From Sphingomonas sp. S1-29 (GTDB lineage Bacteria; Pseudomonadota; Alphaproteobacteria; Sphingomonadales; Sphingomonadaceae), in NCBI RefSeq assembly GCF_026167545.1, contig NZ_CP110678.1, positions 1,547,501 through 1,611,500 on the forward strand: 64,000 bases of DNA. The letters are read 5' to 3'. Under the pieces are notes generated by a model, which made no database searches, was not told the origin of the DNA, and worked only from the letters and a program-made list of their open reading frames with translations. Shown here one piece after another: positions 1 to 64,000 of this stretch. Position numbers and translations under genes: made by a program. The first letter of the stretch is position 1, and every line of letters begins with the position of its first letter.

Positions 1-389
1 TCCTGCGCGGGCACAACCAGCCCGGCGGCGGCTTCATCGCCGCATTGGTCGTATCGATCGCGATCCTGCTGCAATATCTGGCGTCGGGCTTCGACTGGAC
101 CGACGAGCGGCGCAAGATCGGCGAGCATCCGCTGATCGCGTTCGGCGTGCTGATCGCGATCGCCACCGGGCTCGGCTCGCTGGTGTTCGGCGCCCCCTTC
201 CTCACCAGCAGCTTCGGCTATTTCACGCTGCCGCTGATCGGCGAGTTCGAGCTCGCCACCGCGTCGCTGTTCGACCTTGGCGTGCTCGCGGTCGTGGTCG
301 GCGCGGTGATGATGGCACTGGCGCAGCTCAGCCATGTCGCGCAGCGCGCCGCGCGCCACGAAGACCGTGCCGGGGACGAGGCAGCATGA
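1..389 (+). CDS. mnhB: Na+/H+ antiporter subunit MnhB/MrpB (5' end outside window)
   Basis: Membrane subunit of the multi-subunit Mrp/Mnh/Pha cation/proton antiporter. The reading frame is open to the left edge (first full codon at position 3). It begins in the MnhB signature [13 protein letters not shown], followed by hydrophobic segments and a charged tail ([15 protein letters not shown]). In many proteobacteria the MnhB domain is fused to the C-terminus of the large MnhA subunit, so this may be the end of a fused MnhAB protein; the window cannot decide. Its stop overlaps the mnhC start by four bases, and the genes that follow are mnhC-D-E-F-G in the usual order. Confidence 0.9.
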
Positions 390-745
390 TGAGTCTCGAA
401 TTCCTGGTCGCCAGCGCGATCGCGGTGCTGGTCGCCGGCGGCATCTACCTAGCGCTGCGCGGCCGCACCTTCCAGGTCGTGCTCGGGCTGACCTTGCTGT
501 CCTACGCGGTGAACCTGTTCCTGTTCGCGGTCGGTCGGTTGGTGGTCGATCGCCCGCCGCTCTACGCCAAGGGGGTCACCGAGCATGCCGATTCGCTGCC
601 GCAGGCGTTGGTGCTGACCGCGATCGTCATCACCTTCGGCATGACCGCGCTGGTCGTCATCCTGTCGCTGCGCAGCTTCCTCGAAAGCGGATCGGACCAG
701 GTCGACGGCGTCGCCGATCGCCCGGCCGACGAGATGCGCCCATGA
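386..745 (+). CDS. mnhC: Na+/H+ antiporter subunit MnhC
   Basis: Small integral membrane subunit (119 aa) of the Mrp antiporter, homologous to NuoK of complex I. About three hydrophobic helices are visible, with the family-like stretch [20 protein letters not shown] near residues 25-45 and the conserved segment [16 protein letters not shown] near residues 70-85. The length is normal. The ATG overlaps the mnhB stop (ATGA), and the gene's own stop overlaps the mnhD ATG, so the antiporter genes are probably translationally coupled. Confidence 0.92.
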
Positions 746-2265
746 ACCTGCTCGACCATCTGGTGATCGCGCCGGTCGTCATCCCCGCGATCGTCGCGCC
801 GCTGACGTTGCTAGCGATGCGGCGGCGGCGGCGGATCGGCGTCGCGCTGTCGCTCGCGGGCTGCACCGCGATGCTGGTCGCGGCGCTCGCATTGTTCGGC
901 ATCGTCCAGGACGATTCGATCCGCGCCTATCCGCTGGGCGACTGGCCCGCGCCGTTCGGGATCGTGCTGGTGCTCGATCGGCTGGCGGCGACGATGCTGG
1001 TGCTGGCGGCGACGCTGGCGCTGATCGTCATGATCCACGCGATCGTCACCGCGGTCGATCGCAAGGGCTGGCATTTCCACCCGATGTTCCATTTCCAGCT
1101 GCTGGGGCTCAACGGCGCGTTCCTCACCGGCGATCTCTTCAACCTGTTCGTCTTTTTCGAAGTGCTGCTGATCGCTTCCTACGGGCTGATGCTCCACGGC
1201 CAGGGCGCCGCGCGGCTGAAGGCGGGCGTCGCCTATGTCGTCGTCAACATCGTCGGCTCGGCGCTGTTCCTGATCGCGCTCGGGCTGCTCTATGGCCTGA
1301 CGGGCACGCTCAACATGGCCGATCTCGCGCGCAGCGTCGCCGCGCTCGGGTCCGAGGATCAGGGGCTGCTGCGGATGGCGGGGCTGCTGCTGGTCGCGGT
1401 GTTCGCGCTCAAGGCCGCGATCGCGCCGCTCCATCTGTGGCTGCCGCGCACCTATGCCGCGACTTCCCCGGTGGTCGCTGCGCTGTTCGCGATCATGACC
1501 AAGGTCGGGGTCTATGCGATGATCCGCGTCGTCCCGCTGATCTTCGGCGACGACGCAGGCGCCGCCGCCTGGGTGCCCGCGCCCTGGCTGCTGCCCGCCG
1601 CGGTCCTCACCGCGATCGTCGGCTTTGCAGGGGTGCTGGCGGCACGCGCGATGCGCGAGCAGGCGGCGTTCGCGATCCTTGGATCGACCGGGACGTTGCT
1701 GCTGGCGCTGTCGTGCTGGACCCAGGCGACCACCGCCGCCGCGGTCTATTACCTGGTCCATGCGGTGCTGGCGGGCGCGGCGTTGTTCCTGGTCGCCGAC
1801 GTGACGCTTCGCCGGCGCGGCCAATATGGCGATGCCACCGTCGCCAGCCCGCGCTTTGCCGGCCAGCAGGCCGCCGGGCTGTTGTTCCTGGCCGCGACGA
1901 TCGCCGCGGTCGGCCTGCCGCCGCTGTCGGGCTTCGTCGCCAAGCTCTTCATCCTGCAGACGACCTTCGGCACCGCGCCGTGGCGGCTGATCTGGGCGAC
2001 GGTGCTCGGCACCACTTTGGTCGGCGTGATCGGCTTCGCACGCAGCGGCAGCGCGATCTTCTGGAAGGCGGCGCCCGATGGCGACCCGATCGCCTGCCCC
2101 CCTCGGGCGCGCGCCGAGTTCGTCGCGCCCGCGATGCTGGTGGCGTTGCTCGCGCTGCTCACGATCGGCGCCGGCTGGGCGACCGCGCAGTCGCTGGCGA
2201 TCGCCGCGCAGGTGTTCGCGCCCGAACGCTATATCGCCGCGGTGCTGGCAGGCGACCGCGAATGA
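742..2265 (+). CDS. mnhD: Na+/H+ antiporter subunit MnhD (proton-translocating, NuoN-like)
   Basis: Large polytopic membrane protein (507 aa) of the proton antiporter family shared with NuoL/M/N. Hydrophobic helices run through the whole length. The conserved region with NLFVFFEVLLIASYGLM near residue 135 carries the membrane glutamate expected in this family, and a lysine-bearing helix precedes AIAPLHLWLPRTYAATSP near residues 225-242. The start overlaps the mnhC stop and the end overlaps the mnhE start. A longer upstream frame exists but would run through mnhC, so this start is preferred. Confidence 0.93.
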   Translation: MNLLDHLVIAPVVIPAIVAPLTLLAMRRRRRIGVALSLAGCTAMLVAALALFGIVQDDSIRAYPLGDWPAPFGIVLVLDRLAATMLVLAATLALIVMIHAIVTAVDRKGWHFHPMFHFQLLGLNGAFLTGDLFNLFVFFEVLLIASYGLMLHGQGAARLKAGVAYVVVNIVGSALFLIALGLLYGLTGTLNMADLARSVAALGSEDQGLLRMAGLLLVAVFALKAAIAPLHLWLPRTYAATSPVVAALFAIMTKVGVYAMIRVVPLIFGDDAGAAAWVPAPWLLPAAVLTAIVGFAGVLAARAMREQAAFAILGSTGTLLLALSCWTQATTAAAVYYLVHAVLAGAALFLVADVTLRRRGQYGDATVASPRFAGQQAAGLLFLAATIAAVGLPPLSGFVAKLFILQTTFGTAPWRLIWATVLGTTLVGVIGFARSGSAIFWKAAPDGDPIACPPRARAEFVAPAMLVALLALLTIGAGWATAQSLAIAAQVFAPERYIAAVLAGDRE

Positions 2266-2753
2266 TGAAGCGCATCCTTCCGCACCCCGCGCTGTCGGCG
2301 ATGCTGCTGGTCGTCTGGCTGCTGATGGCCAACAGGGTCAGCGTCGGCGGTATCGTGCTGGGGGCGGTGTTCGCGCTGGTGCTGCCCAAATTCACCGAGC
2401 CCTTCTGGCCCGATCGGCCGCGCATCCGCTTCGGCCGCGCGCTGCTGGGGTATCTGGTGATCGTGCTCTACGACATCGTCGTCGCCAATTTCCACGTCGC
2501 GCGGCTGATCCTGTTCCGCCGCAACCGCGACCTCCGGTCACGATGGCTGGTCATTCCCGTCGATCTCACCACCCCCGAGGCGATCACCGTGCTCGCAGCG
2601 ACGATCAGCCTCACTCCCGGCACCGTCAGCGCCGACGTATCCGCCGATGGCGGCTATCTGCTGGTCCACGCGCTCGACGCACCCGATCCCGAGGCCGAGA
2701 TCGCGCGGATCAAGACGCGCTACGAAGCCCCGCTGCGGAGGATTTTCGCATGA
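2262..2753 (+). CDS. mnhE: Na+/H+ antiporter subunit MnhE
   Basis: Accessory membrane subunit (163 aa). N-terminal hydrophobic helices (residues about 8-35 and 55-80) are followed by a cytosolic domain containing the typical segment TPEAITVLAATISLTPGTVS. This matches the MnhE family in length and layout. It overlaps mnhD and mnhF by four bases each. The second methionine (2265) is an equally possible start. Confidence 0.92.
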   Translation: MMKRILPHPALSAMLLVVWLLMANRVSVGGIVLGAVFALVLPKFTEPFWPDRPRIRFGRALLGYLVIVLYDIVVANFHVARLILFRRNRDLRSRWLVIPVDLTTPEAITVLAATISLTPGTVSADVSADGGYLLVHALDAPDPEAEIARIKTRYEAPLRRIFA

Positions 2754-3028
2754 TCGCCATCGCGCTCCAGATCGCCGCCGGCGCGGTCGCGCTGTCGTTG
2801 CTGTTCAACGGGTACCGGCTGCTCAAGGGACCCGCGCTCGGCGACCGGATCGTCGCGCTCGACACGATGGTGATCAACGTCATCGCGGTGATCGTGCTGA
2901 TCGGCATGATGGGCATGATGGGCAGCACCGCGACCTATTTCGAGGCGGCGCTGCTGCTCGCGATGGTCGGCTTCGTCAGCACCATCGCCTATTGCAAATT
3001 CATCCTGCGCGGGGACATTATCGAATGA
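2750..3028 (+). CDS. mnhF: Na+/H+ antiporter subunit MnhF
   Basis: Small membrane subunit (92 aa) with three hydrophobic helices. The family core GPALGDRIVALDTM is visible near residues 28-41, followed by a Met-rich helix (LIGMMGMMGS). The C-terminus ends in a short polar tail. The gene is coupled to mnhE and mnhG through ATGA overlaps and completes the six downstream subunits of the seven-subunit complex. Confidence 0.92.
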   Translation: MIAIALQIAAGAVALSLLFNGYRLLKGPALGDRIVALDTMVINVIAVIVLIGMMGMMGSTATYFEAALLLAMVGFVSTIAYCKFILRGDIIE

Positions 3029-3438
3029 GCGGCGGGATGGACATTGCGATCGCGGCGCTGATCCTGCTCGGCGGCGCTTTCGTGCTGATCGGCAGCTGGG
3101 GGCTGGTGCGCCTGCCATCGACAATGGAGCGGCTGCACGGGCCGACCAAGGCGACGACGCTGGGGCTTGGCGCGCTGCTGCTGGCCTCGATGCTCTATTT
3201 CCAGGCGAAGCTCGGCATATGGTCGGCGCACGAAGTGCTGATCTCGCTCTTCCTGTTCATCACCGCGCCGATCTCGGCGAACATGATCGCCAAGGTCCAC
3301 CTGCACCGGTTACGGATCGGCGCGGTTACCGAGCGCGACAGCATCGCCGGCCCGCCGCCGCGCCCGGGCGAGGACGGCGCCTGGGCAACGTACGAGGCAC
3401 CCGAGCAAAAGACCCAGGCCTCGACCGCCAACACCTGA
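3025..3438 (+). CDS. mnhG: Na+/H+ antiporter subunit MnhG
   Basis: Last gene of the antiporter operon (137 aa). It has three hydrophobic helices and the family motif LVRLPSTMERLHGPTKATTL near residues 28-47, then a polar C-terminal tail of about 40 residues (rich in P, E, T) that is longer than usual for MnhG. It ends 13 bases before the convergent DUF475 gene, with no clear hairpin terminator in that gap. Confidence 0.91.
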   Translation: MSGGMDIAIAALILLGGAFVLIGSWGLVRLPSTMERLHGPTKATTLGLGALLLASMLYFQAKLGIWSAHEVLISLFLFITAPISANMIAKVHLHRLRIGAVTERDSIAGPPPRPGEDGAWATYEAPEQKTQASTANT

Positions 3439-3451
3439 TTGCGACGACACC

Positions 3452-4546
3452 TCAAATCTTCAGCGCGCTGCCGTCCGACCCTACTGGCGCCTGCGCATCC
3501 TGGCCCGGGTTGGCGCGGTTCCAGCGCACCGAGCGCCACAGCGCGGTGACGATCAGCACCGCGCCGATCAGCCCGGTGATCGTCTCGGGGATATGATAGC
3601 GCGCCGACAGCAGCATGATCGCCGCCAGCGCGAGGATCGCCCAGAACGCGCCGTGCTCGAGATAGCGATATTGCGCCAGCGTCCCCTTTTCGACCAGCAT
3701 GATCGTCATCGATCGAACGAACATCGCGCCGATGCCGAGGCCGAGCGCGATGATGAAGATGTTGTTGGTCAGCGCGAACGCACCGATCACACCGTCGAAC
3801 GAGAAGGAGGAATCGAGCAGTTCGAGGTACAGGAAGCTCGCAAAGCCCGAGCGCGCGACGGTGCCGGTGAGGTTCCCCGCGGCGTCGACCGCCTCTGGCG
3901 CTTCGAGCAGCGAATTGACCGCTTCGACCGCGATATAGGCGAGCAGGCCGAAGATGCCGGCGACGATAAACGAGAGGGCATCGGCAGGGTCGAGCAGCGT
4001 CGAGATGCCGTACAGCGCCGCCAGGAGGATCGCGATCGCCACCGCGTCGATCGATGCCAGCTTGATCAGCTGGCGTTCGATCACCTCGATCCAGTGAACT
4101 TCCTTGTTGCTGTCGAAGAAGAAGTTCAGCCCGACCATACCCAGGAACGCGCCGCCGAAGCCGGCGATGCCGATATGCGCGTCGGTGATGATGCGCTGAT
4201 ATTGCTCGGGATCGCTCGCCGCCAGCCGGATCGCCTCGATCGGCCCCAGCGACGCCGCAATCGCGACGATCGCGACCGGGAAGACGATCCGCATGCCAAA
4301 CACCGCGATCAAGATGCCCCAGGTCAGGAAGCGCCGCCGCCAGATCTCGTCCATGTCCTTGAGGACCGAGGCGTTGACCACCGCATTGTCGAACGACAGC
4401 GACACTTCGAGCACGCCGAGCACGACGACGATCCACAACACGCCGAGCGTGCCGACCACCGACCCAGTCATGCTCCAGCCGAGCCACGCCCCCAGCGCCA
4501 CGCAAATCGCGGTGAAGAGCAGCGAACCTTTGAAGTAATGGAACAT
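3452..4546 (-). CDS. DUF475 family integral membrane protein (TerC-like)
   Basis: Polytopic inner-membrane protein of 364 aa. The N-terminus (MFHYFKGSLLFTAI) and the segment LGVLEVSLSFDNAVVNASVL near residues 44-63 match the DUF475/TerC superfamily, in which an acidic residue in the SFDNAV segment is conserved. A second copy of the same pattern (LLDSSFSFDGVIGAFALTNN) lies near residue 245, as expected for an internally duplicated fold. TerC-like proteins are linked to metal ion export or tellurite resistance, but the function of this branch is not established. It is a single gene, convergent with mnhG. Confidence 0.85.
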   Translation of the reverse strand: MFHYFKGSLLFTAICVALGAWLGWSMTGSVVGTLGVLWIVVVLGVLEVSLSFDNAVVNASVLKDMDEIWRRRFLTWGILIAVFGMRIVFPVAIVAIAASLGPIEAIRLAASDPEQYQRIITDAHIGIAGFGGAFLGMVGLNFFFDSNKEVHWIEVIERQLIKLASIDAVAIAILLAALYGISTLLDPADALSFIVAGIFGLLAYIAVEAVNSLLEAPEAVDAAGNLTGTVARSGFASFLYLELLDSSFSFDGVIGAFALTNNIFIIALGLGIGAMFVRSMTIMLVEKGTLAQYRYLEHGAFWAILALAAIMLLSARYHIPETITGLIGAVLIVTALWRSVRWNRANPGQDAQAPVGSDGSALKI

Positions 4547-5050
4547 CGGCGGTGTCTAATCCTTGCATCCGGCGGTCGAGTGCAGCCGCACCCCCAAGGG
4601 GGTTGCCGGGTTTCGGCGCGGTGATGCAACGTTCCGCTAGGTCAAAAGACGCCTTCGTGGATGTCGACGAAGATCGCAAGCCAGTTGATGGGGATTGGGC
4701 TGCGACAAGGCCAACCCCACCCTTTCCTCCGCCGCCGGAGGGAGGATTAATCGTGTCGAACGGGCGGCGCGGCACCGCCACTTTCCTCCCCCGCCAGGGG
4801 GAGGGGGACCGCGCAAGCGGTGGAGGGGGCGGACACGCGCGAGCCGTTGGGGGTCCTCCCCCTCCGCCATGCTGCGCATGGTCCCCCTCCCCCTTGCGGG
4901 GGAGGATGGTTTGGGGCGGGGGCTGCTAGGCGCAAACGCTGCCCCCCTGGTGGAGGAGGACTTCCGTTGCGTTAACCCTCATCCGTTTCGTGATGGGACG
5001 GGGTGGTTTGGGGGCGCGAAGGGCGTCGAATTTTGGGCTATGCGGGCTGC
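4547..5050. other. Intergenic region with B-type inverted-repeat element (about 4782-4915)
   Basis: About 500 bases without a credible gene. The right part holds a GC-rich element with outer arms CCTCCCCCGCCAGGGGGAGG (4787-4806) and CCCCCTTGCGGGGGAGG (4890-4906), and inner purine/pyrimidine arms (GTGGAGGGGGCGG against CCCCCTCCGCCA). It resembles the other B-type elements in this window. The left part (4547-4780) looks featureless apart from a short run of C and G. Any promoter for the downstream hydrolase would lie in 4920-5050, but no strong hexamers were seen. Confidence 0.5.
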
Positions 5051-6046
5051 ATGCTTTGGTCGATTCCTTCCCGCCGGATGTGCAAGATGTTCGCTGCGGG
5101 CACGCTGGTGCTCGCGCTGGCGGGGTTTACCGCGCATGCGGCGATCGCCAGCATCGAGCAGATCGAGGCGGCGGCGCTGTCGCCGGCGCCGGGCTTCGGG
5201 TATGACGCGGGCGAGCATTTTCCGGGGGCCGCGCTGCTCACCGCGCTCGATGACGACGCCGCGCCCGCCGCCGGCACCACCGGCACGATCGCGCTGCCCG
5301 ACCTGCCGGTTCCCGCCGGCGCGACCCTGACCACCGGCGCGACGATCCCCGCCGCCCCGCCCTTTGCCTTGCGCGGATCGGGCAGCGACCAGTCGCGCGC
5401 GCTGCAATGCCTGACGACGGCGATCTATTACGAGGCGGCGAGCGAGCCCGATGCCGGGCAGCGCGCGGTCGCGCAGGTGGTGCTCAACCGGGTGCGGCAT
5501 CCTGCCTTCCCCGCGACGGTGTGCGGCGTGGTGTTCCAGGGGTCGGACAAGCGCGTCTGCCAGTTCAGCTTCGCCTGCGACGGCGCGATGGCGCGGGTGC
5601 CGGCGCGCGCGGCGTGGGACCGCGCGCAGCGGGTCGCGGCGTCGGCGCTCAACGGGTCGGTGTTCGCGCCCGTCGGGATGGCGACGCATTACCACACCTA
5701 TGCGGTGACGCCGTCGTGGAACCGCAGCCTGGTGATGACCGGGGTCGAGGGCGCGCATTTCTTCCATCGCTGGAAAGGTTATTGGGGGACGCCGGCGGCG
5801 TTTCGCGACCGGTATTTCGGCGGCGAGCCGCTGCCGGGGCCGCTGCGCAAGCTCGGTGCTGCGGCGCCGGTGATGGCGCAGGCGGCTCCGGCGGTTGCAC
5901 CGGTTGCCGCGCCCGCGAGCAAGGCTGCGGCGGTCGTGCCCGCGACGCAGATCCAGCCGAGCTATGCCGACAGCGGCACCGCGGTCGCCGCCGCCGACTC
6001 GCAGATCCTCGACCGGTGGAAGGATTCGGGACAGCCGATCCGCTGA
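5051..6046 (+). CDS. Cell wall hydrolase, SleB/Hydrolase_2 family
   Basis: Predicted exported peptidoglycan hydrolase (331 aa from this start). A signal-like hydrophobic segment (AAGTLVLALAGFTAHAA) lies near residues 14-30, then a Pro/Ala linker. The Hydrolase_2 domain spans about residues 115-235, with the family hallmark CLTTAIYYEAASEPDAGQRA (catalytic Glu in YYEAASE), AVAQVVLNRVRHPAFP, and a CQFSF motif. The C-terminal 70 residues are Ala/Pro/Val-rich. An earlier in-frame ATG at 5003 would add 16 residues ahead of the signal; the 5051 start gives a more normal signal peptide. SleB relatives act as spore-cortex amidases/lytic enzymes in Bacillus; the role in this non-sporulating lineage is probably wall turnover. 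Confidence 0.85.
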   Translation: MLWSIPSRRMCKMFAAGTLVLALAGFTAHAAIASIEQIEAAALSPAPGFGYDAGEHFPGAALLTALDDDAAPAAGTTGTIALPDLPVPAGATLTTGATIPAAPPFALRGSGSDQSRALQCLTTAIYYEAASEPDAGQRAVAQVVLNRVRHPAFPATVCGVVFQGSDKRVCQFSFACDGAMARVPARAAWDRAQRVAASALNGSVFAPVGMATHYHTYAVTPSWNRSLVMTGVEGAHFFHRWKGYWGTPAAFRDRYFGGEPLPGPLRKLGAAAPVMAQAAPAVAPVAAPASKAAAVVPATQIQPSYADSGTAVAAADSQILDRWKDSGQPIR

Positions 6047-6050
6047 CCCG

Positions 6051-6076
6051 ATCCCCCTCCCGCATCGGGGAGGGGG
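6051..6076. terminator. GC hairpin between convergent genes, terminator-like
   Basis: Palindrome CCCCCTCCC-GCATC-GGGGAGGGGG between the hydrolase and the convergent small periplasmic gene. It has no T-run, so termination is uncertain. It looks like one arm of the B-type repeats found elsewhere. Confidence 0.35.
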
Positions 6077-6088
6077 CCGGAGCCAGGA

Positions 6089-6418
6089 TCAGCGGCGACC
6101 CTGGCGGTCGTTCTTCTGCGTACGCACCCGCTGCGCCAGCGCATCGAAGCGGCGATCGAGGTCGCGGCGTTCGGCCTGGGTCAGTCCGCCGCCCGAACGA
6201 CGATATTGCTGCTCGAGACCATTGAGGTTGCGGAACTGGGTGCGCAGCCGCGTCGCTTCGGGGCGGGTGAGCGCGCCGTTGCGGATGCCGGTGTTGATCC
6301 GCTGTTCGATATTCACCTGGCGCGCATTGATGTTCTGCCACTGCTGGGCGCTCGCGGTGGCGGGCAGCGCGGAAATAGCGATGCCGAGGCCGGCGATCAT
6401 GAGGGCAATTTTCTTCAT
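6089..6418 (-). CDS. Small secreted protein of unknown function
   Basis: A 109-residue protein with a clear Sec signal peptide (MKKIALMIAGLGIAISALPATASA, cut near residue 24) and a mature part rich in Arg, Gln, Asn and Leu with heptad-like spacing, suggesting a helical periplasmic protein (LTRPEATRLRTQFRNLNGLE, then LTQAERRDLDRRFDAL). The segment pattern E..RL...F..L occurs twice, as in small helical stress-type periplasmic proteins, but I recognise no named family. The ATG at 6418 and a GTG at 6421 are both possible; an AAGGAG lies 9 bases upstream of the ATG. Confidence 0.75.
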   Translation of the reverse strand: MKKIALMIAGLGIAISALPATASAQQWQNINARQVNIEQRINTGIRNGALTRPEATRLRTQFRNLNGLEQQYRRSGGGLTQAERRDLDRRFDALAQRVRTQKNDRQGRR

Positions 6419-6555
6419 CACGCTTCACTCCTTGGGTGGCGCCCCTTGCGGGGTCGAACCAACATATGGTCGCGCTTTGTCGCGCCCGATTGGCACGAAA
6501 GGCGGTTTTGTGTCGCGAAATGTGGCAAGAGCGAGCGCATGGTTCAGGGAATGCG

Positions 6556-6849
6556 ATGAAGCGCGACGAACTCGAGGCGGCCTGGCTGACGCTGACGCGC
6601 GAGACGCTGCCGCAGGCGGCGGCGGCGCGCGGCTGGCCGATCGCGCGCGACCATTGTTTCCAGCGCGTGCTGCTCGATGCCGCGACGGGGGGATGCTGGT
6701 ACGATGCGATCCGCGAGCGCCCGGCCTATCGCCACGCCGCGCCCGACGTCCTGGCTGCCGCCATCGCCTTGGGGCGGGCGGTGCTGGCGGGTAGCGAGGA
6801 TCTTGCCGCGCTGAACCGCCAGTCGCTGCGCTGGCGCGGCAAGCGGTGA
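6556..6849 (+). CDS. Conserved-looking small cytosolic protein, unknown function
   Basis: A 97-residue soluble protein. The start is set at the ATG in MKRDELEAAW, preceded by AGGGA at good spacing; an earlier in-frame ATG (6436) would put an implausible Cys/Arg-rich stretch first. It contains CFQRVLLDAATGGCWYDAI near residues 35-53 and ends in a basic tail (RWRGKR). Related sphingomonad proteins are sometimes labelled GCN5-like acetyltransferase, but no acetyl-CoA motif is visible, so I do not assign that. Its stop overlaps a GTG start of the APC permease (GTGA), suggesting co-translation. Confidence 0.7.
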   Translation: MKRDELEAAWLTLTRETLPQAAAARGWPIARDHCFQRVLLDAATGGCWYDAIRERPAYRHAAPDVLAAAIALGRAVLAGSEDLAALNRQSLRWRGKR

Positions 6850-8288
6850 CCGCCCGGGGGAACCCGCCCGGCAGCGACCCGTTCGTCGGGGATGCCAAGA
6901 CCGCCATGTCCGGGGGCAAGGATGCCGATGCTTTCGTGACCGACCGACCGCAATTCCACCAGCCGCTGGGGGCGCCGCGCCGGACGCTCGGCAATTTCGA
7001 CGTGCTGGCGCTGACCGTCGGGATCGTGATCGGTGCGGGTATCTTCCGGACGCCTGCGCTGGTGGCCGGGGTCGCTGGCAGCGCCGAGATGCTGATCGCG
7101 GTGTGGGTGGCGGGCGGGCTGCTCTCGATCATCGGTGCGCTATGCTATGCCGAATTGGCGGCGGCGTTTCCCAATGTCGGGGGCGATTACCACTTCCTCG
7201 GGCGCGCTTATGGCGAGCGGCTGGCGTTCCTCTACGCCTGGGCGCGGCTGTCGGTGATCCAGACCGGGTCGCTCGCGCTGCTGGCCTATGTCTGCGGCGA
7301 TTATCTGCAGGCGATATTGCCGCTGGGGGCGATGGGATCGACGATCTGGGCGGCGCTCGCGGTGATCCTGATCAGCGCGCTCAACCGCGCGGGGGTGCGC
7401 GAGGGCGCGGCGGCGCAGCGCTGGCTGACGATCGCCGAGGTCGCGGGGCTGGTGCTGCTGATCGTCGCGGGCTTCCTGGTGTCGCCCGCCGAGGCGCGGC
7501 CCGCGCCGGTGACCGACGACAGCGCATTGGGGCTGATGCTGGTGTTCGTGCTGCTGACCTATGGCGGGTGGAGCGAGGCGGTGTACGTCTCGGCCGAGAT
7601 GAAGGACGCGCCGCGGCGGATGGCGCCGATCATGGCGGCGGGGCTGGCGCTGGTGACCTTGCTGTACGTGCTGGCGAACCTGTCGTTCCTCAACGCGCTG
7701 GGGCTGGCGGGCATGGCCGAGAGCGACGCGGTGGCGGCGGAAGTCGCGCGGCTTGCGCTGGGCGACGGCGGCGCGGCGGTGATCGCGCTGGCGGTGGCCA
7801 TCGCCGCGCTCACCTCGGCGAATGCGACCGCGATCACCGGCGCGCGGACGACCTGCGCGATCGGGCGGCGGTTTCCCGCGCTGTCGTGGCTCGGGCGCTG
7901 GGACGAGCAGCGCGACACGCCGGGCAATGCGATGATCGCGCAGGCGGCGGTGGCGCTGGTGCTGGTGCTCGCGGGCGCGTTCGCGCGCGACGGTTTCCGG
8001 CTGATCGTCGAATATACCGCGCCGGTATTCTGGTTCTTCCTGCTGCTCACTGGCCTTGCGCTGTTCGTGCTGCGGCGGCGGATGCCCGATCTCGAGCGGC
8101 CGTATCGCGTGCCCTGCTACCCACTGCTGCCCGCGGTCTTCTGCGCGACCACCGCGTACCTGCTCTATTCGAGCGTCGCCTATACCGGCTGGGGCGCGCT
8201 GGCGGGCATCGGCGTGCTCGCGGTGGGCGGCATGTTCCTGCTGTTCCTGACCCCCGTCCCCGACGAAGCTATGGAGACTTTGCCATGA
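6846..8288 (+). CDS. APC superfamily amino acid/amine permease
   Basis: Integral membrane transporter (480 aa) with about twelve hydrophobic helices. The first helix carries the APC signature VGIVIGAGIFRTPALV (near residues 58-73), followed by GALCYAELAAAFPNVGGDYHF. The GTG at 6846 overlaps the upstream stop; an ATG at 6906 would give a 460-residue protein that still keeps all helices. The substrate cannot be read from the sequence. The last codon overlaps the start of the exported methyltransferase gene, so the two are probably one operon. Confidence 0.85.
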   Translation: MTARGNPPGSDPFVGDAKTAMSGGKDADAFVTDRPQFHQPLGAPRRTLGNFDVLALTVGIVIGAGIFRTPALVAGVAGSAEMLIAVWVAGGLLSIIGALCYAELAAAFPNVGGDYHFLGRAYGERLAFLYAWARLSVIQTGSLALLAYVCGDYLQAILPLGAMGSTIWAALAVILISALNRAGVREGAAAQRWLTIAEVAGLVLLIVAGFLVSPAEARPAPVTDDSALGLMLVFVLLTYGGWSEAVYVSAEMKDAPRRMAPIMAAGLALVTLLYVLANLSFLNALGLAGMAESDAVAAEVARLALGDGGAAVIALAVAIAALTSANATAITGARTTCAIGRRFPALSWLGRWDEQRDTPGNAMIAQAAVALVLVLAGAFARDGFRLIVEYTAPVFWFFLLLTGLALFVLRRRMPDLERPYRVPCYPLLPAVFCATTAYLLYSSVAYTGWGALAGIGVLAVGGMFLLFLTPVPDEAMETLP

Positions 8289-8833
8289 AGAACCGATGGA
8301 TGCTGACCGCCGCCTGTGCACTAGCGGCGCTCGCCCCCGCCTCCCCTTCCCTCGCGCAGACCGCGCCGGTCGAGCGGCTGCCCGACGTAATCTACGTCCC
8401 GACCCCGCCCGAAGTGGTCGAGGCGATGCTCGACATGGTCGAATTGAAGGACGGCGACGTGCTGTACGACCTGGGATCGGGCGACGGGCGGATCCCGATC
8501 GCCGCGGTCAAGCGCGCCAAGGTGAAGGCGACCGGCATCGACATCGACCCCGAACGGATCGCCGAGGCACGCGCGAACGCCAAGGCGCAGGGCGTCGAGG
8601 GCAAGGTGACCTTCAAGCGCGACGATATCTTCACCACCGACTTTTCGGATGCGAGCGTGGTGACGTTGTACCTGCTCAATTCGCTCAACGAGAAATTGAT
8701 GCCGCGGCTGCTGCAGCTCAAGCCGGGGACGCGGATCGTGAGCCATGCCTTCACGATGGGCGATTGGAAGCCCGAGAAGACCGCGGATATCGATGGGCGG
8801 CAGATTTTCTTTTGGACGGTGCCGGCGCGGTGA
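8285..8833 (+). CDS. Exported class I SAM-dependent methyltransferase-like protein
   Basis: A 182-residue protein with a typical signal peptide (residues 1-25, ending SPSLAQ) followed directly by a Rossmann methyltransferase fold. Motif I YDLGSGDGRIPI lies at residues 61-72, an acidic end of strand 2 in GIDIDPERI, and motif IV-like FSDASVVTLYLL near residue 125. The frame is continuous and the ATG overlaps the permease stop. A SAM-binding fold behind a secretion signal is odd, because SAM is not known to be available in the periplasm. It may stay membrane-anchored facing the cytosol, or use another ligand. Confidence 0.85.
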   Translation: MKNRWMLTAACALAALAPASPSLAQTAPVERLPDVIYVPTPPEVVEAMLDMVELKDGDVLYDLGSGDGRIPIAAVKRAKVKATGIDIDPERIAEARANAKAQGVEGKVTFKRDDIFTTDFSDASVVTLYLLNSLNEKLMPRLLQLKPGTRIVSHAFTMGDWKPEKTADIDGRQIFFWTVPAR

Positions 8834-8846
8834 TCTTCTAGTGAAG

Positions 8847-8989
8847 CCCTCTCCCGCTTGCGGGAGAGGGTTGGGTGAGGGTCTTCTTTTTCTGGCCTTC
8901 GCTTCCAAAAAGAAGGCCCTCACCGCTGCGACTAGGGGCCGCAAGTACGGCCCCAAGTCTCGCCCCCTCTCCCGCTTGCGGGAGAGGGT
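8847..8989. repeat. B-type intergenic inverted repeat (143 bp)
   Basis: Flanked by two near-identical palindromes CCCTCTCCCGCTTGCGGGAG (8847-8866 and 8966-8985). Inner arms are GGGTGAGGGTCTTCTTTTT and AGAAGGCCCTCACC. It sits between the methyltransferase and the convergent recN and may act as a bidirectional terminator. The same palindrome recurs at several other intergenic sites. Confidence 0.75.
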
Positions 8990-8996
8990 TTTGGGG

Positions 8997-10655
8997 TCAG
9001 GCCGTTTCCAGCAGTCTTTCGGCCTGGGCGCGGGCTTCGGGCGTTACTTCGGTCCCCGACAGCATCCTTGCGATTTCTTCGCGGCGCTCGTCTGCGTCGA
9101 GCGGGGTGACGCCGGTGCGGGTGACGATGCCGTCGTGGCGCTTGGCGATGCGGTAATGGCGGCGGCCGCGTGCGGCGACCTGTGGGCTGTGGGTTACCAC
9201 CAGCACCTGGGTGTGCGCCGCCAGCCGCGCGAGCCGTTCGCCGATCGCGCTGGCCACCGCGCCGCCGACGCCGCGGTCGATTTCGTCGAACACCAAGGTG
9301 TTCGCCCCGCCCTCCTGCGCCAGCGCGACCTTCATCGCGAGGACGAAGCGCGAGAGCTCGCCGCCGCTGGCGATCTTCATCAGCGGCGCGAAGGGCGCGC
9401 CGGGGTTGGTCGAGACCTCGAATTCGACGCGATCGCGGCCTTCGGGTGCCCAACCTTCGGCCGACGCGACCAGCGTGCGGAAGCGCGCGGCGTCGAGCTT
9501 GAGCGGCGCGAGTTCGCCCGCCACCGCGCGATCGAGCCGCTCGGCGGCGGCCCGGCGCGCCTGGGTCAGCGCGTCGGCGGCGGCTTCGTAGCGTTTCGCC
9601 GCTTTGGCCACCGCGCGCTCGAGCCCCGCCATTCCCGCCTCGCCGCTTTCGAGCAGCGCCAGCCGCCCCGCGAGTTCCTCGGCGAGCGCGGCCAGATCGT
9701 CGGGCTGGACGCGGTGCTTGCGCGCCATCGCGCGCAGCTCGAACAGGCGGGTCTCGTCGGCGTCGAGCGCATTGGGATCGAACGCCAGCGCGGCGGCGGC
9801 GGCATCGACCTGCTCCTGCGCCTCGGCCCCCTCGACGATCGCGCGGTCGACCGAGGCGAGCGCCTCGGCGAGCTGTTCGTGATCCTCGGACACCCGTTCG
9901 AGGATTCGCGCCGCCTGGCGCAGCCGCGCGAGCGCGCCGTCCGAGCCTTCGAGCAGGTCGGCGAGGCCCGAGAGATCGGCGGCGATCCGCTCGCCGCGCT
10001 GCATCGTCGCGCGGCGGTCGGCGAGGATCGCTTCCTCGCCGGGTTCGGCGGCGAGCGCCGCGAGTTCGCCCGCGGCATGTTCGAGCCATTCGCGGTCGCG
10101 CGCGGCGGTTTCCTGCAGCTCGCGCGCCTGGGTCAGCGCGGTGTTGGCGGCGCGCCATTCGCGGTGCGCGGCGGCGGCTTCGCCGGTGTCGATCCGCCCG
10201 AAGGCGTCGAGCAGCGCGCGATGGCCTTTTGGATTCAGCAGACCGCGATCGTCGTGCTGGCCATGGATTTCGACGAGGTGCTGCGCGAGTTCGCGGAGCA
10301 GTCCCGCCGATGCCGGCTGGTCGTTGACGAAGGCACGGCTGCCGCCATCGGCCTTGACGATCCGGCGGATGAGCAACGGTTCGCCGGGTTCGAGATCGAG
10401 GCCGTTTTCGGCGAACAGCGCCGCCACCGGGCCGTCGGCGTGCGGCGTCTCGAAGGTCGCGGTAACCACCGACTGCGTAGCGCCGTGGCGCACCAGCCCG
10501 CTATCGCCGCGCGCGCCGAGCGTCAGCCCGAGCGCGTCGAGCAAGATCGACTTGCCCGCGCCGGTTTCGCCGGTGAGCACGCCGAGTCCTGCGGTGAAAT
10601 CGAGGTCGAGCGCTTCGATCAGCACGACATCGCGAATGGCAAGCGCGGTTAGCAT
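8997..10655 (-). CDS. recN: DNA repair protein RecN
   Basis: SMC-like ATPase for double-strand break repair (552 aa, the usual length). Walker A GETGAGKS lies at residues 29-36. The central coiled-coil region is rich in Ala, Glu and Arg (about residues 150-360). The C-terminal half carries ASGGELSRFVLAMKVALA (signature) and the Walker B region NTLVFDEIDRGVGG, followed by VVTHSPQVAARG (D/H-loop). It lies 57 bases downstream of bamD on the same strand, an order common in alphaproteobacteria (bamD-recN). Confidence 0.97.
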   Translation of the reverse strand: MLTALAIRDVVLIEALDLDFTAGLGVLTGETGAGKSILLDALGLTLGARGDSGLVRHGATQSVVTATFETPHADGPVAALFAENGLDLEPGEPLLIRRIVKADGGSRAFVNDQPASAGLLRELAQHLVEIHGQHDDRGLLNPKGHRALLDAFGRIDTGEAAAAHREWRAANTALTQARELQETAARDREWLEHAAGELAALAAEPGEEAILADRRATMQRGERIAADLSGLADLLEGSDGALARLRQAARILERVSEDHEQLAEALASVDRAIVEGAEAQEQVDAAAAALAFDPNALDADETRLFELRAMARKHRVQPDDLAALAEELAGRLALLESGEAGMAGLERAVAKAAKRYEAAADALTQARRAAAERLDRAVAGELAPLKLDAARFRTLVASAEGWAPEGRDRVEFEVSTNPGAPFAPLMKIASGGELSRFVLAMKVALAQEGGANTLVFDEIDRGVGGAVASAIGERLARLAAHTQVLVVTHSPQVAARGRRHYRIAKRHDGIVTRTGVTPLDADERREEIARMLSGTEVTPEARAQAERLLETA

Positions 10656-10712
10656 CGGATCACCACGCCAACCCTTTTCATCATACGCGCGTCGCGGCTG
10701 CGACGCCGGGCG

Positions 10713-11552
10713 TCAGCTGGTCGGCGCAGCGGCGGTCTCGACCGGCGCAGCGGCGGCGGCGGGCGGTACCGGAACCGGGCCGTTCTCGTTCGCCAGCTTG
10801 TACGCGCGCTCATACCATTCGGTGCCGGGATAGTTGGCGCCGAGCACCGCCGCGGCCTTCGTGGCTTCGTCGCGCAGGCCGAGGTTGAGATAGCTCTCGG
10901 TCAGCCGCATCAGCGCCTCGGGGGTGTGCGTCGTCATCTGATATTGGTCGACCACGCTGCGATAGCGCATCGACGCCGCCAGCCATTGGCCACGCCGGCC
11001 ATAGAAGCGACCGATCTCCATTTCCTTGCCCGCCAGGTGATCGCGCACCAGGTCCATCTTCAGCCGCGCATCGGCGGCGTAGCGGGTGTTGGGATAGCGG
11101 CGCGACAATTCGCCGAGCGAATCGAGCGCCTGCTGGGTGATCTTCTGGTCGCGGGTGACGTCGGTGATCTGCTCGTAATAGCTCAGCGCGATCAGATAAT
11201 AGGCATAAGGCGCGTCGCGGTTGCCCGGATGCACCTGGAGGAAGCGCTGCGCCGACTGGATCGACTCGGTGTAATCCTTGTTCAGATAATAAGCGAAGGC
11301 GCCCATCAGCTGCGCGCGGCGCGCCCAGATCGAATAGGGATGCTGGCGCTCGACCTCGTCGAACAAAGCCGCCGACTGCTTGTACTGGCCGCGATCGAGC
11401 CGCGTCTTGGCCGCGCTATAGAGCGTGCCGACATCGCGCGCGATATAGGCGGTGTCGACATTGGCCTTGTTACCGCCCGCGCAACCGGCGGTGGCGAGGG
11501 CAGCGGCGGTGAGGGCAACCGCGGCGATCGGGCGGAACTGGGGTGTACGCAT
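10713..11552 (-). CDS. bamD: Outer membrane protein assembly factor BamD
   Basis: Lipoprotein of the BAM complex (279 aa). The signal peptide ends in the lipobox ATAGC (Cys24). Tetratricopeptide-type helices follow: LYSAAKTRLDRGQYKQSAAL near residue 42, YYLNKDYTESIQSAQRFL, and RYPNTRYAADARLKMDLV. The Ala/Pro-rich C-terminus (PVPPAAAAAPVETAAAPTS) is an extra tail. The ATG at 11552 is chosen because it gives a proper lipoprotein signal; an earlier ATG at 11630 is unlikely. Confidence 0.95.
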   Translation of the reverse strand: MRTPQFRPIAAVALTAAALATAGCAGGNKANVDTAYIARDVGTLYSAAKTRLDRGQYKQSAALFDEVERQHPYSIWARRAQLMGAFAYYLNKDYTESIQSAQRFLQVHPGNRDAPYAYYLIALSYYEQITDVTRDQKITQQALDSLGELSRRYPNTRYAADARLKMDLVRDHLAGKEMEIGRFYGRRGQWLAASMRYRSVVDQYQMTTHTPEALMRLTESYLNLGLRDEATKAAAVLGANYPGTEWYERAYKLANENGPVPVPPAAAAAPVETAAAPTS

Positions 11553-11679
11553 GGCGTCTCCATACCCGAGGGGAAGCCACCCTAACAATAGCTTTCGCTC
11601 AACGCCCGCAAAGCCTAGCGCGATGCCCATGTTGCCGGCAAAACCGGCAGGCGATCCGTGCCCGATTCAGGAGACTTCC

Positions 11680-12504
11680 ATGCCCGCCACGCTCCTTGCC
11701 ACCCACCGCGTCGAAAAGCCCTGGGGCCGCCACACGCTGTGGCCGGGTTTCGCCAACCCCGCCCCCGGCGGCGAGCCGGTGGGCGAAGTGTGGTTCCAGC
11801 AGCCGGGCGACACCAGCCCCGACCTGCTGATCAAATATCTGTTCACCAGCGAGAAATTGTCGGTGCAGGTCCATCCCAACGACGAACAAGCGCAGGCGCG
11901 CGGGTTGCCGCGCGGCAAGGACGAATGCTGGCTGATCCTGGCCGCCGAGCCCGATTCGACGATCGCGCTGGGGACGCTCGAGCCGATGAGCCGCGAGCAG
12001 CTGCGCAGCGCGTCGCTCGACGGGTCGATCGAGCATCTGCTCGACTGGAAACCGGTGAAGGCGGGCGATTTCTTCTATTCGGGATCGAACACGATCCACG
12101 CGATCGGCGCGGGGATCACCTTGATCGAGGTGCAGCAGAATTCGGAGACGACCTATCGGCTGTATGACTATGGCCGCCCGCGCGAACTCCATCTGGAGGA
12201 CGGCGTCGCGGTGAGCGACCCGGTGCCGTACGAGGCCTATGCCTCGCCCGGCGCGGTCGAACCGGGGCGCGAAGTACTGGTCGAGGGGCCCAAATTCGTG
12301 ATGGAGCGCTGGACCGGCGGCGACCGCTCGGTGGCCGTTCCCGGCGGCGAGACCGGCTGGCTGGTGCCGATCCGTGGGCAGGGATCGGTCGACGGCGTTG
12401 CGTGGAAGGCGGGCGACTGCGTGTCGATCGAGGGCAGCGGGCAGTTGGCAGCCTCGGCCGATGCCGATCTGTTGTTCGCCTATCCGGGTACTAAGCGCGC
12501 GTGA
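11680..12504 (+). CDS. Class I mannose-6-phosphate isomerase-like protein
   Basis: Cupin-fold sugar-phosphate isomerase (274 aa), probably interconverting mannose-6-phosphate and fructose-6-phosphate. It begins with RVEKPWGRHTLWPG. The metal-binding cupin signature SVQVHPNDEQAQ (Gln/His ligands) is near residues 61-72 and the second site DFFYSGSNTIHAIGAG near residues 130-145. The short (about 270 aa) form matches alphaproteobacterial ManA-like proteins lacking the C-terminal domain. AGGAG lies just upstream of the ATG. It is divergent from bamD. Confidence 0.88.
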   Translation: MPATLLATHRVEKPWGRHTLWPGFANPAPGGEPVGEVWFQQPGDTSPDLLIKYLFTSEKLSVQVHPNDEQAQARGLPRGKDECWLILAAEPDSTIALGTLEPMSREQLRSASLDGSIEHLLDWKPVKAGDFFYSGSNTIHAIGAGITLIEVQQNSETTYRLYDYGRPRELHLEDGVAVSDPVPYEAYASPGAVEPGREVLVEGPKFVMERWTGGDRSVAVPGGETGWLVPIRGQGSVDGVAWKAGDCVSIEGSGQLAASADADLLFAYPGTKRA

Positions 12505-12600
12505 CATAGCCGGGCGATGAACGCGGTGTAGTTTCGCGTTCACGCAACCTGCCCTGTGCTGCGCCGTTCTATCGGCACGACACAGGGTAAGGATGCAATC

Positions 12601-13161
12601 ATGCGTACACCGATTCTAGCAGCACTGATCGCGGCGATCGCCATTCCGGCGATGCCCGCGATGGCGCAGACGCCGCAACAGGCGAACCGCGAATATAATC
12701 GTGACCTGCGCGACGCCCAGCGCGACCGCAATCAGGACCTGCGCCGCGCCGACGATCGCCGCGACGTGAACCAGGCGAACCGCGAATATCGCCGCGACGT
12801 TCGCGAAGCGCGACAGGAGCGCCGCCGCGACGTCCAGGATTGGCGCCAGTATCGCAACTACGACTATAATCGCCTGCCCCGCGGCCAGCAGCGTTATTAT
12901 GCCGATCGCTATTATCGCGAGGGCAATTACCAGCAGCGCCGGCTGGGTCGCAACGACCGCATCTATGTTGGGCAGGACAACCGTTATTATTGCCGGCGCA
13001 ACGACGGCACCACCGGCCTGATCGTCGGCGGTCTGGCGGGTGGCGTGCTAGGCAACGTGATCGCACCCGGCAATTCGGGGCTGCTGGGGACCGTCTTGGG
13101 TGCCGTTGGCGGCGGTGTGCTCGGCCGTTCGGTCGACCGCGGGCAGGTTACCTGCCGCTAA
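12601..13161 (+). CDS. Exported Arg-rich glycine-zipper protein
   Basis: A 186-residue secreted protein. Signal peptide residues 1-22 (ending AMAQ). The middle is extremely rich in Arg, Asp, Gln and Asn with a repeated pattern NREYNRDLRDAQRDRNQDLR / NREYRRDVREARQERRRDV, probably a charged coiled coil. After a Tyr-rich stretch comes CRRNDGTTGLIVGGLAGGVL and a second glycine-zipper helix ending in a final Cys-Arg. Glycine-zipper 2TM proteins sit in the outer envelope. A shorter relative lies at 53449 with the same C-terminal module. An AAGGA precedes the ATG; a hairpin terminator follows. Confidence 0.85.
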   Translation: MRTPILAALIAAIAIPAMPAMAQTPQQANREYNRDLRDAQRDRNQDLRRADDRRDVNQANREYRRDVREARQERRRDVQDWRQYRNYDYNRLPRGQQRYYADRYYREGNYQQRRLGRNDRIYVGQDNRYYCRRNDGTTGLIVGGLAGGVLGNVIAPGNSGLLGTVLGAVGGGVLGRSVDRGQVTCR

Positions 13162-13184
13162 GCCCAGCGTCTCGCGATGAAAAG

Positions 13185-13216
13185 AAAGGCCCGACGGGAA
13201 ACCGCCGGGCCTTTTT
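13185..13216 (+). terminator. Rho-independent terminator
   Basis: AAAGGCCCG-ACGGGAAACCG-CCGGGCCTTTTT: GC-rich stem followed by a T-run, directly after the glycine-zipper gene. The A-run on the other side lets it work for the convergent small gene as well. Confidence 0.8.
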
Positions 13217-13225
13217 GCTTTGCGA

Positions 13226-13447
13226 TCAGAAGATGCCGCCGCCCAGGAACAGGCGGAAGCCGGCAACCAGCATCAGCACGATGTTGAAGTTGCGCCCGCC
13301 ATTGCTCGACGACATCGCGCCGACGATCGTGCCGAGCACCAGGAACAGCAGCACGATCCACAGCGACCAGCCGAGGAACGGGATCGCCCCGATGAGAATG
13401 AAGGGGATGGTCGACAGACCAATGAGGATCGAGATGATGTTCAGCAT
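13226..13447 (-). CDS. Small inner-membrane protein, unknown
   Basis: A 73-residue, almost wholly hydrophobic protein with two or three helices (IISILIGLSTIPFILIGAIP; LWIVLLFLVLGTIVGAMSS; NFNIVLMLVAGFRLFLGG). A strong GGAGGGG ribosome-binding site lies 6 bases before the ATG, which supports a real gene. No family recognised. It is downstream of the SOUL gene on the same strand and shares the terminator at 13185-13216. Confidence 0.7.
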   Translation of the reverse strand: MLNIISILIGLSTIPFILIGAIPFLGWSLWIVLLFLVLGTIVGAMSSSNGGRNFNIVLMLVAGFRLFLGGGIF

Positions 13448-13481
13448 AGCCCCTCCGTTATAGGCAGATAATACACTCGGT

Positions 13482-14075
13482 TCAACCGGCGTCGATCGGG
13501 ATCAGCACTTCATTGTGGCGAAGCGGGCCAGGTACGAAGGGTGCGTCGTAGAAGGCGTGCTCGACCATTCCGGCGCCCTTGTGGCCATTGTCGTCGATCC
13601 ACACGCGCAGTTCGGATTCATGCGCGGCGAGCGCGGCGTCGTTCGGCGAACCGTTGAAGCGGATCGCGGCGACGCGGCGCGGGGGCAAGGTTTCGATTGC
13701 GACGTCGTTCGCAGGCGTCGGCAGGCTGTCGCGGTCATAGCGCGACGGCATCACGAAGCGGGTGCGCCAGCCATCGGCATCGCCATTGTCGGCGAGCACC
13801 GGCGCGGTCATCGCGATCTTCTTGCCGGGCCGCGACTTGGCGAAGATATAGTCGGCGAGCGTGCGGAAGCCCTGCCTGAGCGCGGTCTCGCGCAGCCCCG
13901 ACTGGACGGTGGTCGCGACCAGCAGCGCGGGATAGTCGCGCACCTCGATCGCGCCGTCGCGCTGGACCAGCGTATATTCGGGGGTTTCGGGGCGCTTGCG
14001 CAGCAACGCCACGCCGCCGATCGCTGCGGCGGCGACGGCAGCGCCGCCGATCCATTTGGTCCGCTGTTCCATCAT
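13482..14075 (-). CDS. SOUL family heme-binding protein
   Basis: A 197-residue protein. An N-terminal membrane segment (WIGGAAVAAAAIGGVALL, residues 8-25) anchors a SOUL/HBP domain: PEYTLVQRDGAIEVRDYPALLVATT near residues 32-56, RTLADYIFA, KKIAMTAPVL (family hallmark) near residues 84-94, and RVAAIRFNGSPN. SOUL proteins bind heme or other tetrapyrroles; the physiological role in bacteria is unclear. Two adjacent ATGs (14075 and 14072) are possible starts. Confidence 0.88.
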   Translation of the reverse strand: MMEQRTKWIGGAAVAAAAIGGVALLRKRPETPEYTLVQRDGAIEVRDYPALLVATTVQSGLRETALRQGFRTLADYIFAKSRPGKKIAMTAPVLADNGDADGWRTRFVMPSRYDRDSLPTPANDVAIETLPPRRVAAIRFNGSPNDAALAAHESELRVWIDDNGHKGAGMVEHAFYDAPFVPGPLRHNEVLIPIDAG

Positions 14076-14229
14076 CTTCTCCTCATATGAATGCTTGCGA
14101 CGCGAACGTTGGCGGCGGTGCCGAGTTCCTGGCGCCGCGTGGTGAACGCTTTATTCGCCGTATCGCGGCGCATGGTAGCCGCACCTTAACCGTTGTGCGC
14201 GATGGGTGGCGCCGATGGGAGCTTGCGGG

Positions 14230-14943
14230 ATGCGCGGCAGGGTTTTGGGTGCAATGTCGGTCGCTTGCGCGCTGCTCGCCGGATGCGGCGACGCGCCTGC
14301 CACGCTCGATGCGCAGGTCGCGGCGGCGGCGCGCGACGACGATATCGACCCGGTGGTGATGGAGGCGCTCAACGAGCCGATCATGATCGATCCGATGCTG
14401 ACCGCGCAGGCCGACAGCGATTCGGTCCGCCCGCCGCCGCGCCCCTATTCGGGGGCGCTGCCACCCGACGGGATCGCCAGCGGCAGCAACCTCCCCGCCG
14501 GCGAGAAGCTGCTGTCGACCCCTGCCCCGACCGAGCGGCGCAATCCCGCGGCGCGCGAATCGATCACGCTGGAGGCGCTCGCCGCGCGCCGGTTCGGCCC
14601 GGATTGCGCCGCGAGGCTTCGCTATTCGGCCGCTTGGGCGAACCGCCTGCCTACCGCGCTGCCGTTGCACCCCGATGCGCGGGTGATCGAGGCGGCGGGG
14701 GTGCAAGGCGACGGTTGCTCGCTGCGCGCGGTCGGCTTCTATGCCGCGCAGCCGATCCAGGCGATGCTCGACTGGCATTATACCCGCGCGCGGCGGGCGG
14801 GCTATTCGGCCACGCACGAGGTCGACGAGGGCGTCCATATGCTGGCCGGCGCGCGCGGATCGGCGGGCTATGCGCTGTATCTCACCGATCGCGGCGATGG
14901 CGGTACCGACGTCGAGATGATCGTTCGCGACGGGGGCGCCTAA
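14230..14943 (+). CDS. Lipoprotein of unknown function
   Basis: A 237-residue predicted lipoprotein. The signal peptide MRGRVLGAMSVACALLAGC ends in a lipobox (Cys19). The mature protein starts with an acidic, Pro-rich region and has a C-terminal alpha/beta-like domain (residues about 120-237) with TLEALAARRFGPDCAARLRY and a Tyr/Arg region. An earlier GTG at 14206 would add eight residues. I recognise no named family. It is 45 bases upstream of crcB. Confidence 0.75.
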   Translation: MRGRVLGAMSVACALLAGCGDAPATLDAQVAAAARDDDIDPVVMEALNEPIMIDPMLTAQADSDSVRPPPRPYSGALPPDGIASGSNLPAGEKLLSTPAPTERRNPAARESITLEALAARRFGPDCAARLRYSAAWANRLPTALPLHPDARVIEAAGVQGDGCSLRAVGFYAAQPIQAMLDWHYTRARRAGYSATHEVDEGVHMLAGARGSAGYALYLTDRGDGGTDVEMIVRDGGA

Positions 14944-14988
14944 GCGGCTGCCATTTCCTTAAGCGTCGATCCGCGCTACCGCAGCGGC

Positions 14989-15363
14989 ATGTCTTATCTT
15001 CTCGTCATGGCGGGCGGCGCGATCGGCGCCGCTGCGCGGCATTTGGTCGGCCGTGCCACGCTTGCCTGGTTCGGTCCGAATTATCCCTTTGGCACGCTTG
15101 CGGTGAACCTGCTCGGCGGGATCGCGATGGGGCTGTTGTTCGGCCTGCTCGCGCGGATCGGCGAGGGTAGCGAGCAGGTGCGGCTGTTCGTCGGCGTCGG
15201 GGTGCTCGGCGGGTTCACGACCTTTTCGGCGTTCTCGCTCGATACGATGCTGATGCTCGAGCGCGGCGAGCTGGTGCCCGCGCTCGGCTATGTCGTGCTG
15301 TCGGTCGCGGGCGCGATCGCGGCGCTGGCGCTGGGCCTCTCGATCGCGAGGGCGACGGCATGA
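14989..15363 (+). CDS. crcB: Fluoride channel Fluc/CrcB
   Basis: Four-helix membrane protein (124 aa) that exports fluoride as a dual-topology dimer. Signature segments are GGAIGAAARHLVGR (residues 9-22), GTLAVNLLGGIAMGLLFG with the pore Asn, and GVLGGFTTFSAFSLDTM with the Phe-box and Na+ site. Length is normal. The 45-base upstream gap is too short for a fluoride riboswitch and none is seen. The stop overlaps the rluC start by four bases. Confidence 0.95.
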   Translation: MSYLLVMAGGAIGAAARHLVGRATLAWFGPNYPFGTLAVNLLGGIAMGLLFGLLARIGEGSEQVRLFVGVGVLGGFTTFSAFSLDTMLMLERGELVPALGYVVLSVAGAIAALALGLSIARATA

Positions 15364-16493
15364 ACGATACCCCTGACATGCTCCCCGAGCAGAACCCCGA
15401 ATCGGCCAATGTCCGCCAGTTCACCGTGAATGCCGAGGATGACGGCATCCGGCTCGATCGCTGGTTCAAGCGGCATCTGCCCGACACCAGCTTCAACCTC
15501 GTCTCGCGCTGGGCGCGTACCGGCCAGCTTCGCGTCGATGGCGCGCGCGCGACGCCGGGCGACCGGGTGCTGTCGGGCCAGGCGATCCGCGTGCCGCCAG
15601 CCGACCCCGCGCGACCGGTCGCGCCGCGCGCCACGCCGCAGCGCGTCGCGCTGACGCCAGAGGAGGCGGCCTTCGCGCAGAGCCTGGTGATCCACATGGA
15701 CGAACAGGCGCTGGTGCTCAACAAGCCGCCGGGGCTGGCGACGCAGGGTGGCACCAAGACCAACGAGCATGTCGACCGGCTGCTCGACGGGCTGTGGTAC
15801 GAGCATGAAGGCCGGCCCAAATTGGTCCACCGGCTCGACAAGGACACGTCGGGCGCGCTGCTGATCGCGCGCACCGCGCGCGCGGCAACCTTGTTCGCCA
15901 AGAATTTCTCGAACCGCAGCGCCAAGAAGATTTACTGGGCGCTGGTGGTGGGCGTGCCCGAAATCCACGACGGCGTGATCGAGCTGCCGCTGGCCAAACA
16001 GCCGGGATCGGGCGGCGAGAAGATGCATGTCGACGAGGAAGAGGGCGCACCCGCCAAGACTCGCTACCGCGTGATCGAGCGCGCGGGCAATCGCGCCGCC
16101 TGGGTCGAATTACAGCCCTATACCGGGCGGACGCATCAGTTGCGCGTCCATCTGGCGGCGATCGGCCATCCGATCGTCGGCGACGGCAAATATGGCGGGC
16201 AGGAAGCGTTTCTGACCGGCGGCATCTCGCGCAAGATGCACCTGCATGCGCGGCGGATTCGGATCGACCATCCTGAGGGCGGCAAGCTCGACGTCACCGC
16301 CCCACTGCCGACGCATATCGCCGAGAGCATCGACATGCTGGGCTTTGACGTCTCGAAGGGCGACGTGCTGATCGACAGCGGTCCGCCGCCCTCGACGCGC
16401 GAGGAAAAGAAGCAGAAGGCGCGCACCCACGCCAAGAATTTGCGCAAGGAACGCCGCGGCGAGCGGCGGGGCCGCGGGGCCGAGACCAAGTGA
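15360..16493 (+). CDS. rluC: RluA/RluC family 23S rRNA pseudouridine synthase
   Basis: A 377-residue enzyme that isomerises uridines in rRNA. It has an S4 RNA-binding domain at residues about 18-80 (IRLDRWFKRHLPDTSFNLVS), then the catalytic domain with the invariant Asp in HRLDKDTSGALLIARTARAA near residues 158-177 and PYTGRTHQLRVHLAAIGHPI near residues 254-273. The tail (residues 340-377) is highly basic. RluC, rather than RluD, is inferred from the family pattern and is not certain. It overlaps crcB and the HAD gene. Confidence 0.9.
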   Translation: MNDTPDMLPEQNPESANVRQFTVNAEDDGIRLDRWFKRHLPDTSFNLVSRWARTGQLRVDGARATPGDRVLSGQAIRVPPADPARPVAPRATPQRVALTPEEAAFAQSLVIHMDEQALVLNKPPGLATQGGTKTNEHVDRLLDGLWYEHEGRPKLVHRLDKDTSGALLIARTARAATLFAKNFSNRSAKKIYWALVVGVPEIHDGVIELPLAKQPGSGGEKMHVDEEEGAPAKTRYRVIERAGNRAAWVELQPYTGRTHQLRVHLAAIGHPIVGDGKYGGQEAFLTGGISRKMHLHARRIRIDHPEGGKLDVTAPLPTHIAESIDMLGFDVSKGDVLIDSGPPPSTREEKKQKARTHAKNLRKERRGERRGRGAETK

Positions 16494-17152
16494 ACCGTCT
16501 GGCGCTGTTCGATTGCGACGGGACGCTGGTCGACAGCCAGGCGAACATCTGCCTGGCGATGGAGCATTGCTTCGACGTCCACGCGCTGCCCCCGCCCGAT
16601 CGCCACGCGATAAGGCGGATCGTGGGGCTGAGCTTGGTCGAGGCGATCGGCATCCTGCTGCCGCAGGGCGACGAGGCGCTGCACCGCGCGATGGCCGATG
16701 ATTATAAATTGTGCTTCCAGAAGCTGCGCAGCACCGGCGGGCTGCTGCCCGAACCGTTGTTCGAGGGGATCGTCGAGGCGATCGATACGCTGAGCGCGGC
16801 GGGCTGGGTGCTGGGCGTCGCGACGGGTAAGTCGGATCGCGGGTTGAACCTGTTGCTCGCGCATCACGGGTTGGCCGAGCGATTCGTGACGCTGCAGACC
16901 GCCGATCGCCACCCGTCGAAACCGCATCCGGCGATGGCCGCCGCGGCGATCGCCGAGGCTGGCGCTGTCCCTGAGACGACGGTGATGATCGGCGACACCA
17001 GCTTCGACATGGAGATGGCGGTCGCGGCATCGGCGCACCCGCTGGGGGTGAGCTGGGGCTATCACACGCCCGAGGAACTCGCCGACGCCGGCGCGGCGCA
17101 TGTTGCAGGCCATGCACGCGATCTGGCCCCGTATCTCGCGAACCGGTATTAG
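16490..17152 (+). CDS. HAD-IA hydrolase (phosphoglycolate phosphatase-like)
   Basis: A 220-residue HAD phosphatase. Motif I FDCDGTLVDS is at residues 7-16, motif II GVATGKSD near residue 107, motif III Lys in SKPHPAMA near residue 143, and motif IV VMIGDTSFDMEMA near residues 163-175. An alpha-helical cap lies between motifs I and II. The start is GTG overlapping the rluC stop (GTGA). Substrate not deducible; this neighbourhood (rluC-HAD-ATP12) recurs in alphaproteobacteria. Confidence 0.9.
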   Translation: MNRLALFDCDGTLVDSQANICLAMEHCFDVHALPPPDRHAIRRIVGLSLVEAIGILLPQGDEALHRAMADDYKLCFQKLRSTGGLLPEPLFEGIVEAIDTLSAAGWVLGVATGKSDRGLNLLLAHHGLAERFVTLQTADRHPSKPHPAMAAAAIAEAGAVPETTVMIGDTSFDMEMAVAASAHPLGVSWGYHTPEELADAGAAHVAGHARDLAPYLANRY

Positions 17153-17158
17153 GCGGTC

Positions 17159-17416
17159 ATGACGCATCCAGACGATCCCGCGCATGACCCGGCCCACGAT
17201 CCGGCCCATGATCCGGCGATGACCCGCTATTTCCTGATGGTCGCGGCGCGGATCGTGCCGGTGGCGGGGGCGCTGTTCGGGCTGGTGCTGCTCGGCCGTG
17301 CGGTCACGCTGCCCGATCGCATCCTCGGCATGGCGATCGTGCTCGCGGCGATCTTCGTGATGGCAACGCTGCCGCGCGCATTGGCGCGGCGCTGGCGGAC
17401 GCCGCCTGCACCATGA
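17159..17416 (+). CDS. Small membrane protein with N-terminal AHDP repeats
   Basis: An 85-residue protein. The N-terminus holds three tandem Pro-Ala-His-Asp units (PAHDPAHDPAHDPA), then two hydrophobic helices (residues about 28-45 and 52-68) and a basic C-terminus (RRWRTPPAP). The repeat is visible in DNA as 12-base units at 17177-17220. It is packed six bases after the HAD gene and overlaps the ATP12 start, so it belongs to this operon. A start at the internal ATG 17219 would skip the repeats. Confidence 0.65.
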   Translation: MTHPDDPAHDPAHDPAHDPAMTRYFLMVAARIVPVAGALFGLVLLGRAVTLPDRILGMAIVLAAIFVMATLPRALARRWRTPPAP

Positions 17417-18108
17417 AAAGATTCTGGCGGGACGTCGCGGTTCAAGAACAGGCGGGTGGTTGGGGAATCAGCCTGGACGAACGGCCGGTGCGCACCCCCG
17501 GGCGCGTGCCCTTGCTGGTGCCCACCCCCGGGCTGATCGAGGCGATCGCCCAAGAGTGGCGCGCGGTCGAGACCGATATCGATCCGCGGGCGATGCCGCT
17601 GACCGGGCTCGCCAACGCCGCGATCGACCGGATCGCCCCTGATCCCGCCGCCTTCGCGCGCGCACTGGCCGCCTATGGCGCGAGCGACCTGCTCTGCTAC
17701 CGCGCCGACGCCCCCGCCCCGCTCGCCGATCGCCAGCGCGCGGCGTGGGATTCGGTGCTCGATTGGGCACGCGGGCGCTACGACGTGCATTTCGCGCTCG
17801 CGATCGGGGTGATGCCCGTCACCCAGCCCGCCGCGACGCTCGAGCGGCTGGGCGACGCGATTGCAGCGCGTTCGCCGTTCGAGCTCGCGCCGCTATCGGT
17901 CGTCGTGACGATCACCGGATCGCTGGTACTGGCGCTCGCGCTGATCGAAGGCGCCGCCGATGCCGACAGCGTCTGGACCGCGGCCAATATCGACGAGGAT
18001 TGGCAGGCCGAAATGTGGGGCGAAGACAGCCTAGCGACGCAATCGCGCGCGGTCCGCAGCGCCGAATATACCGCGGCGAATACCTTCCTGGCGCTGCTGA
18101 ACGTCTGA
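17413..18108 (+). CDS. ATP12 family F1-ATPase assembly chaperone
   Basis: A 231-residue protein related to mitochondrial Atp12, which helps assemble the alpha subunit into F1. Visible features are the N-terminal KRFWRDVAVQEQAGGWGISLDERPVRTP, the segment IAQEWRAVETDIDPRAMPLT near residues 45-64 (family hallmark), and SLVLALALIEGAADADSVW near residues 175-193 followed by EDWQAEMWGED. Length is normal. It is the last gene of the crcB-rluC-HAD-orf-ATP12 run; a hairpin follows. Confidence 0.92.
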   Translation: MKRFWRDVAVQEQAGGWGISLDERPVRTPGRVPLLVPTPGLIEAIAQEWRAVETDIDPRAMPLTGLANAAIDRIAPDPAAFARALAAYGASDLLCYRADAPAPLADRQRAAWDSVLDWARGRYDVHFALAIGVMPVTQPAATLERLGDAIAARSPFELAPLSVVVTITGSLVLALALIEGAADADSVWTAANIDEDWQAEMWGEDSLATQSRAVRSAEYTAANTFLALLNV

Positions 18109-18118
18109 CTTCACCGAA

Positions 18119-18144
18119 ACGCTCGCAAAATCGGTCGCGAGCGT
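18119..18144 (+). terminator. Hairpin after ATP12 gene
   Basis: Perfect 8-base arms ACGCTCGC and GCGAGCGT with a 10-base loop, eleven bases after the ATP12 stop. It has no T-run, so the terminator call is tentative. Confidence 0.4.
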
Positions 18145-18225
18145 CTATATCGGTTGCATCGCACCACCCAGCCCAAGCGCAGGTGCGACCGAGAGACGTG
18201 CGCTCCCGCTTGATGAGGAGCCGCT

Positions 18226-18414
18226 ATGCCATTCTTCGACGAAGCCCGATATTTCGGTCGCCGTGCGATCGCATCGCGGCTCGCCAGCGCTGCTGCTGCC
18301 GACAGCGGCGCGAGGATCGCGCATTCGAAACTCGCGATCCGATATCAATCCTTGTGCGATCGCTACGGCTCGGCCGGCACGATCGCCACGACCAATGAAG
18401 AAGGGCTTGTCTGA
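18226..18414 (+). CDS. Small protein of unknown function (62 aa)
   Basis: A short soluble protein with many Ala, Arg and Ser (ARYFGRRAIASRLASAAAAD). GAGGAG lies at good spacing before the ATG, and its stop overlaps the next ATG (TGATG), so it is probably translated and coupled to the following gene. No motif recognised. Confidence 0.6.
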   Translation: MPFFDEARYFGRRAIASRLASAAAADSGARIAHSKLAIRYQSLCDRYGSAGTIATTNEEGLV

Positions 18415-18668
18415 TGGACCCCACACGCACGCAATATCAAAGCAAAGACCTGCCGACCTCGCGCGCACTGCACGTCAGCGTCACCAGCGCCGAAGTGACC
18501 GCGATGTGCGCCAAGCACAAATGCACGATCAGCGCGATCGAAGAACTGGCATCGGGCGGCACCCGCGTCGTGATGATGAACGGCGATGACGCCGCGGTGA
18601 TCCGCAAGGCCTATGGCAAGAAAGTGCTGTCGGGCCCGGTCACGCGCACGCGCTGGCTGCAGACCTGA
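18414..18668 (+). CDS. Small protein of unknown function (84 aa)
   Basis: An 84-residue protein that looks like a compact alpha/beta fold: a beta-alpha pattern in LHVSVTSAEVTAMCAKHKCT, IEELASGGTRVVMMNGDDAAVIRKAYGKK, and a terminal GPVTRTRWLQT. Two Cys (CAKHKC) could bind a metal or be fortuitous. It is coupled to the 62-residue gene upstream and ends near the convergent gmk. No family recognised. Confidence 0.65.
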   Translation: MDPTRTQYQSKDLPTSRALHVSVTSAEVTAMCAKHKCTISAIEELASGGTRVVMMNGDDAAVIRKAYGKKVLSGPVTRTRWLQT

Positions 18669-18681
18669 GCTGAGGCCTTAC

Positions 18682-18707
18682 CCGTTCGGCGCTGCGGCGC
18701 CGGACGG
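18682..18707. terminator. Hairpin between convergent genes
   Basis: Arms CCGTTCGGCGC and GCGCCGGACGG (one wobble) around a four-base loop, lying between the 84-residue gene and the end of gmk. No T-run is present on either side. Confidence 0.4.
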
Positions 18708-19364
18708 TCAGGCGGTCTTGAGCATGTGGCGGATGAAGCCGATCAGGCCGGTCTGGCGCGATCGCTTCAGCCGCTCGGCGGCCAGGATCGTGCGGACGCT
18801 TTCGAAGCATTTTTCGACATCGTCGTTGACCAGCACATAGTCATAGCCGTCCCAATGGCTGACCTCGCCCGCGGCGCGCGCCATGCGTGCGTCGATCACC
18901 TCGATCGGATCGGTCGCGCGGTTGAGCAGCCGCTGGTGCAGTTCCTCCATCGAGGGCGGCAGGATGAACACGCGCACCACATCGCCGCCGGCGATCTGGA
19001 AGAGCTGCTGCGCGCCCTGCCAATCGATGTCGAACAACACGTCGCGGCCCGAGGCCAGGATTTCCTCGACCTGCGCGCGCGGCGTGCCGTAGCGGTGGTT
19101 GAAGACATGCGCCCATTCGAGGAACGCATGGTCGGCGACCATTTCGCGGAAGCGCTCGAGATCGACGAACTGATAGTCGCGCCCCTCGACCTCGCCCGGG
19201 CGCATCTGCCGGGTGGTGGCCGATACCGACATCCGAAGATCGGGGTCGGCGGCGAGCAATTTGCGGGCGATGGTCGACTTGCCGGCGCCCGAGGGCGAGG
19301 ACAGGACGAACAATACGCCGCGCCGTTTGAAGCCATGCGGGTCGGATTCGATCGTGTGCGCCAT
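18708..19364 (-). CDS. gmk: Guanylate kinase
   Basis: Phosphorylates GMP to GDP using ATP (218 aa from this start). The P-loop SSPSGAGKS is at residues 22-30. The GMP-binding segment VSATTRQMRPGEVEGRDYQF follows near residues 47-66, then FLEWAHVFNHRYGTP. An earlier in-frame start at 19385 would add seven residues. The C-terminal helix (FIRHMLKTA) is basic and hydrophobic. It is a single gene, followed by a hairpin. Confidence 0.96.
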   Translation of the reverse strand: MAHTIESDPHGFKRRGVLFVLSSPSGAGKSTIARKLLAADPDLRMSVSATTRQMRPGEVEGRDYQFVDLERFREMVADHAFLEWAHVFNHRYGTPRAQVEEILASGRDVLFDIDWQGAQQLFQIAGGDVVRVFILPPSMEELHQRLLNRATDPIEVIDARMARAAGEVSHWDGYDYVLVNDDVEKCFESVRTILAAERLKRSRQTGLIGFIRHMLKTA

Positions 19365-19411
19365 GCCCGCCTTTGGGACGGGCATGGCGCCTGCGTCAAG
19401 TCGGGCGGACG

Positions 19412-19612
19412 TTACAGCGGTCGCGTCGGGCCCTTGCGACGATCATAGGCCTTCTTGGCGACATAGGCGCCGCCCAGGACCATGCCGAGCGGCCCCATGC
19501 GGCGAAGCGCGCTGGCGGCGACCATGCCGATCGCGGCGCCCTTCATGCCGCCTGAGCCGTCGCGGCGATCGATTTCACGCCCGACCAATGCGCCGATGAT
19601 GCTGCGAATCAT
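19412..19612 (-). CDS. Small glycine-rich membrane-like protein (66 aa)
   Basis: Starts MIRSIIGALVGREIDRRDG and continues with two glycine-rich hydrophobic stretches (GAAIGMVAASALRRMGPLGM and VLGGAYVAKKAY), ending in basic residues. It resembles glycine-zipper proteins. The start overlaps the stop of the neighbouring 71-residue protein, whose N-terminus is similar (GALVG.. I D). The two look like diverged tandem copies. Function unknown. Confidence 0.65.
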   Translation of the reverse strand: MIRSIIGALVGREIDRRDGSGGMKGAAIGMVAASALRRMGPLGMVLGGAYVAKKAYDRRKGPTRPL

Positions 19613-19824
19613 GCTTTTTCCTCCGAACCGGTGATGGCGTCGAACGCCTGGCCGATACCGTAGAGCACCGCCCAGCCGATCGCATAGGTCGCGACGATGG
19701 GGATCGCGACCTTGAGCACGTTGGCGCTGATCGCGCCGATGACCGCGCCGTCGCCGACGCCGTCGTCGCCGCTCATCCCGTCGATTGCCGCGCCGACCAG
19801 CGCGCCGATGGTGGTTCCACCCAT
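19609..19824 (-). CDS. Small glycine-rich membrane protein (71 aa)
   Basis: Begins MGGTTIGALVGAAIDGMSGD with an acidic Gly/Asp turn (DDGVGDG), then two helices (AVIGAISANVLKVAIPIVAT and GWAVLYGIGQAFDAIT). A GGGGAGA site lies about nine bases upstream of the ATG. It overlaps the 66-residue gene and shares the pattern IGALVG-x3-D. Probably an envelope protein; no family recognised. Confidence 0.65.
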   Translation of the reverse strand: MGGTTIGALVGAAIDGMSGDDGVGDGAVIGAISANVLKVAIPIVATYAIGWAVLYGIGQAFDAITGSEEKA

Positions 19825-19912
19825 GATGATATTCTCCCCGCGTTTCGTGGAGGAAGAACCCGGATCGGGGCGCGGGGTTCCATCGGGCGGGGTTGGAGTG
19901 CGCGGTGGCGCT

Positions 19913-20040
19913 TCTCCCCTCCCTGGAAGGGAGGGGTCGGGGGTGGGTGGGTTCCTGGCGATACGGTTGCCGCCTGCGACCGGGCGGCCGTAGCGTGAGC
20001 ACTCGACCCACCCCCATGCCCTCCCTTTCAGGGAGGGGGG
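19913..20040. repeat. A-type intergenic inverted repeat (copy 1)
   Basis: About 128 bp with terminal palindromes CTCCCCTCCCTGGAAGGGAG (left end) and CTCCCTTTCAGGGAGGGG (right end), inner arms GGGGGTGGGT and ACCCACCCCC, and a central part containing a conserved GTGAGCACTCGACCCACCC-like segment. It lies between fumC and the small-membrane-protein pair. Three more copies lie at 28783, 31463 and 63586. Confidence 0.85.
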
Positions 20041-20042
20041 TT

Positions 20043-21434
<1,392 letters not shown>

Positions 21435-21470
21435 GCGCGGACAACCGATCGCGCGCGATCGGGTTGCGCT

Positions 21471-21896
21471 TCAGCCAAGCCGCTTGCGCAGAAAGATGCG
21501 CGATTCGCCGGGGGGATAGTCGTCGAGCCGCGCGAAAGGCTCGTAGCCCAGCCGCTCGTAAAAGCCCTGCGCCTGGAAGCTGAAGGTGTCGAGCCAGACG
21601 CCGACGCAGCCGCTGCTAAGCGCTTCGCCTTCTGCGGCGCGCATCAGCCGGGTGCCGATCCCCTGCCCGCGCATCATCGGCGGCAGCGCGAGATATTGGA
21701 CGAAGAGCCAGCGATAGGCGATGCGGCCCCACAGTCCGCCGACGATCGCGCCTGAATCGTCGCGCACGGTAACGGCAACCAGCCTCTGCTCGATCGGTGG
21801 GCCGGCCTGGTCGTTATAGGCGCTGAGCGCGGCGAGAATCGCCTCGCGCTCGGCATCGCCGGGCGTTTGCGCGACTTCGATCGACGTGGGCGTCAC
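21471..21896 (-). CDS. GNAT family N-acetyltransferase
   Basis: A 141-residue acetyltransferase. The acetyl-CoA loop is visible as MMRGQGIGTRLMRAAE (R-x-x-G-x-G/A) near residues 74-89, then the C-terminal GFYERLGYEPF near residues 111-121. The substrate is unknown. The start is GTG, overlapping the sspB stop by four bases (GTGA), so it is co-translated with sspB. Confidence 0.88.
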   Translation of the reverse strand: MTPTSIEVAQTPGDAEREAILAALSAYNDQAGPPIEQRLVAVTVRDDSGAIVGGLWGRIAYRWLFVQYLALPPMMRGQGIGTRLMRAAEGEALSSGCVGVWLDTFSFQAQGFYERLGYEPFARLDDYPPGESRIFLRKRLG

Positions 21897-22375
21897 TTCT
21901 TGCGCTTGAAATCCACTGCGACGACGTTCGAGCCGTCTTCGATCGGCTTGGCGTCGGCGGGGTCGTTTTCGGCGGGCTCGTGCGGCTCGGGACCCTCGGG
22001 CTCTTCGGCGGCCTGGAAGCGCAACTCGAAATTGACCGCGGGATCGTGGAAGCCGGTGATCGCCGAATAGGGAATGACGAGCATCGAGGGCACCTGCCCG
22101 AAGCTGAGGCCGACCGAGAAGCGGTTGTCGTCGACCGTCAGGTCCCAGTAGCGATGCTGGATGACGATCGTCATCTCGTCGGGAAAACGCTCGATCAGCC
22201 GCTGCGGGATGTCGACGCCGGGCGCGGTGGTCTTGAAGGTGATGTAGAAATGATGGTCGCCGGGCAACCCGCCCGACGAGGCGACCGATCCGAGCACCCG
22301 GCCGACCACGGCGCGGAGCGCTTCCTGCACGATTTCGTCATAGGGAATCATGCTGTCTGGTAGGGTGCCGGTCAT
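21893..22375 (-). CDS. sspB: SspB family ClpXP protease adaptor
   Basis: A 160-residue adaptor that delivers ssrA-tagged proteins to ClpXP. The folded domain spans residues about 9-115: IPYDEIVQEALRAVVGRVL, GDHHFYITFKT, PDEMTIVIQHRYWDLTVDD and FSVGLSFGQVPSMLVIPYSAI. An acidic linker (EEPEGPEPHEPAENDPAD) leads to a basic tail VVAVDFKRKK, which in the family binds the ClpX N-domain. The alternative start MIPYDEI (22351) would shorten it by eight residues. Confidence 0.93.
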   Translation of the reverse strand: MTGTLPDSMIPYDEIVQEALRAVVGRVLGSVASSGGLPGDHHFYITFKTTAPGVDIPQRLIERFPDEMTIVIQHRYWDLTVDDNRFSVGLSFGQVPSMLVIPYSAITGFHDPAVNFELRFQAAEEPEGPEPHEPAENDPADAKPIEDGSNVVAVDFKRKK

Positions 22376-22469
22376 AGGCTCTTAGCTAGAGCGAAATGGC
22401 GGGGGGTCAAGCGGGCGCGACGCCGGGGCGGTGATTGCATGGGGCGCACGACGCGCTATGTGCCCATCC

Positions 22470-23057
22470 ATGCGCACCGCCCATATCTCAAGAAACACTT
22501 CCGAAACCGCGATCGACGTCGCGGTGAACCTCGACGGCACCGGGGTGTACGACATCTCGACCGGCGTCGGCTTCTTCGATCACATGCTCGAACAGCTTTC
22601 GCGCCATTCGCTGATCGACATCGAATTGCACGCCAAGGGCGACCTGCATATCGACCAGCACCACACCGTCGAGGATTCGGCGCTGGCGCTGGGCGAGGCG
22701 GTGGCCAAGGCGCTGGGCGACAAGCGCGGCATCCGCCGCTATGCCGACGCGCTGTCGCCGATGGACGAGGCGCTGGTGCGCGTCGCAATCGATATTTCGG
22801 GCCGGCCCTGGCTGGTGTGGAAGACCGCCTTCACGCAGACGCGGCTGGGCGAGATGGATACCGAGCTGTTCCAGCACTGGTTCCACAGCTTCGCGCAGAC
22901 CGCGGGGCTGACGCTGCACGTCGAGACGCTGTACGGAGAGAACAACCACCACATCATCGAGGCGGCGTATAAGGGCCTGGCCCGCGCGCTGCGCGAAGCG
23001 GTCGAGATCGACCCGCGCAAGGCCGATACCATCCCATCGACCAAGGGCACGCTGTGA
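22470..23057 (+). CDS. hisB: Imidazoleglycerol-phosphate dehydratase
   Basis: Histidine biosynthesis: dehydrates IGP to imidazole acetol-phosphate (195 aa, single-domain form). Metal-site motifs are [20 protein letters not shown] near residues 27-46, [18 protein letters not shown] near residues 57-74, and the C-terminal [19 protein letters not shown]. The ATG at 22470 matches the family N-terminus [12 protein letters not shown]. It opens the his operon and is divergent from sspB; the 94-base gap holds both promoters. Confidence 0.96.
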
Positions 23058-23371
23058 GCGAGACGATGATCCGCCCCGGCGCGCCGATGTGCCTGGTGCT
23101 GCTCAGCTATGTGCGCCCGATCGAGGAGGTCGACGCGCAGATGGCGGCGCATGTCGCGTTCCTGGCCGATGCGTTCGAGCAGGGCGTGCTGGTGATCGCG
23201 GGCCGCCGTGTACCGCGCACCGGCGGCGTGCTGCTGTTTCGCGGCGAGCCCGATGCGGTCGAAGCGGTGGCGGCGACCGATCCGTTCGTCACCTCGGGCG
23301 TGGCGACATTCGAGGTGGTGGCGTTCACCGCGAGCATGGCGGCGGCGGAGATGGCGGGAGTGTTCGCGTGA
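23054..23371 (+). CDS. YciI family protein
   Basis: A 105-residue ferredoxin-like alpha/beta protein of the YciI/YCII family: [20 protein letters not shown] (residues 13-32), [18 protein letters not shown] with the His and Asp typical of the family, and [17 protein letters not shown] near residues 78-94. Function is unknown; some relatives are dehydrochlorinases or fused to other enzymes. The GTG start overlaps the hisB stop (GTGA). It lies inside the his operon between hisB and hisH. Confidence 0.88.
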
Positions 23372-23382
23372 GCGGCATATTC

Positions 23383-23485
23383 CCCCCTCCCGCTTGCGGG
23401 AGGGGTCGGGGGAGGGCCTGTCTTTGCATTGGCCGCACCCTGGAGACATGCCCTCCCCTAACCCCTCCCGCAAGCGGGAGGGGGA
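23383..23485. repeat. B-type inverted repeat inside the his operon
   Basis: Arms CCCCTCCCGCTTGCGGGAGG (left) and CCTCCCGCAAGCGGGAGGGG (right), with inner GGGGGAGGGC against GCCCTCCCCT, about 103 bp. It separates yciI from hisH by about 115 bases. Its right end provides the only purine-rich ribosome-binding site before hisH. Confidence 0.8.
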
Positions 23486-23486
23486 T

Positions 23487-24089
23487 TTGAGCGTCGCTCT
23501 TATCGACTATGGCGCGGGCAATCTGCATTCGGTGCATAATGCGCTAAAGGCCGCAGGTGCGACCAACATCGCGCTCACCGCCGATCCCGACGCCATCCGC
23601 CGCGCCGATCGGATCGTGCTGCCCGGCGTCGGCGCGTTTGCCGCTTGCGCCGATGGCCTGCGCGCGCTGCCGGGCATGGTCGAGGCGATCGAGGAGCGCG
23701 CGCTTCGGGGCGGCGTGCCGTTCCTGGGGATTTGCGTCGGCATGCAACTGATGGCGACCACCGGCGAGGAAATGGGCGTCCATGCCGGGCTTGGCTGGAT
23801 CAAGGGGAGCGTGCGGCTGCTGCCCGCTTCGCCCGACGTGCGCGTGCCGCATATGGGCTGGAACGACGTGATGCCGACCCACGCGCATCCGCTGATCGAA
23901 CCCGGCGAGGCCTATTTCCTGCACAGCTATGCGTTCGACGGTGCCGATGTGCTCGCCACTACGCAGCATGGCGGGCCGGTGACCGCGGCGATCGGGCGCG
24001 ACAATCTGATCGGTATCCAGTTCCACCCAGAAAAGAGCCAGCGCTATGGCATCGCGCTGCTCGAGAGGTTTCTTGCATGGCGTCCCTGA
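23487..24089 (+). CDS. hisH: Imidazole glycerol phosphate synthase glutaminase subunit
   Basis: Class I amidotransferase subunit (200 aa) supplying ammonia to HisF. The N-terminus VALIDYGAGNLHSVHNAL is standard, so the start must be the TTG at 23487, which gives M/L-S-V. The nucleophile Cys lies in LGICVGMQLM near residues 80-89, and the catalytic His/Glu in GIQFHPEKSQRYG near residues 178-190. No ATG or GTG lies nearby. The purine-rich end of the upstream repeat (GGGAGGGGGA) serves as the ribosome-binding site. Confidence 0.94.
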   Translation: MSVALIDYGAGNLHSVHNALKAAGATNIALTADPDAIRRADRIVLPGVGAFAACADGLRALPGMVEAIEERALRGGVPFLGICVGMQLMATTGEEMGVHAGLGWIKGSVRLLPASPDVRVPHMGWNDVMPTHAHPLIEPGEAYFLHSYAFDGADVLATTQHGGPVTAAIGRDNLIGIQFHPEKSQRYGIALLERFLAWRP

Positions 24090-24811
24090 CGATTTTCCCC
24101 GCGATCGACCTCAAGGCGGGCCAGGTCGTTCGGCTGGCCGAGGGCGATATGGACCGTGCGACGGTGTATGGCGACGATCCGGCGGCGCAGGCACGCGCCT
24201 TTGCCGATGCCGGGGCGGATCATCTGCATGTCGTCGATCTCGATGGCGCATTTGCCGGCGGATCGGTGAATGGCGATGCGGTGCGCGGCGTGGTCGCTGC
24301 GTTTCCGGGGCGGGTGCAATTGGGCGGCGGCATTCGCGACATGGCGGCGGTCGAGGGCTGGCTGAAGCTCGGCGTCGCGCGGGTGGTGATCGGCACCGCC
24401 GCGCTCAAGGACCCGGAGTTCGTTAAGCGCGCGGCGGCGGCGCATCCGGGGCGGATCGTCGTCGCGGTCGATGCGCGCGACGGGATGGTCGCGACCGCGG
24501 GTTGGGCCGATGTGTCGGACGTCACCGTCGTCGATCTGGCGCGGCGCTTCGAGGATGCGGGGGTGGCGGCGTTGCTGTTCACCGATGTCGGGCGCGATGG
24601 GATGCTCAAGGGCTGCAACGTCGAGGCGACGGTGGCGCTGGCGCGCGCGGTGGCGATTCCGGTGATCGCCAGCGGCGGAGTCGCGGGGATCGAGGATATC
24701 GCGGCGTTGGTGGGGCATGTCGGCGACGGGGTCGAGGGGGTGATTACCGGGCGGGCGCTGTATGACGGGCGGCTCGATCTGGCGGCGGCGATCGCGATGG
24801 CGTGCGCATGA
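24077..24811 (+). CDS. hisA: ProFAR isomerase
   Basis: (Beta/alpha)8 barrel isomerase of histidine biosynthesis (244 aa). Catalytic Asp is in [14 protein letters not shown] (residues 6-19) and the second acid in [14 protein letters not shown] near residues 170-183. Phosphate-binding segments are QLGGGIRD and [12 protein letters not shown]. The ATG overlaps the end of hisH by 13 bases. Confidence 0.96.
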
Positions 24812-24828
24812 GGGACGCGCCCCTCCCC

Positions 24829-24905
24829 CGTTCGTTTCGAGCGAAGTCGAGAAACGGGATTGTGTGCCTGCGTGGCGGTTTCTCGACTTCGCTCGAAACG
24901 AACGG
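24829..24905. repeat. C-type inverted repeat, perfect 28-base arms
   Basis: The left arm (24829-24856) starts CCGTTCGTTTCGAGCGAAGT. The right arm (24878-24905) is its exact reverse complement. The loop is 21 bases. It lies between hisA and hisF, ending 21 bases before the hisF ATG. A degenerate single arm of the same type is seen at 32708-32731. Confidence 0.9.
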
Positions 24906-24926
24906 CCTTGGCCTGGGTACCGCACG

Positions 24927-25703
24927 ATGACCGTTCGCGCGCGCGTCATTCCCTGTCTCGACGTCGCCAATGGCCGTGTCGTGAAAGGCGTCAACTTTGT
25001 CGACCTGCGCGATGCGGGCGATCCGGTCGAGCAGGCGCGCGCCTATGACGCTGCCGGCGCCGACGAACTCTGCTTCCTCGACATCACCGCCAGCCATGAG
25101 GCACGCGGCACGATCCTCGACGTGGTGCGGCGCACCGCCGAGGTGTGCTTCATGCCGCTCACCGTCGGCGGCGGGGTGCGGTCGGCCGAGGATGCGCGCG
25201 CGCTGCTGCTGGCGGGGGCGGACAAGGTCGCGGTCAACTCGGCGGCGGTGTCGCGGCCCGAAGTGGTTTCGGACATCGCGGCGCGCTTCGGCAGCCAGTG
25301 CGTCGTCGCCTCGGTCGACGCGCGGCGCAGCGGCGATGGGTGGGAGGTGTTCACGCATGGCGGGCGCAAGGCGACCGGGATCGACGCGATCGAACATGCG
25401 GTTCGCCTGGCCGAACTTGGCGCTGGCGAATTGCTCGTCACGTCGATGGACCGCGACGGTACGCGCGGCGGCTATGACCTCGACCTGATCCGCGCGATCG
25501 CGCAGCGGGTGCGGGTGCCGGTGGTGGCGAGCGGCGGGGTCGGCGGGCTGGGTGATCTGGTCGCCGGAATCCGCGACGGCGGCGCGAGCGCGGTGCTGGC
25601 GGCGTCGATCTTCCATTTTGGCGAGGCGAGCATCGCCGACGCGCATGCGGCGCTGGCGGCGGCGGGAATCCCGGTGCGGCGGCCGGTTAACGCTTTGGCG
25701 TGA
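24927..25703 (+). CDS. hisF: Imidazole glycerol phosphate synthase cyclase subunit
   Basis: Barrel partner of HisH (258 aa), forming imidazole glycerol phosphate and AICAR. Catalytic Asp in [19 protein letters not shown] (residues 6-24) and in [18 protein letters not shown] near residues 172-189. Phosphate loops are [12 protein letters not shown] and [12 protein letters not shown]. The ATG at 24927 is chosen because the longer upstream frame would translate the inverted repeat. Confidence 0.96.
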
Positions 25704-25724
25704 AGCTGGGTGGTAAGGCGTGGT

Positions 25725-25919
25725 ATGGACCTGTTGCGCCTTGCCATCCTCATCCTGTTCGCCGCCCCCGGCTTTGCCGCGCATACCGGGGTGACGCGGC
25801 GCAACGGCTTTTCGCTGTCGGACGCGGCGATCTTCGGAATCGTCGTGATCGGCCTGTGGCTGGCGCAGCGCGCGATGCGGCGACGCCATCGCAAGGCCGA
25901 CGACAGCCGCGAGGATTGA
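25725..25919 (+). CDS. Small membrane protein in the his operon
   Basis: A 64-residue protein with two hydrophobic helices ([35 protein letters not shown]) and a basic/acidic tail ([13 protein letters not shown]). It lies 21 bases after hisF and 32 bases before hisE. The ATG at 25725 follows TAAGG; a GTG at 25710 is an alternative. Probably a real small membrane protein, but not part of the known histidine pathway. Confidence 0.6.
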
Positions 25920-25951
25920 CACCCTGCGCGGTGCGCGCGAAGCCCCGCAGC

Positions 25952-26473
25952 ATGGCCTTTACCGACCCCCTCGACGCGCTCGAAGCCGTCATCCGCAGCC
26001 GCCGCGGCACCGATCCGGGCGCTAGCTACACCGCATCCTTGTTCGCCAAGGGCCGCCCCAAGATCGCGCAGAAGCTGGGCGAGGAAGCCGTCGAGGCGGT
26101 GATCGCGGCGGTGCGCGGCGACCGCGCCGAACTTGTCGGCGAGGCCGCCGATGTGCTGTTCCATTTGCTGGTGGTGCTGGTCGATGCCGGGCTGACGCTC
26201 GACGATGTGCGCGCCGAGCTTTCCAAGCGCGAGGGCGTGTCGGGGCTGGTCGAGAAGGCTGCGCGGCCGAAGGTTGCGGCGGTCGTGGAGCCCGTGGCCG
26301 AGCCTGTAGCGGAACCGGTCGTGCAATCGGCGGCGGCCGACACCGTCGAAGCTTCGTCGCCGCTCCCGCTGTCGGGGGGAAGCGGGACGGGGACCATTCG
26401 CGATATCAACAAGTCCAGCGATCGGGAACAGGCGCTCCCCCGGCCCCTCCCGCAAGCGGGCGGGGGATTCTGA
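25952..26473 (+). CDS. hisE: Phosphoribosyl-ATP pyrophosphatase with repeat-derived C-terminal extension
   Basis: Second step of histidine synthesis: hydrolyses PR-ATP to PR-AMP. The HisE domain fills residues 1-107 ([57 protein letters not shown]). Free-standing HisE is usually about 105-110 residues; here 173. The extra 65 residues are Pro/Ala/Val/Glu-rich (VAEPVAEPV), then translate a B-type repeat arm: the last residues are [12 protein letters not shown]. The stop overlaps the HIT gene start by one base. Confidence 0.92.
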
Positions 26474-26850
26474 TGCCGATCGACGCGACGCAGCCCTATG
26501 ACGACGGCAACATCTTCGCGCGGATCCTGCGCGGCGAGATCCCTGCCAAGAAGGTGTATGAGGACGAACACGCCTTCGCCTTTCACGACATCAACCCGCA
26601 AGCGCCGCATCATGTGCTGGTGATCCCCAAGGGGCGCTATGTCTCGTGGGACGATTTCAGCGCGACCGCCGATGACGCGGCGATCGCGGGCTTCGTCCGC
26701 GCGGTGGGGCTGGTCGCGCGCGAGGCGGGGCTGGTGGCGCCGGGATATCGGTTGCTCGCCAATGTCGGGCAGGATGCGCATCAGGAAGTGCCGCATCTGC
26801 ATGTGCATATCTTCGCCGGGCGGAAATTGGGGCCGATGCTGGCGGGGTGA
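26473..26850 (+). CDS. HIT family nucleotide hydrolase (HinT-like)
   Basis: A 125-residue histidine-triad protein. It begins with DDGNIFARILRGEIPAKKVYEDEHAFAFHDI (typical HINT) and carries the triad VPHLHVHIFAG near residues 106-116. Such proteins hydrolyse AMP-lysine or related adducts. The ATG overlaps the hisE stop, giving the order hisE-HIT seen in other alphaproteobacteria. Confidence 0.94.
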   Translation: MPIDATQPYDDGNIFARILRGEIPAKKVYEDEHAFAFHDINPQAPHHVLVIPKGRYVSWDDFSATADDAAIAGFVRAVGLVAREAGLVAPGYRLLANVGQDAHQEVPHLHVHIFAGRKLGPMLAG

Positions 26851-27167
26851 GCTTCGGCTTGGTTGCGGCACGTGGCTTACAGACCCTCACCCTTCCGCGG
26901 CTCCGCCGCTCCCTCCCTCTCCCGCTTGCGGGAGAGGGAGGAGGCGCGAAGGCGCCGATAGGGTGAGGGGGTGCCCTGGCGAACTATACCCCCGACAAGC
27001 CCTCACCCTTCCGCCGCTGCGCGGCTCCCTCCCTCTCCCGCGAGCGGGAGAGGGACATTGTGGCGACAAGAGGGATTGCACGGGGCGCAATAGCCACTAG
27101 GCTCGCGCCTTTCTTGGATCGGGCGACACGGCAAGGGCCGGTCGCCACCCTTGGGGGAAATAGCTTC
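26851..27167. repeat. Intergenic region with two B-type half copies (26882-27055)
   Basis: About 317 bases without a gene. Two similar units are placed in the same orientation: CCCTCACCCTTCCGC...CTCCCTCCCTCTCCCGC (26883 onward) and again at 27001-27055, each ending in the palindrome CCTCTCCCGC-TTGC/GAGC-GGGAGAGG. The first also carries a degenerate reverse end GATAGGGTGAGGGGG (26959-26973). No promoter was identified with confidence in the 27060-27167 stretch ahead of the permease. Confidence 0.7.
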
Positions 27168-28724
27168 ATGAAGTTTGGGCGCGTAAAGCCACTCGACGCC
27201 ATCCTGGCGACGGCGAAAGCCAAATCGCTCGAGCCCACGCTGGGCTGGTTCCAGCTGACGCTGTTCGGCATCGGCTGCGTCATCGGCACGGGCATTTTCG
27301 TGCTCACCTCGGCGGGCGCGCAAAAGGCGGGGCCGGGCTTGATGCTCGCCTTCGCGATCGCGGGACTGATCTGCATCGTCGCGGCGCTTTGCTATGCCGA
27401 GATCGCAGCGATGATCCCGGTCGCGGGATCGGCTTACACCTATACCTATTCGGTGATGGGCGAATTGCTCGCCTGGACGGTCGGCTGGGCGCTGGTGCTC
27501 GAATATGCCGTCGCCGCCAGCGCGGTCGCGGTGGGGTGGTCGGGATATTTCTCAGGCACCATCCTCAACCAGTTTTTCGGCATACAATTGCCGGCATGGC
27601 TGGCGGGCGGTCCGCTGGCGCTGGGCGGCGTCCCCGGCGGGTTCATCAACTTGCCCGCGGTGGTGATCGCCGGGCTGGTCACCTGGCTGCTGATGATCGG
27701 CACCAATGAATCGGCCAAGGTCAATGCGGTGCTGGTGGCAATCAAGGTCACCGCGCTCACGGTATTTATCGTGTTGACGCTGCCGGAGTCCGAAATGGCC
27801 AATTTCAACCCGTTCCTACCTGCGGGCGTGTTCGGCGGCTTCGGTTCGGGCGTCGGCGCGGTCGGTGCCGCAGCGACGATCTTCTTCGCCTATGTCGGCT
27901 TCGACGCGGTTTCGACCGCCGCCGAAGAGACCAAGGACCCGCAGCGCAACGTGCCGATCGGGCTGATCGGGTCGCTGGGCTTCTGCACCGTCTTCTACAT
28001 TCTGGTCGCCGCCGGCGCGATCGGCACGATCGGCGGCCAGCCGATCATGGGTCCGGGCGGCGTCCCCTTCCCCGCCGGATCGGAAGCGCTCGCGCAGCAA
28101 TGCGCGCTGCCGCAATATGCCGACATGCTGGTCTGCTCGAACGAAGCACTGGCGCATGTGCTGCGGATGATCGGCTTCTCGACCGTCGGCAACCTGCTGG
28201 GGATCGCGGCGTTCGTCGCGCTGCCGTCGGTGATCCTGATCCTGTTGTTCGGCCAGACGCGCATCTTCTTCGTGATGTCGCGCGACGGCCTGCTGCCCGA
28301 GAGCCTGTCGAAGATCCACCCGAAGTGGAAGACGCCGTACATCGTGACGGCGATCACCGGTGCGGTCGTGGCGTTCGCCGCGGCGTTCCTGCCGGTGGGC
28401 CAGCTTGCCGATATCGCCAATGCGGGGACGCTCTATGCCTTCGCGATGGTCGCAGTAGCGGTGATGATGCTGCGCAAGTCGGAGCCTACGCGCGAGCGCA
28501 AGTTCCGCGTGCCCGCGCTGTGGCTGGTGGGGCCGGCGACGATCGCGGGCTGTATCTTCCTGTTCCTGAACCTGCCGTTCGAGGCGATGATCGTCTTGCC
28601 GGCTTGGGGCGCGATCGGGCTCGTGATTTATTATCTGTATGGCTATAAATCGAGCCATCTGGGCAAGGGGATCGTGACCGTCGTCGATCTCGACAACGAC
28701 CCGGACCATACCCCGCATCCTTGA
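27168..28724 (+). CDS. Cationic amino acid transporter-type APC permease
   Basis: A 518-residue membrane protein with about twelve to fourteen helices. The first helix FGIGCVIGTGIFVLTSAGAQ (residues 35-54) is the APC substrate-binding signature. CYAEIAAMIPVAGSAYTYTY follows, and FFAYVGFDAVSTAAEETKDP near residues 240-259 is typical of the CAT/YfnA branch. A loop containing two Cys (QQCALPQYADMLVCSNEAL) sits near residue 310. The ATG at 27168 is preceded by GGGGGA. A strong terminator follows the stop. Confidence 0.9.
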   Translation: MKFGRVKPLDAILATAKAKSLEPTLGWFQLTLFGIGCVIGTGIFVLTSAGAQKAGPGLMLAFAIAGLICIVAALCYAEIAAMIPVAGSAYTYTYSVMGELLAWTVGWALVLEYAVAASAVAVGWSGYFSGTILNQFFGIQLPAWLAGGPLALGGVPGGFINLPAVVIAGLVTWLLMIGTNESAKVNAVLVAIKVTALTVFIVLTLPESEMANFNPFLPAGVFGGFGSGVGAVGAAATIFFAYVGFDAVSTAAEETKDPQRNVPIGLIGSLGFCTVFYILVAAGAIGTIGGQPIMGPGGVPFPAGSEALAQQCALPQYADMLVCSNEALAHVLRMIGFSTVGNLLGIAAFVALPSVILILLFGQTRIFFVMSRDGLLPESLSKIHPKWKTPYIVTAITGAVVAFAAAFLPVGQLADIANAGTLYAFAMVAVAVMMLRKSEPTRERKFRVPALWLVGPATIAGCIFLFLNLPFEAMIVLPAWGAIGLVIYYLYGYKSSHLGKGIVTVVDLDNDPDHTPHP

Positions 28725-28746
28725 GGGCGCGGGGGTTACGAAACGA

Positions 28747-28777
28747 AAAGGCCGGGGAGCGATCCCCGGCCTTTTTT
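28747..28777 (+). terminator. Rho-independent terminator
   Basis: AAAGGCCGGGGA-GCGA-TCCCCGGCC-TTTTTTA: a 12-base stem with GNRA-like loop and T-run, 23 bases after the permease stop. Just beyond it begins the A-type repeat. Confidence 0.92.
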
Positions 28778-28782
28778 ATGTT

Positions 28783-28909
28783 CTCCCCTCCCTGGAAGGG
28801 AGGGGTTGGGGGTGGGTCTGGTCCGGGGGGACGGTGCCGGGCAGCGCGCCGGGCAGTCGTATCACGAGCACTCGACCCACCCCCGGCCCCTCCCTTTCAG
28901 GGAGGGGAG
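28783..28909. repeat. A-type intergenic inverted repeat (copy 2)
   Basis: About 127 bp: left palindrome CTCCCCTCCCTGGAAGGGAG, right palindrome CCCCTCCCTTTCAGGGAGGG, inner GGGGGTGGGT/ACCCACCCCC arms and a central ACGAGCACTCGACCCACCCC block. It lies between the permease terminator and the end of the PfkB kinase gene. Confidence 0.88.
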
Positions 28910-28915
28910 GTTTGC

Positions 28916-29914
28916 TCACCCCAGCTTGGCGTCGATCATCGCCTGCAGGTCGACCTCGGGGCGGGCACCGTAATGCGAGATGATCTCGGCGGCGCACAGC
29001 GCGCCCATCCGCAGCGAGGTCTGAACGTCGCGACCCTGTGCCTGGCCGCGCAGAAAGCCCGCGGCGAACAGGTCGCCCGCGCCCGTGGTGTCGACCACGC
29101 GCGCGATCGGCTCGGCGGCGACCGCGAAGCGCTCGCCGTCCTTCACCGCGATCGCGCCATGCTCGCTGCGCGTCACCACCAGCAGCGGCACCTGCGCCGC
29201 CGCCTTGGCAACCGCACCTTCGAAATCCTCGGTCTCGCACAAGGCGAGCAGCTCGTTCTCGTTGGCGAACAGGATGTCGATCAGGCCGTCGGCCATCAGC
29301 TGGCGGAAATCGCCGCCGTGGCGCGAGATGCAGAAGGTGTCCGACAGCGTGAAGGCGACGCGGCGCCCGGCGGCGCGCGCGATGTCGATGCCGGCGCGCA
29401 TCGCCTGGCGGGGTTCTTCGGGATCCCAAAGATAGCCTTCGAGATACAGGATCGCGCCGGCTTCGATCAGCGACCGGTCGAGTGCGGCTTCGGGCAGGAA
29501 CTGCGACGCGCCGAGAAAGGTGTTCATCGTCCGTTGGCCATCGGGGGTGACGAAGATCAGGCAGCGTGCGGTGGTCGGCTCGCCGGCGCGGACGCTGGTA
29601 TCGAAGCGGATGCCCGCGGCGCGGATGTCGTGCGCGAAGACTTCGCCCAACTGGTCGTCGGCGACCTGGCCGATGAAGCCGCATTTGCCGCCGAGCGCCG
29701 CGATCCCCGCGACGGTGTTCGCCGCCGAACCACCCGAGACTTCGCGGCCCGGACCCATCTTGGCATAGAGCGCATCGGCTTCGGCGGGCGAGAACATCAA
29801 CTGCATCGAGCCTTTGGTCATGCCCTGTTCGGCGATGAAGGCGTCGTCGGCTTGGCTGAGAATGTCGACAATGGCGTTGCCGATGGCAACGACATCCAGC
29901 GTAGGTTCGGTCAC
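28916..29914 (-). CDS. PfkB family carbohydrate kinase, probable adenosine kinase
   Basis: A 332-residue ribokinase-fold kinase. N-terminal DVVAIGNAIVDILSQAD; GSAANTVAGIAALGG near residues 57-71 (PfkB signature 1); and the C-terminal signature VVDTTGAGDLFAAGFLRGQ near residues 274-292 with the catalytic Asp. The pattern fits the proteobacterial adenosine kinase-like group, though the substrate is an inference. The start is GTG at 29914 with CGGAGA upstream. The A-type repeat lies six bases beyond the stop. Confidence 0.88.
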   Translation of the reverse strand: MTEPTLDVVAIGNAIVDILSQADDAFIAEQGMTKGSMQLMFSPAEADALYAKMGPGREVSGGSAANTVAGIAALGGKCGFIGQVADDQLGEVFAHDIRAAGIRFDTSVRAGEPTTARCLIFVTPDGQRTMNTFLGASQFLPEAALDRSLIEAGAILYLEGYLWDPEEPRQAMRAGIDIARAAGRRVAFTLSDTFCISRHGGDFRQLMADGLIDILFANENELLALCETEDFEGAVAKAAAQVPLLVVTRSEHGAIAVKDGERFAVAAEPIARVVDTTGAGDLFAAGFLRGQAQGRDVQTSLRMGALCAAEIISHYGARPEVDLQAMIDAKLG

Positions 29915-30022
29915 ATGGGTCTCCGGGAAAAGCGTTGTCTTGCGCGTATCGCCCGGGCGGCCGCTTGACCACCCCCGACACCGCGCTTCGCAAGCGCCGC
30001 GCGATGCGGCTATGGAGGGCGA

Positions 30023-30703
30023 ATGATCCGTTCCCTCACCCTGTCGATCGCACAGCTGACCGACCCGCCGGTGCTGCGCGTGCTCGCCAAATCCTTCGCG
30101 GTGACGCTGATCGTCTTCGTCGCGCTGGCGGCGGGGTTCTGGGCGGCGGCGCGGGGCGGCGCGGGCTGGCTGGGCGCGGGGACCGGGTGGCAGGAGCTGG
30201 CAGGCTTCGTTGCGGTGCTGCTGGCGATCGGCGGAGCCTGGCTGCTGTTCCGCGCGGTGGCGATCGCGGTGGTGGGCGTATTCGCCGACGAAGTGGTCGA
30301 GGCGGTCGAGCGGCGGCATTACCCGCAAGCGCTGGCGACCGCCAAGCCGGTGCCGTTCGCGCGCGGGCTGGCGATGGGGCTGGGATCGGCGGCGCGGACG
30401 GTGCTGGTCAATCTCGTGCTGCTCCCCGTCTATCTGGCGCTGCTGGTGACCGGGGTCGGCCCCGCGATCCTGTTCTTCCTCGTCAATGGCTGGCTGCTCG
30501 GGCGCGACCTTGGCGACATGGTTGCGGCGCGGCACATGCCCAAAGCGGCGATGCGCGATTGGCGTGCGACCACCGGCGTCCGCCGCTTCGTGCTGGGGCT
30601 GGTCGGCACCGGGCTGCTTGTCGTACCGGTCGCCAACATTCTGGCGCCGGTCGTGGCGGCGGCGATGGCGACGCACTGGTATCACCAAAGGAAACGCGCA
30701 TGA
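30023..30703 (+). CDS. EI24 domain membrane protein (CysZ-like)
   Basis: A 226-residue polytopic protein. Helices lie near residues 22-42, 60-92, 120-160 and 190-215. The family segment AVAIAVVGVFADEVVEAVERRHYP near residues 77-100 and the FLVNGWLLGRDL stretch match EI24/CysZ. CysZ imports sulfate, but the function of alphaproteobacterial members is not established. GGAGGG lies before the ATG. The stop overlaps the lipoprotein gene. Confidence 0.85.
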   Translation: MIRSLTLSIAQLTDPPVLRVLAKSFAVTLIVFVALAAGFWAAARGGAGWLGAGTGWQELAGFVAVLLAIGGAWLLFRAVAIAVVGVFADEVVEAVERRHYPQALATAKPVPFARGLAMGLGSAARTVLVNLVLLPVYLALLVTGVGPAILFFLVNGWLLGRDLGDMVAARHMPKAAMRDWRATTGVRRFVLGLVGTGLLVVPVANILAPVVAAAMATHWYHQRKRA

Positions 30704-31074
30704 GGGCAGTATCGGCGATCGTCGCGGGCGGGTTGCTCGCCAGCGGCTGCGCCACCATCCCCACCCCGGTCGCAGGCACCGCACCGCCACCGCCCAGCGC
30801 GACCTATTCGGCGGTCGGGCTCGAGCGCGTGCTCGGCCAGAACGAGAATGCGCTGATCGGGCTGATGGGCCAGCCCAACGCCGAGGTGACCGAAGGCACC
30901 GGACGCAAACTGCAATTCGCGAGCAGCATCTGCGTGCTCGATGCGTATCTGTATCCGGGCAAGGGCGGCGGGGTGCCGGTGGTCGCGCATGTCGATGCGC
31001 GCCAGCGCGACGGCCGCGCGATCGACCGCGCGAGCTGTGTCGCCGCGCTCACCCGGCGCGCCGGCGGGCGATAG
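30700..31074 (+). CDS. Small lipoprotein, unknown function
   Basis: A 124-residue predicted lipoprotein: signal MRAVSAIVAGGLLASGC with lipobox (Cys17), a Pro/Ala linker, then a domain with ERVLGQNENALIGLMGQPNA near residues 43-62, which resembles the helix-turn of small BamE/SmpA-like folds, followed by RKLQFASSICVLDAYLYP. It contains two further Cys. It overlaps the EI24 gene (ATGA), suggesting joint expression. Not assigned to a named family. Confidence 0.75.
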   Translation: MRAVSAIVAGGLLASGCATIPTPVAGTAPPPPSATYSAVGLERVLGQNENALIGLMGQPNAEVTEGTGRKLQFASSICVLDAYLYPGKGGGVPVVAHVDARQRDGRAIDRASCVAALTRRAGGR

Positions 31075-31131
31075 AAGTGATTAATCCATTTTTCAGTGTT
31101 TTGCGCCATCGCTGACGCGGAAGGAAAACAG

Positions 31132-31458
31132 ATGGCAACGCGTGCGACGAGATATCGGCAAGTCGATCCCGCACTGTTCGAAGGGCGCAGCGCCCCGCGA
31201 CACCGCGTCGTCGTCACCCGCGCGACGGTACGCCGCCACGGCGAGGAAGCCGTCGATGCCGAGCTGAAGGACCTGTCAATCTATGGCTGCCGCATCCTGG
31301 TCGAGGACGCGCAGACGCCGGGGGACCGGCTGTGGTTGCGCTTCACCGGGGCGATGCCGGTTGCGGCGACGGTGGTGTGGTGCGAGGCGGGGGTGATGGG
31401 CTGCCGCTTCGACGAACCGCTTGCGAGCAGCACCGCGCGCGCGTTGACGCTGGGGTGA
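31132..31458 (+). CDS. PilZ domain protein
   Basis: A 108-residue protein made of one PilZ domain. RSAPRHRVVVTRATVRRHG near residues 18-36 provides the Arg-rich entry motif (RxxxR), and LKDLSIYGCRILVED near residues 46-60 corresponds to the (D/N)xSxxG motif, which binds cyclic di-GMP in many relatives. An AAGGAA site favours the ATG at 31132 over 31096. The downstream A-type repeat starts five bases after the stop. Confidence 0.85.
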   Translation: MATRATRYRQVDPALFEGRSAPRHRVVVTRATVRRHGEEAVDAELKDLSIYGCRILVEDAQTPGDRLWLRFTGAMPVAATVVWCEAGVMGCRFDEPLASSTARALTLG

Positions 31459-31462
31459 ATTG

Positions 31463-31589
31463 CTCCCCTCCCTGGAAGGGAGGGGTTGGGGGTGGGTCGG
31501 GTCCTGGGGTACGGTACCCGACGGCGCCTTGGGCGGTCGTATCGTGAACACTCGACCCACCCCCGGCCCCTCCCTTTCAGGGAGGGGAG
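31463..31589. repeat. A-type intergenic inverted repeat (copy 3), overlapping the queG 3' end
   Basis: About 127 bp with the same palindromic ends, inner GGGGGTGGGTC/GACCCACCCCC arms and central CGTGAACACTCG block as the other copies. Its right arm extends into the last codons of queG, so the gene's stop codon (31577-31579) is part of the repeat. Confidence 0.88.
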
Positions 31590-32629
31590 AAGGTTAGTTG
31601 ATCGTGCGCCCACCCGGCTGCTTCGGCTACCACGGGGTCGGGATCACCTAACAATACCTCAACCGCCGGCAACAGCGCCGTGTCACCGCTGTTCCCTGCC
31701 GCGATCAGGCAGTTTCGTATCATCCGGTTGCGGCCGATCCGCTTGATCGGCGAGCCCGCAAACACCTGGCGGAAGCCCGCATCGTCGAGCGCCAGCAGGT
31801 CGGCGAGCATTGGTACGGTCAGCTCGGCGCGCGGGGCGAAGGCGAGGTTGCGCGCGGCGGTGGCGGCGAACTTGTTCCAGGGGCACACCGCCAGGCAATC
31901 GTCGCAGCCATAGATGCGGTTGCCGATGCCCTTGCGGAATTCGTGCGGGATCGCCCCGGCATGTTCGATCGTGAGATACGAGATACAGCGCCGCGCATCG
32001 AGCCGATAGGGCTGCGGGAACGCATCGGTGGGGCACGCGCGCTGGCAGGCGTCGCACGACCCGCACGCGTCGCGCCCGGGGGTATCGGGCGCGAGATCGA
32101 GCGTGGTGTAGATCGCCCCCAGGAACAGCCAGCTGCCATGCGCGCGGCTGACCAGATTGGTGTGCTTGCCCTGCCAGCCGAGCCCCGCCGCCTCCGACAG
32201 CGGCTTTTCCATCACCGGCGCGGTATCGACGAACACCTTGAGGTCGCAGCCCGCCTCCTGCGCGAGCCAGCGGCCGAGCGCCTTGAGCGCGCGCTTGACG
32301 ACGTCGTGATAGTCGGCGCCTTGGGCGTAGACCGAGATGCGCCCGACATCGCCCGCGTCGGCAAGCGCGAGCGGATCGGCGGCGGGGGCGTAGCTCATGC
32401 CGAGCGCGATCACCGAGCGTACCGCGGGCCACAGGCCGGCAGGGCTTTCGCGGTGATGCGCGCGCGCCTCCATCCAGATCATGTCGCCGTGCATCCCGTC
32501 GTGCAGCCATTGCCGCAGCCGTTCGCCGGTGCGCGGCGCGCTGTCGGCCGCGGCGATGCCGCACGCGACGAAGCCCAACTCGGCGGCCTTGGCGCGGATA
32601 CGGTCTTCGAGAGGCTTGTGTTCGGGCAC
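31577..32629 (-). CDS. queG: Epoxyqueuosine reductase QueG
   Basis: Cobalamin- and iron-sulfur-dependent enzyme for the last step of tRNA queuosine synthesis (350 aa). Core DUF1730-type region residues 10-170 with [12 protein letters not shown]-like start and [22 protein letters not shown] near residues 129-150. Two 4Fe-4S motifs: [16 protein letters not shown] near residues 186-201 and [13 protein letters not shown] near residues 238-250. The C-terminus has a HEAT-like region ([20 protein letters not shown]). The start is GTG. The final residues (TFSPP) and stop are read from the A-type repeat. Confidence 0.94.
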
Positions 32630-32707
32630 GCTCGCCCGCTACCACGCAAAGCGTTCAAGGGCACTCCCCTCCCCGTTGGCAAGCGGGTGGGAGACGCGGG
32701 GATGGTT

Positions 32708-32731
32708 CTCGACCTCGCTCGAACCGAACGG
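32708..32731. repeat. Degenerate single arm of the C-type repeat
   Basis: TCTCGACCTCGCTCGAACCG followed by AACG matches one arm of the hisA-hisF repeat with two changes. Upstream at 32667-32691 is a B-like stretch (CTCCCCTCCCCGTTGGCAAG). The region between queG and the ABC genes seems to be a decayed repeat, and it holds the start region of the ABC gene. Confidence 0.5.
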
Positions 32732-32744
32732 ATTGGGGTGTGGG

Positions 32745-33665
32745 GTGGAGCAACAACAACTCGCGCTGTCGGCCAGCGGGCTGGTCAAGCGGTTCGGCGA
32801 CCGGCGCGTCGTCGACGGGGTCGATATCGCGGTGCCGATGGGGTCGATCTATGGCGTGCTCGGCCCCAATGGCGCGGGCAAGACCACGACCCTGCGGATG
32901 CTGCTGGGGATCATCGAACCCGATGAGGGCACGCGCACGCTGATGGGGCATGACCGCCCGCGCGACGCGAGCGACATCGTCGGCTATCTACCCGAGGAGC
33001 GCGGCCTGTATCCGGGGATGCGCGCCAAGGACGCGATCGCCTTCATGGGCGCGCTGCGCGGGCTCGACTGGGCCGAAGGGCGGCGGCGCGCGGTGACGCT
33101 GATGGAAGCCGCGGGGCTCGGCCATGCGACCGACGAGAAGATCCGCAAATTGTCGAAGGGGATGGCGCAGCTGGTCCAGCTGCTGGGATCGGTGGTGCAT
33201 GAGCCAAAATTCCTGGTGCTCGACGAACCCTTTTCGGGGCTCGACCCGGTCAACCAGGAGCGGCTCGAGGCGCTGATCCTGGCGCAGCGCGACCGCGGCG
33301 CGACGATCCTGTTTTCGACCCACGTCATGGCGCATGCGGAGCGGCTGTGCGACCGGCTGACGATCATCGCGGGGGGCAAGGCGCGGTTCGAGGGCACCGT
33401 CGCCGACGCGCGCGCGCTGCTGCCGCTGAAGGCGCATTATGTGCCGCATTTCGAGCATGAAGGCGTCCGCGCGTTGCTGCCCGCCGATGCCGAGCGCGCC
33501 GATGGCGGCTGGCGCTTCACCGTTCCCGACGAGGGGATGGAGGCGTTGCTGGTGCGGCTGATCGACGCCGGGCACGGCATTTCGGGGCTGTCGATCGAGC
33601 GGCCACGGCTGCACGACGCCTTCGTCAAGATCGTCGGGCGCGAAGCGGCGGAGCAGGTGATATGA
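32745..33665 (+). CDS. ABC transporter ATP-binding protein (NatA/ABC-2 type)
   Basis: A 306-residue ATPase. Walker A GPNGAGKTTTLRMLLG is near residues 42-57, the signature region KLSKGMAQLVQLLGSV near residues 133-148, Walker B KFLVLDEPFSGLDPVN near residues 152-167, and the H-loop THVMAHAE. The C-terminal 80 residues form a DUF4162-like domain. The start is the GTG at 32745, since the upstream frame runs through a repeat. It is coupled to the permease by an ATGA overlap; together they form an exporter of unknown substrate. Confidence 0.9.
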   Translation: MEQQQLALSASGLVKRFGDRRVVDGVDIAVPMGSIYGVLGPNGAGKTTTLRMLLGIIEPDEGTRTLMGHDRPRDASDIVGYLPEERGLYPGMRAKDAIAFMGALRGLDWAEGRRRAVTLMEAAGLGHATDEKIRKLSKGMAQLVQLLGSVVHEPKFLVLDEPFSGLDPVNQERLEALILAQRDRGATILFSTHVMAHAERLCDRLTIIAGGKARFEGTVADARALLPLKAHYVPHFEHEGVRALLPADAERADGGWRFTVPDEGMEALLVRLIDAGHGISGLSIERPRLHDAFVKIVGREAAEQVI

Positions 33666-34888
33666 GCAACACCACAAGGCTGATCCGCCAGACGATGACG
33701 ATCGCGCGGCGCGATTTCACCGCGACGGTGTTCACCCCCACCTTCCTGCTGTTCCTGCTCGCGCCGCTGATCATGCTGGGCTTCGGCGCGATCGGCGGGC
33801 TGGGTGCCGCGACGATGGCCGAAAGCCGTGACAAGACGGTGCGGATCGTCGCGATCGCCGATTCAGCGACCGGCGCGCGGATGACCGCGATCGACAAGCG
33901 CCTGCGCACGGTGTTCCGCGAAAGCGACGCGCCGCCGCCGCTGCGGATCGACACCCCGTCGCGCGACCTGCCTGCACAGGCGCGCGCGGCGCTCGATTCG
34001 AGCGATGTCGATGTGTCGGCGGTGCTGTACGGTTCGCTCGACCGACCGACGATCGTGTACGGGCCGCAAGGCGCGCGGACCGCGAGCTACCTCGCCGAGC
34101 TGGCCGAACAGACGCTCCGGACCGATGCGAATGCGCTCGCGCCGCGCAGCATCGCGACCAAGCGCCAGGTAACGCGCGAGACGGTTTCGATCGGCGGCCA
34201 GGGCCAGGCAGCGTTCTTCACGGTGTTCGGGCTGTTCTTCCTGACGCTGCTGCTCGCGGGCCAGGCGGTGGGGACGATGGCGGAGGAGCGGTCGAACAAG
34301 GTGATCGAGATCCTCGCCGCCGCGGTACCGCTCGAAAGCGTGTTCCTGGGCAAGCTGCTGGGGATGTTCGGGGTGGCGCTGCTGTTCCTCGCCTTCTGGG
34401 GGACGATCGTCTTCAACGTCGGGTCGCTGCTGCCGCCAGAATTCGCGCGCGCGTTCGCCGCCACCGGGCCGGCGGTGGGGCTGCCGATGTTCGTGCTGCT
34501 GTTCATCGTCTATTTCACGATGGCGTACATGCTGCTGGGCGCGGTATTCCTGGGGATCGGCGCGCAGGCATCGACCCCGCGCGAGATCCAGATGCTATCG
34601 CTGCCGATCACGATCTTCCAGGTCGGGATGTTCGCGCTATCGCAGGCCGCCGCCGCGAAGCCCGACAGCGTGCTTGCGACCTTCGCCGAGGTCTTCCCCT
34701 TCAGTTCGCCCTTCGCAATGGGCGCCAAGGCGGCCAATTCGCCCGAACTATGGCCGCATGTACTGGCGGTGGCGTGGCAATTGCTGTGGGTGGCGATCAC
34801 CGTATCGGTTGGGGCGCGGTTCTTCCGGCGCGGGGTGCTGCAATCGGCGGGGCCGAAGTTCCGCTGGGCCTCGCTGGTGGGGCGGTAG
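33662..34888 (+). CDS. ABC-2 type transporter permease (NatB-like)
   Basis: A 408-residue permease. One N-terminal helix (PTFLLFLLAPLIMLGFGAIG, residues 20-40) is followed by a large extracytoplasmic domain (about 140 residues), then about five helices from residue 180 on. The conserved segment MAEERSNKVIEILAAAVPLESVFLGK lies near residues 208-233, characteristic of ABC-2 permeases. It overlaps the ATPase gene. A degenerate repeat follows at 34890-34950. Confidence 0.88.
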   Translation: MSNTTRLIRQTMTIARRDFTATVFTPTFLLFLLAPLIMLGFGAIGGLGAATMAESRDKTVRIVAIADSATGARMTAIDKRLRTVFRESDAPPPLRIDTPSRDLPAQARAALDSSDVDVSAVLYGSLDRPTIVYGPQGARTASYLAELAEQTLRTDANALAPRSIATKRQVTRETVSIGGQGQAAFFTVFGLFFLTLLLAGQAVGTMAEERSNKVIEILAAAVPLESVFLGKLLGMFGVALLFLAFWGTIVFNVGSLLPPEFARAFAATGPAVGLPMFVLLFIVYFTMAYMLLGAVFLGIGAQASTPREIQMLSLPITIFQVGMFALSQAAAAKPDSVLATFAEVFPFSSPFAMGAKAANSPELWPHVLAVAWQLLWVAITVSVGARFFRRGVLQSAGPKFRWASLVGR

Positions 34889-34963
34889 CACCGGGGGGCG
34901 AGCCCCTCCACCACCGCTTCGCGGCGGTCCCCCTCCCCCTGACGGGTGAGGAATGGTTGCATA

Positions 34964-34992
34964 TTGACACTGATGTTAGTTGCGGCATTCTG
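34964..34992 (+). promoter_or_regulatory. Possible promoter and operator for the P450 gene
   Basis: TTGACA (34964-34969) with a 17-base spacer to ATTCTG (34987-34992), a good -35 but weak -10. The -35 overlaps an imperfect palindrome TGACA-CTGA-TGTTA, the kind of site a TetR-type repressor could bind. The AT-rich patch stands out against the surroundings. Tentative. Confidence 0.35.
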
Positions 34993-35015
34993 CTCCTACA
35001 TAAGGAGAGGCGAGG

Positions 35016-36251
35016 ATGGCGACGTTGGCACCCGAGGCACCCGCGCGCGCGGTCGATCCGCTCGACGTCAGCCGGGCGGAACTCTATCGCGACGACAGCT
35101 GGCACGCGCCGTTCGCCGAGCTGCGCGCCAAGGGCGGCATCCACTACACCGAGCATTCGGATTTCGGCGCTTATTGGTCGGTCGCCAGCTACAAGCCGCT
35201 GGTCGAGGTCGAATCGCTGCCCGAACTCTATTCGTCGCACGCTGGCGGGATCACGCTCGCCGACTTTCAGGAGGGGGTCGACGTCAAGATGCCGATGTTC
35301 ATCGCGATGGACCGGCCCAAACATACCGGCCAGCGGCGCACCGTCGCGCCCGCCTTCACCCCCAGCGAAATGGCGCGGCTGAACGCGACGATCCGCCAGC
35401 GGACCGGCGAGCTGCTCGACTCGATGCCGGTGGGCGAAAGCTTCGACTGGGTCGACAAGGTGTCGATCGAACTATCGACGCAGATGCTGGCGATCCTGTT
35501 CGACTTTCCCTGGAAAGAGCGGCGCAAGCTCACTTTCTGGTCCGATTGGGCGGGCGATATCGAGCTGATCAAGACCCCCGAACTGCGCCAGCAGCGGCTG
35601 GTGCATTTGTTCGAATGCGCGGGCTATTTCACCGAGTTATGGAATGCCAAGGTGGGCAAGGAAAAGACCCCCGACCTGATTTCGATGATGATCCATTCGG
35701 ACGCGATGGCCGAGATGAGCCAGCATGAATATCTGGGCAATCTGATCCTGCTGATCGTCGGCGGCAACGACACGACGCGCAATTCGATGAGCGCCTATGC
35801 CTGGGGGCTGGACCAGTTCCCCGACGAGCGCGCCAAGCTCGAGACCGATCCGGGGCTGGCGGCGAACGCCACGCAGGAGCTGATCCGCTGGCAGACCCCG
35901 CTCAGCCATATGCGCCGCACCGCCACCGCCGATACCGAATTGCGCGGGCACCGGATCCGGGCGGGCGACAAATTGGCGCTCTGGTATGTCTCGGCCAATC
36001 GCGACGAGAGCATGTTCGAGGACGCCGATTCGATCCGCGTCGAGCGGCCCAACGCGCGGCGGCATTTGGCGTTCGGCCATGGCATCCACCGCTGTGTCGG
36101 TGCGCGGCTCGCCGAACTGCAGATCAGCATCCTGATCGAGGTAATGGCCAAGCGCCGGCTGCGCGTGAACGTGCAGGGCGCGCCCGAGCGGATCGCGGGG
36201 TGCTTCGTCCATGGCTATCGGCGGCTGCCGGTCGAGCTCAGCCGCTATTGA
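35016..36251 (+). CDS. Cytochrome P450, CYP153-like
   Basis: Soluble class I monooxygenase (411 aa). The N-terminal core MFIAMDRPKHTGQRRTVAPA lies near residues 91-110, SFDWVDKVSIELSTQMLAIL near residues 144-163, the I-helix oxygen motif IVGGNDTTRNSM near residues 247-258, and the heme ligand Cys360 in FGHGIHRCVGARLAE. These segments resemble the CYP153 group, which hydroxylates alkanes and fatty chains, but related groups act on terpenes, so the substrate is open. AAGGAGAGG precedes the ATG. No ferredoxin or reductase gene lies next to it. Confidence 0.88.
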   Translation: MATLAPEAPARAVDPLDVSRAELYRDDSWHAPFAELRAKGGIHYTEHSDFGAYWSVASYKPLVEVESLPELYSSHAGGITLADFQEGVDVKMPMFIAMDRPKHTGQRRTVAPAFTPSEMARLNATIRQRTGELLDSMPVGESFDWVDKVSIELSTQMLAILFDFPWKERRKLTFWSDWAGDIELIKTPELRQQRLVHLFECAGYFTELWNAKVGKEKTPDLISMMIHSDAMAEMSQHEYLGNLILLIVGGNDTTRNSMSAYAWGLDQFPDERAKLETDPGLAANATQELIRWQTPLSHMRRTATADTELRGHRIRAGDKLALWYVSANRDESMFEDADSIRVERPNARRHLAFGHGIHRCVGARLAELQISILIEVMAKRRLRVNVQGAPERIAGCFVHGYRRLPVELSRY

Positions 36252-36315
36252 GGGTGCAACCTTTCGGATCGCGCGTGCGAACCTACATCAGGAGCGCCAA
36301 GCCAGAGGATTTTCG

Positions 36316-36801
36316 ATGCAGACCGATCGCCGCCGATTCCTGACGATTGCCGGTGTCGGCAGCGTTGCCGTGACGCTCGGCTGTTCGCCCGCGCAGACCG
36401 AACCCGCGCAGCGCTATCCGCTGACGCTGAGCGATGCCCAGTGGAAGAAGCGGCTGTCGCCCGCGCAATATGCGATCCTGCGCGAGCAGGGGACCGAGCG
36501 GCCCTATTCCTCGCCGCTCAACGCCGAGAAGCGCAAGGGCGTCTATGCGTGCGCGGGGTGCAAGCTGCCGTTGTTCGTGTCGAGCACCAAGTTCGAGAGC
36601 GGTACGGGCTGGCCGAGCTTTTACGCCCCGCGCCCCAACGCGATCGCGCTGCGCACCGACAAGATGCTCGGCATGGTGCGGACCGAAGTGGTGTGCCGGC
36701 GCTGCGGCGGGCATCTGGGGCATGTGTTCGACGACGGCCCGGCGCCGACGGGGAAGCGCTATTGCATGAATGGTGATGCGATGGTGTTCAGCGCGGTTTG
36801 A
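36316..36801 (+). CDS. msrB: Exported peptide-methionine (R)-S-oxide reductase
   Basis: Reduces methionine-R-sulfoxide in proteins (161 aa). The N-terminus MQTDRRRFLTIAGVGSVAVTLGC contains a twin-arginine motif (RRRFL) and a lipobox-like end with Cys23, so it is probably a Tat-exported, perhaps lipidated, periplasmic form. MsrB domain: two Cys-x-x-Cys pairs for zinc (CAGC and CRRC), FESGTGWPSF, GHLGHVFDDGP and the catalytic Cys in RYCMN. The ATG at 36316 is chosen for the signal; the upstream extension is not needed. Confidence 0.92.
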   Translation: MQTDRRRFLTIAGVGSVAVTLGCSPAQTEPAQRYPLTLSDAQWKKRLSPAQYAILREQGTERPYSSPLNAEKRKGVYACAGCKLPLFVSSTKFESGTGWPSFYAPRPNAIALRTDKMLGMVRTEVVCRRCGGHLGHVFDDGPAPTGKRYCMNGDAMVFSAV

Positions 36802-36812
36802 GGCGGGGAGCT

Positions 36813-37012
36813 CCTTCTCCCGCTGGCGGGAGAAGGATAGCGGAGCTTGCCAGCTTGCTGGCTAGCGTAGGTTGGATGAGGGTGGTGCGGCGCTTTGCGC
36901 CGCGCGGTCGCGAGGGCGACCGCGGCACCCTCACCCAGCTTCGACTAGGTCCGCGTGAAGAACGCGAACCAAGTCTTCGCAACCCTCTCCCGCTCGCGGG
37001 AGAGGGAAGAGG
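36813..37012. repeat. Large B-type composite repeat (about 200 bp)
   Basis: Bounded by CCTTCTCCCGCTGGCGGGAG (left) and CCCTCTCCCGCTCGCGGGAG (right). Inside are GATGAGGGTGGTGCGGCGC (36877 on) against GCACCCTCACCCAGC, and a nested palindrome GCGCTTTGCGCCGCGCGGTC followed by GCGAGGGCGACCGC. It lies between msrB and the convergent CHAP gene. Confidence 0.7.
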
Positions 37013-37016
37013 AGGC

Positions 37017-37562
37017 TCAGTCTACCGAAACCGCCTTGTCCATCGATACCGTCGCGCTCGTCGCGATCAGGACCGGGGCGTCGATTGCGGTCGGGGCGGC
37101 GGCGGGTTCGCCGTCGCGGTAAATGAAGCCGTTGGCGGGGTTGGCGCTGGTGCCAAGGCCACCGATCGGGCCGTACCAGACGCGCACCGAGCTCCAGTCG
37201 CCCGCTGCCGACACGTCGATCGCGCGGACATCGGTTTCGATCCCGCCGCGGCGCGACCAATTGGCGTGGGTGAGCAACACTTCGCGGTCGCTGACGACGC
37301 GCGATACGGTGGCGACATGGCCGAGCGGCATGCGGCGGGTCGAGGCCATCGACAGGACGGCGCCTTCCTTGGGAGTGGTGCCGCGTTCGTAGCGACCCTT
37401 GGCCTGGTCCCACCAGGTGTGCGCGTTGCCGCGGATTTCGATGCCCGAAACCTTGCGGGCATAAGGCACGCACTGCCAGAACTGGGCGAGTGCCGGGGTA
37501 GCCGTGAGCAGGCAACAGCTTAGCGTCAGCGCGAAACGCGCTGCCAGACGACCGATTTGCAT
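37017..37562 (-). CDS. Secreted CHAP domain protein
   Basis: A 181-residue exported protein. Signal peptide residues 1-27 (ending TPALAQ). The CHAP amidase/peptidase domain has its catalytic Cys in QFWQCVPYARKVSG near residues 28-41 and the catalytic His in MPLGHVATVSRVV near residues 78-90. HTWWDQAKGRYERG lies between them. Such domains cleave peptidoglycan amide bonds. The C-terminal 40 residues are a Pro/Ala-rich tail. A start at 37574 would add four residues. Confidence 0.88.
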   Translation of the reverse strand: MQIGRLAARFALTLSCCLLTATPALAQFWQCVPYARKVSGIEIRGNAHTWWDQAKGRYERGTTPKEGAVLSMASTRRMPLGHVATVSRVVSDREVLLTHANWSRRGGIETDVRAIDVSAAGDWSSVRVWYGPIGGLGTSANPANGFIYRDGEPAAAPTAIDAPVLIATSATVSMDKAVSVD

Positions 37563-37730
37563 GAAGCCCCCCAAGGCCCTGTGAACTTGTGGAGCCTGTT
37601 AAGCAGGGCTTCAGGTGGCGCGATAGCCCGTCGGCCGGTCGATCGGACGAGGCGTTGATCGGGAGCGACGAACGCCCGGAACCATTTTTGCCGCGCTCGC
37701 TTTGCCGCCGATAAGCCTCTACACGGCGCT

Positions 37731-38195
37731 ATGCGCTTATTTCCCCTCGTCATCGGGCTGCCGCTGGCGGCCTGCAACTTCGCCGCGGTAGAATCGGTGG
37801 ATTCGGCAGAATCGAACATCGCCGCCCCCAGCTCAGCTGCAACCGAGCTGCAGCCGGGGCTCCGGCCGGTGCGGATCGGCGAAGGCGGCCCCGGCTTTCC
37901 GGCCTGCCAGTCGCGCGCCACCGTCACCAATGTCGAGCCCGGCGCGACGACGCTGACGCTGCGCGAAGCGCCCTTTGCCGAGGCCAAAAGCGTCGTCGGG
38001 TTGGGAACGGGCATCGGCATGTATGTCTGCACGCGGACGCTCGACCAGCGCTGGCTGGGGGTCGTCGTTCCGCCGCTGTCCGATCCCGATGCCGATTGCG
38101 GCGTGCGCGGGCGGATCGAGCGCGCACGCGGCTATGATGGGCCATGCACCAGCGGCTGGATCATCGCCAACGGGGTGCGCCTGTCGGGCAGCTGA
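37731..38195 (+). CDS. Lipoprotein with SH3-like domain, unknown
   Basis: A 154-residue predicted lipoprotein with signal MRLFPLVIGLPLAAC (Cys15). A Ser/Ala-rich linker leads to a domain (residues 60-154) with TLTLREAPFAEAKSVVGLGTG, a bacterial SH3-like repeat (LR.AP....VVG.L..G), and paired Cys residues (CGVRGRIERARGYDGPC). The SH3 assignment is by eye. It is divergent from the CHAP gene. Confidence 0.75.
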   Translation: MRLFPLVIGLPLAACNFAAVESVDSAESNIAAPSSAATELQPGLRPVRIGEGGPGFPACQSRATVTNVEPGATTLTLREAPFAEAKSVVGLGTGIGMYVCTRTLDQRWLGVVVPPLSDPDADCGVRGRIERARGYDGPCTSGWIIANGVRLSGS

Positions 38196-38313
38196 TGCCC
38201 GAATGTTGCAAAAACAATACGCCGTGCGTCTTTTGCGAACAGCGCGTGCGGCTGATCGCATAGATTGTTGCATTGCACCACCATCCATGGTCCTTTGTCT
38301 GAACACGGAATAA

Positions 38314-38351
38314 CGTAGGGTTCAGCTTTTGGTTAACCTGACGGCCCTACG
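38314..38351. other. Imperfect hairpin upstream of hypothetical gene
   Basis: Arms CGTAGGG-TTCAG and CTGA-CGG-CCCTACG around GGTTAAC. It ends about 34 bases before the ATG of the 183-residue gene and could be an operator or a 5' leader stem. The rest of the 38196-38385 gap shows only a relatively AT-rich stretch (AATGTTGCAAAAACAATACG). Confidence 0.3.
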
Positions 38352-38385
38352 GTGAACCGTGCAAAACGAGCGGTGGGAGTAGGCG

Positions 38386-38937
38386 ATGGGTTCGAAGATG
38401 AAACCGGCCGAAGGCGCGATGGCGCTGGCCGAGATGAAAGAGTTCGCTGGCTTCAGCGCGGCGACCCAGCGTTATGTCCGGCGCTCGCTCGATGTCGGGC
38501 TCGATCGGCAGGACGCGATGGCGCGCTGGTCGCGCGACGTGGTCGAGGCCGCGGGCATTCGCGCGCAGACGCGGGTCTATGACCGGCTCCCCGAGGTTCG
38601 GGCTTTGGTGCCCGACGATAGCGGGCTCGAAGCGGTCGAGCCGTTCATGGCGCCGCTGGTGAGCGTGTCGGCGTTCGACCTGGCGCAGGGGCGGCTGACG
38701 ACCTTCGCTGCCTATCGCTTCCTGTACGAGCGGCTGATCGGCGCCGATGTCCGGCCGTGGCTGCCCGCGGCATTCTGTGCGGCGGCGGCGCTGCCGACAT
38801 TGCATCCCGAATTACGGCGCGGCCTGCTCCAGTCGATCAGCGAAGCCGCGGCGACCGCCTCGGGCTGGTCGAACCGCCAGCCGCGTTTCTATCCGGCGTG
38901 GGTCGAGAAGGTCGACACCGCGGCATTGCCCAACTGA
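38386..38937 (+). CDS. Conserved-looking protein of unknown function
   Basis: A 183-residue soluble, mostly helical protein (EMKEFAGFSAATQRYVRRSL; DAMARWSRDVVEAAGIRAQT; FAAYRFLYERLIGADVRPWL). No signal peptide, no catalytic motif visible. A GGTGGGAG precedes the ATG; a second ATG lies four codons later. It is convergent with the extensin-like gene. Confidence 0.7.
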   Translation: MGSKMKPAEGAMALAEMKEFAGFSAATQRYVRRSLDVGLDRQDAMARWSRDVVEAAGIRAQTRVYDRLPEVRALVPDDSGLEAVEPFMAPLVSVSAFDLAQGRLTTFAAYRFLYERLIGADVRPWLPAAFCAAAALPTLHPELRRGLLQSISEAAATASGWSNRQPRFYPAWVEKVDTAALPN

Positions 38938-38942
38938 ACCGC

Positions 38943-38969
38943 CCTCCCCTTCCGCGCAGGCGGGAGGGG
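38943..38969. terminator. Short GC hairpin between convergent genes
   Basis: CCTCCCC-TTCCGCGCAGGC-GGGAGGGG, between the 183-residue gene and the convergent extensin-like gene. No T-run. It resembles an end palindrome of the B-type repeats. Confidence 0.35.
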
Positions 38970-38970
38970 A

Positions 38971-39696
38971 TCAGCGGCAGGCGCCCCAGCCGGCGCTGCG
39001 ATTCGCCTGGTCGAAGTGGAAATGGTCGCGGTGCGCGGCGTTGTAGTCGGGCGACAGGACGGTGGCGAACAGATCGCAGCCGCCGTCGCGTACCTCGCGC
39101 AGGAAGGCGCCTTTCGCCGCGCTGTCGTCCCAGTCGTTCAATACGCTGATCCGGTCGCCTTGGGCGGTGCGGAAGCCCGCGATATCGACCGCGTTGGCGG
39201 TGGCATGCTCGCTGAAATCGCCCTCGTCGCGGCCATAGAGCCGGCGGCAACTATAGCTGCCGAGATGGTCGATCCGGGTCACGCGGCTGCCGAAGTGCCG
39301 CTGCGCGGCGGGTTGGACGACGTTCCACTCCCACATCGCCAGCGCCGCGGCGACGGGGCATGACACCCCCAGGTTCGACGGCGCGAAGTCGATCCGGCGC
39401 GCGCCGCCGGCGGTGAAGCGGATGCCGTCGCTATAGCCGCATTGGCCCGCGCTCACCGGCGCAAGCGCAGTATATTCGATCCCCGCGCGATCGAGCAGCC
39501 CGCGACAAATGGCAACATCCTCGCGCAGCGCCACCAGCTTGCCGCGGGTGAACACCCCCACCGGCTGGCCGAGGTCGAGCTCGGTCCAGGGCATGTCCTG
39601 CGGCCGGCTGCGGACGAAGGCGAACAGCGCGAAGGCGATCGCCAGCAGGATCGCGGCGATCACCACCGACCCGATGATCCTGCGGACCGCGATCAC
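38971..39696 (-). CDS. Extensin-like C-terminal family protein
   Basis: A 241-residue protein with an N-terminal membrane anchor (IIGSVVIAAILLAIAFALFAF) and the bacterial extensin-like domain (PF06904 type): CGYSDGIRFTAGGARRIDF, LAMWEWNVVQPAAQRHFG, SYSCRRLYGRDEGDFSEHATANAVDIAGF (a His/Asp pattern like D-Ala-D-Ala peptidases) and HRDHFHFDQ near the end. This fold resembles zinc-dependent peptidoglycan peptidases; activity is inferred. The GTG start overlaps the NUDIX gene stop. Confidence 0.87.
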   Translation of the reverse strand: MIAVRRIIGSVVIAAILLAIAFALFAFVRSRPQDMPWTELDLGQPVGVFTRGKLVALREDVAICRGLLDRAGIEYTALAPVSAGQCGYSDGIRFTAGGARRIDFAPSNLGVSCPVAAALAMWEWNVVQPAAQRHFGSRVTRIDHLGSYSCRRLYGRDEGDFSEHATANAVDIAGFRTAQGDRISVLNDWDDSAAKGAFLREVRDGGCDLFATVLSPDYNAAHRDHFHFDQANRSAGWGACR

Positions 39697-40448
39697 GCGC
39701 GCAGTGCGCCGTCGAGCGCTTCGCTGGTGACCGGATAGCCGAGGTCTTCGGGAATGCAGAGCTGGTCGATACCGTCGCGGCATTCGATCCAGGGGACGAT
39801 CGTCCGCACCGGATAGCGGCGCGCATCGTCGACCGCCGCTGCGAAGCTGGAAAAAAGCGCCAGCCGCTCGAGGTTGCGCCGGGTGGGGAAGATGATCCGC
39901 ATCCGCCCCGCCGCGGTTTCGTCGAGCACGTGCTGCGCGCTCGCCCAGAACAGCCGGCTGTTCTCGTTGCCGTCGACCACCGCGGGCGCGGCATCGGCGG
40001 GCGCTTGCGCGAGATAGAAGCGGGTATCGAAAATCTTGTGCGACACCCCCTGCGGGCGCCAGCGCGCGAAGGGCACCAACGCGTCGAGGTCGAGGCGATC
40101 GAGGCCGATCACCTGCCCCATCGTCTCGCCGGCATAGAGCCTGGCGCGCGCCGATTCGACGTCGATCGGGTCGGCCAGCCCGATCGCCAGCCCGGCTTCC
40201 TCGATCGTCTCGCGAATCGCGGCGATCCGTGCCGCTGCCTCGTCGATATCGCCCGCCGCCAGCGCGAGCGCGGCGGCGCGATCGGCATCGTCGACGCGGC
40301 CACCGGGGAACACGATCGCGCCGCCGGCGAAGGTCATCGCCTTGGCGCGCTCGACGAACAGGATTTCGGGGGCCGCATCGCCGGTATCGCGCATGACGAC
40401 CAAAGTCGCGGCGGGCCAGATGGTGGCGGTGTCGGGGGGCGAAGCCAT
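39693..40448 (-). CDS. NUDIX hydrolase
   Basis: A 251-residue hydrolase of nucleoside diphosphate-linked compounds. The NUDIX box is interrupted by an insertion: FAGGAIVFPGGRVDDADRAA near residues 40-59, then RETIEEAGLAIGLADP near residues 79-94. The C-terminal half (ARWRPQGVSHKIFDTRFYLAQAP) resembles the RNU/NUDT19-like group. The start at 40448 is preferred to 40481. It is co-directional with the extensin-like gene (GTGA overlap). Confidence 0.88.
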   Translation of the reverse strand: MASPPDTATIWPAATLVVMRDTGDAAPEILFVERAKAMTFAGGAIVFPGGRVDDADRAAALALAAGDIDEAAARIAAIRETIEEAGLAIGLADPIDVESARARLYAGETMGQVIGLDRLDLDALVPFARWRPQGVSHKIFDTRFYLAQAPADAAPAVVDGNENSRLFWASAQHVLDETAAGRMRIIFPTRRNLERLALFSSFAAAVDDARRYPVRTIVPWIECRDGIDQLCIPEDLGYPVTSEALDGALRA

Positions 40449-40489
40449 GTCCTCGTCTAGGCGATCCGCCCCCCCTGGCAAAGCCGCGA

Positions 40490-41008
40490 TCAGGTGGCGA
40501 AGATCGCGACCGCAATGATGATCGCGACGGTGTAGATCAGCAGGCCGATGACCATGAACGCCATGCTGAGGTCGGGGCCGAAGGTCGCCTTGGCCATGTT
40601 CTTGGCCTGGCCGAGCAGTTCGGGCCAGGTGTAGGACACGAAATCGCCCTGCGTCATCACCGCGACCAGCCGATCATCGGCATCGACGATCGGCAGCCGG
40701 CGAAAGCGTTCGTTCGACATGATCCGCAGCCAGCCGACCAGATCGTCGTCGGCGCGGGCGAGCCGCAATTCGGTGGTCATCACCTCGCCGACGCGAGTCG
40801 TCATGGGGTCGCGGCGTTCGGCGACGACGCGGCGCAGGATGTCGCGCTCGGTCATCATCCCGATCACGCGGGTGTCGGGATCGACGACGATGATCGAGCC
40901 GTAGTTCTTCGCCGACATCGCCTGCGCCGCATCGACCACCAACTGGTCGGGCGTGGTGGTCAGCGGCCGGGGCTTGCTGGCATATTCGGCGCGATCACGG
41001 ATCTTCAT
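40490..41008 (-). CDS. CBS domain protein with C-terminal membrane helix
   Basis: A 172-residue protein with a pair of CBS motifs: QLVVDAAQAMSAKNYGSIIVVDPDTRVIG (residues 22-50) and RIMSNERFRRLPIVDADDRLVAVM (near residues 95-118). The last 30 residues form a hydrophobic helix (MAFMVIGLLIYTVAIIIAVAIFAT), so it is membrane anchored. CBS pairs bind adenosine nucleotides. GGGAG lies before the ATG at 41008. Confidence 0.86.
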   Translation of the reverse strand: MKIRDRAEYASKPRPLTTTPDQLVVDAAQAMSAKNYGSIIVVDPDTRVIGMMTERDILRRVVAERRDPMTTRVGEVMTTELRLARADDDLVGWLRIMSNERFRRLPIVDADDRLVAVMTQGDFVSYTWPELLGQAKNMAKATFGPDLSMAFMVIGLLIYTVAIIIAVAIFAT

Positions 41009-41064
41009 CGATACGGCTCCCAGGGCTTGCCCGAAACCTGCGCGCAGCGACCGCCGACCGCGAT

Positions 41065-41095
41065 ACGGACCAAGGGGCAAGGCTCGCCCCCCGGT
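41065..41095. terminator. GC hairpin after MDR gene
   Basis: GGACCAAGGGGC-AAGGCTC-GCCCCCCGGTCC forms a 12-base stem with two G-U pairs, 14 bases downstream of the minus-strand reductase gene. No T-run, so termination is uncertain. Confidence 0.4.
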
Positions 41096-41108
41096 CCGCT
41101 CGAGCCGC

Positions 41109-42098
41109 CTACAGCTTCACGAGCATCTTGCCGGTATTGCGGCCCGAGAAGAGGCCGAGGAACGCCTCGGGCATGTGTTCGAGCCCTTCGACCACCGTCT
41201 CCTGCCGCTGGAGCTTACCCTCGGCCATCCATGTCGCCATGTCGGCGTAGAAGGCGGGCGCCTGGCCCATCCAGTCGCTGACCAGGAACCCCTGCATCCG
41301 GATTCGCGCGGCGATCGTCCGCGCGATGTAGCGAAGCTGGGTCGGCGCGCCCGAATTATAGATGTCGATCATCCCGCAAATCGCGAACCGCGCCCCCTGC
41401 CGCGCGGTCGCGAAGGCGGCGTCGAGATGGTCGCCGCCGACATTGTCGAAATAGACGTCGATGCCGTCGGGCGCGGCGGCGGAGAGCTGGCGCACCACGC
41501 TGCCCTCACCCTTGTAGTCGATGACCTGATCGGCGCCGAGCGAGCGCACCCAATCGCATTTGGCGGCCCCGCCCGCCGATCCGATGACCGTCATGCCCTT
41601 GGCCTTGGCGATCTGCACCACCGTCGACCCGACCGCGCCGGCGGCGGCAGAGACGAACACCGTCTCGCCGGGCTTGGCTTCGGCGACGTGGAGCAGCCCG
41701 AAATAGGCGGTCATGCCGGGCATGCCGAGCTGGCCGAGAAACGCCTGTGCCGGCGCATCGATCGCGGGCAATTTCTGCGCTTCGCGCGCGGGCAGCACCG
41801 CCTCGTCGCGCCAGCCGCCCATGTGGAGCACCCGGTCGCCCACCACGAGCGCGTCGCTGCGGCTCTCGATCACCTCGCCGACCGCACCGCCGCCCATCGG
41901 CTCGCCGAGCGCGAAGGGCGCGGCATAGCTTTTGGCGTCGTTCATCCGCCCGCGCATATAGGGATCGACCGACAACCAAAGGTTGCGCACGCGCACCTGG
42001 CCATCGGCGAGCGCGGCGGCGGGGATGTCGCGCAGCGCGAAATCGTCGGCGGTCGGCATGCCATCGGGGCGGCGTTCCAGGTGCCAGGCGCGGGCCAT
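41109..42098 (-). CDS. NADP-dependent MDR oxidoreductase (CurA/PTGR-like)
   Basis: A 329-residue medium-chain reductase without structural zinc, probably reducing enone double bonds. N-terminal LWLSVDPYMRGRMNDAKSY near residues 42-60 (family hallmark), PGMTAYFGLLHVAEAKPGETV, the cofactor loop VSAAAGAVGSTVVQIAKAKG near residues 150-169, and VYFDNVGGDHLDAAF. Length normal. It lies alone on the minus strand, just downstream of the DUF2171 gene's terminator. Confidence 0.9.
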   Translation of the reverse strand: MARAWHLERRPDGMPTADDFALRDIPAAALADGQVRVRNLWLSVDPYMRGRMNDAKSYAAPFALGEPMGGGAVGEVIESRSDALVVGDRVLHMGGWRDEAVLPAREAQKLPAIDAPAQAFLGQLGMPGMTAYFGLLHVAEAKPGETVFVSAAAGAVGSTVVQIAKAKGMTVIGSAGGAAKCDWVRSLGADQVIDYKGEGSVVRQLSAAAPDGIDVYFDNVGGDHLDAAFATARQGARFAICGMIDIYNSGAPTQLRYIARTIAARIRMQGFLVSDWMGQAPAFYADMATWMAEGKLQRQETVVEGLEHMPEAFLGLFSGRNTGKMLVKL

Positions 42099-42151
42099 GT
42101 CTTTCTCCTCGTTATGATCAGTTGCACCTTGCTACGGGAAATGCCGCGCAA

Positions 42152-42186
42152 GAAAAAGGCCCGGGCGTCGCCGCCCGAGCCCTTTC
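42152..42186 (-). terminator. Rho-independent terminator (minus strand)
   Basis: Read on the minus strand: AAAGGGCTCGGGCGGCGACG then CCCGGGCCTTTTT. The stem ends in a T-run, 19 bases after the DUF2171 gene stop. Confidence 0.82.
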
Positions 42187-42204
42187 ACCGTGATGTCGCA
42201 GCGA

Positions 42205-43251
42205 TCAGTAGCTGCGGGTGGGATTGCCGGCGCCGGTATCGCCCGCCCGGTCGGTCGGGCTGCGTTCGGACGACAGGCGATCATTGGGGAAGCGATCGGC
42301 TGCGCCCGGCTGGGCGGGCGAGTCCGCCGCGCGGTTCGGGCGTTCGCCGTCATTGTCCTTGAAGAACGCTTGATTGGCTTCCTCGTCGCGCCACAACGCC
42401 TGCGCCTCGTCGGCGGTCTTGCGGATCTTCAGCTTGTCGCCGATGCTTTCGATCCAGCGCGACGGGATCGAATGGTGCCGCCCACCGGCATCCTGATCGG
42501 TCTTGGTCAGGATGATGCGATCGCCGCGCACCTTGTCGACGGTGCCGACATGGCCATCGTCGGACCCGACGACTTCCATATGCTCCTTGACCTGCGAAAG
42601 CGCGGCGCGCTGCGTCTGGCGTTCGGTGCGGAAGCTGGCGAATTCGCTTTCGAACTTGTGCGCATTCTCGCGGCGATATTCGTCATAGTCGCGGTCGAGA
42701 TCGGCGACCTGCTTGCGGCGCCAGCTGTCATAATGTTCGTCGCGGCCAAAGCCGCGGTCGGCGCCGTAGCGCTCGTCATGGCGACGATCCATTTCGCGGC
42801 GGCGCTCGGCCTCGTCATCGCCGAACCACGAGCGGACCTCGTCGCCCGCGCGATCGATGAAGCCGCGATCGTCATAGTCATAGCCCTGCGGCTGCCCCGA
42901 AAAGCCGCGGCCATGCGGCTGGTGGCGATCGAAATTGCCGCGCTCGGGATCGGCGAAACGATTGCGATCGGCGCTGTGGGTCGATCGACCATAGCCCGAT
43001 TGGCCGCGATCCTCGTCGCGGTGCGCGCCATAATGCGGCCGGCCGTAGCCCTGCGGGCCCTGGCCTTGCTGCCCCTGACCCTGCTGGGCGTAGCGGCTGT
43101 CGGGGCGGTGATCGTCGCGGTTGCCGCCATAATAATCGCGGTTGCCATAGGGGTCGCGGTCGCGCGCGGGATAATCGCCGCGCTGGCCGTCGTCGCGGTC
43201 TCGATACCCGCCGAAGCGGTCGTTGCCGCGTGAATCGCGTTCATAGCCCAT
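42205..43251 (-). CDS. DUF2171-containing protein with long charged disordered N-terminus
   Basis: A 348-residue protein. Residues 1-150 are low complexity, rich in Arg, Asp, Gly, Tyr and Gln (NRDYYGGNRDDHRPDSRYAQ), likely disordered. Then comes DEVRSWFGDDEAERRREMDR near residues 135-154, a helical region, and the DUF2171 beta-barrel-like segment VKEHMEVVGSDDGHVGTVDK near residues 226-245 with HHSIPSRWIESIG. A perfect AGGAGG lies nine bases before the ATG. DUF2171 function is unknown; general stress roles have been suggested for similar SWFGDD proteins. Confidence 0.82.
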   Translation of the reverse strand: MGYERDSRGNDRFGGYRDRDDGQRGDYPARDRDPYGNRDYYGGNRDDHRPDSRYAQQGQGQQGQGPQGYGRPHYGAHRDEDRGQSGYGRSTHSADRNRFADPERGNFDRHQPHGRGFSGQPQGYDYDDRGFIDRAGDEVRSWFGDDEAERRREMDRRHDERYGADRGFGRDEHYDSWRRKQVADLDRDYDEYRRENAHKFESEFASFRTERQTQRAALSQVKEHMEVVGSDDGHVGTVDKVRGDRIILTKTDQDAGGRHHSIPSRWIESIGDKLKIRKTADEAQALWRDEEANQAFFKDNDGERPNRAADSPAQPGAADRFPNDRLSSERSPTDRAGDTGAGNPTRSY

Positions 43252-43455
43252 CGAAAGATCCTCCTGGGATTCCGGTGAAGGGAAGCCATGGCGCCCGCCA
43301 TGCGTCCTGCGCTCTAGACGATTTCGGCGCCGTATCGGTTCCGGCGACCCGGCGCGCGCCAGCCGCAGCCAGGCGCAATCACCTGCAAAACAGCGCAAAA
43401 AGAGGGGCAAGGATCGTTGCGTAGCGATTGGGCCGCGGCTAAAGCGATCAACGGC

Positions 43456-43531
43456 GGGGCTGTAGCTCAGACGGGAGAGCGCTGCAATCGCACTGCAGAG
43501 GTCAGGGGTTCGATTCCCCTCAGCTCCACCA
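43456..43531 (+). tRNA. tRNA-Ala (anticodon CGC)
   Basis: A 76-base cloverleaf including encoded CCA. Acceptor GGGGCTG pairs with CAGCTCC; D-arm GCTC/GAGC; anticodon arm CTGCA/TGCAG with loop ATCGCAC, so the anticodon CGC (43489-43491) reads GCG alanine codons; T-arm AGGGG-TTCGATT-CCCCT. The convergent FAD oxidoreductase gene ends four bases later. Confidence 0.93.
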
Positions 43532-43534
43532 GCC

Positions 43535-44461
43535 TCACCCGATCATTCGTGCCAGCTTGCGTCCCGAAGCCCAAGCGGCTTCAACGCGCGGGCCTTCGCG
43601 CCAGTCGCCGCATAGGCCCAGGCCAATATCGGCGCGCCATGCCGGGCCTGCGCCGCACCCCGTCGTCCGTGCGTAGCGCCAGCGGTGCGCGGCGGCGTGC
43701 GGCGTCGGGGGCAGCGGCGCTTCGGCGCGGGCGGCGAGCGCGGCGAGCAGGTGCGGGACGATCGCGTCGGCGGTTTCCTCGAGATGCTCGGCCGACCAGG
43801 CGGAACCGGCCTGCACCACCCAGGTTTCGCCGCCAGCGCGCCCGGGCTTGGCGCCGTCGCGCGCCGCCCAGCCGAGCGCTTCGCCGGTTGCGCCGCGGAT
43901 GACGTCGTCGGCGACCGCGACGCGCCGGTCGAACGCCGCCATCAGCGTCCAGCACGGCTCAGATGCGGTGGCCGTCGCCGCTTCGGCAAGGTCGGGGGCG
44001 TGCGGCGCGACCAGCGCGGCTACCTGTTCAGCGGGCACCGCGACAACGACAGCGGCATAGAGTTCGGGACGCGCATCGAGCTGCCACCCCGCAGGCGTGC
44101 GCGTCAGCGCTTCGATCCGCGCGCCCCACTCGACCGGGTGAGCGTCGGCCATTGCGCGCACCGGCGCGTTCATGCCGGGCGTGCCCACCCAGGCGTCGTC
44201 GCCTGCAGCGGGCCAACGCGCGGCGATCCCGGCGGCTTCCCACAGCGCGACCTGCGCGGCAAAATCGGGATCGCGTGCGGTGAAATATTGCGCGCCGTGA
44301 TCGAAGCGATAGGTCGCGCCCTCGTGGTCGACGCGGCGGGTCGACATCCGGCCGCCGGGGCCGCGCCCCTTGTCGAACAGTGCGACGCGATGCCCCGCCG
44401 CCGCGAGCTGGTCGGCGCACGCCAACCCGGCAATCCCCGCCCCGATGATCGCTACGTCCAT
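43535..44461 (-). CDS. FAD-dependent amine oxidase-like (renalase-type) oxidoreductase
   Basis: A 308-residue flavoprotein. Dinucleotide-binding motif VAIIGAGIAGLACADQLAAAGHRVALFDKG at residues 3-32, followed by GPGGRMSTRRV (second FAD contact), FDHGAQYFTARDP, and the C-terminal FAD motif GLGLCGDWREGPRVEAAWASG near residues 279-299. The pattern fits the short bacterial renalase-like group; the substrate is not known. It is divergent from the DCC-DUF427 pair with only 48 bases between the starts. Confidence 0.86.
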   Translation of the reverse strand: MDVAIIGAGIAGLACADQLAAAGHRVALFDKGRGPGGRMSTRRVDHEGATYRFDHGAQYFTARDPDFAAQVALWEAAGIAARWPAAGDDAWVGTPGMNAPVRAMADAHPVEWGARIEALTRTPAGWQLDARPELYAAVVVAVPAEQVAALVAPHAPDLAEAATATASEPCWTLMAAFDRRVAVADDVIRGATGEALGWAARDGAKPGRAGGETWVVQAGSAWSAEHLEETADAIVPHLLAALAARAEAPLPPTPHAAAHRWRYARTTGCGAGPAWRADIGLGLCGDWREGPRVEAAWASGRKLARMIG

Positions 44462-44509
44462 TCGGCACCCCTTGGTTGCGGGCGCGGCGGCGCGCCCCAT
44501 CTTGGCCAC

Positions 44510-44857
44510 ATGGCAGTGCTTCGCGTCTTTTACGATGGCCAATGTCCGCTGTGCCGACGCGAGATCGCGGCGATGCGGCGGCTCGACCGGCGCGATGCGA
44601 TCGCGTTCGTCGATGTCGCCGATCCGCAGGCAAGCTGCCCGATCGACCGCAAGGCGGCGCTCGCACGCTTCCATGCCGAGGAGGATGGGCGGATGCTGTC
44701 GGGTGCGGCGGCGTTCGCTGCGATGTGGCGCGCGATCCCGTTGCTGCGGCCGCTGGGGCTGGCAGCGCGCAACCGCTTAGTGCTCGGCGTGCTCGAGCGG
44801 CTGTATTTGCGGTTCCTGCGCGTCCGACCGCGCCTGCAGCGGGCGCTGGCGCGATGA
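44510..44857 (+). CDS. DCC family thiol-disulfide oxidoreductase (DUF393)
   Basis: A 115-residue thioredoxin-like protein. It starts VLRVFYDGQCPLCRREIAAM; the motif YDGxCPLC defines DUF393/DCC proteins and gives a redox-active Cys pair. RRDAIAFVDVADP follows, then a mostly helical C-terminus ending with a basic region. The stop overlaps the DUF427 gene start (ATGA). Confidence 0.88.
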   Translation: MAVLRVFYDGQCPLCRREIAAMRRLDRRDAIAFVDVADPQASCPIDRKAALARFHAEEDGRMLSGAAAFAAMWRAIPLLRPLGLAARNRLVLGVLERLYLRFLRVRPRLQRALAR

Positions 44858-45351
44858 GATGGCCGACCCCCGATCCGGTCGCGCCCGGGCAGGAGAGCGT
44901 CTGGGCCTATCCGCGCCCCGCGATCGCCGAGCCTACCGCGCGGCACCTCGAAGTCCGACATCGCGGGATCACCGTCGCCGATACGCGCGCGGGCTTCCGC
45001 ACGCTCGAGACCAGCCACCCGCCGACCTATTATTTCCCGCCCGCCGATGTCGCGATGGCGCTGCTGCGGCCCAATGGCCGGCGGTCGCTGTGCGAATGGA
45101 AGGGGCGGGCGATCTATTACGACGCGATCGTTGCGGGCGAGGTCATCGCCGATGCCGCCTGGGCCTATCCCGCGCCGACCCCGGCATTCGCGGCGATGCG
45201 CGACCATGTCGCCTTCTACCCCGCGTTGTTCGACACCTGCCTGGTCGATGGCGAGCGCGCGGTGGCGCAGCCCGGCGGCTTTTACGGCGGCTGGATCACC
45301 CAGGATCTTGCCGGCCCGTTCAAGGGCATTCCCGGTAGCCGCTTCTGGTAA
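44854..45351 (+). CDS. DUF427 domain protein
   Basis: A 165-residue protein with the DUF427 core: TSHPPTYYFPPADVAMALLR near residues 51-70, RSLCEWKGRAIYYDAI near residues 76-91, AWAYPAPTPAFAAMRDHVAFYP near residues 100-121. DUF427 domains have unknown function and are sometimes fused with MDR or acyltransferase domains. It is coupled to the DCC gene. Confidence 0.87.
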   Translation: MRWPTPDPVAPGQESVWAYPRPAIAEPTARHLEVRHRGITVADTRAGFRTLETSHPPTYYFPPADVAMALLRPNGRRSLCEWKGRAIYYDAIVAGEVIADAAWAYPAPTPAFAAMRDHVAFYPALFDTCLVDGERAVAQPGGFYGGWITQDLAGPFKGIPGSRFW

Positions 45352-45355
45352 CCCG

Positions 45356-45535
45356 TTAGCGCAGCTTGGCGATGTTGAGCCCGTCGGCCTTGGCGCGGTC
45401 CTTCACCGATTCCTCGCTGCGCGTCATCGCCTTGGCGATCGCCTTGAGCGCCATGCCCTTCTTCGCCAGCGTGTGGAGCTTCTGAATCTCGTCCTGGGTC
45501 CAGGGCTGGCGGTGTCGTTCGAATTTTTCGGCCAT
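45356..45535 (-). CDS. 59-residue HTH-like protein, unknown
   Basis: A 59-aa protein: MAEKFERHRQPWTQDEIQKL, then HTLAKKGMALKAIAKAMTRS and EESVKDRAKADGLNIAKLR. The middle reads like a helix-turn-helix (K-G-x-x-L-K-A-I-A-x-x-x-x-R-S-E-E-S-V), the pattern found in Myb/SANT-like and resolvase-type DNA-binding domains. GGGGAGG lies just before the ATG. It starts ten bases after the DUF188 gene stop and probably ends the greA/B-DUF188 operon. It is basic and probably nucleic-acid binding, by inference only. Confidence 0.72.
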   Translation of the reverse strand: MAEKFERHRQPWTQDEIQKLHTLAKKGMALKAIAKAMTRSEESVKDRAKADGLNIAKLR

Positions 45536-45544
45536 GGCCCTCCC

Positions 45545-46003
45545 CTATCCTGCTCGCTTGAGCCGCACCAGCGCATCGTCGAGCGCCGAGAGGAAGCGCG
45601 AGCGGTCCTGCTTCGAATAGGGCGCGGGGCCGCCGAGTTGATCGCCGCCGGCGCGCAGATCGGCCATGATCGCGCGCACCGCGATCGCGCCGCCGATCGA
45701 TGCGGTGGTGAAGGGCTTGCCGTTCGACGAGAGCACGACCGCGCCGGCCTTGAGCGCGCGATCGGCGAGCAGGATGTCGGCGGTGACCACCACTGCGCGC
45801 GGACTCGCCGCCTCGGCGATCCAATCGTCGGCGGCGTCGAAGCTGTCACTCACCACGATCCGCTCGACGAAGGGCAAGGGCGGCACGCGCAGCCGCTGGT
45901 TGCTGACGATCGCCACGCTCACGCCATGCCGCTGCGCGACGCGATAGACCTCGTCCTTGACCGGGCACGCATCGGCATCGACCAGGATGCGGATCGCGCT
46001 CAG
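45545..46003 (-). CDS. YaiI/YqxD family protein (DUF188, PIN-like)
   Basis: A 152-residue protein. The canonical N-terminus IRILVDADACPVKDEVYRVA, the segment VVTADILLADRALKAGAVVLSSNG and the ending FLSALDDALVRL match DUF188, a predicted NYN/PIN-type nuclease fold with conserved Asp residues. No ATG, GTG or TTG lies where the family starts; the best start is a CTG at 46003 overlapping the upstream stop (CTGA), with an ATC two codons later as an alternative. The length is normal from this point. Confidence 0.82.
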   Translation of the reverse strand: MSAIRILVDADACPVKDEVYRVAQRHGVSVAIVSNQRLRVPPLPFVERIVVSDSFDAADDWIAEAASPRAVVVTADILLADRALKAGAVVLSSNGKPFTTASIGGAIAVRAIMADLRAGGDQLGGPAPYSKQDRSRFLSALDDALVRLKRAG

Positions 46004-46473
46004 GCTTCGGGCTCCAGCGCCTCGGTCGCCAGGATCTCGATCGCTTCGGGCTTGCCCGCGAAATCGACGCATTCGCCGACTTCGGCGCCCATCATCGCCT
46101 GCGCGAGCGGCGCGGTGAAGGGCACCAGCCCCGCCGCCTGATCGGCCTCGTCGCTGCCGACCAGCGCGATCACCCGCTCCTGCCCGTTGAGCCGGAAGCG
46201 AACGCGCGAGCCGAACGCCACGACGTCGTTGCCGGGGGGCGGCTGTAGCTCGGCGGTGCCCGCGCGGGTGTGCCAATAGCGAAGGTCGCGCCGCAGCCGC
46301 TTCACTTCCTCTTCGCCCGATGCTGCGTCGACCGCCGCCTGCGCGGCATCGCGCCGCGCCTCGATCAGCTTGAGCCCCGCGCGCGTCACCAGATTGGGAC
46401 CAGGCGGCAGCGGCAATTCGAACGCGGGTTCCTTATGCTCTTCGTCGCTCTCGCGGCGGAATGCGACGCTCAT
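46000..46473 (-). CDS. GreA/GreB family transcription elongation factor-like protein
   Basis: A 157-residue protein with a coiled-coil N-terminal region (NLVTRAGLKLIEARRDAAQA; EEEVKRLRRDLRYWHTR) and a C-terminal FKBP-like Gre domain (VAFGSRVRFRLNGQERVIAL near residues 86-105, SDEADQAAGLVPFTAPLAQAMMG). It could be GreB-like or a nucleoside diphosphate kinase regulator-type paralogue. It is co-directional with the DUF188 gene, overlapping by four bases. Confidence 0.85.
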   Translation of the reverse strand: MSVAFRRESDEEHKEPAFELPLPPGPNLVTRAGLKLIEARRDAAQAAVDAASGEEEVKRLRRDLRYWHTRAGTAELQPPPGNDVVAFGSRVRFRLNGQERVIALVGSDEADQAAGLVPFTAPLAQAMMGAEVGECVDFAGKPEAIEILATEALEPEA

Positions 46474-46477
46474 CGAA

Positions 46478-47365
46478 TCAGATCGTCCCGCTGAAGGTGT
46501 CGCACACCGCAGGATCGCCGCTGTTCAGCCCGCGCTGGAGCCACGCCTTGCGCTGCGCCGAACTGCCATGGGTGAAGCTGTCGGGCACGACCTCGCCCTG
46601 CGTCTTGCGCTGGAGCGTATCGTCGCCGATCGCGTTGGCGGCGGTCAGCCCTTCCTCGATATCGCCGGCTTCGAGATATTGGCGGTTCTGCGCCGCCCAG
46701 ACGCCGGCATAGCAATCGGCCTGGAGCTCGAGCCGGACCGACAATTGGTTGCCCTCGGCCTCGCCCGCGCTTTGCTGGCGGCGCGTGACTTCGCCCGCCT
46801 GGCCGGTGAGGTTCTGGATATGGTGGCCGACCTCGTGCGCGATGACATAGGCCTGGGCGAAATCACCCGCCGCGCCGTAGCGCTGCGCCAGTTCGTCGAA
46901 GAAGCTGGTGTCGAGATAGATTCCCTGGTCGGGCGGGCAGTAGAACGGCCCCGCCGCCGAGGTCGCCTGGCCGCAGCCCGAGCGAACCCCGGCCTGGTAG
47001 AAATTGAGCGTCGGCGCGCGATAGGCGCTGCCCTGCGCGGCGAAGATCTTCTCCCAGGTCTGCTCGGTCGACGCGAGCACCTGGCAGGTGAAGCGCCGCG
47101 CTTCGGTATTGCAGACCGCGGCCCCCGTCGTGGCGCCCGAGGTCGCCTGCGGCGCGCTGCCGCCGCCGGTGAGGCCGCCGAGCCCGCCGCTCATCGCGAA
47201 ATAGATCAGCCCGACCACCACCAGCATGCCGATGCCGCCGCAGCCCATGCGGCGTCCCAGGAACAGCGGCAGCAGCCCCAGCAGGTTGAACCCGCCACCC
47301 CCGCCGCCACCGCCCGAACCGAGATCGCGGACGTTGTTGCTGGGATCAAAATCGTCGAGACGCAT
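46478..47365 (-). CDS. Neutral zinc metallopeptidase (YpfJ family)
   Basis: A 295-residue membrane-anchored metalloprotease. The N-terminus has DDFDPSNNVRDL and a Gly run, then one helix (IGMLVVVGLIYFAMSGGLGG). The catalytic site HEVGHHIQNLTG lies near residues 185-196, followed by a third acidic ligand region RLELQADCYAGVWAA. The pairs of Cys suggest disulfides in the periplasm. The ATG at 47365 matches the family start MRLDDF. It lies five bases upstream of the greA/B-like gene in the same direction. Confidence 0.92.
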   Translation of the reverse strand: MRLDDFDPSNNVRDLGSGGGGGGGGFNLLGLLPLFLGRRMGCGGIGMLVVVGLIYFAMSGGLGGLTGGGSAPQATSGATTGAAVCNTEARRFTCQVLASTEQTWEKIFAAQGSAYRAPTLNFYQAGVRSGCGQATSAAGPFYCPPDQGIYLDTSFFDELAQRYGAAGDFAQAYVIAHEVGHHIQNLTGQAGEVTRRQQSAGEAEGNQLSVRLELQADCYAGVWAAQNRQYLEAGDIEEGLTAANAIGDDTLQRKTQGEVVPDSFTHGSSAQRKAWLQRGLNSGDPAVCDTFSGTI

Positions 47366-47501
47366 TACCGGGGAATCCTTGGGAACAGGAACGAGATATA
47401 GCGCGCAGAATGCGCAGGGTTGGCAGTACGTTGCAACGCCGCTCGTTTTATTCGCCAATTACGGTGTTGATGCAGTGCAACATCGACGCCATCTTCCAAC
47501 A

Positions 47502-48647
47502 ATGTCAGATAACGATTCCAGCTCGCCCCGTCGTCGTATCGCCAAGACGCTGCCGCTTCCCGATAGCGTTGCATTGGTCCTGCAAGGCGGCGGCGCGCTC
47601 GGCAGTTTCCAGGCAGGCGTGTTCGAGGCGCTTGCCGAATCCGAAGTCGAGATCGACTGGGTCGCGGGTATCTCGATCGGCGCGATCAACGCCGCGATCA
47701 TCGCGGGCAACCCGCCCGAACGCCGTGTCGAACGGCTGCGCGCCTTCTGGGAATTGTTGTCGAGCGGCATCCCCAGCTTCCCGATCTTCCCCGACGAGCG
47801 GCTGCGCGAATTCCTCCACGAATGGTCGGCAGGCGCGGTGCTGGCGCAAGGCGTTCCCGGCTTCTTCCGCCCGCGCGTGCTGCCGCCCGCATTCGCGGTT
47901 CCGGGGAGTTGCGAGGCGCTGAGCTATTATGATTCGACCCCGCTCAGGGACACGCTCGACAGCCTGATCGACTGGGAACTGGCGAATGACGGGCCGATCC
48001 GGCTCTCGGTCGGCGCGGTCGAGATCGACAGCGGCAATTTCCGCTATTTCGATTCGACGACCGATCGGATCGATGCGCGGCACATCATGGCGTCGGGCGC
48101 GCTGCCGCCGGGGCTGCCCCCGGTCGATATCGACGGGAAGCTCTATTGGGACGGCGGGCTCGTGTCGAACACCCCGCTGACGCATGTGATGGAGCATCAG
48201 GAGGCGGCGATGCTGGTGTTCCAGGTCGATCTGTTCTCGGCGACCGCCGACAGCCCGCGCACGATGAGCGACGTCACCTCGCGCGCGAAGGAAATCCGCT
48301 ATTCGAGCCGCACGCGCCAGGTGTCGAACGAGCAATTGAAGCTGCGGCAGGAGCGCGAGGCGATCCGCCGGGTGCTCGCCAAGCTGCCCAAGGAGCTGTG
48401 CGAGGATCCCGACGTCGTCGCGCTGAAGGCGCAGGCGGCCGAGTTGCCGGTGGCTTTGGTCCACCTGATTCACCGCGCTAATGCGTGGGAGGGCGGCAGC
48501 CGCGATTTCGAATTTTCGCAGCGGACGATGCGCGAGCATTGGCAGGCGGGGCGCGACGGTATCGAGCGCACCTTGGCGCAATCGCAGGTGGTTGCCGCCA
48601 ACATCGTCGACGGACGCACTGCAGCCTTCGATCTCACCCGGCGTTGA
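47502..48647 (+). CDS. Patatin-like phospholipase with DUF3734-type C-terminus
   Basis: A 381-residue acyl hydrolase. The oxyanion region LVLQGGGALGSFQAGVFEAL (residues 25-44), nucleophile GISIG near residues 60-64, and catalytic Asp in YWDGGLVSNTP near residues 217-227. The C-terminal 130 residues (SRAKEIRYSSRTRQ ... AANIVDGRTAAFDLTRR) match the DUF3734 extension. Such proteins are often found beside 3-hydroxybutyrate dehydrogenase, as here, which suggests a role in lipid or polyhydroxybutyrate turnover. Confidence 0.92.
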   Translation: MSDNDSSSPRRRIAKTLPLPDSVALVLQGGGALGSFQAGVFEALAESEVEIDWVAGISIGAINAAIIAGNPPERRVERLRAFWELLSSGIPSFPIFPDERLREFLHEWSAGAVLAQGVPGFFRPRVLPPAFAVPGSCEALSYYDSTPLRDTLDSLIDWELANDGPIRLSVGAVEIDSGNFRYFDSTTDRIDARHIMASGALPPGLPPVDIDGKLYWDGGLVSNTPLTHVMEHQEAAMLVFQVDLFSATADSPRTMSDVTSRAKEIRYSSRTRQVSNEQLKLRQEREAIRRVLAKLPKELCEDPDVVALKAQAAELPVALVHLIHRANAWEGGSRDFEFSQRTMREHWQAGRDGIERTLAQSQVVAANIVDGRTAAFDLTRR

Positions 48648-48675
48648 GCCAATCAAATTCCAGACGGAGAATCGC

Positions 48676-49458
48676 ATGTTTCTGAAAGGCAAGACCGCCC
48701 TCATCACCGGCTCGACCTCGGGCATCGGCCTGGCTTATGCCAAGGCGCTGGCGGCCGAAGGCGCTAATGTTATGATCAACGGCTTCGGTGACGAGGCCGC
48801 GATCGAGGCCGAGCGCGCGGCGCTGCAGGAAACCAGCGGCGGCAAGGCGCTGTACGACGGCGCCGACATGACCAAGCCCGAGCTGATCGCGGCGATGGTG
48901 CAGCGCTGCCACGACGAGCTCGGCGGGCCCGACATCGTCATCAACAATGCCGGCATCCAGCATGTGGCCAAGATCGAGGAATTCCCGACCGAGAAATGGG
49001 ACGCGATCATCGCGATCAATCTGAGCTCGGCGTTCCACATGATGCACGCCGCGGTGCCCTATATGAAGGAAGCGGGCTGGGGCCGGATCATCTCGACCGC
49101 GTCGGCGCACAGCCTGGTCGCGAGCCCCAACAAGGCCGCCTATGTCGCCGCCAAGCACGGGCTGGCCGGCCTCACCAAGACCGTCGCGCTCGAAACCGCG
49201 ACCTTCGGCATCACCGCCAACTGCATCTCGCCGGGCTATGTCTGGACCCCGCTGGTCGAGCAGCAGATCCCCGACACGATGAAGGCCCGAGGCCTGACGC
49301 GCGAACAGGTGATCAACAATGTGCTGCTCGATGCGCAGCCGACCAAGGAGTTCGTGACCTCCGAACAGGTCGCGGCGCTCGCGCTGTTCCTGTGCCGCGA
49401 CGAGGCGAAATCGATCACCGGCGCCAACCTGTCGGTCGATGGTGGGTGGACCGCCTGA
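48676..49458 (+). CDS. bdhA: 3-hydroxybutyrate dehydrogenase
   Basis: SDR enzyme interconverting 3-hydroxybutyrate and acetoacetate (260 aa, the usual length). Cofactor motif TGSTSGIGLAYAKAL at residues 11-25, NNAGIQHVAKIEEFP near residues 92-106 and the catalytic SAHSLVASPNKAAYVAAKHG (Tyr and Lys) near residues 142-161. The C-terminus ITGANLSVDGGWTA is typical. It is 28 bases after the patatin gene, in the same direction. Confidence 0.94.
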   Translation: MFLKGKTALITGSTSGIGLAYAKALAAEGANVMINGFGDEAAIEAERAALQETSGGKALYDGADMTKPELIAAMVQRCHDELGGPDIVINNAGIQHVAKIEEFPTEKWDAIIAINLSSAFHMMHAAVPYMKEAGWGRIISTASAHSLVASPNKAAYVAAKHGLAGLTKTVALETATFGITANCISPGYVWTPLVEQQIPDTMKARGLTREQVINNVLLDAQPTKEFVTSEQVAALALFLCRDEAKSITGANLSVDGGWTA

Positions 49459-49525
49459 CGCGTTCGGCTTGGCAAGCTCGAAACCGGCGTTAGGGTAAGG
49501 CGAAACCAATCGGGATTCGCGTACC

Positions 49526-50164
49526 ATGATTTCGAAATCGCTCGCGGCGTGCGGCCTGGCGCTTCTTTTGGCCGGCTGTGGCGGATCTGGGGGCGAGCTT
49601 CGCCCGCGCGCGTCGGCACCGGTAGCGGCGGCGCCTGCCGACTGGCGCAACGTCGCCACCGCCGCCGACCGCGATCGGTTGCGGCGCTGGCGCGACGCCT
49701 GGATGCAGGCGCTGCCAGCCGCGCGAAAGGCCAACGCCGCCGAAATCCGCGAGCAAGGCGCGCTGTTCGACCCCGATCGCGCGCTGCCCGGTGCGATGCC
49801 GCCCCCGGGCGCCTATCGCTGCCGCGTGTTCAAGCTGGGCGCGGCGGGGCCCGCGATGCTCGATTATGTCGCCTATCCGTTCTTCGACTGCCGCATCGAC
49901 GCCGAGGGCGACGTGCTGAGCCTGTACAAGCAGACCGGGTCGCAGCGGCCGGTGGGGCTGTTGTTCGCCGATGGCGACGCGCGCGCGGTGTTCCTGGGGA
50001 CGCTGGTGCTGGGCGACGAGCGCGCCCCGCTCGAATATGGCCAGGATGCCGACCGCGACATGGCGGGCTTCGTCGAGCGCGTCGGCGATCGCCGCTGGCG
50101 GCTGGTGCTGCCATGGCCGCGCTTCGAATCGAAGCTCGACGTCGTCGAACTGGTGCCGGCATGA
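49526..50164 (+). CDS. DUF4893 lipoprotein
   Basis: A 212-residue lipoprotein. Signal MISKSLAACGLALLLAGC (Cys18). The domain contains WRNVATAADRDRLRRWRDAW near residues 40-59, ALFDPDRALPGAMPPPGAYRC near residues 79-99 and the YPFFDCRIDAEGDVLSLYKQ segment, as in DUF4893 proteins of sphingomonads. Function unknown. Its stop overlaps the M20 gene start (ATGA). Confidence 0.85.
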   Translation: MISKSLAACGLALLLAGCGGSGGELRPRASAPVAAAPADWRNVATAADRDRLRRWRDAWMQALPAARKANAAEIREQGALFDPDRALPGAMPPPGAYRCRVFKLGAAGPAMLDYVAYPFFDCRIDAEGDVLSLYKQTGSQRPVGLLFADGDARAVFLGTLVLGDERAPLEYGQDADRDMAGFVERVGDRRWRLVLPWPRFESKLDVVELVPA

Positions 50165-51465
50165 GCGCGCGGCTGCTGCTGGGCGCGTTGCTGGTCGCAT
50201 CGCCCGCCGCGGCCGAACCGGTGCGCGAGGCGACGCAGGCGCAGCTTCCCGCGCTGATGACGCTGTACCGCGATCTCCACGCGACCCCCGAGCTCAGCCT
50301 GCAGGAGGCCAAGACCGCGGCGAAGCTGGCCAAGCTCGCGCGCGACGCGGGGTTCGAGGTGACCGAACGCGTCGGCGGCCACGGCGTCGTCGCGGTACTG
50401 CGCAACGGGCCGGGGCCGGTGCTGCTCATCCGCACCGATACCGACGGACTGCCGGTGACCGAAGCGACCGGGCTGCCCTTCGCCTCGAAGGCTCGCGCGA
50501 CAACCGCGGAGGGCACCGAGACCGGCGTGATGCACGCCTGCGGCCACGACACGCATATGACCGCCTGGGTCGGTGCGATGCGCAACCTCTCCAAGATGAA
50601 GGGCCTATGGTCGGGCACTTTGGTGATGATCGCGCAGCCCGCCGAGGAGAAGGGCGCGGGTGCCAAGGCGATGCTCGACGACGGGCTCTACACGCGTTTC
50701 CCCAAGCCCAGCCACGCGATCGCCTTCCACGACAGCGCGACGATGGCGGCGGGGACGCTGGCGGTACGCGCTGGGCATATGATGGCCAATGTCGATTCGG
50801 TCGATGTCGTGGTGCGCGGGATCGGCGGACATGGCGCCTACCCTGCGACGACCAAGGACCCGGTGGTGCTGGGCGCGCGGATCGTCGGCGCGCTGCAGAC
50901 GCTGGTGAGCCGCGAGAACGACCCGCAGCAGCCCGCAGTTGTGACCGTCGGCAGCTTTCGCGGCGGCACGTCGCACAACATCATTTCCGACGAAGCGACG
51001 CTGCTGATCACGGTGCGCAGCTATTCGGACGAGGTGCGGCAGAAATTGCTCGCGGGCATCGCGCGGATCGCGCGCGGCGAGGCGATCGCGGCGGGCATTC
51101 CCGATGACCGGATGCCGGTGGTGACGGTGCGGACAGATTATACCCCGGCGACGTTCAACACCGAGGCGCTGTCGGGACAGATGAAGGCGTTGTTTACCCA
51201 GCGCTTCGGCGCCGAGCGCGTGCCCGAAGTCCCAGCGGTGATGGTGGGCGAAGACTTCAGCCGCTATTATCTCGCCGACAAGCAGATCGAAAGCGTGCTG
51301 TTCTGGGTGGGCGGCGTTCCCAAGGACAAATGGGCAGCGGCGCAGGCTGGCGGCGCGGCATTACCATCGCTCCACAGCGCGACGTGGGCGCCCGATGCCG
51401 AGGCGGTGATCGGCACCGCTGCCGAAGCCACCACCGCCGCGGCGCTCGATATCCTCAAGCGATAG
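50161..51465 (+). CDS. M20 family amidohydrolase, exported
   Basis: A 434-residue zinc hydrolase with a signal peptide (LLLGALLVASPAAA, residues 5-18). Family motifs: LHATPELSLQEAKTA near residues 40-54, LLIRTDTDGLPV near residues 89-100 (first metal Asp), MHACGHDTHM near residues 123-132, AQPAEEKGAGAKAML (catalytic Glu pair) near residues 159-173, and GGHGAYPATTKDP. It resembles IAA-amino acid or N-acyl-L-amino acid amidohydrolases; substrate unknown. Confidence 0.9.
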   Translation: MSARLLLGALLVASPAAAEPVREATQAQLPALMTLYRDLHATPELSLQEAKTAAKLAKLARDAGFEVTERVGGHGVVAVLRNGPGPVLLIRTDTDGLPVTEATGLPFASKARATTAEGTETGVMHACGHDTHMTAWVGAMRNLSKMKGLWSGTLVMIAQPAEEKGAGAKAMLDDGLYTRFPKPSHAIAFHDSATMAAGTLAVRAGHMMANVDSVDVVVRGIGGHGAYPATTKDPVVLGARIVGALQTLVSRENDPQQPAVVTVGSFRGGTSHNIISDEATLLITVRSYSDEVRQKLLAGIARIARGEAIAAGIPDDRMPVVTVRTDYTPATFNTEALSGQMKALFTQRFGAERVPEVPAVMVGEDFSRYYLADKQIESVLFWVGGVPKDKWAAAQAGGAALPSLHSATWAPDAEAVIGTAAEATTAAALDILKR

Positions 51466-51534
51466 CCTGCTGGCCCGCCGAGTGCCGTTGTCCCGCGCAT
51501 AGTCGTACGCGCGAAACAACGGCTCCAGCGCCGG

Positions 51535-51831
51535 TCAGACGCTGCGCAAGCTTGCCTCGGCGGCTTCGTCGAAGCCCGACGAAGGCGCGGGCTCGTCGCC
51601 CACGCCCGGTTGGGTCAATGCCGGGACATCCGACGCATCCATCGACTCGTCGAGCCCGCGATCGAGCTTGGCTTCGCAATCATCGGGATCGTCTTCGAGT
51701 CGCTCGGCAATCGCCGCGTCGCTACCGGCATCGGCCGAGCCCGCGGGCTGTTCCTCGTTCGCGGGGTCGCCGGGGGCCACCGACAGGCTGTCGATCGCTG
51801 CGTCGTCGATTGGAAGTTCGCCCTGAGCCAT
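51535..51831 (-). CDS. Small acidic protein, unknown
   Basis: A 98-residue protein very rich in Asp, Glu, Ala, Pro and Ser (PDDCEAKLDRGLDESMDASD), probably disordered. GAAAGGT lies before the ATG at 51831. No family recognised. It follows the BI-1 gene's terminator on the same strand, so it probably has its own promoter near 51840-51890. Confidence 0.6.
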   Translation of the reverse strand: MAQGELPIDDAAIDSLSVAPGDPANEEQPAGSADAGSDAAIAERLEDDPDDCEAKLDRGLDESMDASDVPALTQPGVGDEPAPSSGFDEAAEASLRSV

Positions 51832-51890
51832 CACGGTACCTTTCAGATGATAAGCCGCTTCAACGAAGCGAGAGCCAGCCACGTTCCATG

Positions 51891-51929
51891 AAAAAGGGGC
51901 CCGGCGATCACTCGCCGGGCCCCCGTTTT
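51891..51929 (-). terminator. Rho-independent terminator (minus strand)
   Basis: Read on the minus strand: GGGGGCCCGGCGA-GTGA-TCGCCGGGCCCC followed by TTTTT. A strong stem 18 bases after the BI-1 gene stop. Confidence 0.9.
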
Positions 51930-51946
51930 CGCTGGGTTGCCGCCGC

Positions 51947-52693
51947 TTATTCGCGGTTGCCACCGAACAGCCGAAGGATGAACAGGAACATGTTGATGAA
52001 GTCGAGGTAGAGGCTCAGCGCCCCCAGGATCACGACCTTGCCCTGCATGTCGGTACCGGCGACATGGGCATACATGCTCTTGATCTTCTGCGTGTCGTAC
52101 GCGGTCAGACCCGCGAAGATCAGCACGCCCGCGATCGAGATGATCAAGTTCATCACGCCCGACTGCAGGAAGATGTTGATCACGCTCGCGACGATCAGAC
52201 CGACCAGACCCATGATCAGGAAGGTGCCGAATGCCGACAGGTCCTTCTTGGTGGTGTAGCCGAACAGGCTGAGGCCTGCGAAGCCCGCGGCGGTGGCGAA
52301 GAACGCACCCGCGATCGACGTGCCCGAATAGACCAGGAAGATCGTCGACAGCGACAAGCCCATCAGGACCGCGAAGCCCCAATACAGCATCTGCAGCGTT
52401 GCGGTGGACATCCGGTTCTGTCCGAAGCTCATCGCGAACACGACCGCCAGCGGCGACAGCACGATGATCCACTTCAGGATGCCGCCACCCATCATGATCT
52501 GCGCGGCGGGCGATTCCATGCCACCCCACGAGAACAGCATCGCGACGATGCCCGTCAGCAACACGCCCGAGGTCATGTAGTTGTAGACCGAAAGCATATA
52601 GGACCGCAGCCCCGCATCATACGCATCGGTGCGCGTACCTGCGCCCGTCGCATACGGTGCGGCGGTCGTACGGGGATCCGACCAATTTGCCAT
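51947..52693 (-). CDS. Bax inhibitor-1/YccA family membrane protein
   Basis: A 248-residue protein with seven hydrophobic helices. The N-terminal 30 residues are polar, then AGLRSYMLSVYNYMTSGVLL near residues 27-46, and the family motif region GVLIFAGLTAYDTQKIKSMY near residues 187-206 with the conserved Asp of the calcium-leak channel family. It may bind or modulate FtsH, as E. coli YccA does. AAAGGAG lies before the ATG. Confidence 0.93.
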   Translation of the reverse strand: MANWSDPRTTAAPYATGAGTRTDAYDAGLRSYMLSVYNYMTSGVLLTGIVAMLFSWGGMESPAAQIMMGGGILKWIIVLSPLAVVFAMSFGQNRMSTATLQMLYWGFAVLMGLSLSTIFLVYSGTSIAGAFFATAAGFAGLSLFGYTTKKDLSAFGTFLIMGLVGLIVASVINIFLQSGVMNLIISIAGVLIFAGLTAYDTQKIKSMYAHVAGTDMQGKVVILGALSLYLDFINMFLFILRLFGGNRE

Positions 52694-52808
52694 TGTGAAC
52701 TCCTTTGCCCGGCACGCTTGCCGGAATAACAGGAATATCGGGTGAAACCCCCGCCAATTCAAGCGAAACCGGGTCGCGTCGGCATAGATTCGGGGGTAAT
52801 CGGGCGCG

Positions 52809-53348
52809 ATGCATCGCCTGTTCGTCGGCCTTCGCCCGCCCTTGGCGGTGCGCGAGCAGCTCCTCGCCGCGATGGAGGGCGTGGTCGGCGCGCGCTGGCA
52901 GGACGACGACCAGCTCCACGTCACGTTGCGCTTCATCGGCGAGGTCGAGCGGCCGGTGGCCGAGGATATCGCGGTGGCGCTGGGATCGGTACATGCCGCC
53001 CCGTTGACGCTTTCGATCGACGGGGTCGGACAGTTCGATAGGCGCGGGCGGCCCAACAGCCTCTGGCCGGGGGTGCGCTCGGCCGAGCCGATCACGCGGC
53101 TGCACCGCAAGATCGACCAGGCTCTGGTGCGGATCGGCCTGCCGCCCGAGGGCCGCGCCTATCTGCCGCACATCACGCTGGCGCGGATCGGTGGCGGCGC
53201 GGGACCGGTCGAGGGGTTCCTCGCCGACCATGCGGCGCTGGCGAGCGCGCCGTTCGCGCTCGATCATTTCCTGCTGTTCGAAAGCACGCTGGGCAGCGAC
53301 GGGGCGACTTACGAGACGATAGCGCGCTACCCGCTAAGCGGCGCATAG
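52809..53348 (+). CDS. thpR: RNA 2',3'-cyclic phosphodiesterase (2'-5' RNA ligase family)
   Basis: A 179-residue 2H phosphoesterase. Two catalytic His-x-Thr motifs: QLHVTLRFIGEV near residues 36-47 and YLPHITLARIG near residues 119-129. It begins HRLFVGLRPP, typical of the family. It opens cyclic phosphates on RNA ends. It is divergent from the BI-1 gene with a 115-base gap. Confidence 0.93.
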   Translation: MHRLFVGLRPPLAVREQLLAAMEGVVGARWQDDDQLHVTLRFIGEVERPVAEDIAVALGSVHAAPLTLSIDGVGQFDRRGRPNSLWPGVRSAEPITRLHRKIDQALVRIGLPPEGRAYLPHITLARIGGGAGPVEGFLADHAALASAPFALDHFLLFESTLGSDGATYETIARYPLSGA

Positions 53349-53448
53349 CCCGGTAAAACGCCAGCTTTCGTTTCGTTCATGAAACCGTTCGGGGCGGTGC
53401 GGCGTTAACGGGGTCGGTTTCAAGTGAAGTAGATGGAGTAGTATCCCG

Positions 53449-53760
53449 ATGCGTAACATCATGATGGCGGTTGCCGCCGCGAGCCTGATCGCCCCCGTCG
53501 CGGTGGTCATCCCCACCGACAAGGCCGAGGCATCGGCACAGAAGCGCAGCAAATATCGCGAATGGCGCGGTCGCGACGGCAAGCGCTATTGCCGCAAGCC
53601 CGACGGCACCACTGGCCTGGTGGTCGGCGGCGTCGCCGGCGCGCTGGTGGGTCGCACGATCGACACGCGCGGCGACCGTACGCTGGGCACGCTGGTTGGT
53701 GCCGGCGCGGGCGCGGTTGCCGGACGCGCGATCGAGCGCGGCGCGAGCAAGTGCCGCTGA
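53449..53760 (+). CDS. Exported glycine-zipper 2TM protein
   Basis: A 103-residue protein with a signal-like N-terminus (MMAVAAASLIAPVAVVIPTD), a basic stretch (QKRSKYREWRGRDGKRYCRK) and the module CRKPDGTTGLVVGGVAGALVG plus a second glycine zipper ending in Cys-Arg. The C-terminal module is closely similar to that of the protein at 12601 (CRRNDGTTGLIVGGLAGGVL). A terminator follows. Confidence 0.83.
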   Translation: MRNIMMAVAAASLIAPVAVVIPTDKAEASAQKRSKYREWRGRDGKRYCRKPDGTTGLVVGGVAGALVGRTIDTRGDRTLGTLVGAGAGAVAGRAIERGASKCR

Positions 53761-53785
53761 GCGAGCGGTTTTGCCGTTAGAGAAG

Positions 53786-53820
53786 GGGGTGGGAGGCGCA
53801 AGCCTCCCGCTCCCTTTTTC
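53786..53820 (+). terminator. Rho-independent terminator
   Basis: GGGAGGC-GCAA-GCCTCCC, then GCTCCCTTTTTC: a stem and T-run 30 bases after the glycine-zipper gene. Confidence 0.75.
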
Positions 53821-53850
53821 GTTGGGGGGTAGGCGGCGCCTACAGCCGCT

Positions 53851-53947
53851 CGTCACCCTGGACTTGTTCCGGGGTCCACCGTGCCGCAAGAGCCTCGGGT
53901 GGCAGCGTCTGCCCAACCCTGGACCCCGGACCAAGTCCGGGGTGACG
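53851..53947. repeat. E-type inverted repeat
   Basis: Arms CGTCACCCTGGACTTGTTCC... (53851-53878) and ...GGACCAAGTCCGGGGTGACG (53920-53947) match over 28 bases with two mismatches. The 41-base centre is unremarkable. It lies 53 bases before the glycosyltransferase start. Sequences of this kind are common intergenic repeats in sphingomonads. Only one copy is seen here. Confidence 0.75.
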
Positions 53948-54000
53948 AACGGGGGTGCTACGGTAACGCGCTGTTACGCTTGTGCGGCTAACACCCCCTC

Positions 54001-55179
54001 ATGCTCCGCGTTCTCACTCTCGCCAGCCTCTTCCCCGACGCGACCCGCCCCAATTTCGGCGTGTTCGTCGAGCGCCAGACGCTCGGGCTGGCCGCCCTGC
54101 CCGATCTAGCGGTTCGCGTGGTCGCGCCGATCGGATTGCCCCCCTTCCCGCTATCGCGCCACCCGCGATACGCGCCGCTGGCCGGCTTACCGCTGGCCGA
54201 AAGCTGGAAGGGCCTTCGCATCGAGCGGCCACGCTTCGTCAATCTGCCGGCGACCGGCGGGCGGTTTCATGCCGTGATGCTCGCACGCGCGCTGGTGCCG
54301 GTACTGGCGCGCATCCGGGCCGAGTTCGCGTTCGACGTGATCGATGCCTCATTCTTCTTTCCTGATGGGCCCGCGGCGGTTGCGCTGGGCAAGCGTTTCG
54401 GGGTGCCGGTGTCGATCAAGGCGCGCGGGGCCGATATCCATCACTGGGGCAATGCGCCTGCGACCGCGCCCCAGGTCCGCGCCGCGGCGCTCGCCGCCGA
54501 CGGGGTGCTCGCGGTGAGTGAGGCGATGCGTGGCGACCTGATTGCGCTGGGGGTGCCGGCGGAAAAGGTGCGCGTGCACCATACCGGGGTCGATCAGGCG
54601 CGGTTCGTGCCGATCGATCGCGACGCCGCCAAGGCGCGGCTGGGGGTCACAGGGCCGCTCGTCGTGTCGGTGGGGGCGCTGATCGCGCGCAAGGGGCACG
54701 CTATCGTCATCGACGCGGTGGCGCGGCTGGCCGGGGTGTCGTTGCTCATCGCGGGAGACGGGCCCGATCGTGCGGCGTTGCAGGCGCGGATCGATGCCGC
54801 GGGGGTCGGTGATCGGGTGCGATTGCTGGGCAGCGTGCCGCATGACGATTTGCCCGCGTTGCTCGGCGCCGCCGATGTAATGGCGCTGGCCTCGTCTTCG
54901 GAGGGGCTGGCGAATGCCTGGGTCGAGGCGCTGGCGAGCGGGACGCCGATCGTGATCACCGATGCGGGGGGCGCCGCCGAGGTGGTCGACCGGCCCGCGG
55001 CGGGGCGGATCGTCGCGCGGACGGTGGAGGGGTTTGTCGAGGGAATCGCGGCGGTGTTGGCCGAGGCGCCCGATGTCGGGGCGGTGCGTGCGGCGGCGGC
55101 CCGGTTTACGTGGGAGCGGAATGCGAAAGCGCTGCGGGCGCATTTGGCGGGATTGGTCGAGGCCTACCGTTCGTCCTGA
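54001..55179 (+). CDS. Glycosyltransferase family 4 protein
   Basis: A 392-residue GT-B enzyme. N-terminal TLASLFPDATRPNFGVFVER near residues 6-25, a KARGADIHHWG loop near residue 141, the donor-binding hinge VVSVGALIARKGHAIVIDAV near residues 221-240, LLIAGDGPDRAAL, and the C-terminal ASSSEGLANAWVEALASGTP near residues 299-318 (E-x7-E motif). The acceptor is unknown; cell-surface polysaccharide is likely. The last residues (YRSS) and stop come from a D-type repeat. Confidence 0.9.
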   Translation: MLRVLTLASLFPDATRPNFGVFVERQTLGLAALPDLAVRVVAPIGLPPFPLSRHPRYAPLAGLPLAESWKGLRIERPRFVNLPATGGRFHAVMLARALVPVLARIRAEFAFDVIDASFFFPDGPAAVALGKRFGVPVSIKARGADIHHWGNAPATAPQVRAAALAADGVLAVSEAMRGDLIALGVPAEKVRVHHTGVDQARFVPIDRDAAKARLGVTGPLVVSVGALIARKGHAIVIDAVARLAGVSLLIAGDGPDRAALQARIDAAGVGDRVRLLGSVPHDDLPALLGAADVMALASSSEGLANAWVEALASGTPIVITDAGGAAEVVDRPAAGRIVARTVEGFVEGIAAVLAEAPDVGAVRAAAARFTWERNAKALRAHLAGLVEAYRSS

Positions 55180-55254
55180 GCTTGTCGAAGGACGGCTCTT
55201 CTTCTTCCCGGCGGGAAGAGAAGGACGGTGCTTCGACAAGCTCAGCACGAACGG
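55167..55254. repeat. D-type inverted repeat overlapping the glycosyltransferase stop
   Basis: Left arm CCGTTCGTCCTGAGCTTGTC... (55167-55190) and right arm ...GACAAGCTCAGCACGAACGG (55231-55254) match over 24 bases with one mismatch. The TGA inside the left arm (55177-55179) is the stop codon of the glycosyltransferase. A second, larger D-type element is at 61991. Confidence 0.85.
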
Positions 55255-55311
55255 GGAGAGGGCGGCCCCCTACTCGCCAACGAGGAGCGGATATCCCCTC
55301 CCCGCTCCGCC

Positions 55312-56880
55312 TTATTCCGCCGCTTCAGCCAGCGGCGCATCCTTCCACACCAACACCGGCTTGCGCGCCGCCAGCGTCTCGTCGAGCCGCCGCCTTGGCG
55401 CGAAGTGCGGCGCCGATTTCAGCGACGGATCGGCCGCCTTGGCGCGTTCGGCGACCGAGCGCAGCGCGCCGATGAACTGGTCGAGCGCGGCCTTGCTTTC
55501 GGTTTCGGTGGGTTCGACGAGCATCGCGCCATGGACGACCAGCGGGAAATACACCGTCATCGGGTGGAAGCCCTCGTCGATCAGCCCCTTGGCGACGTCG
55601 AGCGTCGAGAAGCCCTCGGCCAGATTATCGTCGCTCAACAAGGCTTCGTGCATGCACGGCCCCGACCCGGCGAACGGCGCGTCGAGCGTGCCCTCGAGGC
55701 TCCGCAGCACGTAATTGGCGTTGAGCACCGCATCCTCGGCCACCTGGCGCAGGCCGTCGGCGCCGTGGCTCATGATGTAGCTCAGCGCGCGGGTGAACAT
55801 CCCCATCTGGCCGTGGAACGCGACCATCCGGCCGAAGGCGCTGGCGTGATGATCCTGCGCATTTTCCTCCTCGACCAGGGCGAAGCCCTCGTCGGTCTTT
55901 TCGACGAAGGGCAAGGGCGCGAAGGGGGTCAGCGCCTTCGAGAACACCACTGGCCCCGAGCCCGGCCCGCCGCCGCCATGCGGGGTCGAGAAGGTCTTGT
56001 GCAGGTTGATGTGCATCGCATCGACGCCGAGATCGCCGGGACGCACGCGACCGACGATCGCGTTGAAGTTCGCGCCGTCGCAATAGACGAAGCCGCCCGC
56101 GGCATGGACCATGTCCGAAATCTCGCGCAGGTCGCGCTCGAACAGGCCGCAGGTGTTGGGGTTGGTGATCATCACCCCCGCGACATCGGGGCCGAGCCGT
56201 GCCTTCATCGCCGCGACGTCGACGCGGCCCTCGGGCGTGGCGGGCACGTCCTCGACCTTGTAGCCGGCAAAGGCCGCGGTCGCGGGGTTGGTGCCGTGCG
56301 CGCTTTCGGGGACGAGGATCACCTGGCGCGCGTCACCGCGTGCCTCGAGCGCGGCGCGGATCGCGAGGATGCCGCAAAGTTCGCCATGCGCGCCCGCCTT
56401 GGGGCTCATCGCGACCGAATCCATGCCGGTAAGCGTCACCAGCCAATGCTGCAATTCGTGGATCAGCCCGAGCGCACCCTGCACGGTATCGACCGGCTGG
56501 AGCGGGTGGATGTCGGCGAAGCCGGGAAGCCGCGCCATCTTCTCGTTCAGCCGCGGATTATGCTTCATCGTGCACGAGCCGAGCGGGAAGAAGCCCAGGT
56601 CGATGCCGTAATTCTGGCGGCTGAGCCGGGTGTAGTGGCGCACCGTCTCGGGCTCCGACAGCCCGGGCAGGCCGATCGGCTTGGCGCGCGCGAGCTTGCC
56701 CAGGCGGCTGGTGCCCTTGGGGGTCTCGGGCAGGTCGACGCCGCACGTCGTGTCGCTGCCGATCTCGAAGATCAGCGCTTCCTCGAGCATCAGCGCGCGG
56801 TTGCCGGTGAAGGTCGCGGCGGCGGCGGTGCCGCCGCTGCCCATTTCGGGCTTCCATCCGCTCTGGTTGATCGCACTCAT
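55312..56880 (-). CDS. gcvPB: Glycine dehydrogenase (decarboxylating) subunit 2
   Basis: PLP-binding half of the split P-protein of the glycine cleavage system (522 aa). The Schiff-base Lys lies in [21 protein letters not shown] near residues 274-294. [20 protein letters not shown] near residues 89-108 and [12 protein letters not shown] are family hallmarks. The start overlaps the gcvPA stop (ATGA). It is the last gene of the gcv operon. Confidence 0.96.
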
Positions 56881-58235
56881 GCCAGCACCTCCTCAAGCGC
56901 GCGCGCCAGCGCTTCGACATCCTGCGCGGTGGCGGTTTCGGTAACCGCGACGACCAGCCCGTTCTGCAGATCGGGCGCGTCTGGATATAGACGGCCCAAA
57001 GACACCCCGGCGAGGATGCCGCGATCGGCGAGCGTGCGCACCACCGGCCGTGCTTCCTTCGACAGCTTCAGCGTGAATTCGTTGAAGAAGGTTGGCGTCA
57101 CCAACTCGACGCCGGCAAGCTGTGCCAGCCGGTCGGCGGCGGCGCTGGCGGCGAGGTGGTTGGCCTCGGCCAGCCCGCGCAGGCCCTTTTCACCCAGCAA
57201 CGTCATGTGGATCGAGAAGGCGAGCGCGCACAGCCCCGAATTGGTGCAGATGTTCGACGTCGCCTTTTCGCGGCGGATATGCTGCTCGCGCGTCGACAGC
57301 GTCAGCACGAAGCCGCGCTTGCCCTCGGCATCCTGAGTCTGGCCGCAGAGCCGCCCGGGCATCTGGCGGACATATTTCTCCTTGCAGCCGAACAGCCCGA
57401 CATAAGGGCCGCCGAATTGCAGCCCGACGCCGAGCGACTGGCCTTCGCCGACGACGATGTCGGCGCCCATCTCGCCCGGGCTACGGATCGCGCCCAATGC
57501 CACCGGTTCGGTGACGACTGCGATCAACAGCGCCTTCTTGACCTGGCAGGCGGCAGCAAGTTCGGACAGGTCGCCGATGCGCCCCAGAATGTCGGGATAT
57601 TGCACCACCACGCACGAGGTATCGTCGTCGATCCGCGCGATCAGGTCGGCGGTGTCGGGATCGGCGTCGAGCGTCGGCGCTGCGGTTTCGAGCACGTCGC
57701 CGGTGAACTTGGCCATCGTGTTGGCGACCGAGACATAATGCGGGTGGAGCCCCGAAGAGACGATCGCCTTGGCCCGCTTGGTCACGCGCCGCGCCATCGT
57801 GATCGCTTCCCAGCACGCGGTCGACCCGTCGTACATCGATGCGTTGGCGACGTCGGTGCCGAGCAGCCGCGCGACCTGCGTCTGGAACTCGAACAGCATC
57901 TGCAGCGTGCCCTGCGCGATTTCGGGCTGATACGGCGTGTAGGCGGTCAGGAACTCGCCGCGCTGGATCAAGTGATCGACGCTGGCGGGGACATGATGGC
58001 GATACGCGCCGCAGCCCAGGAAGAACGGCACTTCGCCGGCGACGGTGTTCTGGCGTGCGAGCGCGGTGAGGTGGCGTTCGACCGCGAGTTCGCTGGCATG
58101 GCCGGGAAGCCCGTGGATCGGGCCGTCGAGCCGGGCGGCTTGCGGCACGTCGACGAACAGGTCGTCGATGCTGGCGGCACCGATCGTGGCAAGCATCGCG
58201 CTGCGATCGTCGGTCGTGAGCGGGAGGTAGCGCAT
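56877..58235 (-). CDS. gcvPA: Glycine dehydrogenase (decarboxylating) subunit 1
   Basis: N-terminal half of the P-protein (452 aa). It begins [20 protein letters not shown] and carries [19 protein letters not shown] near residues 72-90, [20 protein letters not shown] near residues 93-112 and [20 protein letters not shown] near residues 267-286. The split alpha2beta2 form is typical of this lineage. A B-type repeat separates it from gcvH. Confidence 0.96.
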
Positions 58236-58250
58236 TCTTGGTTCCTGCTG

Positions 58251-58347
58251 TCCCCCTCCCGCTTGCGGGAGGGGTTAGGGGAGGGCTTGTGAGGGGCGCC
58301 CTTCAGACAGGCCCTCCCCCAACCCCTCCCGCAAGCGGGAGGGGGGC
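58251..58347. repeat. B-type inverted repeat inside the gcv operon
   Basis: Arms CCCCCTCCCGCTTGCGGGAG (left) and CTCCCGCAAGCGGGAGGGGG (right), with inner GGGGAGGGCTTGT and ACAGGCCCTCCCCC. It almost exactly matches the element in the his operon in ends and length. It lies between gcvH and gcvPA and could alter message stability or act as an attenuating hairpin. Confidence 0.85.
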
Positions 58348-58353
58348 TTTCGA

Positions 58354-58725
58354 TTACAAACCGCTCACGAATTCCTTGTACGCGGCTTCGTCCATCAGGC
58401 CTTCGAGCTCGGACGGGTGCGTCAGGCGCAGCTTGAAGAACCAGCCCTCGCCCTCGGGGTCCGAATTCACCAGGCTGGGATCGTCGACCAGCGCGGGGTT
58501 GCCCTGCGTGACGGTGCCCGAGACCGGGGCATAGACGTCGCTGGCGGCCTTGACCGATTCGACCACCGCGGCCTCCCCGCCCTTGGCGACTTCGCGGCCC
58601 TCGTCGGGGACTTCGACGAACACGATGTCGCCGAGCTGGCCTTGCGCATAGTCGGTGATGCCGACGGTCGCGCCGTCGCCATCGACGTCGATCCATTCGT
58701 GATCGGAGGTGTAGTGACGGCTCAT
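58354..58725 (-). CDS. gcvH: Glycine cleavage system H protein
   Basis: Lipoyl carrier of the glycine cleavage system (123 aa). The lipoylated Lys59 lies in [20 protein letters not shown]-terminal [20 protein letters not shown] and C-terminal [20 protein letters not shown] are standard. The ATG overlaps the gcvT stop (ATGA). Confidence 0.97.
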
Positions 58726-59876
58726 TTGGAGGCTCCCCTGCGGATATAGCGGTGCGCGACGAACGGCATCGGCACGATTTGCGCCTGATGCAGCTTGCCG
58801 CGTTGTGACAGGCTGAGGTTGGTACCCGGCACCGCGAGCGCGGCGGGGACATAGGCCATCGCGATCGGCTGGCCGACGCTGGGAGCGAAGCCGCCCGAGG
58901 TGACGCGGCCGATCGTTTCGCCGGAGGCATCGACCACCGATGCACCCTCGCGCACCGGCTGGCGCCCCTCGACGATCAGCCCGACGCGCTTGAGCGCCGA
59001 ACCGTGCTCGCGCTCGCCCAGGATACGCTCGGCACCCATGAAGCCGCCCTCCTCACGCCGGCGCTTCGACAGCGCGAAGCCGAGATCGGCGGCGACCGGC
59101 GTGGTTTCGGGATCGAGGTCGTGGCCGTAGAGCGGCAAGCCGGCTTCGAGCCGAAGCGAATCGCGCGCGCCAAGCCCGATCGGCTTCACCTCGGGCTGGT
59201 TCGCCAGCGCATCGGCAAAGCCCTGCACGGCGTCGGCGGGTACCGAGATCTCATACCCGTCCTCGCCGGTATAGCCCGATCGGCTGACCCACAGCGCGAC
59301 GCCGTTCCACGCGAACGCGCCGGCGGTCATGAACACCAGATCGGCGACTCCGGGCACCAGCCGCTCGACCGCGTCGACCGCCTTGGGCCCCTGCACCGCG
59401 ACCAGCGCGTGCTCGTCCATATGGTTGATCGTGATGTCGTCGGGCAGATGCTCGCGCAGATAGCCGAGATCCTCGTATTTGGTCGCGCCGTTGACCACGA
59501 CATACAGGTCGCCGCCGGGCAGCCGCGTTACCATCAGGTCGTCGAGGATGCCGCCATCCTCGGCGAGCAGCAGCGAATAGCGGATGCGGTTGGTGCCGAG
59601 CCCCTTGATGTCGCCGGGCAGCAGCGCCTCGAGCGCGGCATCGGCACCTTCGCCCTCGATCCGCAGCTGGCCCATATGGCTGACATCGAACAGCCCGGCG
59701 CTTTCGCGCACCCACAGATGCTCGGCCATGATGCCGTCATATTGGATCGGCATGTGATAGCCCGCGAACTCGACCATCCGCGCGCCGCGATCGCGATGCC
59801 AGGCATCGAGCGGCAACGTTTCGATTGCCGGGGTTTCGGGCGCCTCGGTCGGTTCGTCGATGACGTGGTCGCTCAT
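58722..59876 (-). CDS. gcvT: Glycine cleavage system aminomethyltransferase (T protein)
   Basis: Transfers the aminomethyl carbon to tetrahydrofolate (384 aa). [20 protein letters not shown] near residues 38-57, [18 protein letters not shown] near residues 62-79, [14 protein letters not shown] near residues 208-221 and [20 protein letters not shown] near residues 242-261 are family hallmarks. The N-terminal 20 residues are a Pro/Thr/Glu extension. The ATG at 59876 is preferred over 59930, which lies in the riboswitch leader. Confidence 0.96.
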
Positions 59877-59936
59877 GGGATTCCTCGGATCAAAGGGGTG
59901 CACGACGATGCTGCCGCTTGCGCGCCGCACCGGTCG

Positions 59937-60133
59937 CCCCCTCTGTCACGGAACCTGAGAGCTTTCGCCGCCGCCCCTGTCGGGCGTTGTTCGGCTTACC
60001 CCTTCGGTGGACGCCAGCTCAAAGCCGCGCCGCTTTCCAGAGTGTCGTCGGCACCGCGCGGTCCCGTGTACCTGAGAGATTCCGGGGCGGTTGCTCCTTC
60101 GGTGGCTTCGGTTGTCCGAAACGCTCTCCCGCG
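59937..60133 (-). promoter_or_regulatory. Tandem glycine riboswitch
   Basis: Leader of the gcv operon, read on the minus strand. Two aptamers are visible, each with the conserved glycine-riboswitch core. First: GCGGGAGAGCG...CCACCGAAGGAGCAAC...AATCTCTCAGGTAC. Second: TCCACCGAAGGGGTAAGCCG...AAGCTCTCAGGTTCCGTGAC, ending AGAGGGGG. They are joined by a short linker. The distance from the second aptamer to the gcvT ATG is about 60 bases. In this class glycine binding usually switches on the cleavage genes; the expression platform here was not resolved. Confidence 0.93.
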
Positions 60134-60168
60134 CGTGCCCATGCCGGTTGCCCGGTATCGACGATCAA

Positions 60169-60198
60169 AGTCTTGGCTGCACGAACGAAGCGAGTCAA
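60169..60198 (-). promoter_or_regulatory. Possible promoter for the gcv leader
   Basis: On the minus strand TTGACT (60198-60193), an 18-base spacer, then AAGACT (60174-60169). It would start transcription about 25 bases before the first aptamer, the right place for the riboswitch leader. The -10 is weak. Confidence 0.35.
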
Positions 60199-60238
60199 TC
60201 GTCACTTCATACCGCCAGTGCAGTGCCGAAGAACCGAG

Positions 60239-60889
60239 TCAGCGGGTCGCGTTATACTTCAGCTGTTCGTCGGTCAGCTGGAAGCCCACCAATGCCTCGA
60301 AGGTCGCGCGGGCAACCGCCTCGCGGACGCCCGGCGCGGTGAGCGGATCGACCGCGGCTTCCTCGCGGCCCGCACGGCGGCGCTTGGTGAGCTGTTCGCG
60401 CACTTCCTGCGGCAGCGTCGCCGCGCTCTTGGCGATGACGCTGGTCGCGGTCGCCTGCCCCGATGCGCGCAGCTGGCCCGCGGGGAAGCTGAGCGTCACC
60501 TGGTCGACGCGCTTGGCGGTCACGTTGCTGCCGCCGCGCACGATCGCGATGAAATAGGGCATCGTCACCGTGCGCGGCTGATCGGCGCGGGTGCGGCGCG
60601 CGAGCACGTCGAAGGTGACCGTGGTCACGACGTCGGCGCCGGTCTCGCTGCAGGTCGAGCGGACGTTGGTGATGGTCGCGGTGACGTCGATCGCGCTCGC
60701 CTCGCGGCTGGCTGGCGGATCGAAGAGCGTGATGTCGCCGGTGCCCGCAGGGACCGCGACGATCGGGCAGGCGGTGCGCACCGCGCTGATCCCGACGCCG
60801 CCCTCGAGCTCGATATCGCCGGTGCGCGAACAGCCGGTGAGGATGGTGGAGGCCAGCACGAGCGGCACGGCAAGCTTGCGGATCGTCAC
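60239..60889 (-). CDS. Lipoprotein, unknown function
   Basis: A 216-residue lipoprotein with signal MTIRKLAVPLVLASTILTGC (Cys20) and a mainly beta-strand body (TATITNVRSTCSETGADVVT; MPYFIAIVRGGSNVTAKRVD; VTLSFPAGQLRASGQATATS), then a charged helical C-terminus. A GTG at 60889 is the start that places the lipobox correctly. I recognise no named family; it is divergent from ispH. Confidence 0.75.
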   Translation of the reverse strand: MTIRKLAVPLVLASTILTGCSRTGDIELEGGVGISAVRTACPIVAVPAGTGDITLFDPPASREASAIDVTATITNVRSTCSETGADVVTTVTFDVLARRTRADQPRTVTMPYFIAIVRGGSNVTAKRVDQVTLSFPAGQLRASGQATATSVIAKSAATLPQEVREQLTKRRRAGREEAAVDPLTAPGVREAVARATFEALVGFQLTDEQLKYNATR

Positions 60890-61026
60890 GTTGGCACACA
60901 CCTTCTTTACGTAGAGCAACGGCTTTGCAGAAAAAGCGGGCCGGCGCGATATGCACCGTCCCGATCGGGCGCGACCATAGGAACCGCCTTCCGCGCACGC
61001 AAGCAATCGCGTAGAGACCGAACACG

Positions 61027-61980
61027 ATGACCGACCAGCCAAAACCAAGCCTAGAGCTTCTCATCGCCGCGCCGCGCGGCTTCTGCGCCGGGGTCGATCG
61101 CGCGATCCAGATCGTCGAGCTGGCGATCGAGAAATATGGCGCGCCGGTCTATGTGCGGCACGAGATCGTCCACAACCGCTTCGTCGTCGACAGCCTGCGC
61201 GATAAGGGCGCGGTGTTCGTCGACCATCTCGACGAAGTGCCCGACGGGGTGCCGGTGGTGTTCTCGGCGCATGGCGTGCCCAAGGCAGTGCCCGCCAAGG
61301 CCGCCGAGCGCGGGCTCTCCTATCTCGACGCGACCTGCCCGTTGGTGTCGAAAGTGCATCGCCAGGCCGAGCGGCTGGTCGCCGCCGGCCGCCACATCGT
61401 CTTCATCGGCCATGCCGGCCATCCCGAAGTGATCGGCACCTTCGGCCAGGTACCCGCAGGCGACATGACGCTGGTCGAGACGGTCGAGGATGTCTGGACG
61501 ATCAGCGTGCCTGACGACCAGAATGTCGCGTTCCTGACGCAAACGACGCTGTCGGTCGACGATACCGCGGCGATCGTATCAGCGTTGCAGGCACGCTTCC
61601 CCGCGGTACAGGCGCCGCGCCCCGACGATATCTGCTACGCCACCACCAACCGCCAGACCGCGGTGAAGGCGATCGCCAGCGCGTGCGACCTGATGCTGGT
61701 GATCGGCGCGCCCAATTCGTCGAATTCGGTTCGGCTGGTCGAGGTCGCCGAGCGCGAAGGCACCCGCGCCAAGCTGATCCAGCGCGCCGCCGAGCTCGAT
61801 TTCGCCTGGTTCGCGGATGTCCGGACCCTGGGGATCACCGCGGGCGCCTCGGCCCCCGAAATCCTGGTGCGTGAAGTGGTCGATGCGATCGCCCAGCGAT
61901 TCGACGTGCAGGAGCGCGAGGTCGAGACCAACCGCGAGACGATCGCATTCAAGCTGCCGCGGGGGCTGGAGGCGGCGTAG
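61027..61980 (+). CDS. ispH: 4-hydroxy-3-methylbut-2-enyl diphosphate reductase
   Basis: Last enzyme of the MEP isoprenoid pathway, an iron-sulfur reductase (317 aa). The three cluster Cys are Cys20 ([12 protein letters not shown]), Cys104 ([12 protein letters not shown]) and Cys203 ([11 protein letters not shown]). The [15 protein letters not shown] segment near residues 43-57 carries a conserved His. A D-type repeat lies 10 bases beyond its stop. Confidence 0.97.
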
Positions 61981-61990
61981 CCACTTTTTT

Positions 61991-62111
61991 CCGTTCGTCC
62001 TGAGTAGGGGCTGAGCGAAGGCGAAGACCCGTATCGAAGGACATTGCCCGAAGCTGACGGCTGCTTCGATACGCCGCTTCGACAAGCTCAGCGGCTACTC
62101 AGCACGAACGG
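61991..62111. repeat. D-type inverted repeat (large copy)
   Basis: Left CCGTTCGTCCTGAGTAGGGG and right CTACTCAGCACGAACGG, with nested GTATCGAAGGACA against GCTTCGATACG, and an inner GCTTCGACAAGCTCAGCG block that matches the arm of the element at 55167. About 121 bp, between ispH and thrB. Confidence 0.8.
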
Positions 62112-62155
62112 TGGGTGGGCGGTGTCTGCGTTTTATTTGGACCGACAGGAACTTC

Positions 62156-63109
62156 ATGGCCGTCTACACTCAAGTTTCCGCCGAATCGCTCTCAACCTTC
62201 CTAGCGAAGTTCGACGTCGGCGAGCTCGTCTCGGCCAAGGGGATCGCCGAGGGGGTGGAGAACTCAAACTATCTCGTCGAGACGACGCGCGATCGCTTCA
62301 TCCTAACGCTGTACGAAAAGCGCGTGTCGGTCGGCGACCTGCCCTTTTTCCTCTCACTGCTCGATCACCTCGCCGCCGACGGCAATCCGGTGCCGCCCGC
62401 GATCCCCGATCGCGAAGGCCAGACGATCCACACGCTCGAGGGGCGGCCAGCCTGCTTGATCCGCTTCCTCTCGGGCGTATCGGTCAGCCACCCGACGCCG
62501 GCGCAGGCGCGCGCGGCGGCGCAGGCGCTGGGGCGGATGCATGCCAGCCTTGCGACCTTCGAGGGCGTTCGCGCCAACGGGCTCGGGGCGGCGCATTGGC
62601 GACCGCTGCTCGACCAGTGCGGCGAATCGATGAACCAGATCGCGCCCGGGCTGTACGACCGCGTCGCGCGCTCGCTCGATGCGGTGCTAGGCGACTGGCC
62701 GAGCGACCTCGCGGTCGCGGCGATCCACGCCGATCTGTTTCCCGACAATGTGCTGATGCTGGGCGACCGGATCACCGGGCTGATCGACTTCTACTTCGCC
62801 TGCACCGACATTCGCGCCTATGATTTGGCGGTGATGCATTCGGCCTGGGGCTTCGACGCGCAAGGGAACCCGCTCGACCCAGCCATCGGCCGCGCGCTGG
62901 TGGCCGGCTATGCCGACAGCTTCGCGCTGACCCCGCAGGAGCGCGCCGCGCTGCCGGTGCTGGCGCGCGGCGCGTGCATCCGTTTCCTGCTGACGCGCGC
63001 CTGGGACTGGCTGAATACGCCGGCGGGCGCGCTGGTAACGCGCAAGGATCCGCTGGCCTATCTGCGCCGGCTCGACTGGTATGAATCGAACCCGAAGGCT
63101 TTTGCGTGA
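62156..63109 (+). CDS. thrB: Homoserine kinase (APH-type ThrB)
   Basis: Phosphorylates homoserine in threonine synthesis (317 aa). N-terminal [40 protein letters not shown] near residues 29-48, the catalytic loop [13 protein letters not shown] near residues 188-200 and the metal site [20 protein letters not shown] near residues 207-226. This is the kinase fold shared with aminoglycoside phosphotransferases, not the GHMP form. The stop overlaps rnhA (GTGA). Confidence 0.95.
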
Positions 63110-63582
63110 CCGACCTGCCCGCTGAAAAACCTGCCAAAGAACTGCCTCATGTCGAAATCGCCACCGACGGCGCATGCAAGGGCAACCCCGGCCCCGGCGG
63201 CTGGGGCGCGCTGATCCGCTTCGGCACCACCGAAAAGGAATTGTCGGGCGGCGAGGCGCTGAGCACCAACAACCGCATGGAGCTGATGGCGGCGATCGAG
63301 GGGCTGAACGCGCTGACCAAGCCCTGCCGCGTGACGCTGTCGACCGACAGCCGCTACGTCATGGATGGGCTGACCAAATGGATTCATGGCTGGCGCAAGA
63401 ACGGCTGGAAGACCGCCGCGCGCCAGCCGGTGAAGAACGCCGAATTGTGGCAGGCGCTGCTCGCGGCGGCGGCACCGCACCGGGTCGAGTGGAAATGGGT
63501 GAAGGGGCATGCCGGCCACCCCGACAATGAGCGCGCCGATCGGTTGGCGAGCGATGCCGCGGTGGTAGCTGGGCGGCGGTAA
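63106..63582 (+). CDS. rnhA: Ribonuclease HI
   Basis: Removes RNA from RNA-DNA hybrids (158 aa). Catalytic residues Asp21 ([17 protein letters not shown]), Glu59 (NNRMELMA), Asp81 ([10 protein letters not shown]) and the late Asp in NERADRLA, plus the basic handle [21 protein letters not shown]. The start is GTG, overlapping thrB. The order thrB-rnhA is common in proteobacteria. Confidence 0.97.
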
Positions 63583-63585
63583 TCT

Positions 63586-63711
63586 CTCCCCTCCCTGGCA
63601 GGGAGGGGTCGGGGGTGGGTCGAGGCCTGCGGGTACGGCTGCCCCGCCAGCCGAGGCGACCGTATCGCGAACACTCGACCCACCCCCTGCCCCTCCCTTT
63701 CAGGGAGGGGG
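63586..63711. repeat. A-type intergenic inverted repeat (copy 4)
   Basis: About 126 bp: left CTCCCCTCCCTGGCAGGGAG, right CCCCTCCCTTTCAGGGAGGG, inner GGGGGTGGGTCG against CGACCCACCCCC, with the central CGTATCGCGAACACTCGA block. Its right end overlaps the 3' end of the terminal oxidoreductase gene. Confidence 0.88.
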
Positions 63712-64000
63712 GATCAGCAACCTCCCCGGCGCATACACCGCCGCATCGAGCCCCGCGATCCAGTCGGGCCGCTCTCCCCCGACGAGCAACCACGCCGCCA
63801 GCGCCGCCGCGGCGGGCGCGGTCTGGATGCCGAAGCCGCCTTGGCCCGCGAACCAGAAGAACCCCTCGGCGCTCGGATCGAAGCCATATACCGGCAGCCG
63901 ATCGGGAGCGAAGCTGCGCAGCCCGGCCCAGCGGCGCTCGACCGCCTCGATCCGCCAGTCGACCGCGCGCTCGAAGCGGTCGATCGCGGTGGCGACATCG
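63700..64000 (-). CDS. FAD-dependent oxidoreductase (DAO family), C-terminal part
   Basis: The 3' end of a minus-strand gene running off the right edge. The last 99 residues are visible, including AVERRWAGLRSFAPDRLPVY and GFDPSAEGFFWFAGQGGFGI followed by QTAPAAAALAAWLL. This is the FAD-binding C-terminus of glycine/D-amino acid oxidase-like proteins. The last codons (IPPP) and the TGA stop lie inside the A-type repeat. The 5' end, substrate and full length cannot be seen. Confidence 0.82.
   Translation of the reverse strand, partial: DVATAIDRFERAVDWRIEAVERRWAGLRSFAPDRLPVYGFDPSAEGFFWFAGQGGFGIQTAPAAAALAAWLLVGGERPDWIAGLDAAVYAPGRLLIPPP

Follow-up and report, generated by a model that had tools for sequence, protein, structure and literature searches.

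The closest described counterparts of the repeat reported here are the REPINs of Pseudomonas fluorescens SBW25, which are REP doublets that form hairpins and are associated with RAYTs (PMC3116915). The CGTC-tagged REPs of alphaproteobacteria, which occur in S. wittichii and S. chlorophenolicum, are described as short palindromes, mostly arranged as dimers and located predominantly downstream of genes, and were reported without a dedicated transposase; how RAYT-less REP families spread, and whether they are still forming, was regarded there as an open question in 2013 (PMC3733652). In E. coli, REPs that lie no further than 15 nt from a stop codon have been associated with a stop-proximal translational effect (Liang et al., 2015, as relayed in PMC12306157 and PMC5082802), and the Br-REP1/2 sequences of Bradyrhizobium are palindromes in 3′-UTRs, with Br-REP1 lying between convergent genes (PMC5082802).

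The stretch of Sphingomonas sp. S1-29 DNA analysed here (64,000 nt, hereafter the window) carries four copies of a hairpin-forming repeat, termed the A-type element. Like the SBW25 REPINs, it is an inverted REP pair with conserved ends and a less conserved spacer of set length that folds into a long hairpin, is extragenic and occurs as singlets and doublets; unlike them, it has other ends, no RAYT was found for it, and it has a marked tendency to abut stop codons (PMC3116915). Its palindromes resemble the CGTC-tagged REPs in forming dimers downstream of genes for which no RAYT was found, but differ in the stem, in the lack of a CGTC tag and in the G-rich tail of the unit (PMC3733652). Neither a GTAG nor a CGTC tag was present at the hairpin foot, as judged from the alignment and flank composition; elements with CGTC ends (D type) do share slots with the A type. 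As with E. coli REPs, the hairpin lies a few nt past the stop codon (PMC12306157 and PMC5082802), and as with Br-REP1/2 these are alphaproteobacterial 3′ palindromes whose abundance differs strongly between relatives, although the sequences are unrelated (PMC5082802). Since it both behaves and is built like a REPIN but has neither tag nor RAYT, the A-type element is best placed among REPs outside the GTAG and CGTC superfamilies. No published description of it was recognised in the literature searched, the coverage of which stopped short of most subscription journals. We consider it probable that the A type is a RAYT-less, REPIN-like family of stop-adjacent 3′-end hairpins, the slots of which turn over without a Y1 transposase.

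Architecture and Predicted Fold

The features referred to below are given in window coordinates. G152 is a relative that is 95% identical to S1-29 and collinear with it over 7 kb, and G166 is more distant (87% identity over 4.4 kb).

27168..28724, plus strand: gene flanking the focal slot on the left, from our gene calls
28746..28777, plus strand: terminator-like hairpin with a T-run behind the left gene, adjoining the focal element (by eye)
28783..28909, plus strand: focal copy of the A-type element, 127 bp, with convergent genes on either side
28783..28805, plus strand: left terminal palindrome of the focal copy
28808..28817, plus strand: left arm GGGGGTGGGT of the focal copy
28833..28858, plus strand: core unique to the focal copy, the central 26 nt used for core comparison
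28875..28884, plus strand: right arm ACCCACCCCC of the focal copy
28887..28909, plus strand: right terminal palindrome of the focal copy
28916..29914, minus strand: gene flanking the focal slot on the right, from our gene calls, its stop 6 nt from the element
19914..20040, plus strand: A-type element separated by 2 nt from the stop of minus-strand gene 20043-21434; B-type element in the G152 slot
31463..31589, plus strand: A-type element, 4 nt past one stop, with a 13-nt overlap with the other gene; identical over 127 nt in G152
63586..63712, plus strand: A-type element, 3 nt past one stop, with a 13-nt overlap with the other gene; identity to the G152 orthologue 0.91

The sequence-only reading had listed four 127-bp copies starting at 19913, 28783, 31463 and 63586; the last three positions are exact, whereas the first is one base off, that copy starting at 19914. 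All copies share, with single changes, the features that it described: a palindrome at either end, the GGGGGTGGGT/ACCCACCCCC arms and, in the middle part, the CGTATCG..CACTCGACC block. The element can be described as a 35-nt unit, CTCCCCTCCCTNNNAGGGAGGGGNNGGGGGTGGGT, present as an inverted pair around an interior of ∼57 nt, the middle of which is copy-specific. Each unit comprises a 9-bp stem, a 3-nt loop, a 2-nt linker and a G-rich tail, and is unrelated in sequence to the REPs of E. coli. Read from the alignment and flank composition, the element edges follow a weak consensus, YTT|CTCCCC...GGGGAG|AAG.

For each of the four window copies the predicted fold is a single long hairpin (-102 to -109 kcal/mol), and none of 200 dinucleotide shuffles per copy folded as well (z -9.0 to -10.6). 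Selection on folding, which had been proposed from the preserved ends, is not borne out by the alignment: the paired ends do not vary in sequence and covariation in paired columns is almost nil (covariation term 0.04, with any double change in 2 of 35 pairs). None of the curated Rfam families matched the element, gathering scores in the window being reached only by a tRNA-Ala (43456-43531, plus strand) and a glycine riboswitch aptamer (60049-60141, minus strand). Hairpins similar to that at 28746..28777 are present, by eye, at the focal slot of relatives. A second hairpin family, the B type, is represented in the window at 4782-4906, where ends TCCTCCCCC..GGGGGAGGA are arranged on a plan like that of the A type. 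Besides A, seven label families (B, C1-C3, D, E and F, with the C labels overlapping) occupy gaps of the S1-29 genome; at some C-type elements, such as that in the gap at G000:C1:1890917, the immediate flanks form inverted repeats by eye, extending the hairpin.

Copy Number and Interior Sequences

A 21-base palindrome search allowing two mismatches detected 165 sites genome-wide, against none for a backwards control. Covariance model R1, built from 18 S1-29 copies, gave at least 148 strand matches in the 3.38-Mb genome, corresponding to about 77 distinct loci; this is a lower bound because 148 of the 150 candidates scored were matches. A palindrome-pair scan of extracted stretches recovered 71 elements, missing eight of the 77 loci and gaining two others. 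Lengths cluster tightly, 57 of the 71 being 125-129 nt (49 of them exactly 126 or 127), 11 being 102-108 and the remaining three 116, 118 and 135.

Among these 71 elements the arms have a median identity of 0.91, whereas the median for the central 26 nt is 0.46 over 2485 pairs (shuffle null 0.42), with only two pairs reaching ∼0.85. Freely gapped alignment of 600 random S1-29 pairs gives raw identities of 0.607 for the core and 0.703 for the inner parts. Orthologous cores of S1-29 and G152 agree at 0.905 over 13 pairs, with gaps counted as mismatches, and since copies within S1-29 do not agree, cores are passed on in place yet differ between copies. Lengths differ in four of the 13 orthologous pairs (by 1, 1, 4 and 10), and element length is less free than core sequence. 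Capture of cores from elsewhere in the genome was considered and set aside: the longest core matches in 864 kb of S1-29 sequence were 23, 23, 22 and 21 nt, a slight and unconvincing excess over shuffled cores (up to 20 nt) and reversed random 26-mers (21 nt).

Placement Relative to Genes

Placement was scored for 38 A-type elements in 864 kb of S1-29 sequence, with genes called by our own script. Gaps between predicted genes contain 36 of them (21 tandem, 12 convergent and three divergent), and the other two lie within one predicted gene. The latter are short elements (G000:C1:1624706 and 1625603; locus L061) in a minus-strand prediction spanning 1624239-1626801, and their G152 counterparts are of the D and E types. 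Where a gene 3′ end lies alongside, 26 of 33 elements have an edge no more than 9 nt from the stop codon, against 12.0 expected from random placement in the same gaps; the median distance is 4 nt, and one of the 26 overlaps the gene by 13. Solo palindromes behave similarly (8 of 14 within 9 nt, 1.2 expected). Among the other families counted, C1 (5 of 20, 5.7 expected) and D (1 of 11, 2.1 expected) are not enriched, and C2 elements lie near stops less often than the 15.4 expected among 46, its pattern being loose and also capturing C1 copies; E (2 of 6, 3.0 expected) and F (6 of 10, 4.6 expected) comprise few elements. Stop adjacency thus marks the A family and not C1, C2 or D. That the window copies lie beyond gene ends, as first described, applies to two of the four, while in those at 31463 and 63586 the final 13 nt overlap a minus-strand gene (own gene calls), the stop codon of which falls inside the palindrome loop.

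Occurrence in the Genus and Beyond

Within the genus, 33 of 37 genomes were matched by model R1, 29 of them with at least three strand matches, and four gave none; the absence elsewhere that the sequence-only reading had named as refuting is thus not what is seen. Outside the genus, one to five weak matches were obtained in 5 of 24 genomes, and strong matches were restricted to the genus among the 61 genomes. The exact 35-mer was found in at least 119 stretches, and the named records carrying it are mostly Sphingomonas among the matches listed; the pattern picks perfect units, and taxon counts among these matches are not rates.

The unit is also present in Prevotella-type metagenome-assembled genomes, from unrelated rumen bacteria; at least 26 loci (GC 0.51-0.61) bear the titles Prevotella, Prevotellaceae or Bacteroidaceae and derive from at least 17 assemblies, as counted by accession prefix. 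Among the matches listed, CT follows 29 of 30 perfect units at the Bacteroidota-titled loci and the arms point outward, the dimer being inside out, in 15 of 16 close pairs, against arms pointing inward in 78 of 80 close pairs at the other 93 loci. Identity of the unit across the phyla is set by the search pattern, whereas its presence, orientation and neighbours are independent of it. Misbinned contigs probably do not explain all of the Prevotella units, given that the two groups of loci carry dimers of different kinds, and shared descent, transfer or convergence may each account for the unit in both phyla. The reversed orientation suggests that it is the unit, rather than the dimer, that is recognised.

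Turnover of Slots Between Relatives

In the BLAST comparison with relatives, 103 of 295 genomes were left unscored. For the comparison with G152 (864 kb of S1-29 against 800 kb), printed alignments were read by eye, and 34 of the 38 S1-29 elements had syntenic flanks. The G152 slots facing them hold the same element in 13 cases, an element of the same family with another interior in four, a solo palindrome (sometimes degraded) in nine and another family in seven; one is empty. Conversely, the 21 G152 elements face 13 of the same, four of the same family with another interior and two of another family in S1-29, with two lacking synteny. Full A pairs number 38 in S1-29 and 21 in G152, with 17 solos in each, and the nine cases of a full element facing a G152 solo have no converse among 19 comparable G152 pairs. 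At the G152 counterpart of S1-29 position 2052795, a D-type element is accompanied by residual sequence from the right end of an A element, and at 1831082 A elements with three different interiors occupy the slot in three genomes. For G166, 20 slots were queried, 18 fetched and 15 readable; by eye these comprised two A elements with other interiors, one E, one D, six single or degraded hairpins and five without a palindrome, so slots are not obligatory.

The focal slot was surveyed by eye in S1-29, G152 and 20 further relatives hand-picked from good BLAST matches. Among these 22 genomes it holds an A element or close variant in four, a B element in three (one a single palindrome), a C element in three, other inverted repeats in six, a short hairpin in one, a gene in one and nothing in four. 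In L095 (G021:C12), a stretch of ∼1.5 kb, glycosyltransferase-like by eye, fills the slot instead of a repeat. Since both G152 and G166 carry a C-type element there, that of G166 partly deleted, the S1-29 element seems, by parsimony, to have replaced a C-type element. Eight family labels were applied to 425 mapped gaps, with 47 of 472 mapped gaps (short, non-convergent) left out; the tight labels gave nine matches in 668 coding chunks. With shared slots excluded, double occupancy of S1-29 and G152 gaps by non-alignable cassettes was found in 13 convergent, 24 tandem and six divergent gaps, against 6.1, 6.3 and 0.5 expected if independent, and unequal tolerance of gaps could be the source of part of this excess. 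Orthologous slots at 95% and 87% identity thus hold the same element, a solo, another family or nothing, and the copies do not simply vary together with their flanking genes. The proposal of a non-autonomous mobile element is accordingly upheld in kind by the differences between orthologous slots; the insertion event itself went unobserved, as there is neither a target duplication nor an empty/filled pair with a recognisable donor.

It is conceivable that the elements are non-mobile functional 3′-end hairpins that are held by selection and are slowly lost or changed in place. The stop adjacency of the A family fits this, as do the constrained end positions of orthologous elements, substituted at 13 of 728 sites (several of them misaligned deletions, with an indel in 3 of 26 units) against 44 of 698 in interiors. 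Such an account is nevertheless unlikely in view of unrelated families in one slot between 95%-identical genomes, the C-type element that the focal copy seems to have replaced and the three interiors at 1831082. The end counts had also been used for dating, as young ends around unrelated cores, an argument that indels had inflated (25 of 728 before realignment, 13 after) and that is kept as a hint only. At 5% divergence, 13 of 34 elements still sit unaltered at their sites, and some of the family may therefore be ancient and simply under constraint.

Slots could also be exchanged by homologous recombination with species carrying another repeat there, which would account for clean swaps, for cores new to the genome and for the many families at the focal slot of relatives. 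Over the innermost 60 nt, genes at the 43 swapped slots show lower similarity (identity 0.879 at 0-30 nt and 0.924 at 30-60 nt) than those at 249 slots with neither (0.955 and 0.952), with 29 one-sided slots at 0.889 and 0.939; edge misalignment may be behind part of this divergence. Beyond 60 bp, however, swapped slots (0.938-0.945) are as similar as slots with neither (0.940-0.946) and no imported tract was detected in the flanking genes, so any imported tracts must be very short and exchange of this kind appears quite unlikely.

Search for a Transposase

Across the 38 elements, flanking 4-mers never match and 3-mers match three times against 1.0 expected, and the absence of a target-site duplication remarked on earlier extends to this larger set. 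The long terminal inverted repeats, the length of about 127 bp and the patchy occurrence in the genus would suit a MITE moved by a DDE-type transposase coded elsewhere, yet the missing duplication, the unrelated cores of the copies and the common solo palindromes make this very unlikely. No full-length relative came to notice in the course of the other comparisons. One window element with its flanks had no match to plasmids, and another had none to phages, at E 1e-5. Nineteen stretches of viral contigs carry the unit, all at 68-73% GC, and our guess is that they represent prophage or host DNA.

The sequence-only reading had looked to a REP-associated transposase in the same genome. The single S1-29 match to PF01797 (RAYT/Y1 transposase) is a gene split over two frames, with no A-type palindrome nearby. 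It lies in an apparently IS605-like element (G000:C1:2621607-2624891; L031), with tnpA frameshifted and an adjacent reverse-strand stretch that resembles tnpB by layout and eye. PF01797 is missing from 36 of 38 relatives, many of which have dozens of element strand matches, the exceptions being G006 (one strong match) and G032 (four weaker ones). Among the genomes of 20 unit-bearing loci, 15 match (13 of 14 Bacteroidota and 2 of 6 others, those of L203 and L207). In the 15 Y1 loci inspected (5 of 5 from relatives and 10 of 25 from unit-bearing genomes, 2.2-3.4 kb each), no good copy of the palindrome was found, L304 having one match with four mismatches. Movement of a classical REPIN by a RAYT that is resident, or was so until recently, is thus very unlikely and appears largely refuted for Sphingomonas, despite an architecture matching that of REPINs, in whose spacers length and the capacity to form a hairpin are said to be important (PMC3116915), and despite Y1 genes in some Sphingomonadales and most of the Bacteroidota searched.

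Loss of SbcCD was considered as a reason for the persistence of long palindromes and rejected: S1-29 has only a sub-cutoff TIGR00619 match, but the copy-rich G166 and G017 have full matches, and over 34 genomes (18 matching, two above the cut-off) the pattern was absent.

Proposed Role and Implications

In the preferred reading of a RAYT-less, REPIN-like family, the A-type element is a dimer of two inverted 35-nt REP units round an interior with a copy-unique centre of ∼25 nt, a single strand of which is expected, from folding predictions, to form one extended hairpin. Its placement at stop codons points to a 3′-end role in the cell, where a hairpin flush with the stop codon may protect the mRNA 3′ end, block transcription or exert a stop-proximal effect like that of E. 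coli REPs. Few copies seem, from an uncounted impression of the alignments, to have a T-run behind the hairpin, which makes simple intrinsic termination unlikely for most of them. As the two palindromes are also direct repeats of each other, solos would arise mainly by deletion between them, and full elements would be gained and replaced at gene-end slots via a process that does not involve a Y1 (RAYT) transposase.

A bolder and rather improbable conjecture is that full elements are each put together from standard ends and a new core of set length, by hairpin-templated repair or an unrecognised enzyme, so that cores are not inherited by copies. If true, this process would act on several unrelated repeat families at gene-end slots, and its unit would be common to Sphingomonadales and Prevotella-type Bacteroidota in opposite dimer orientations.

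For the RAYT-less, REPIN-like family itself, the main consequence is that several families, A included, differ from slot to slot between genomes that are ∼95% identical, one of which has no Y1 match and the other a broken one. Differences between genomes as close as these make the spread of RAYT-less REP families directly testable by comparison of close strains, and the stop-adjacent placement of the A family provides a handle on its function.
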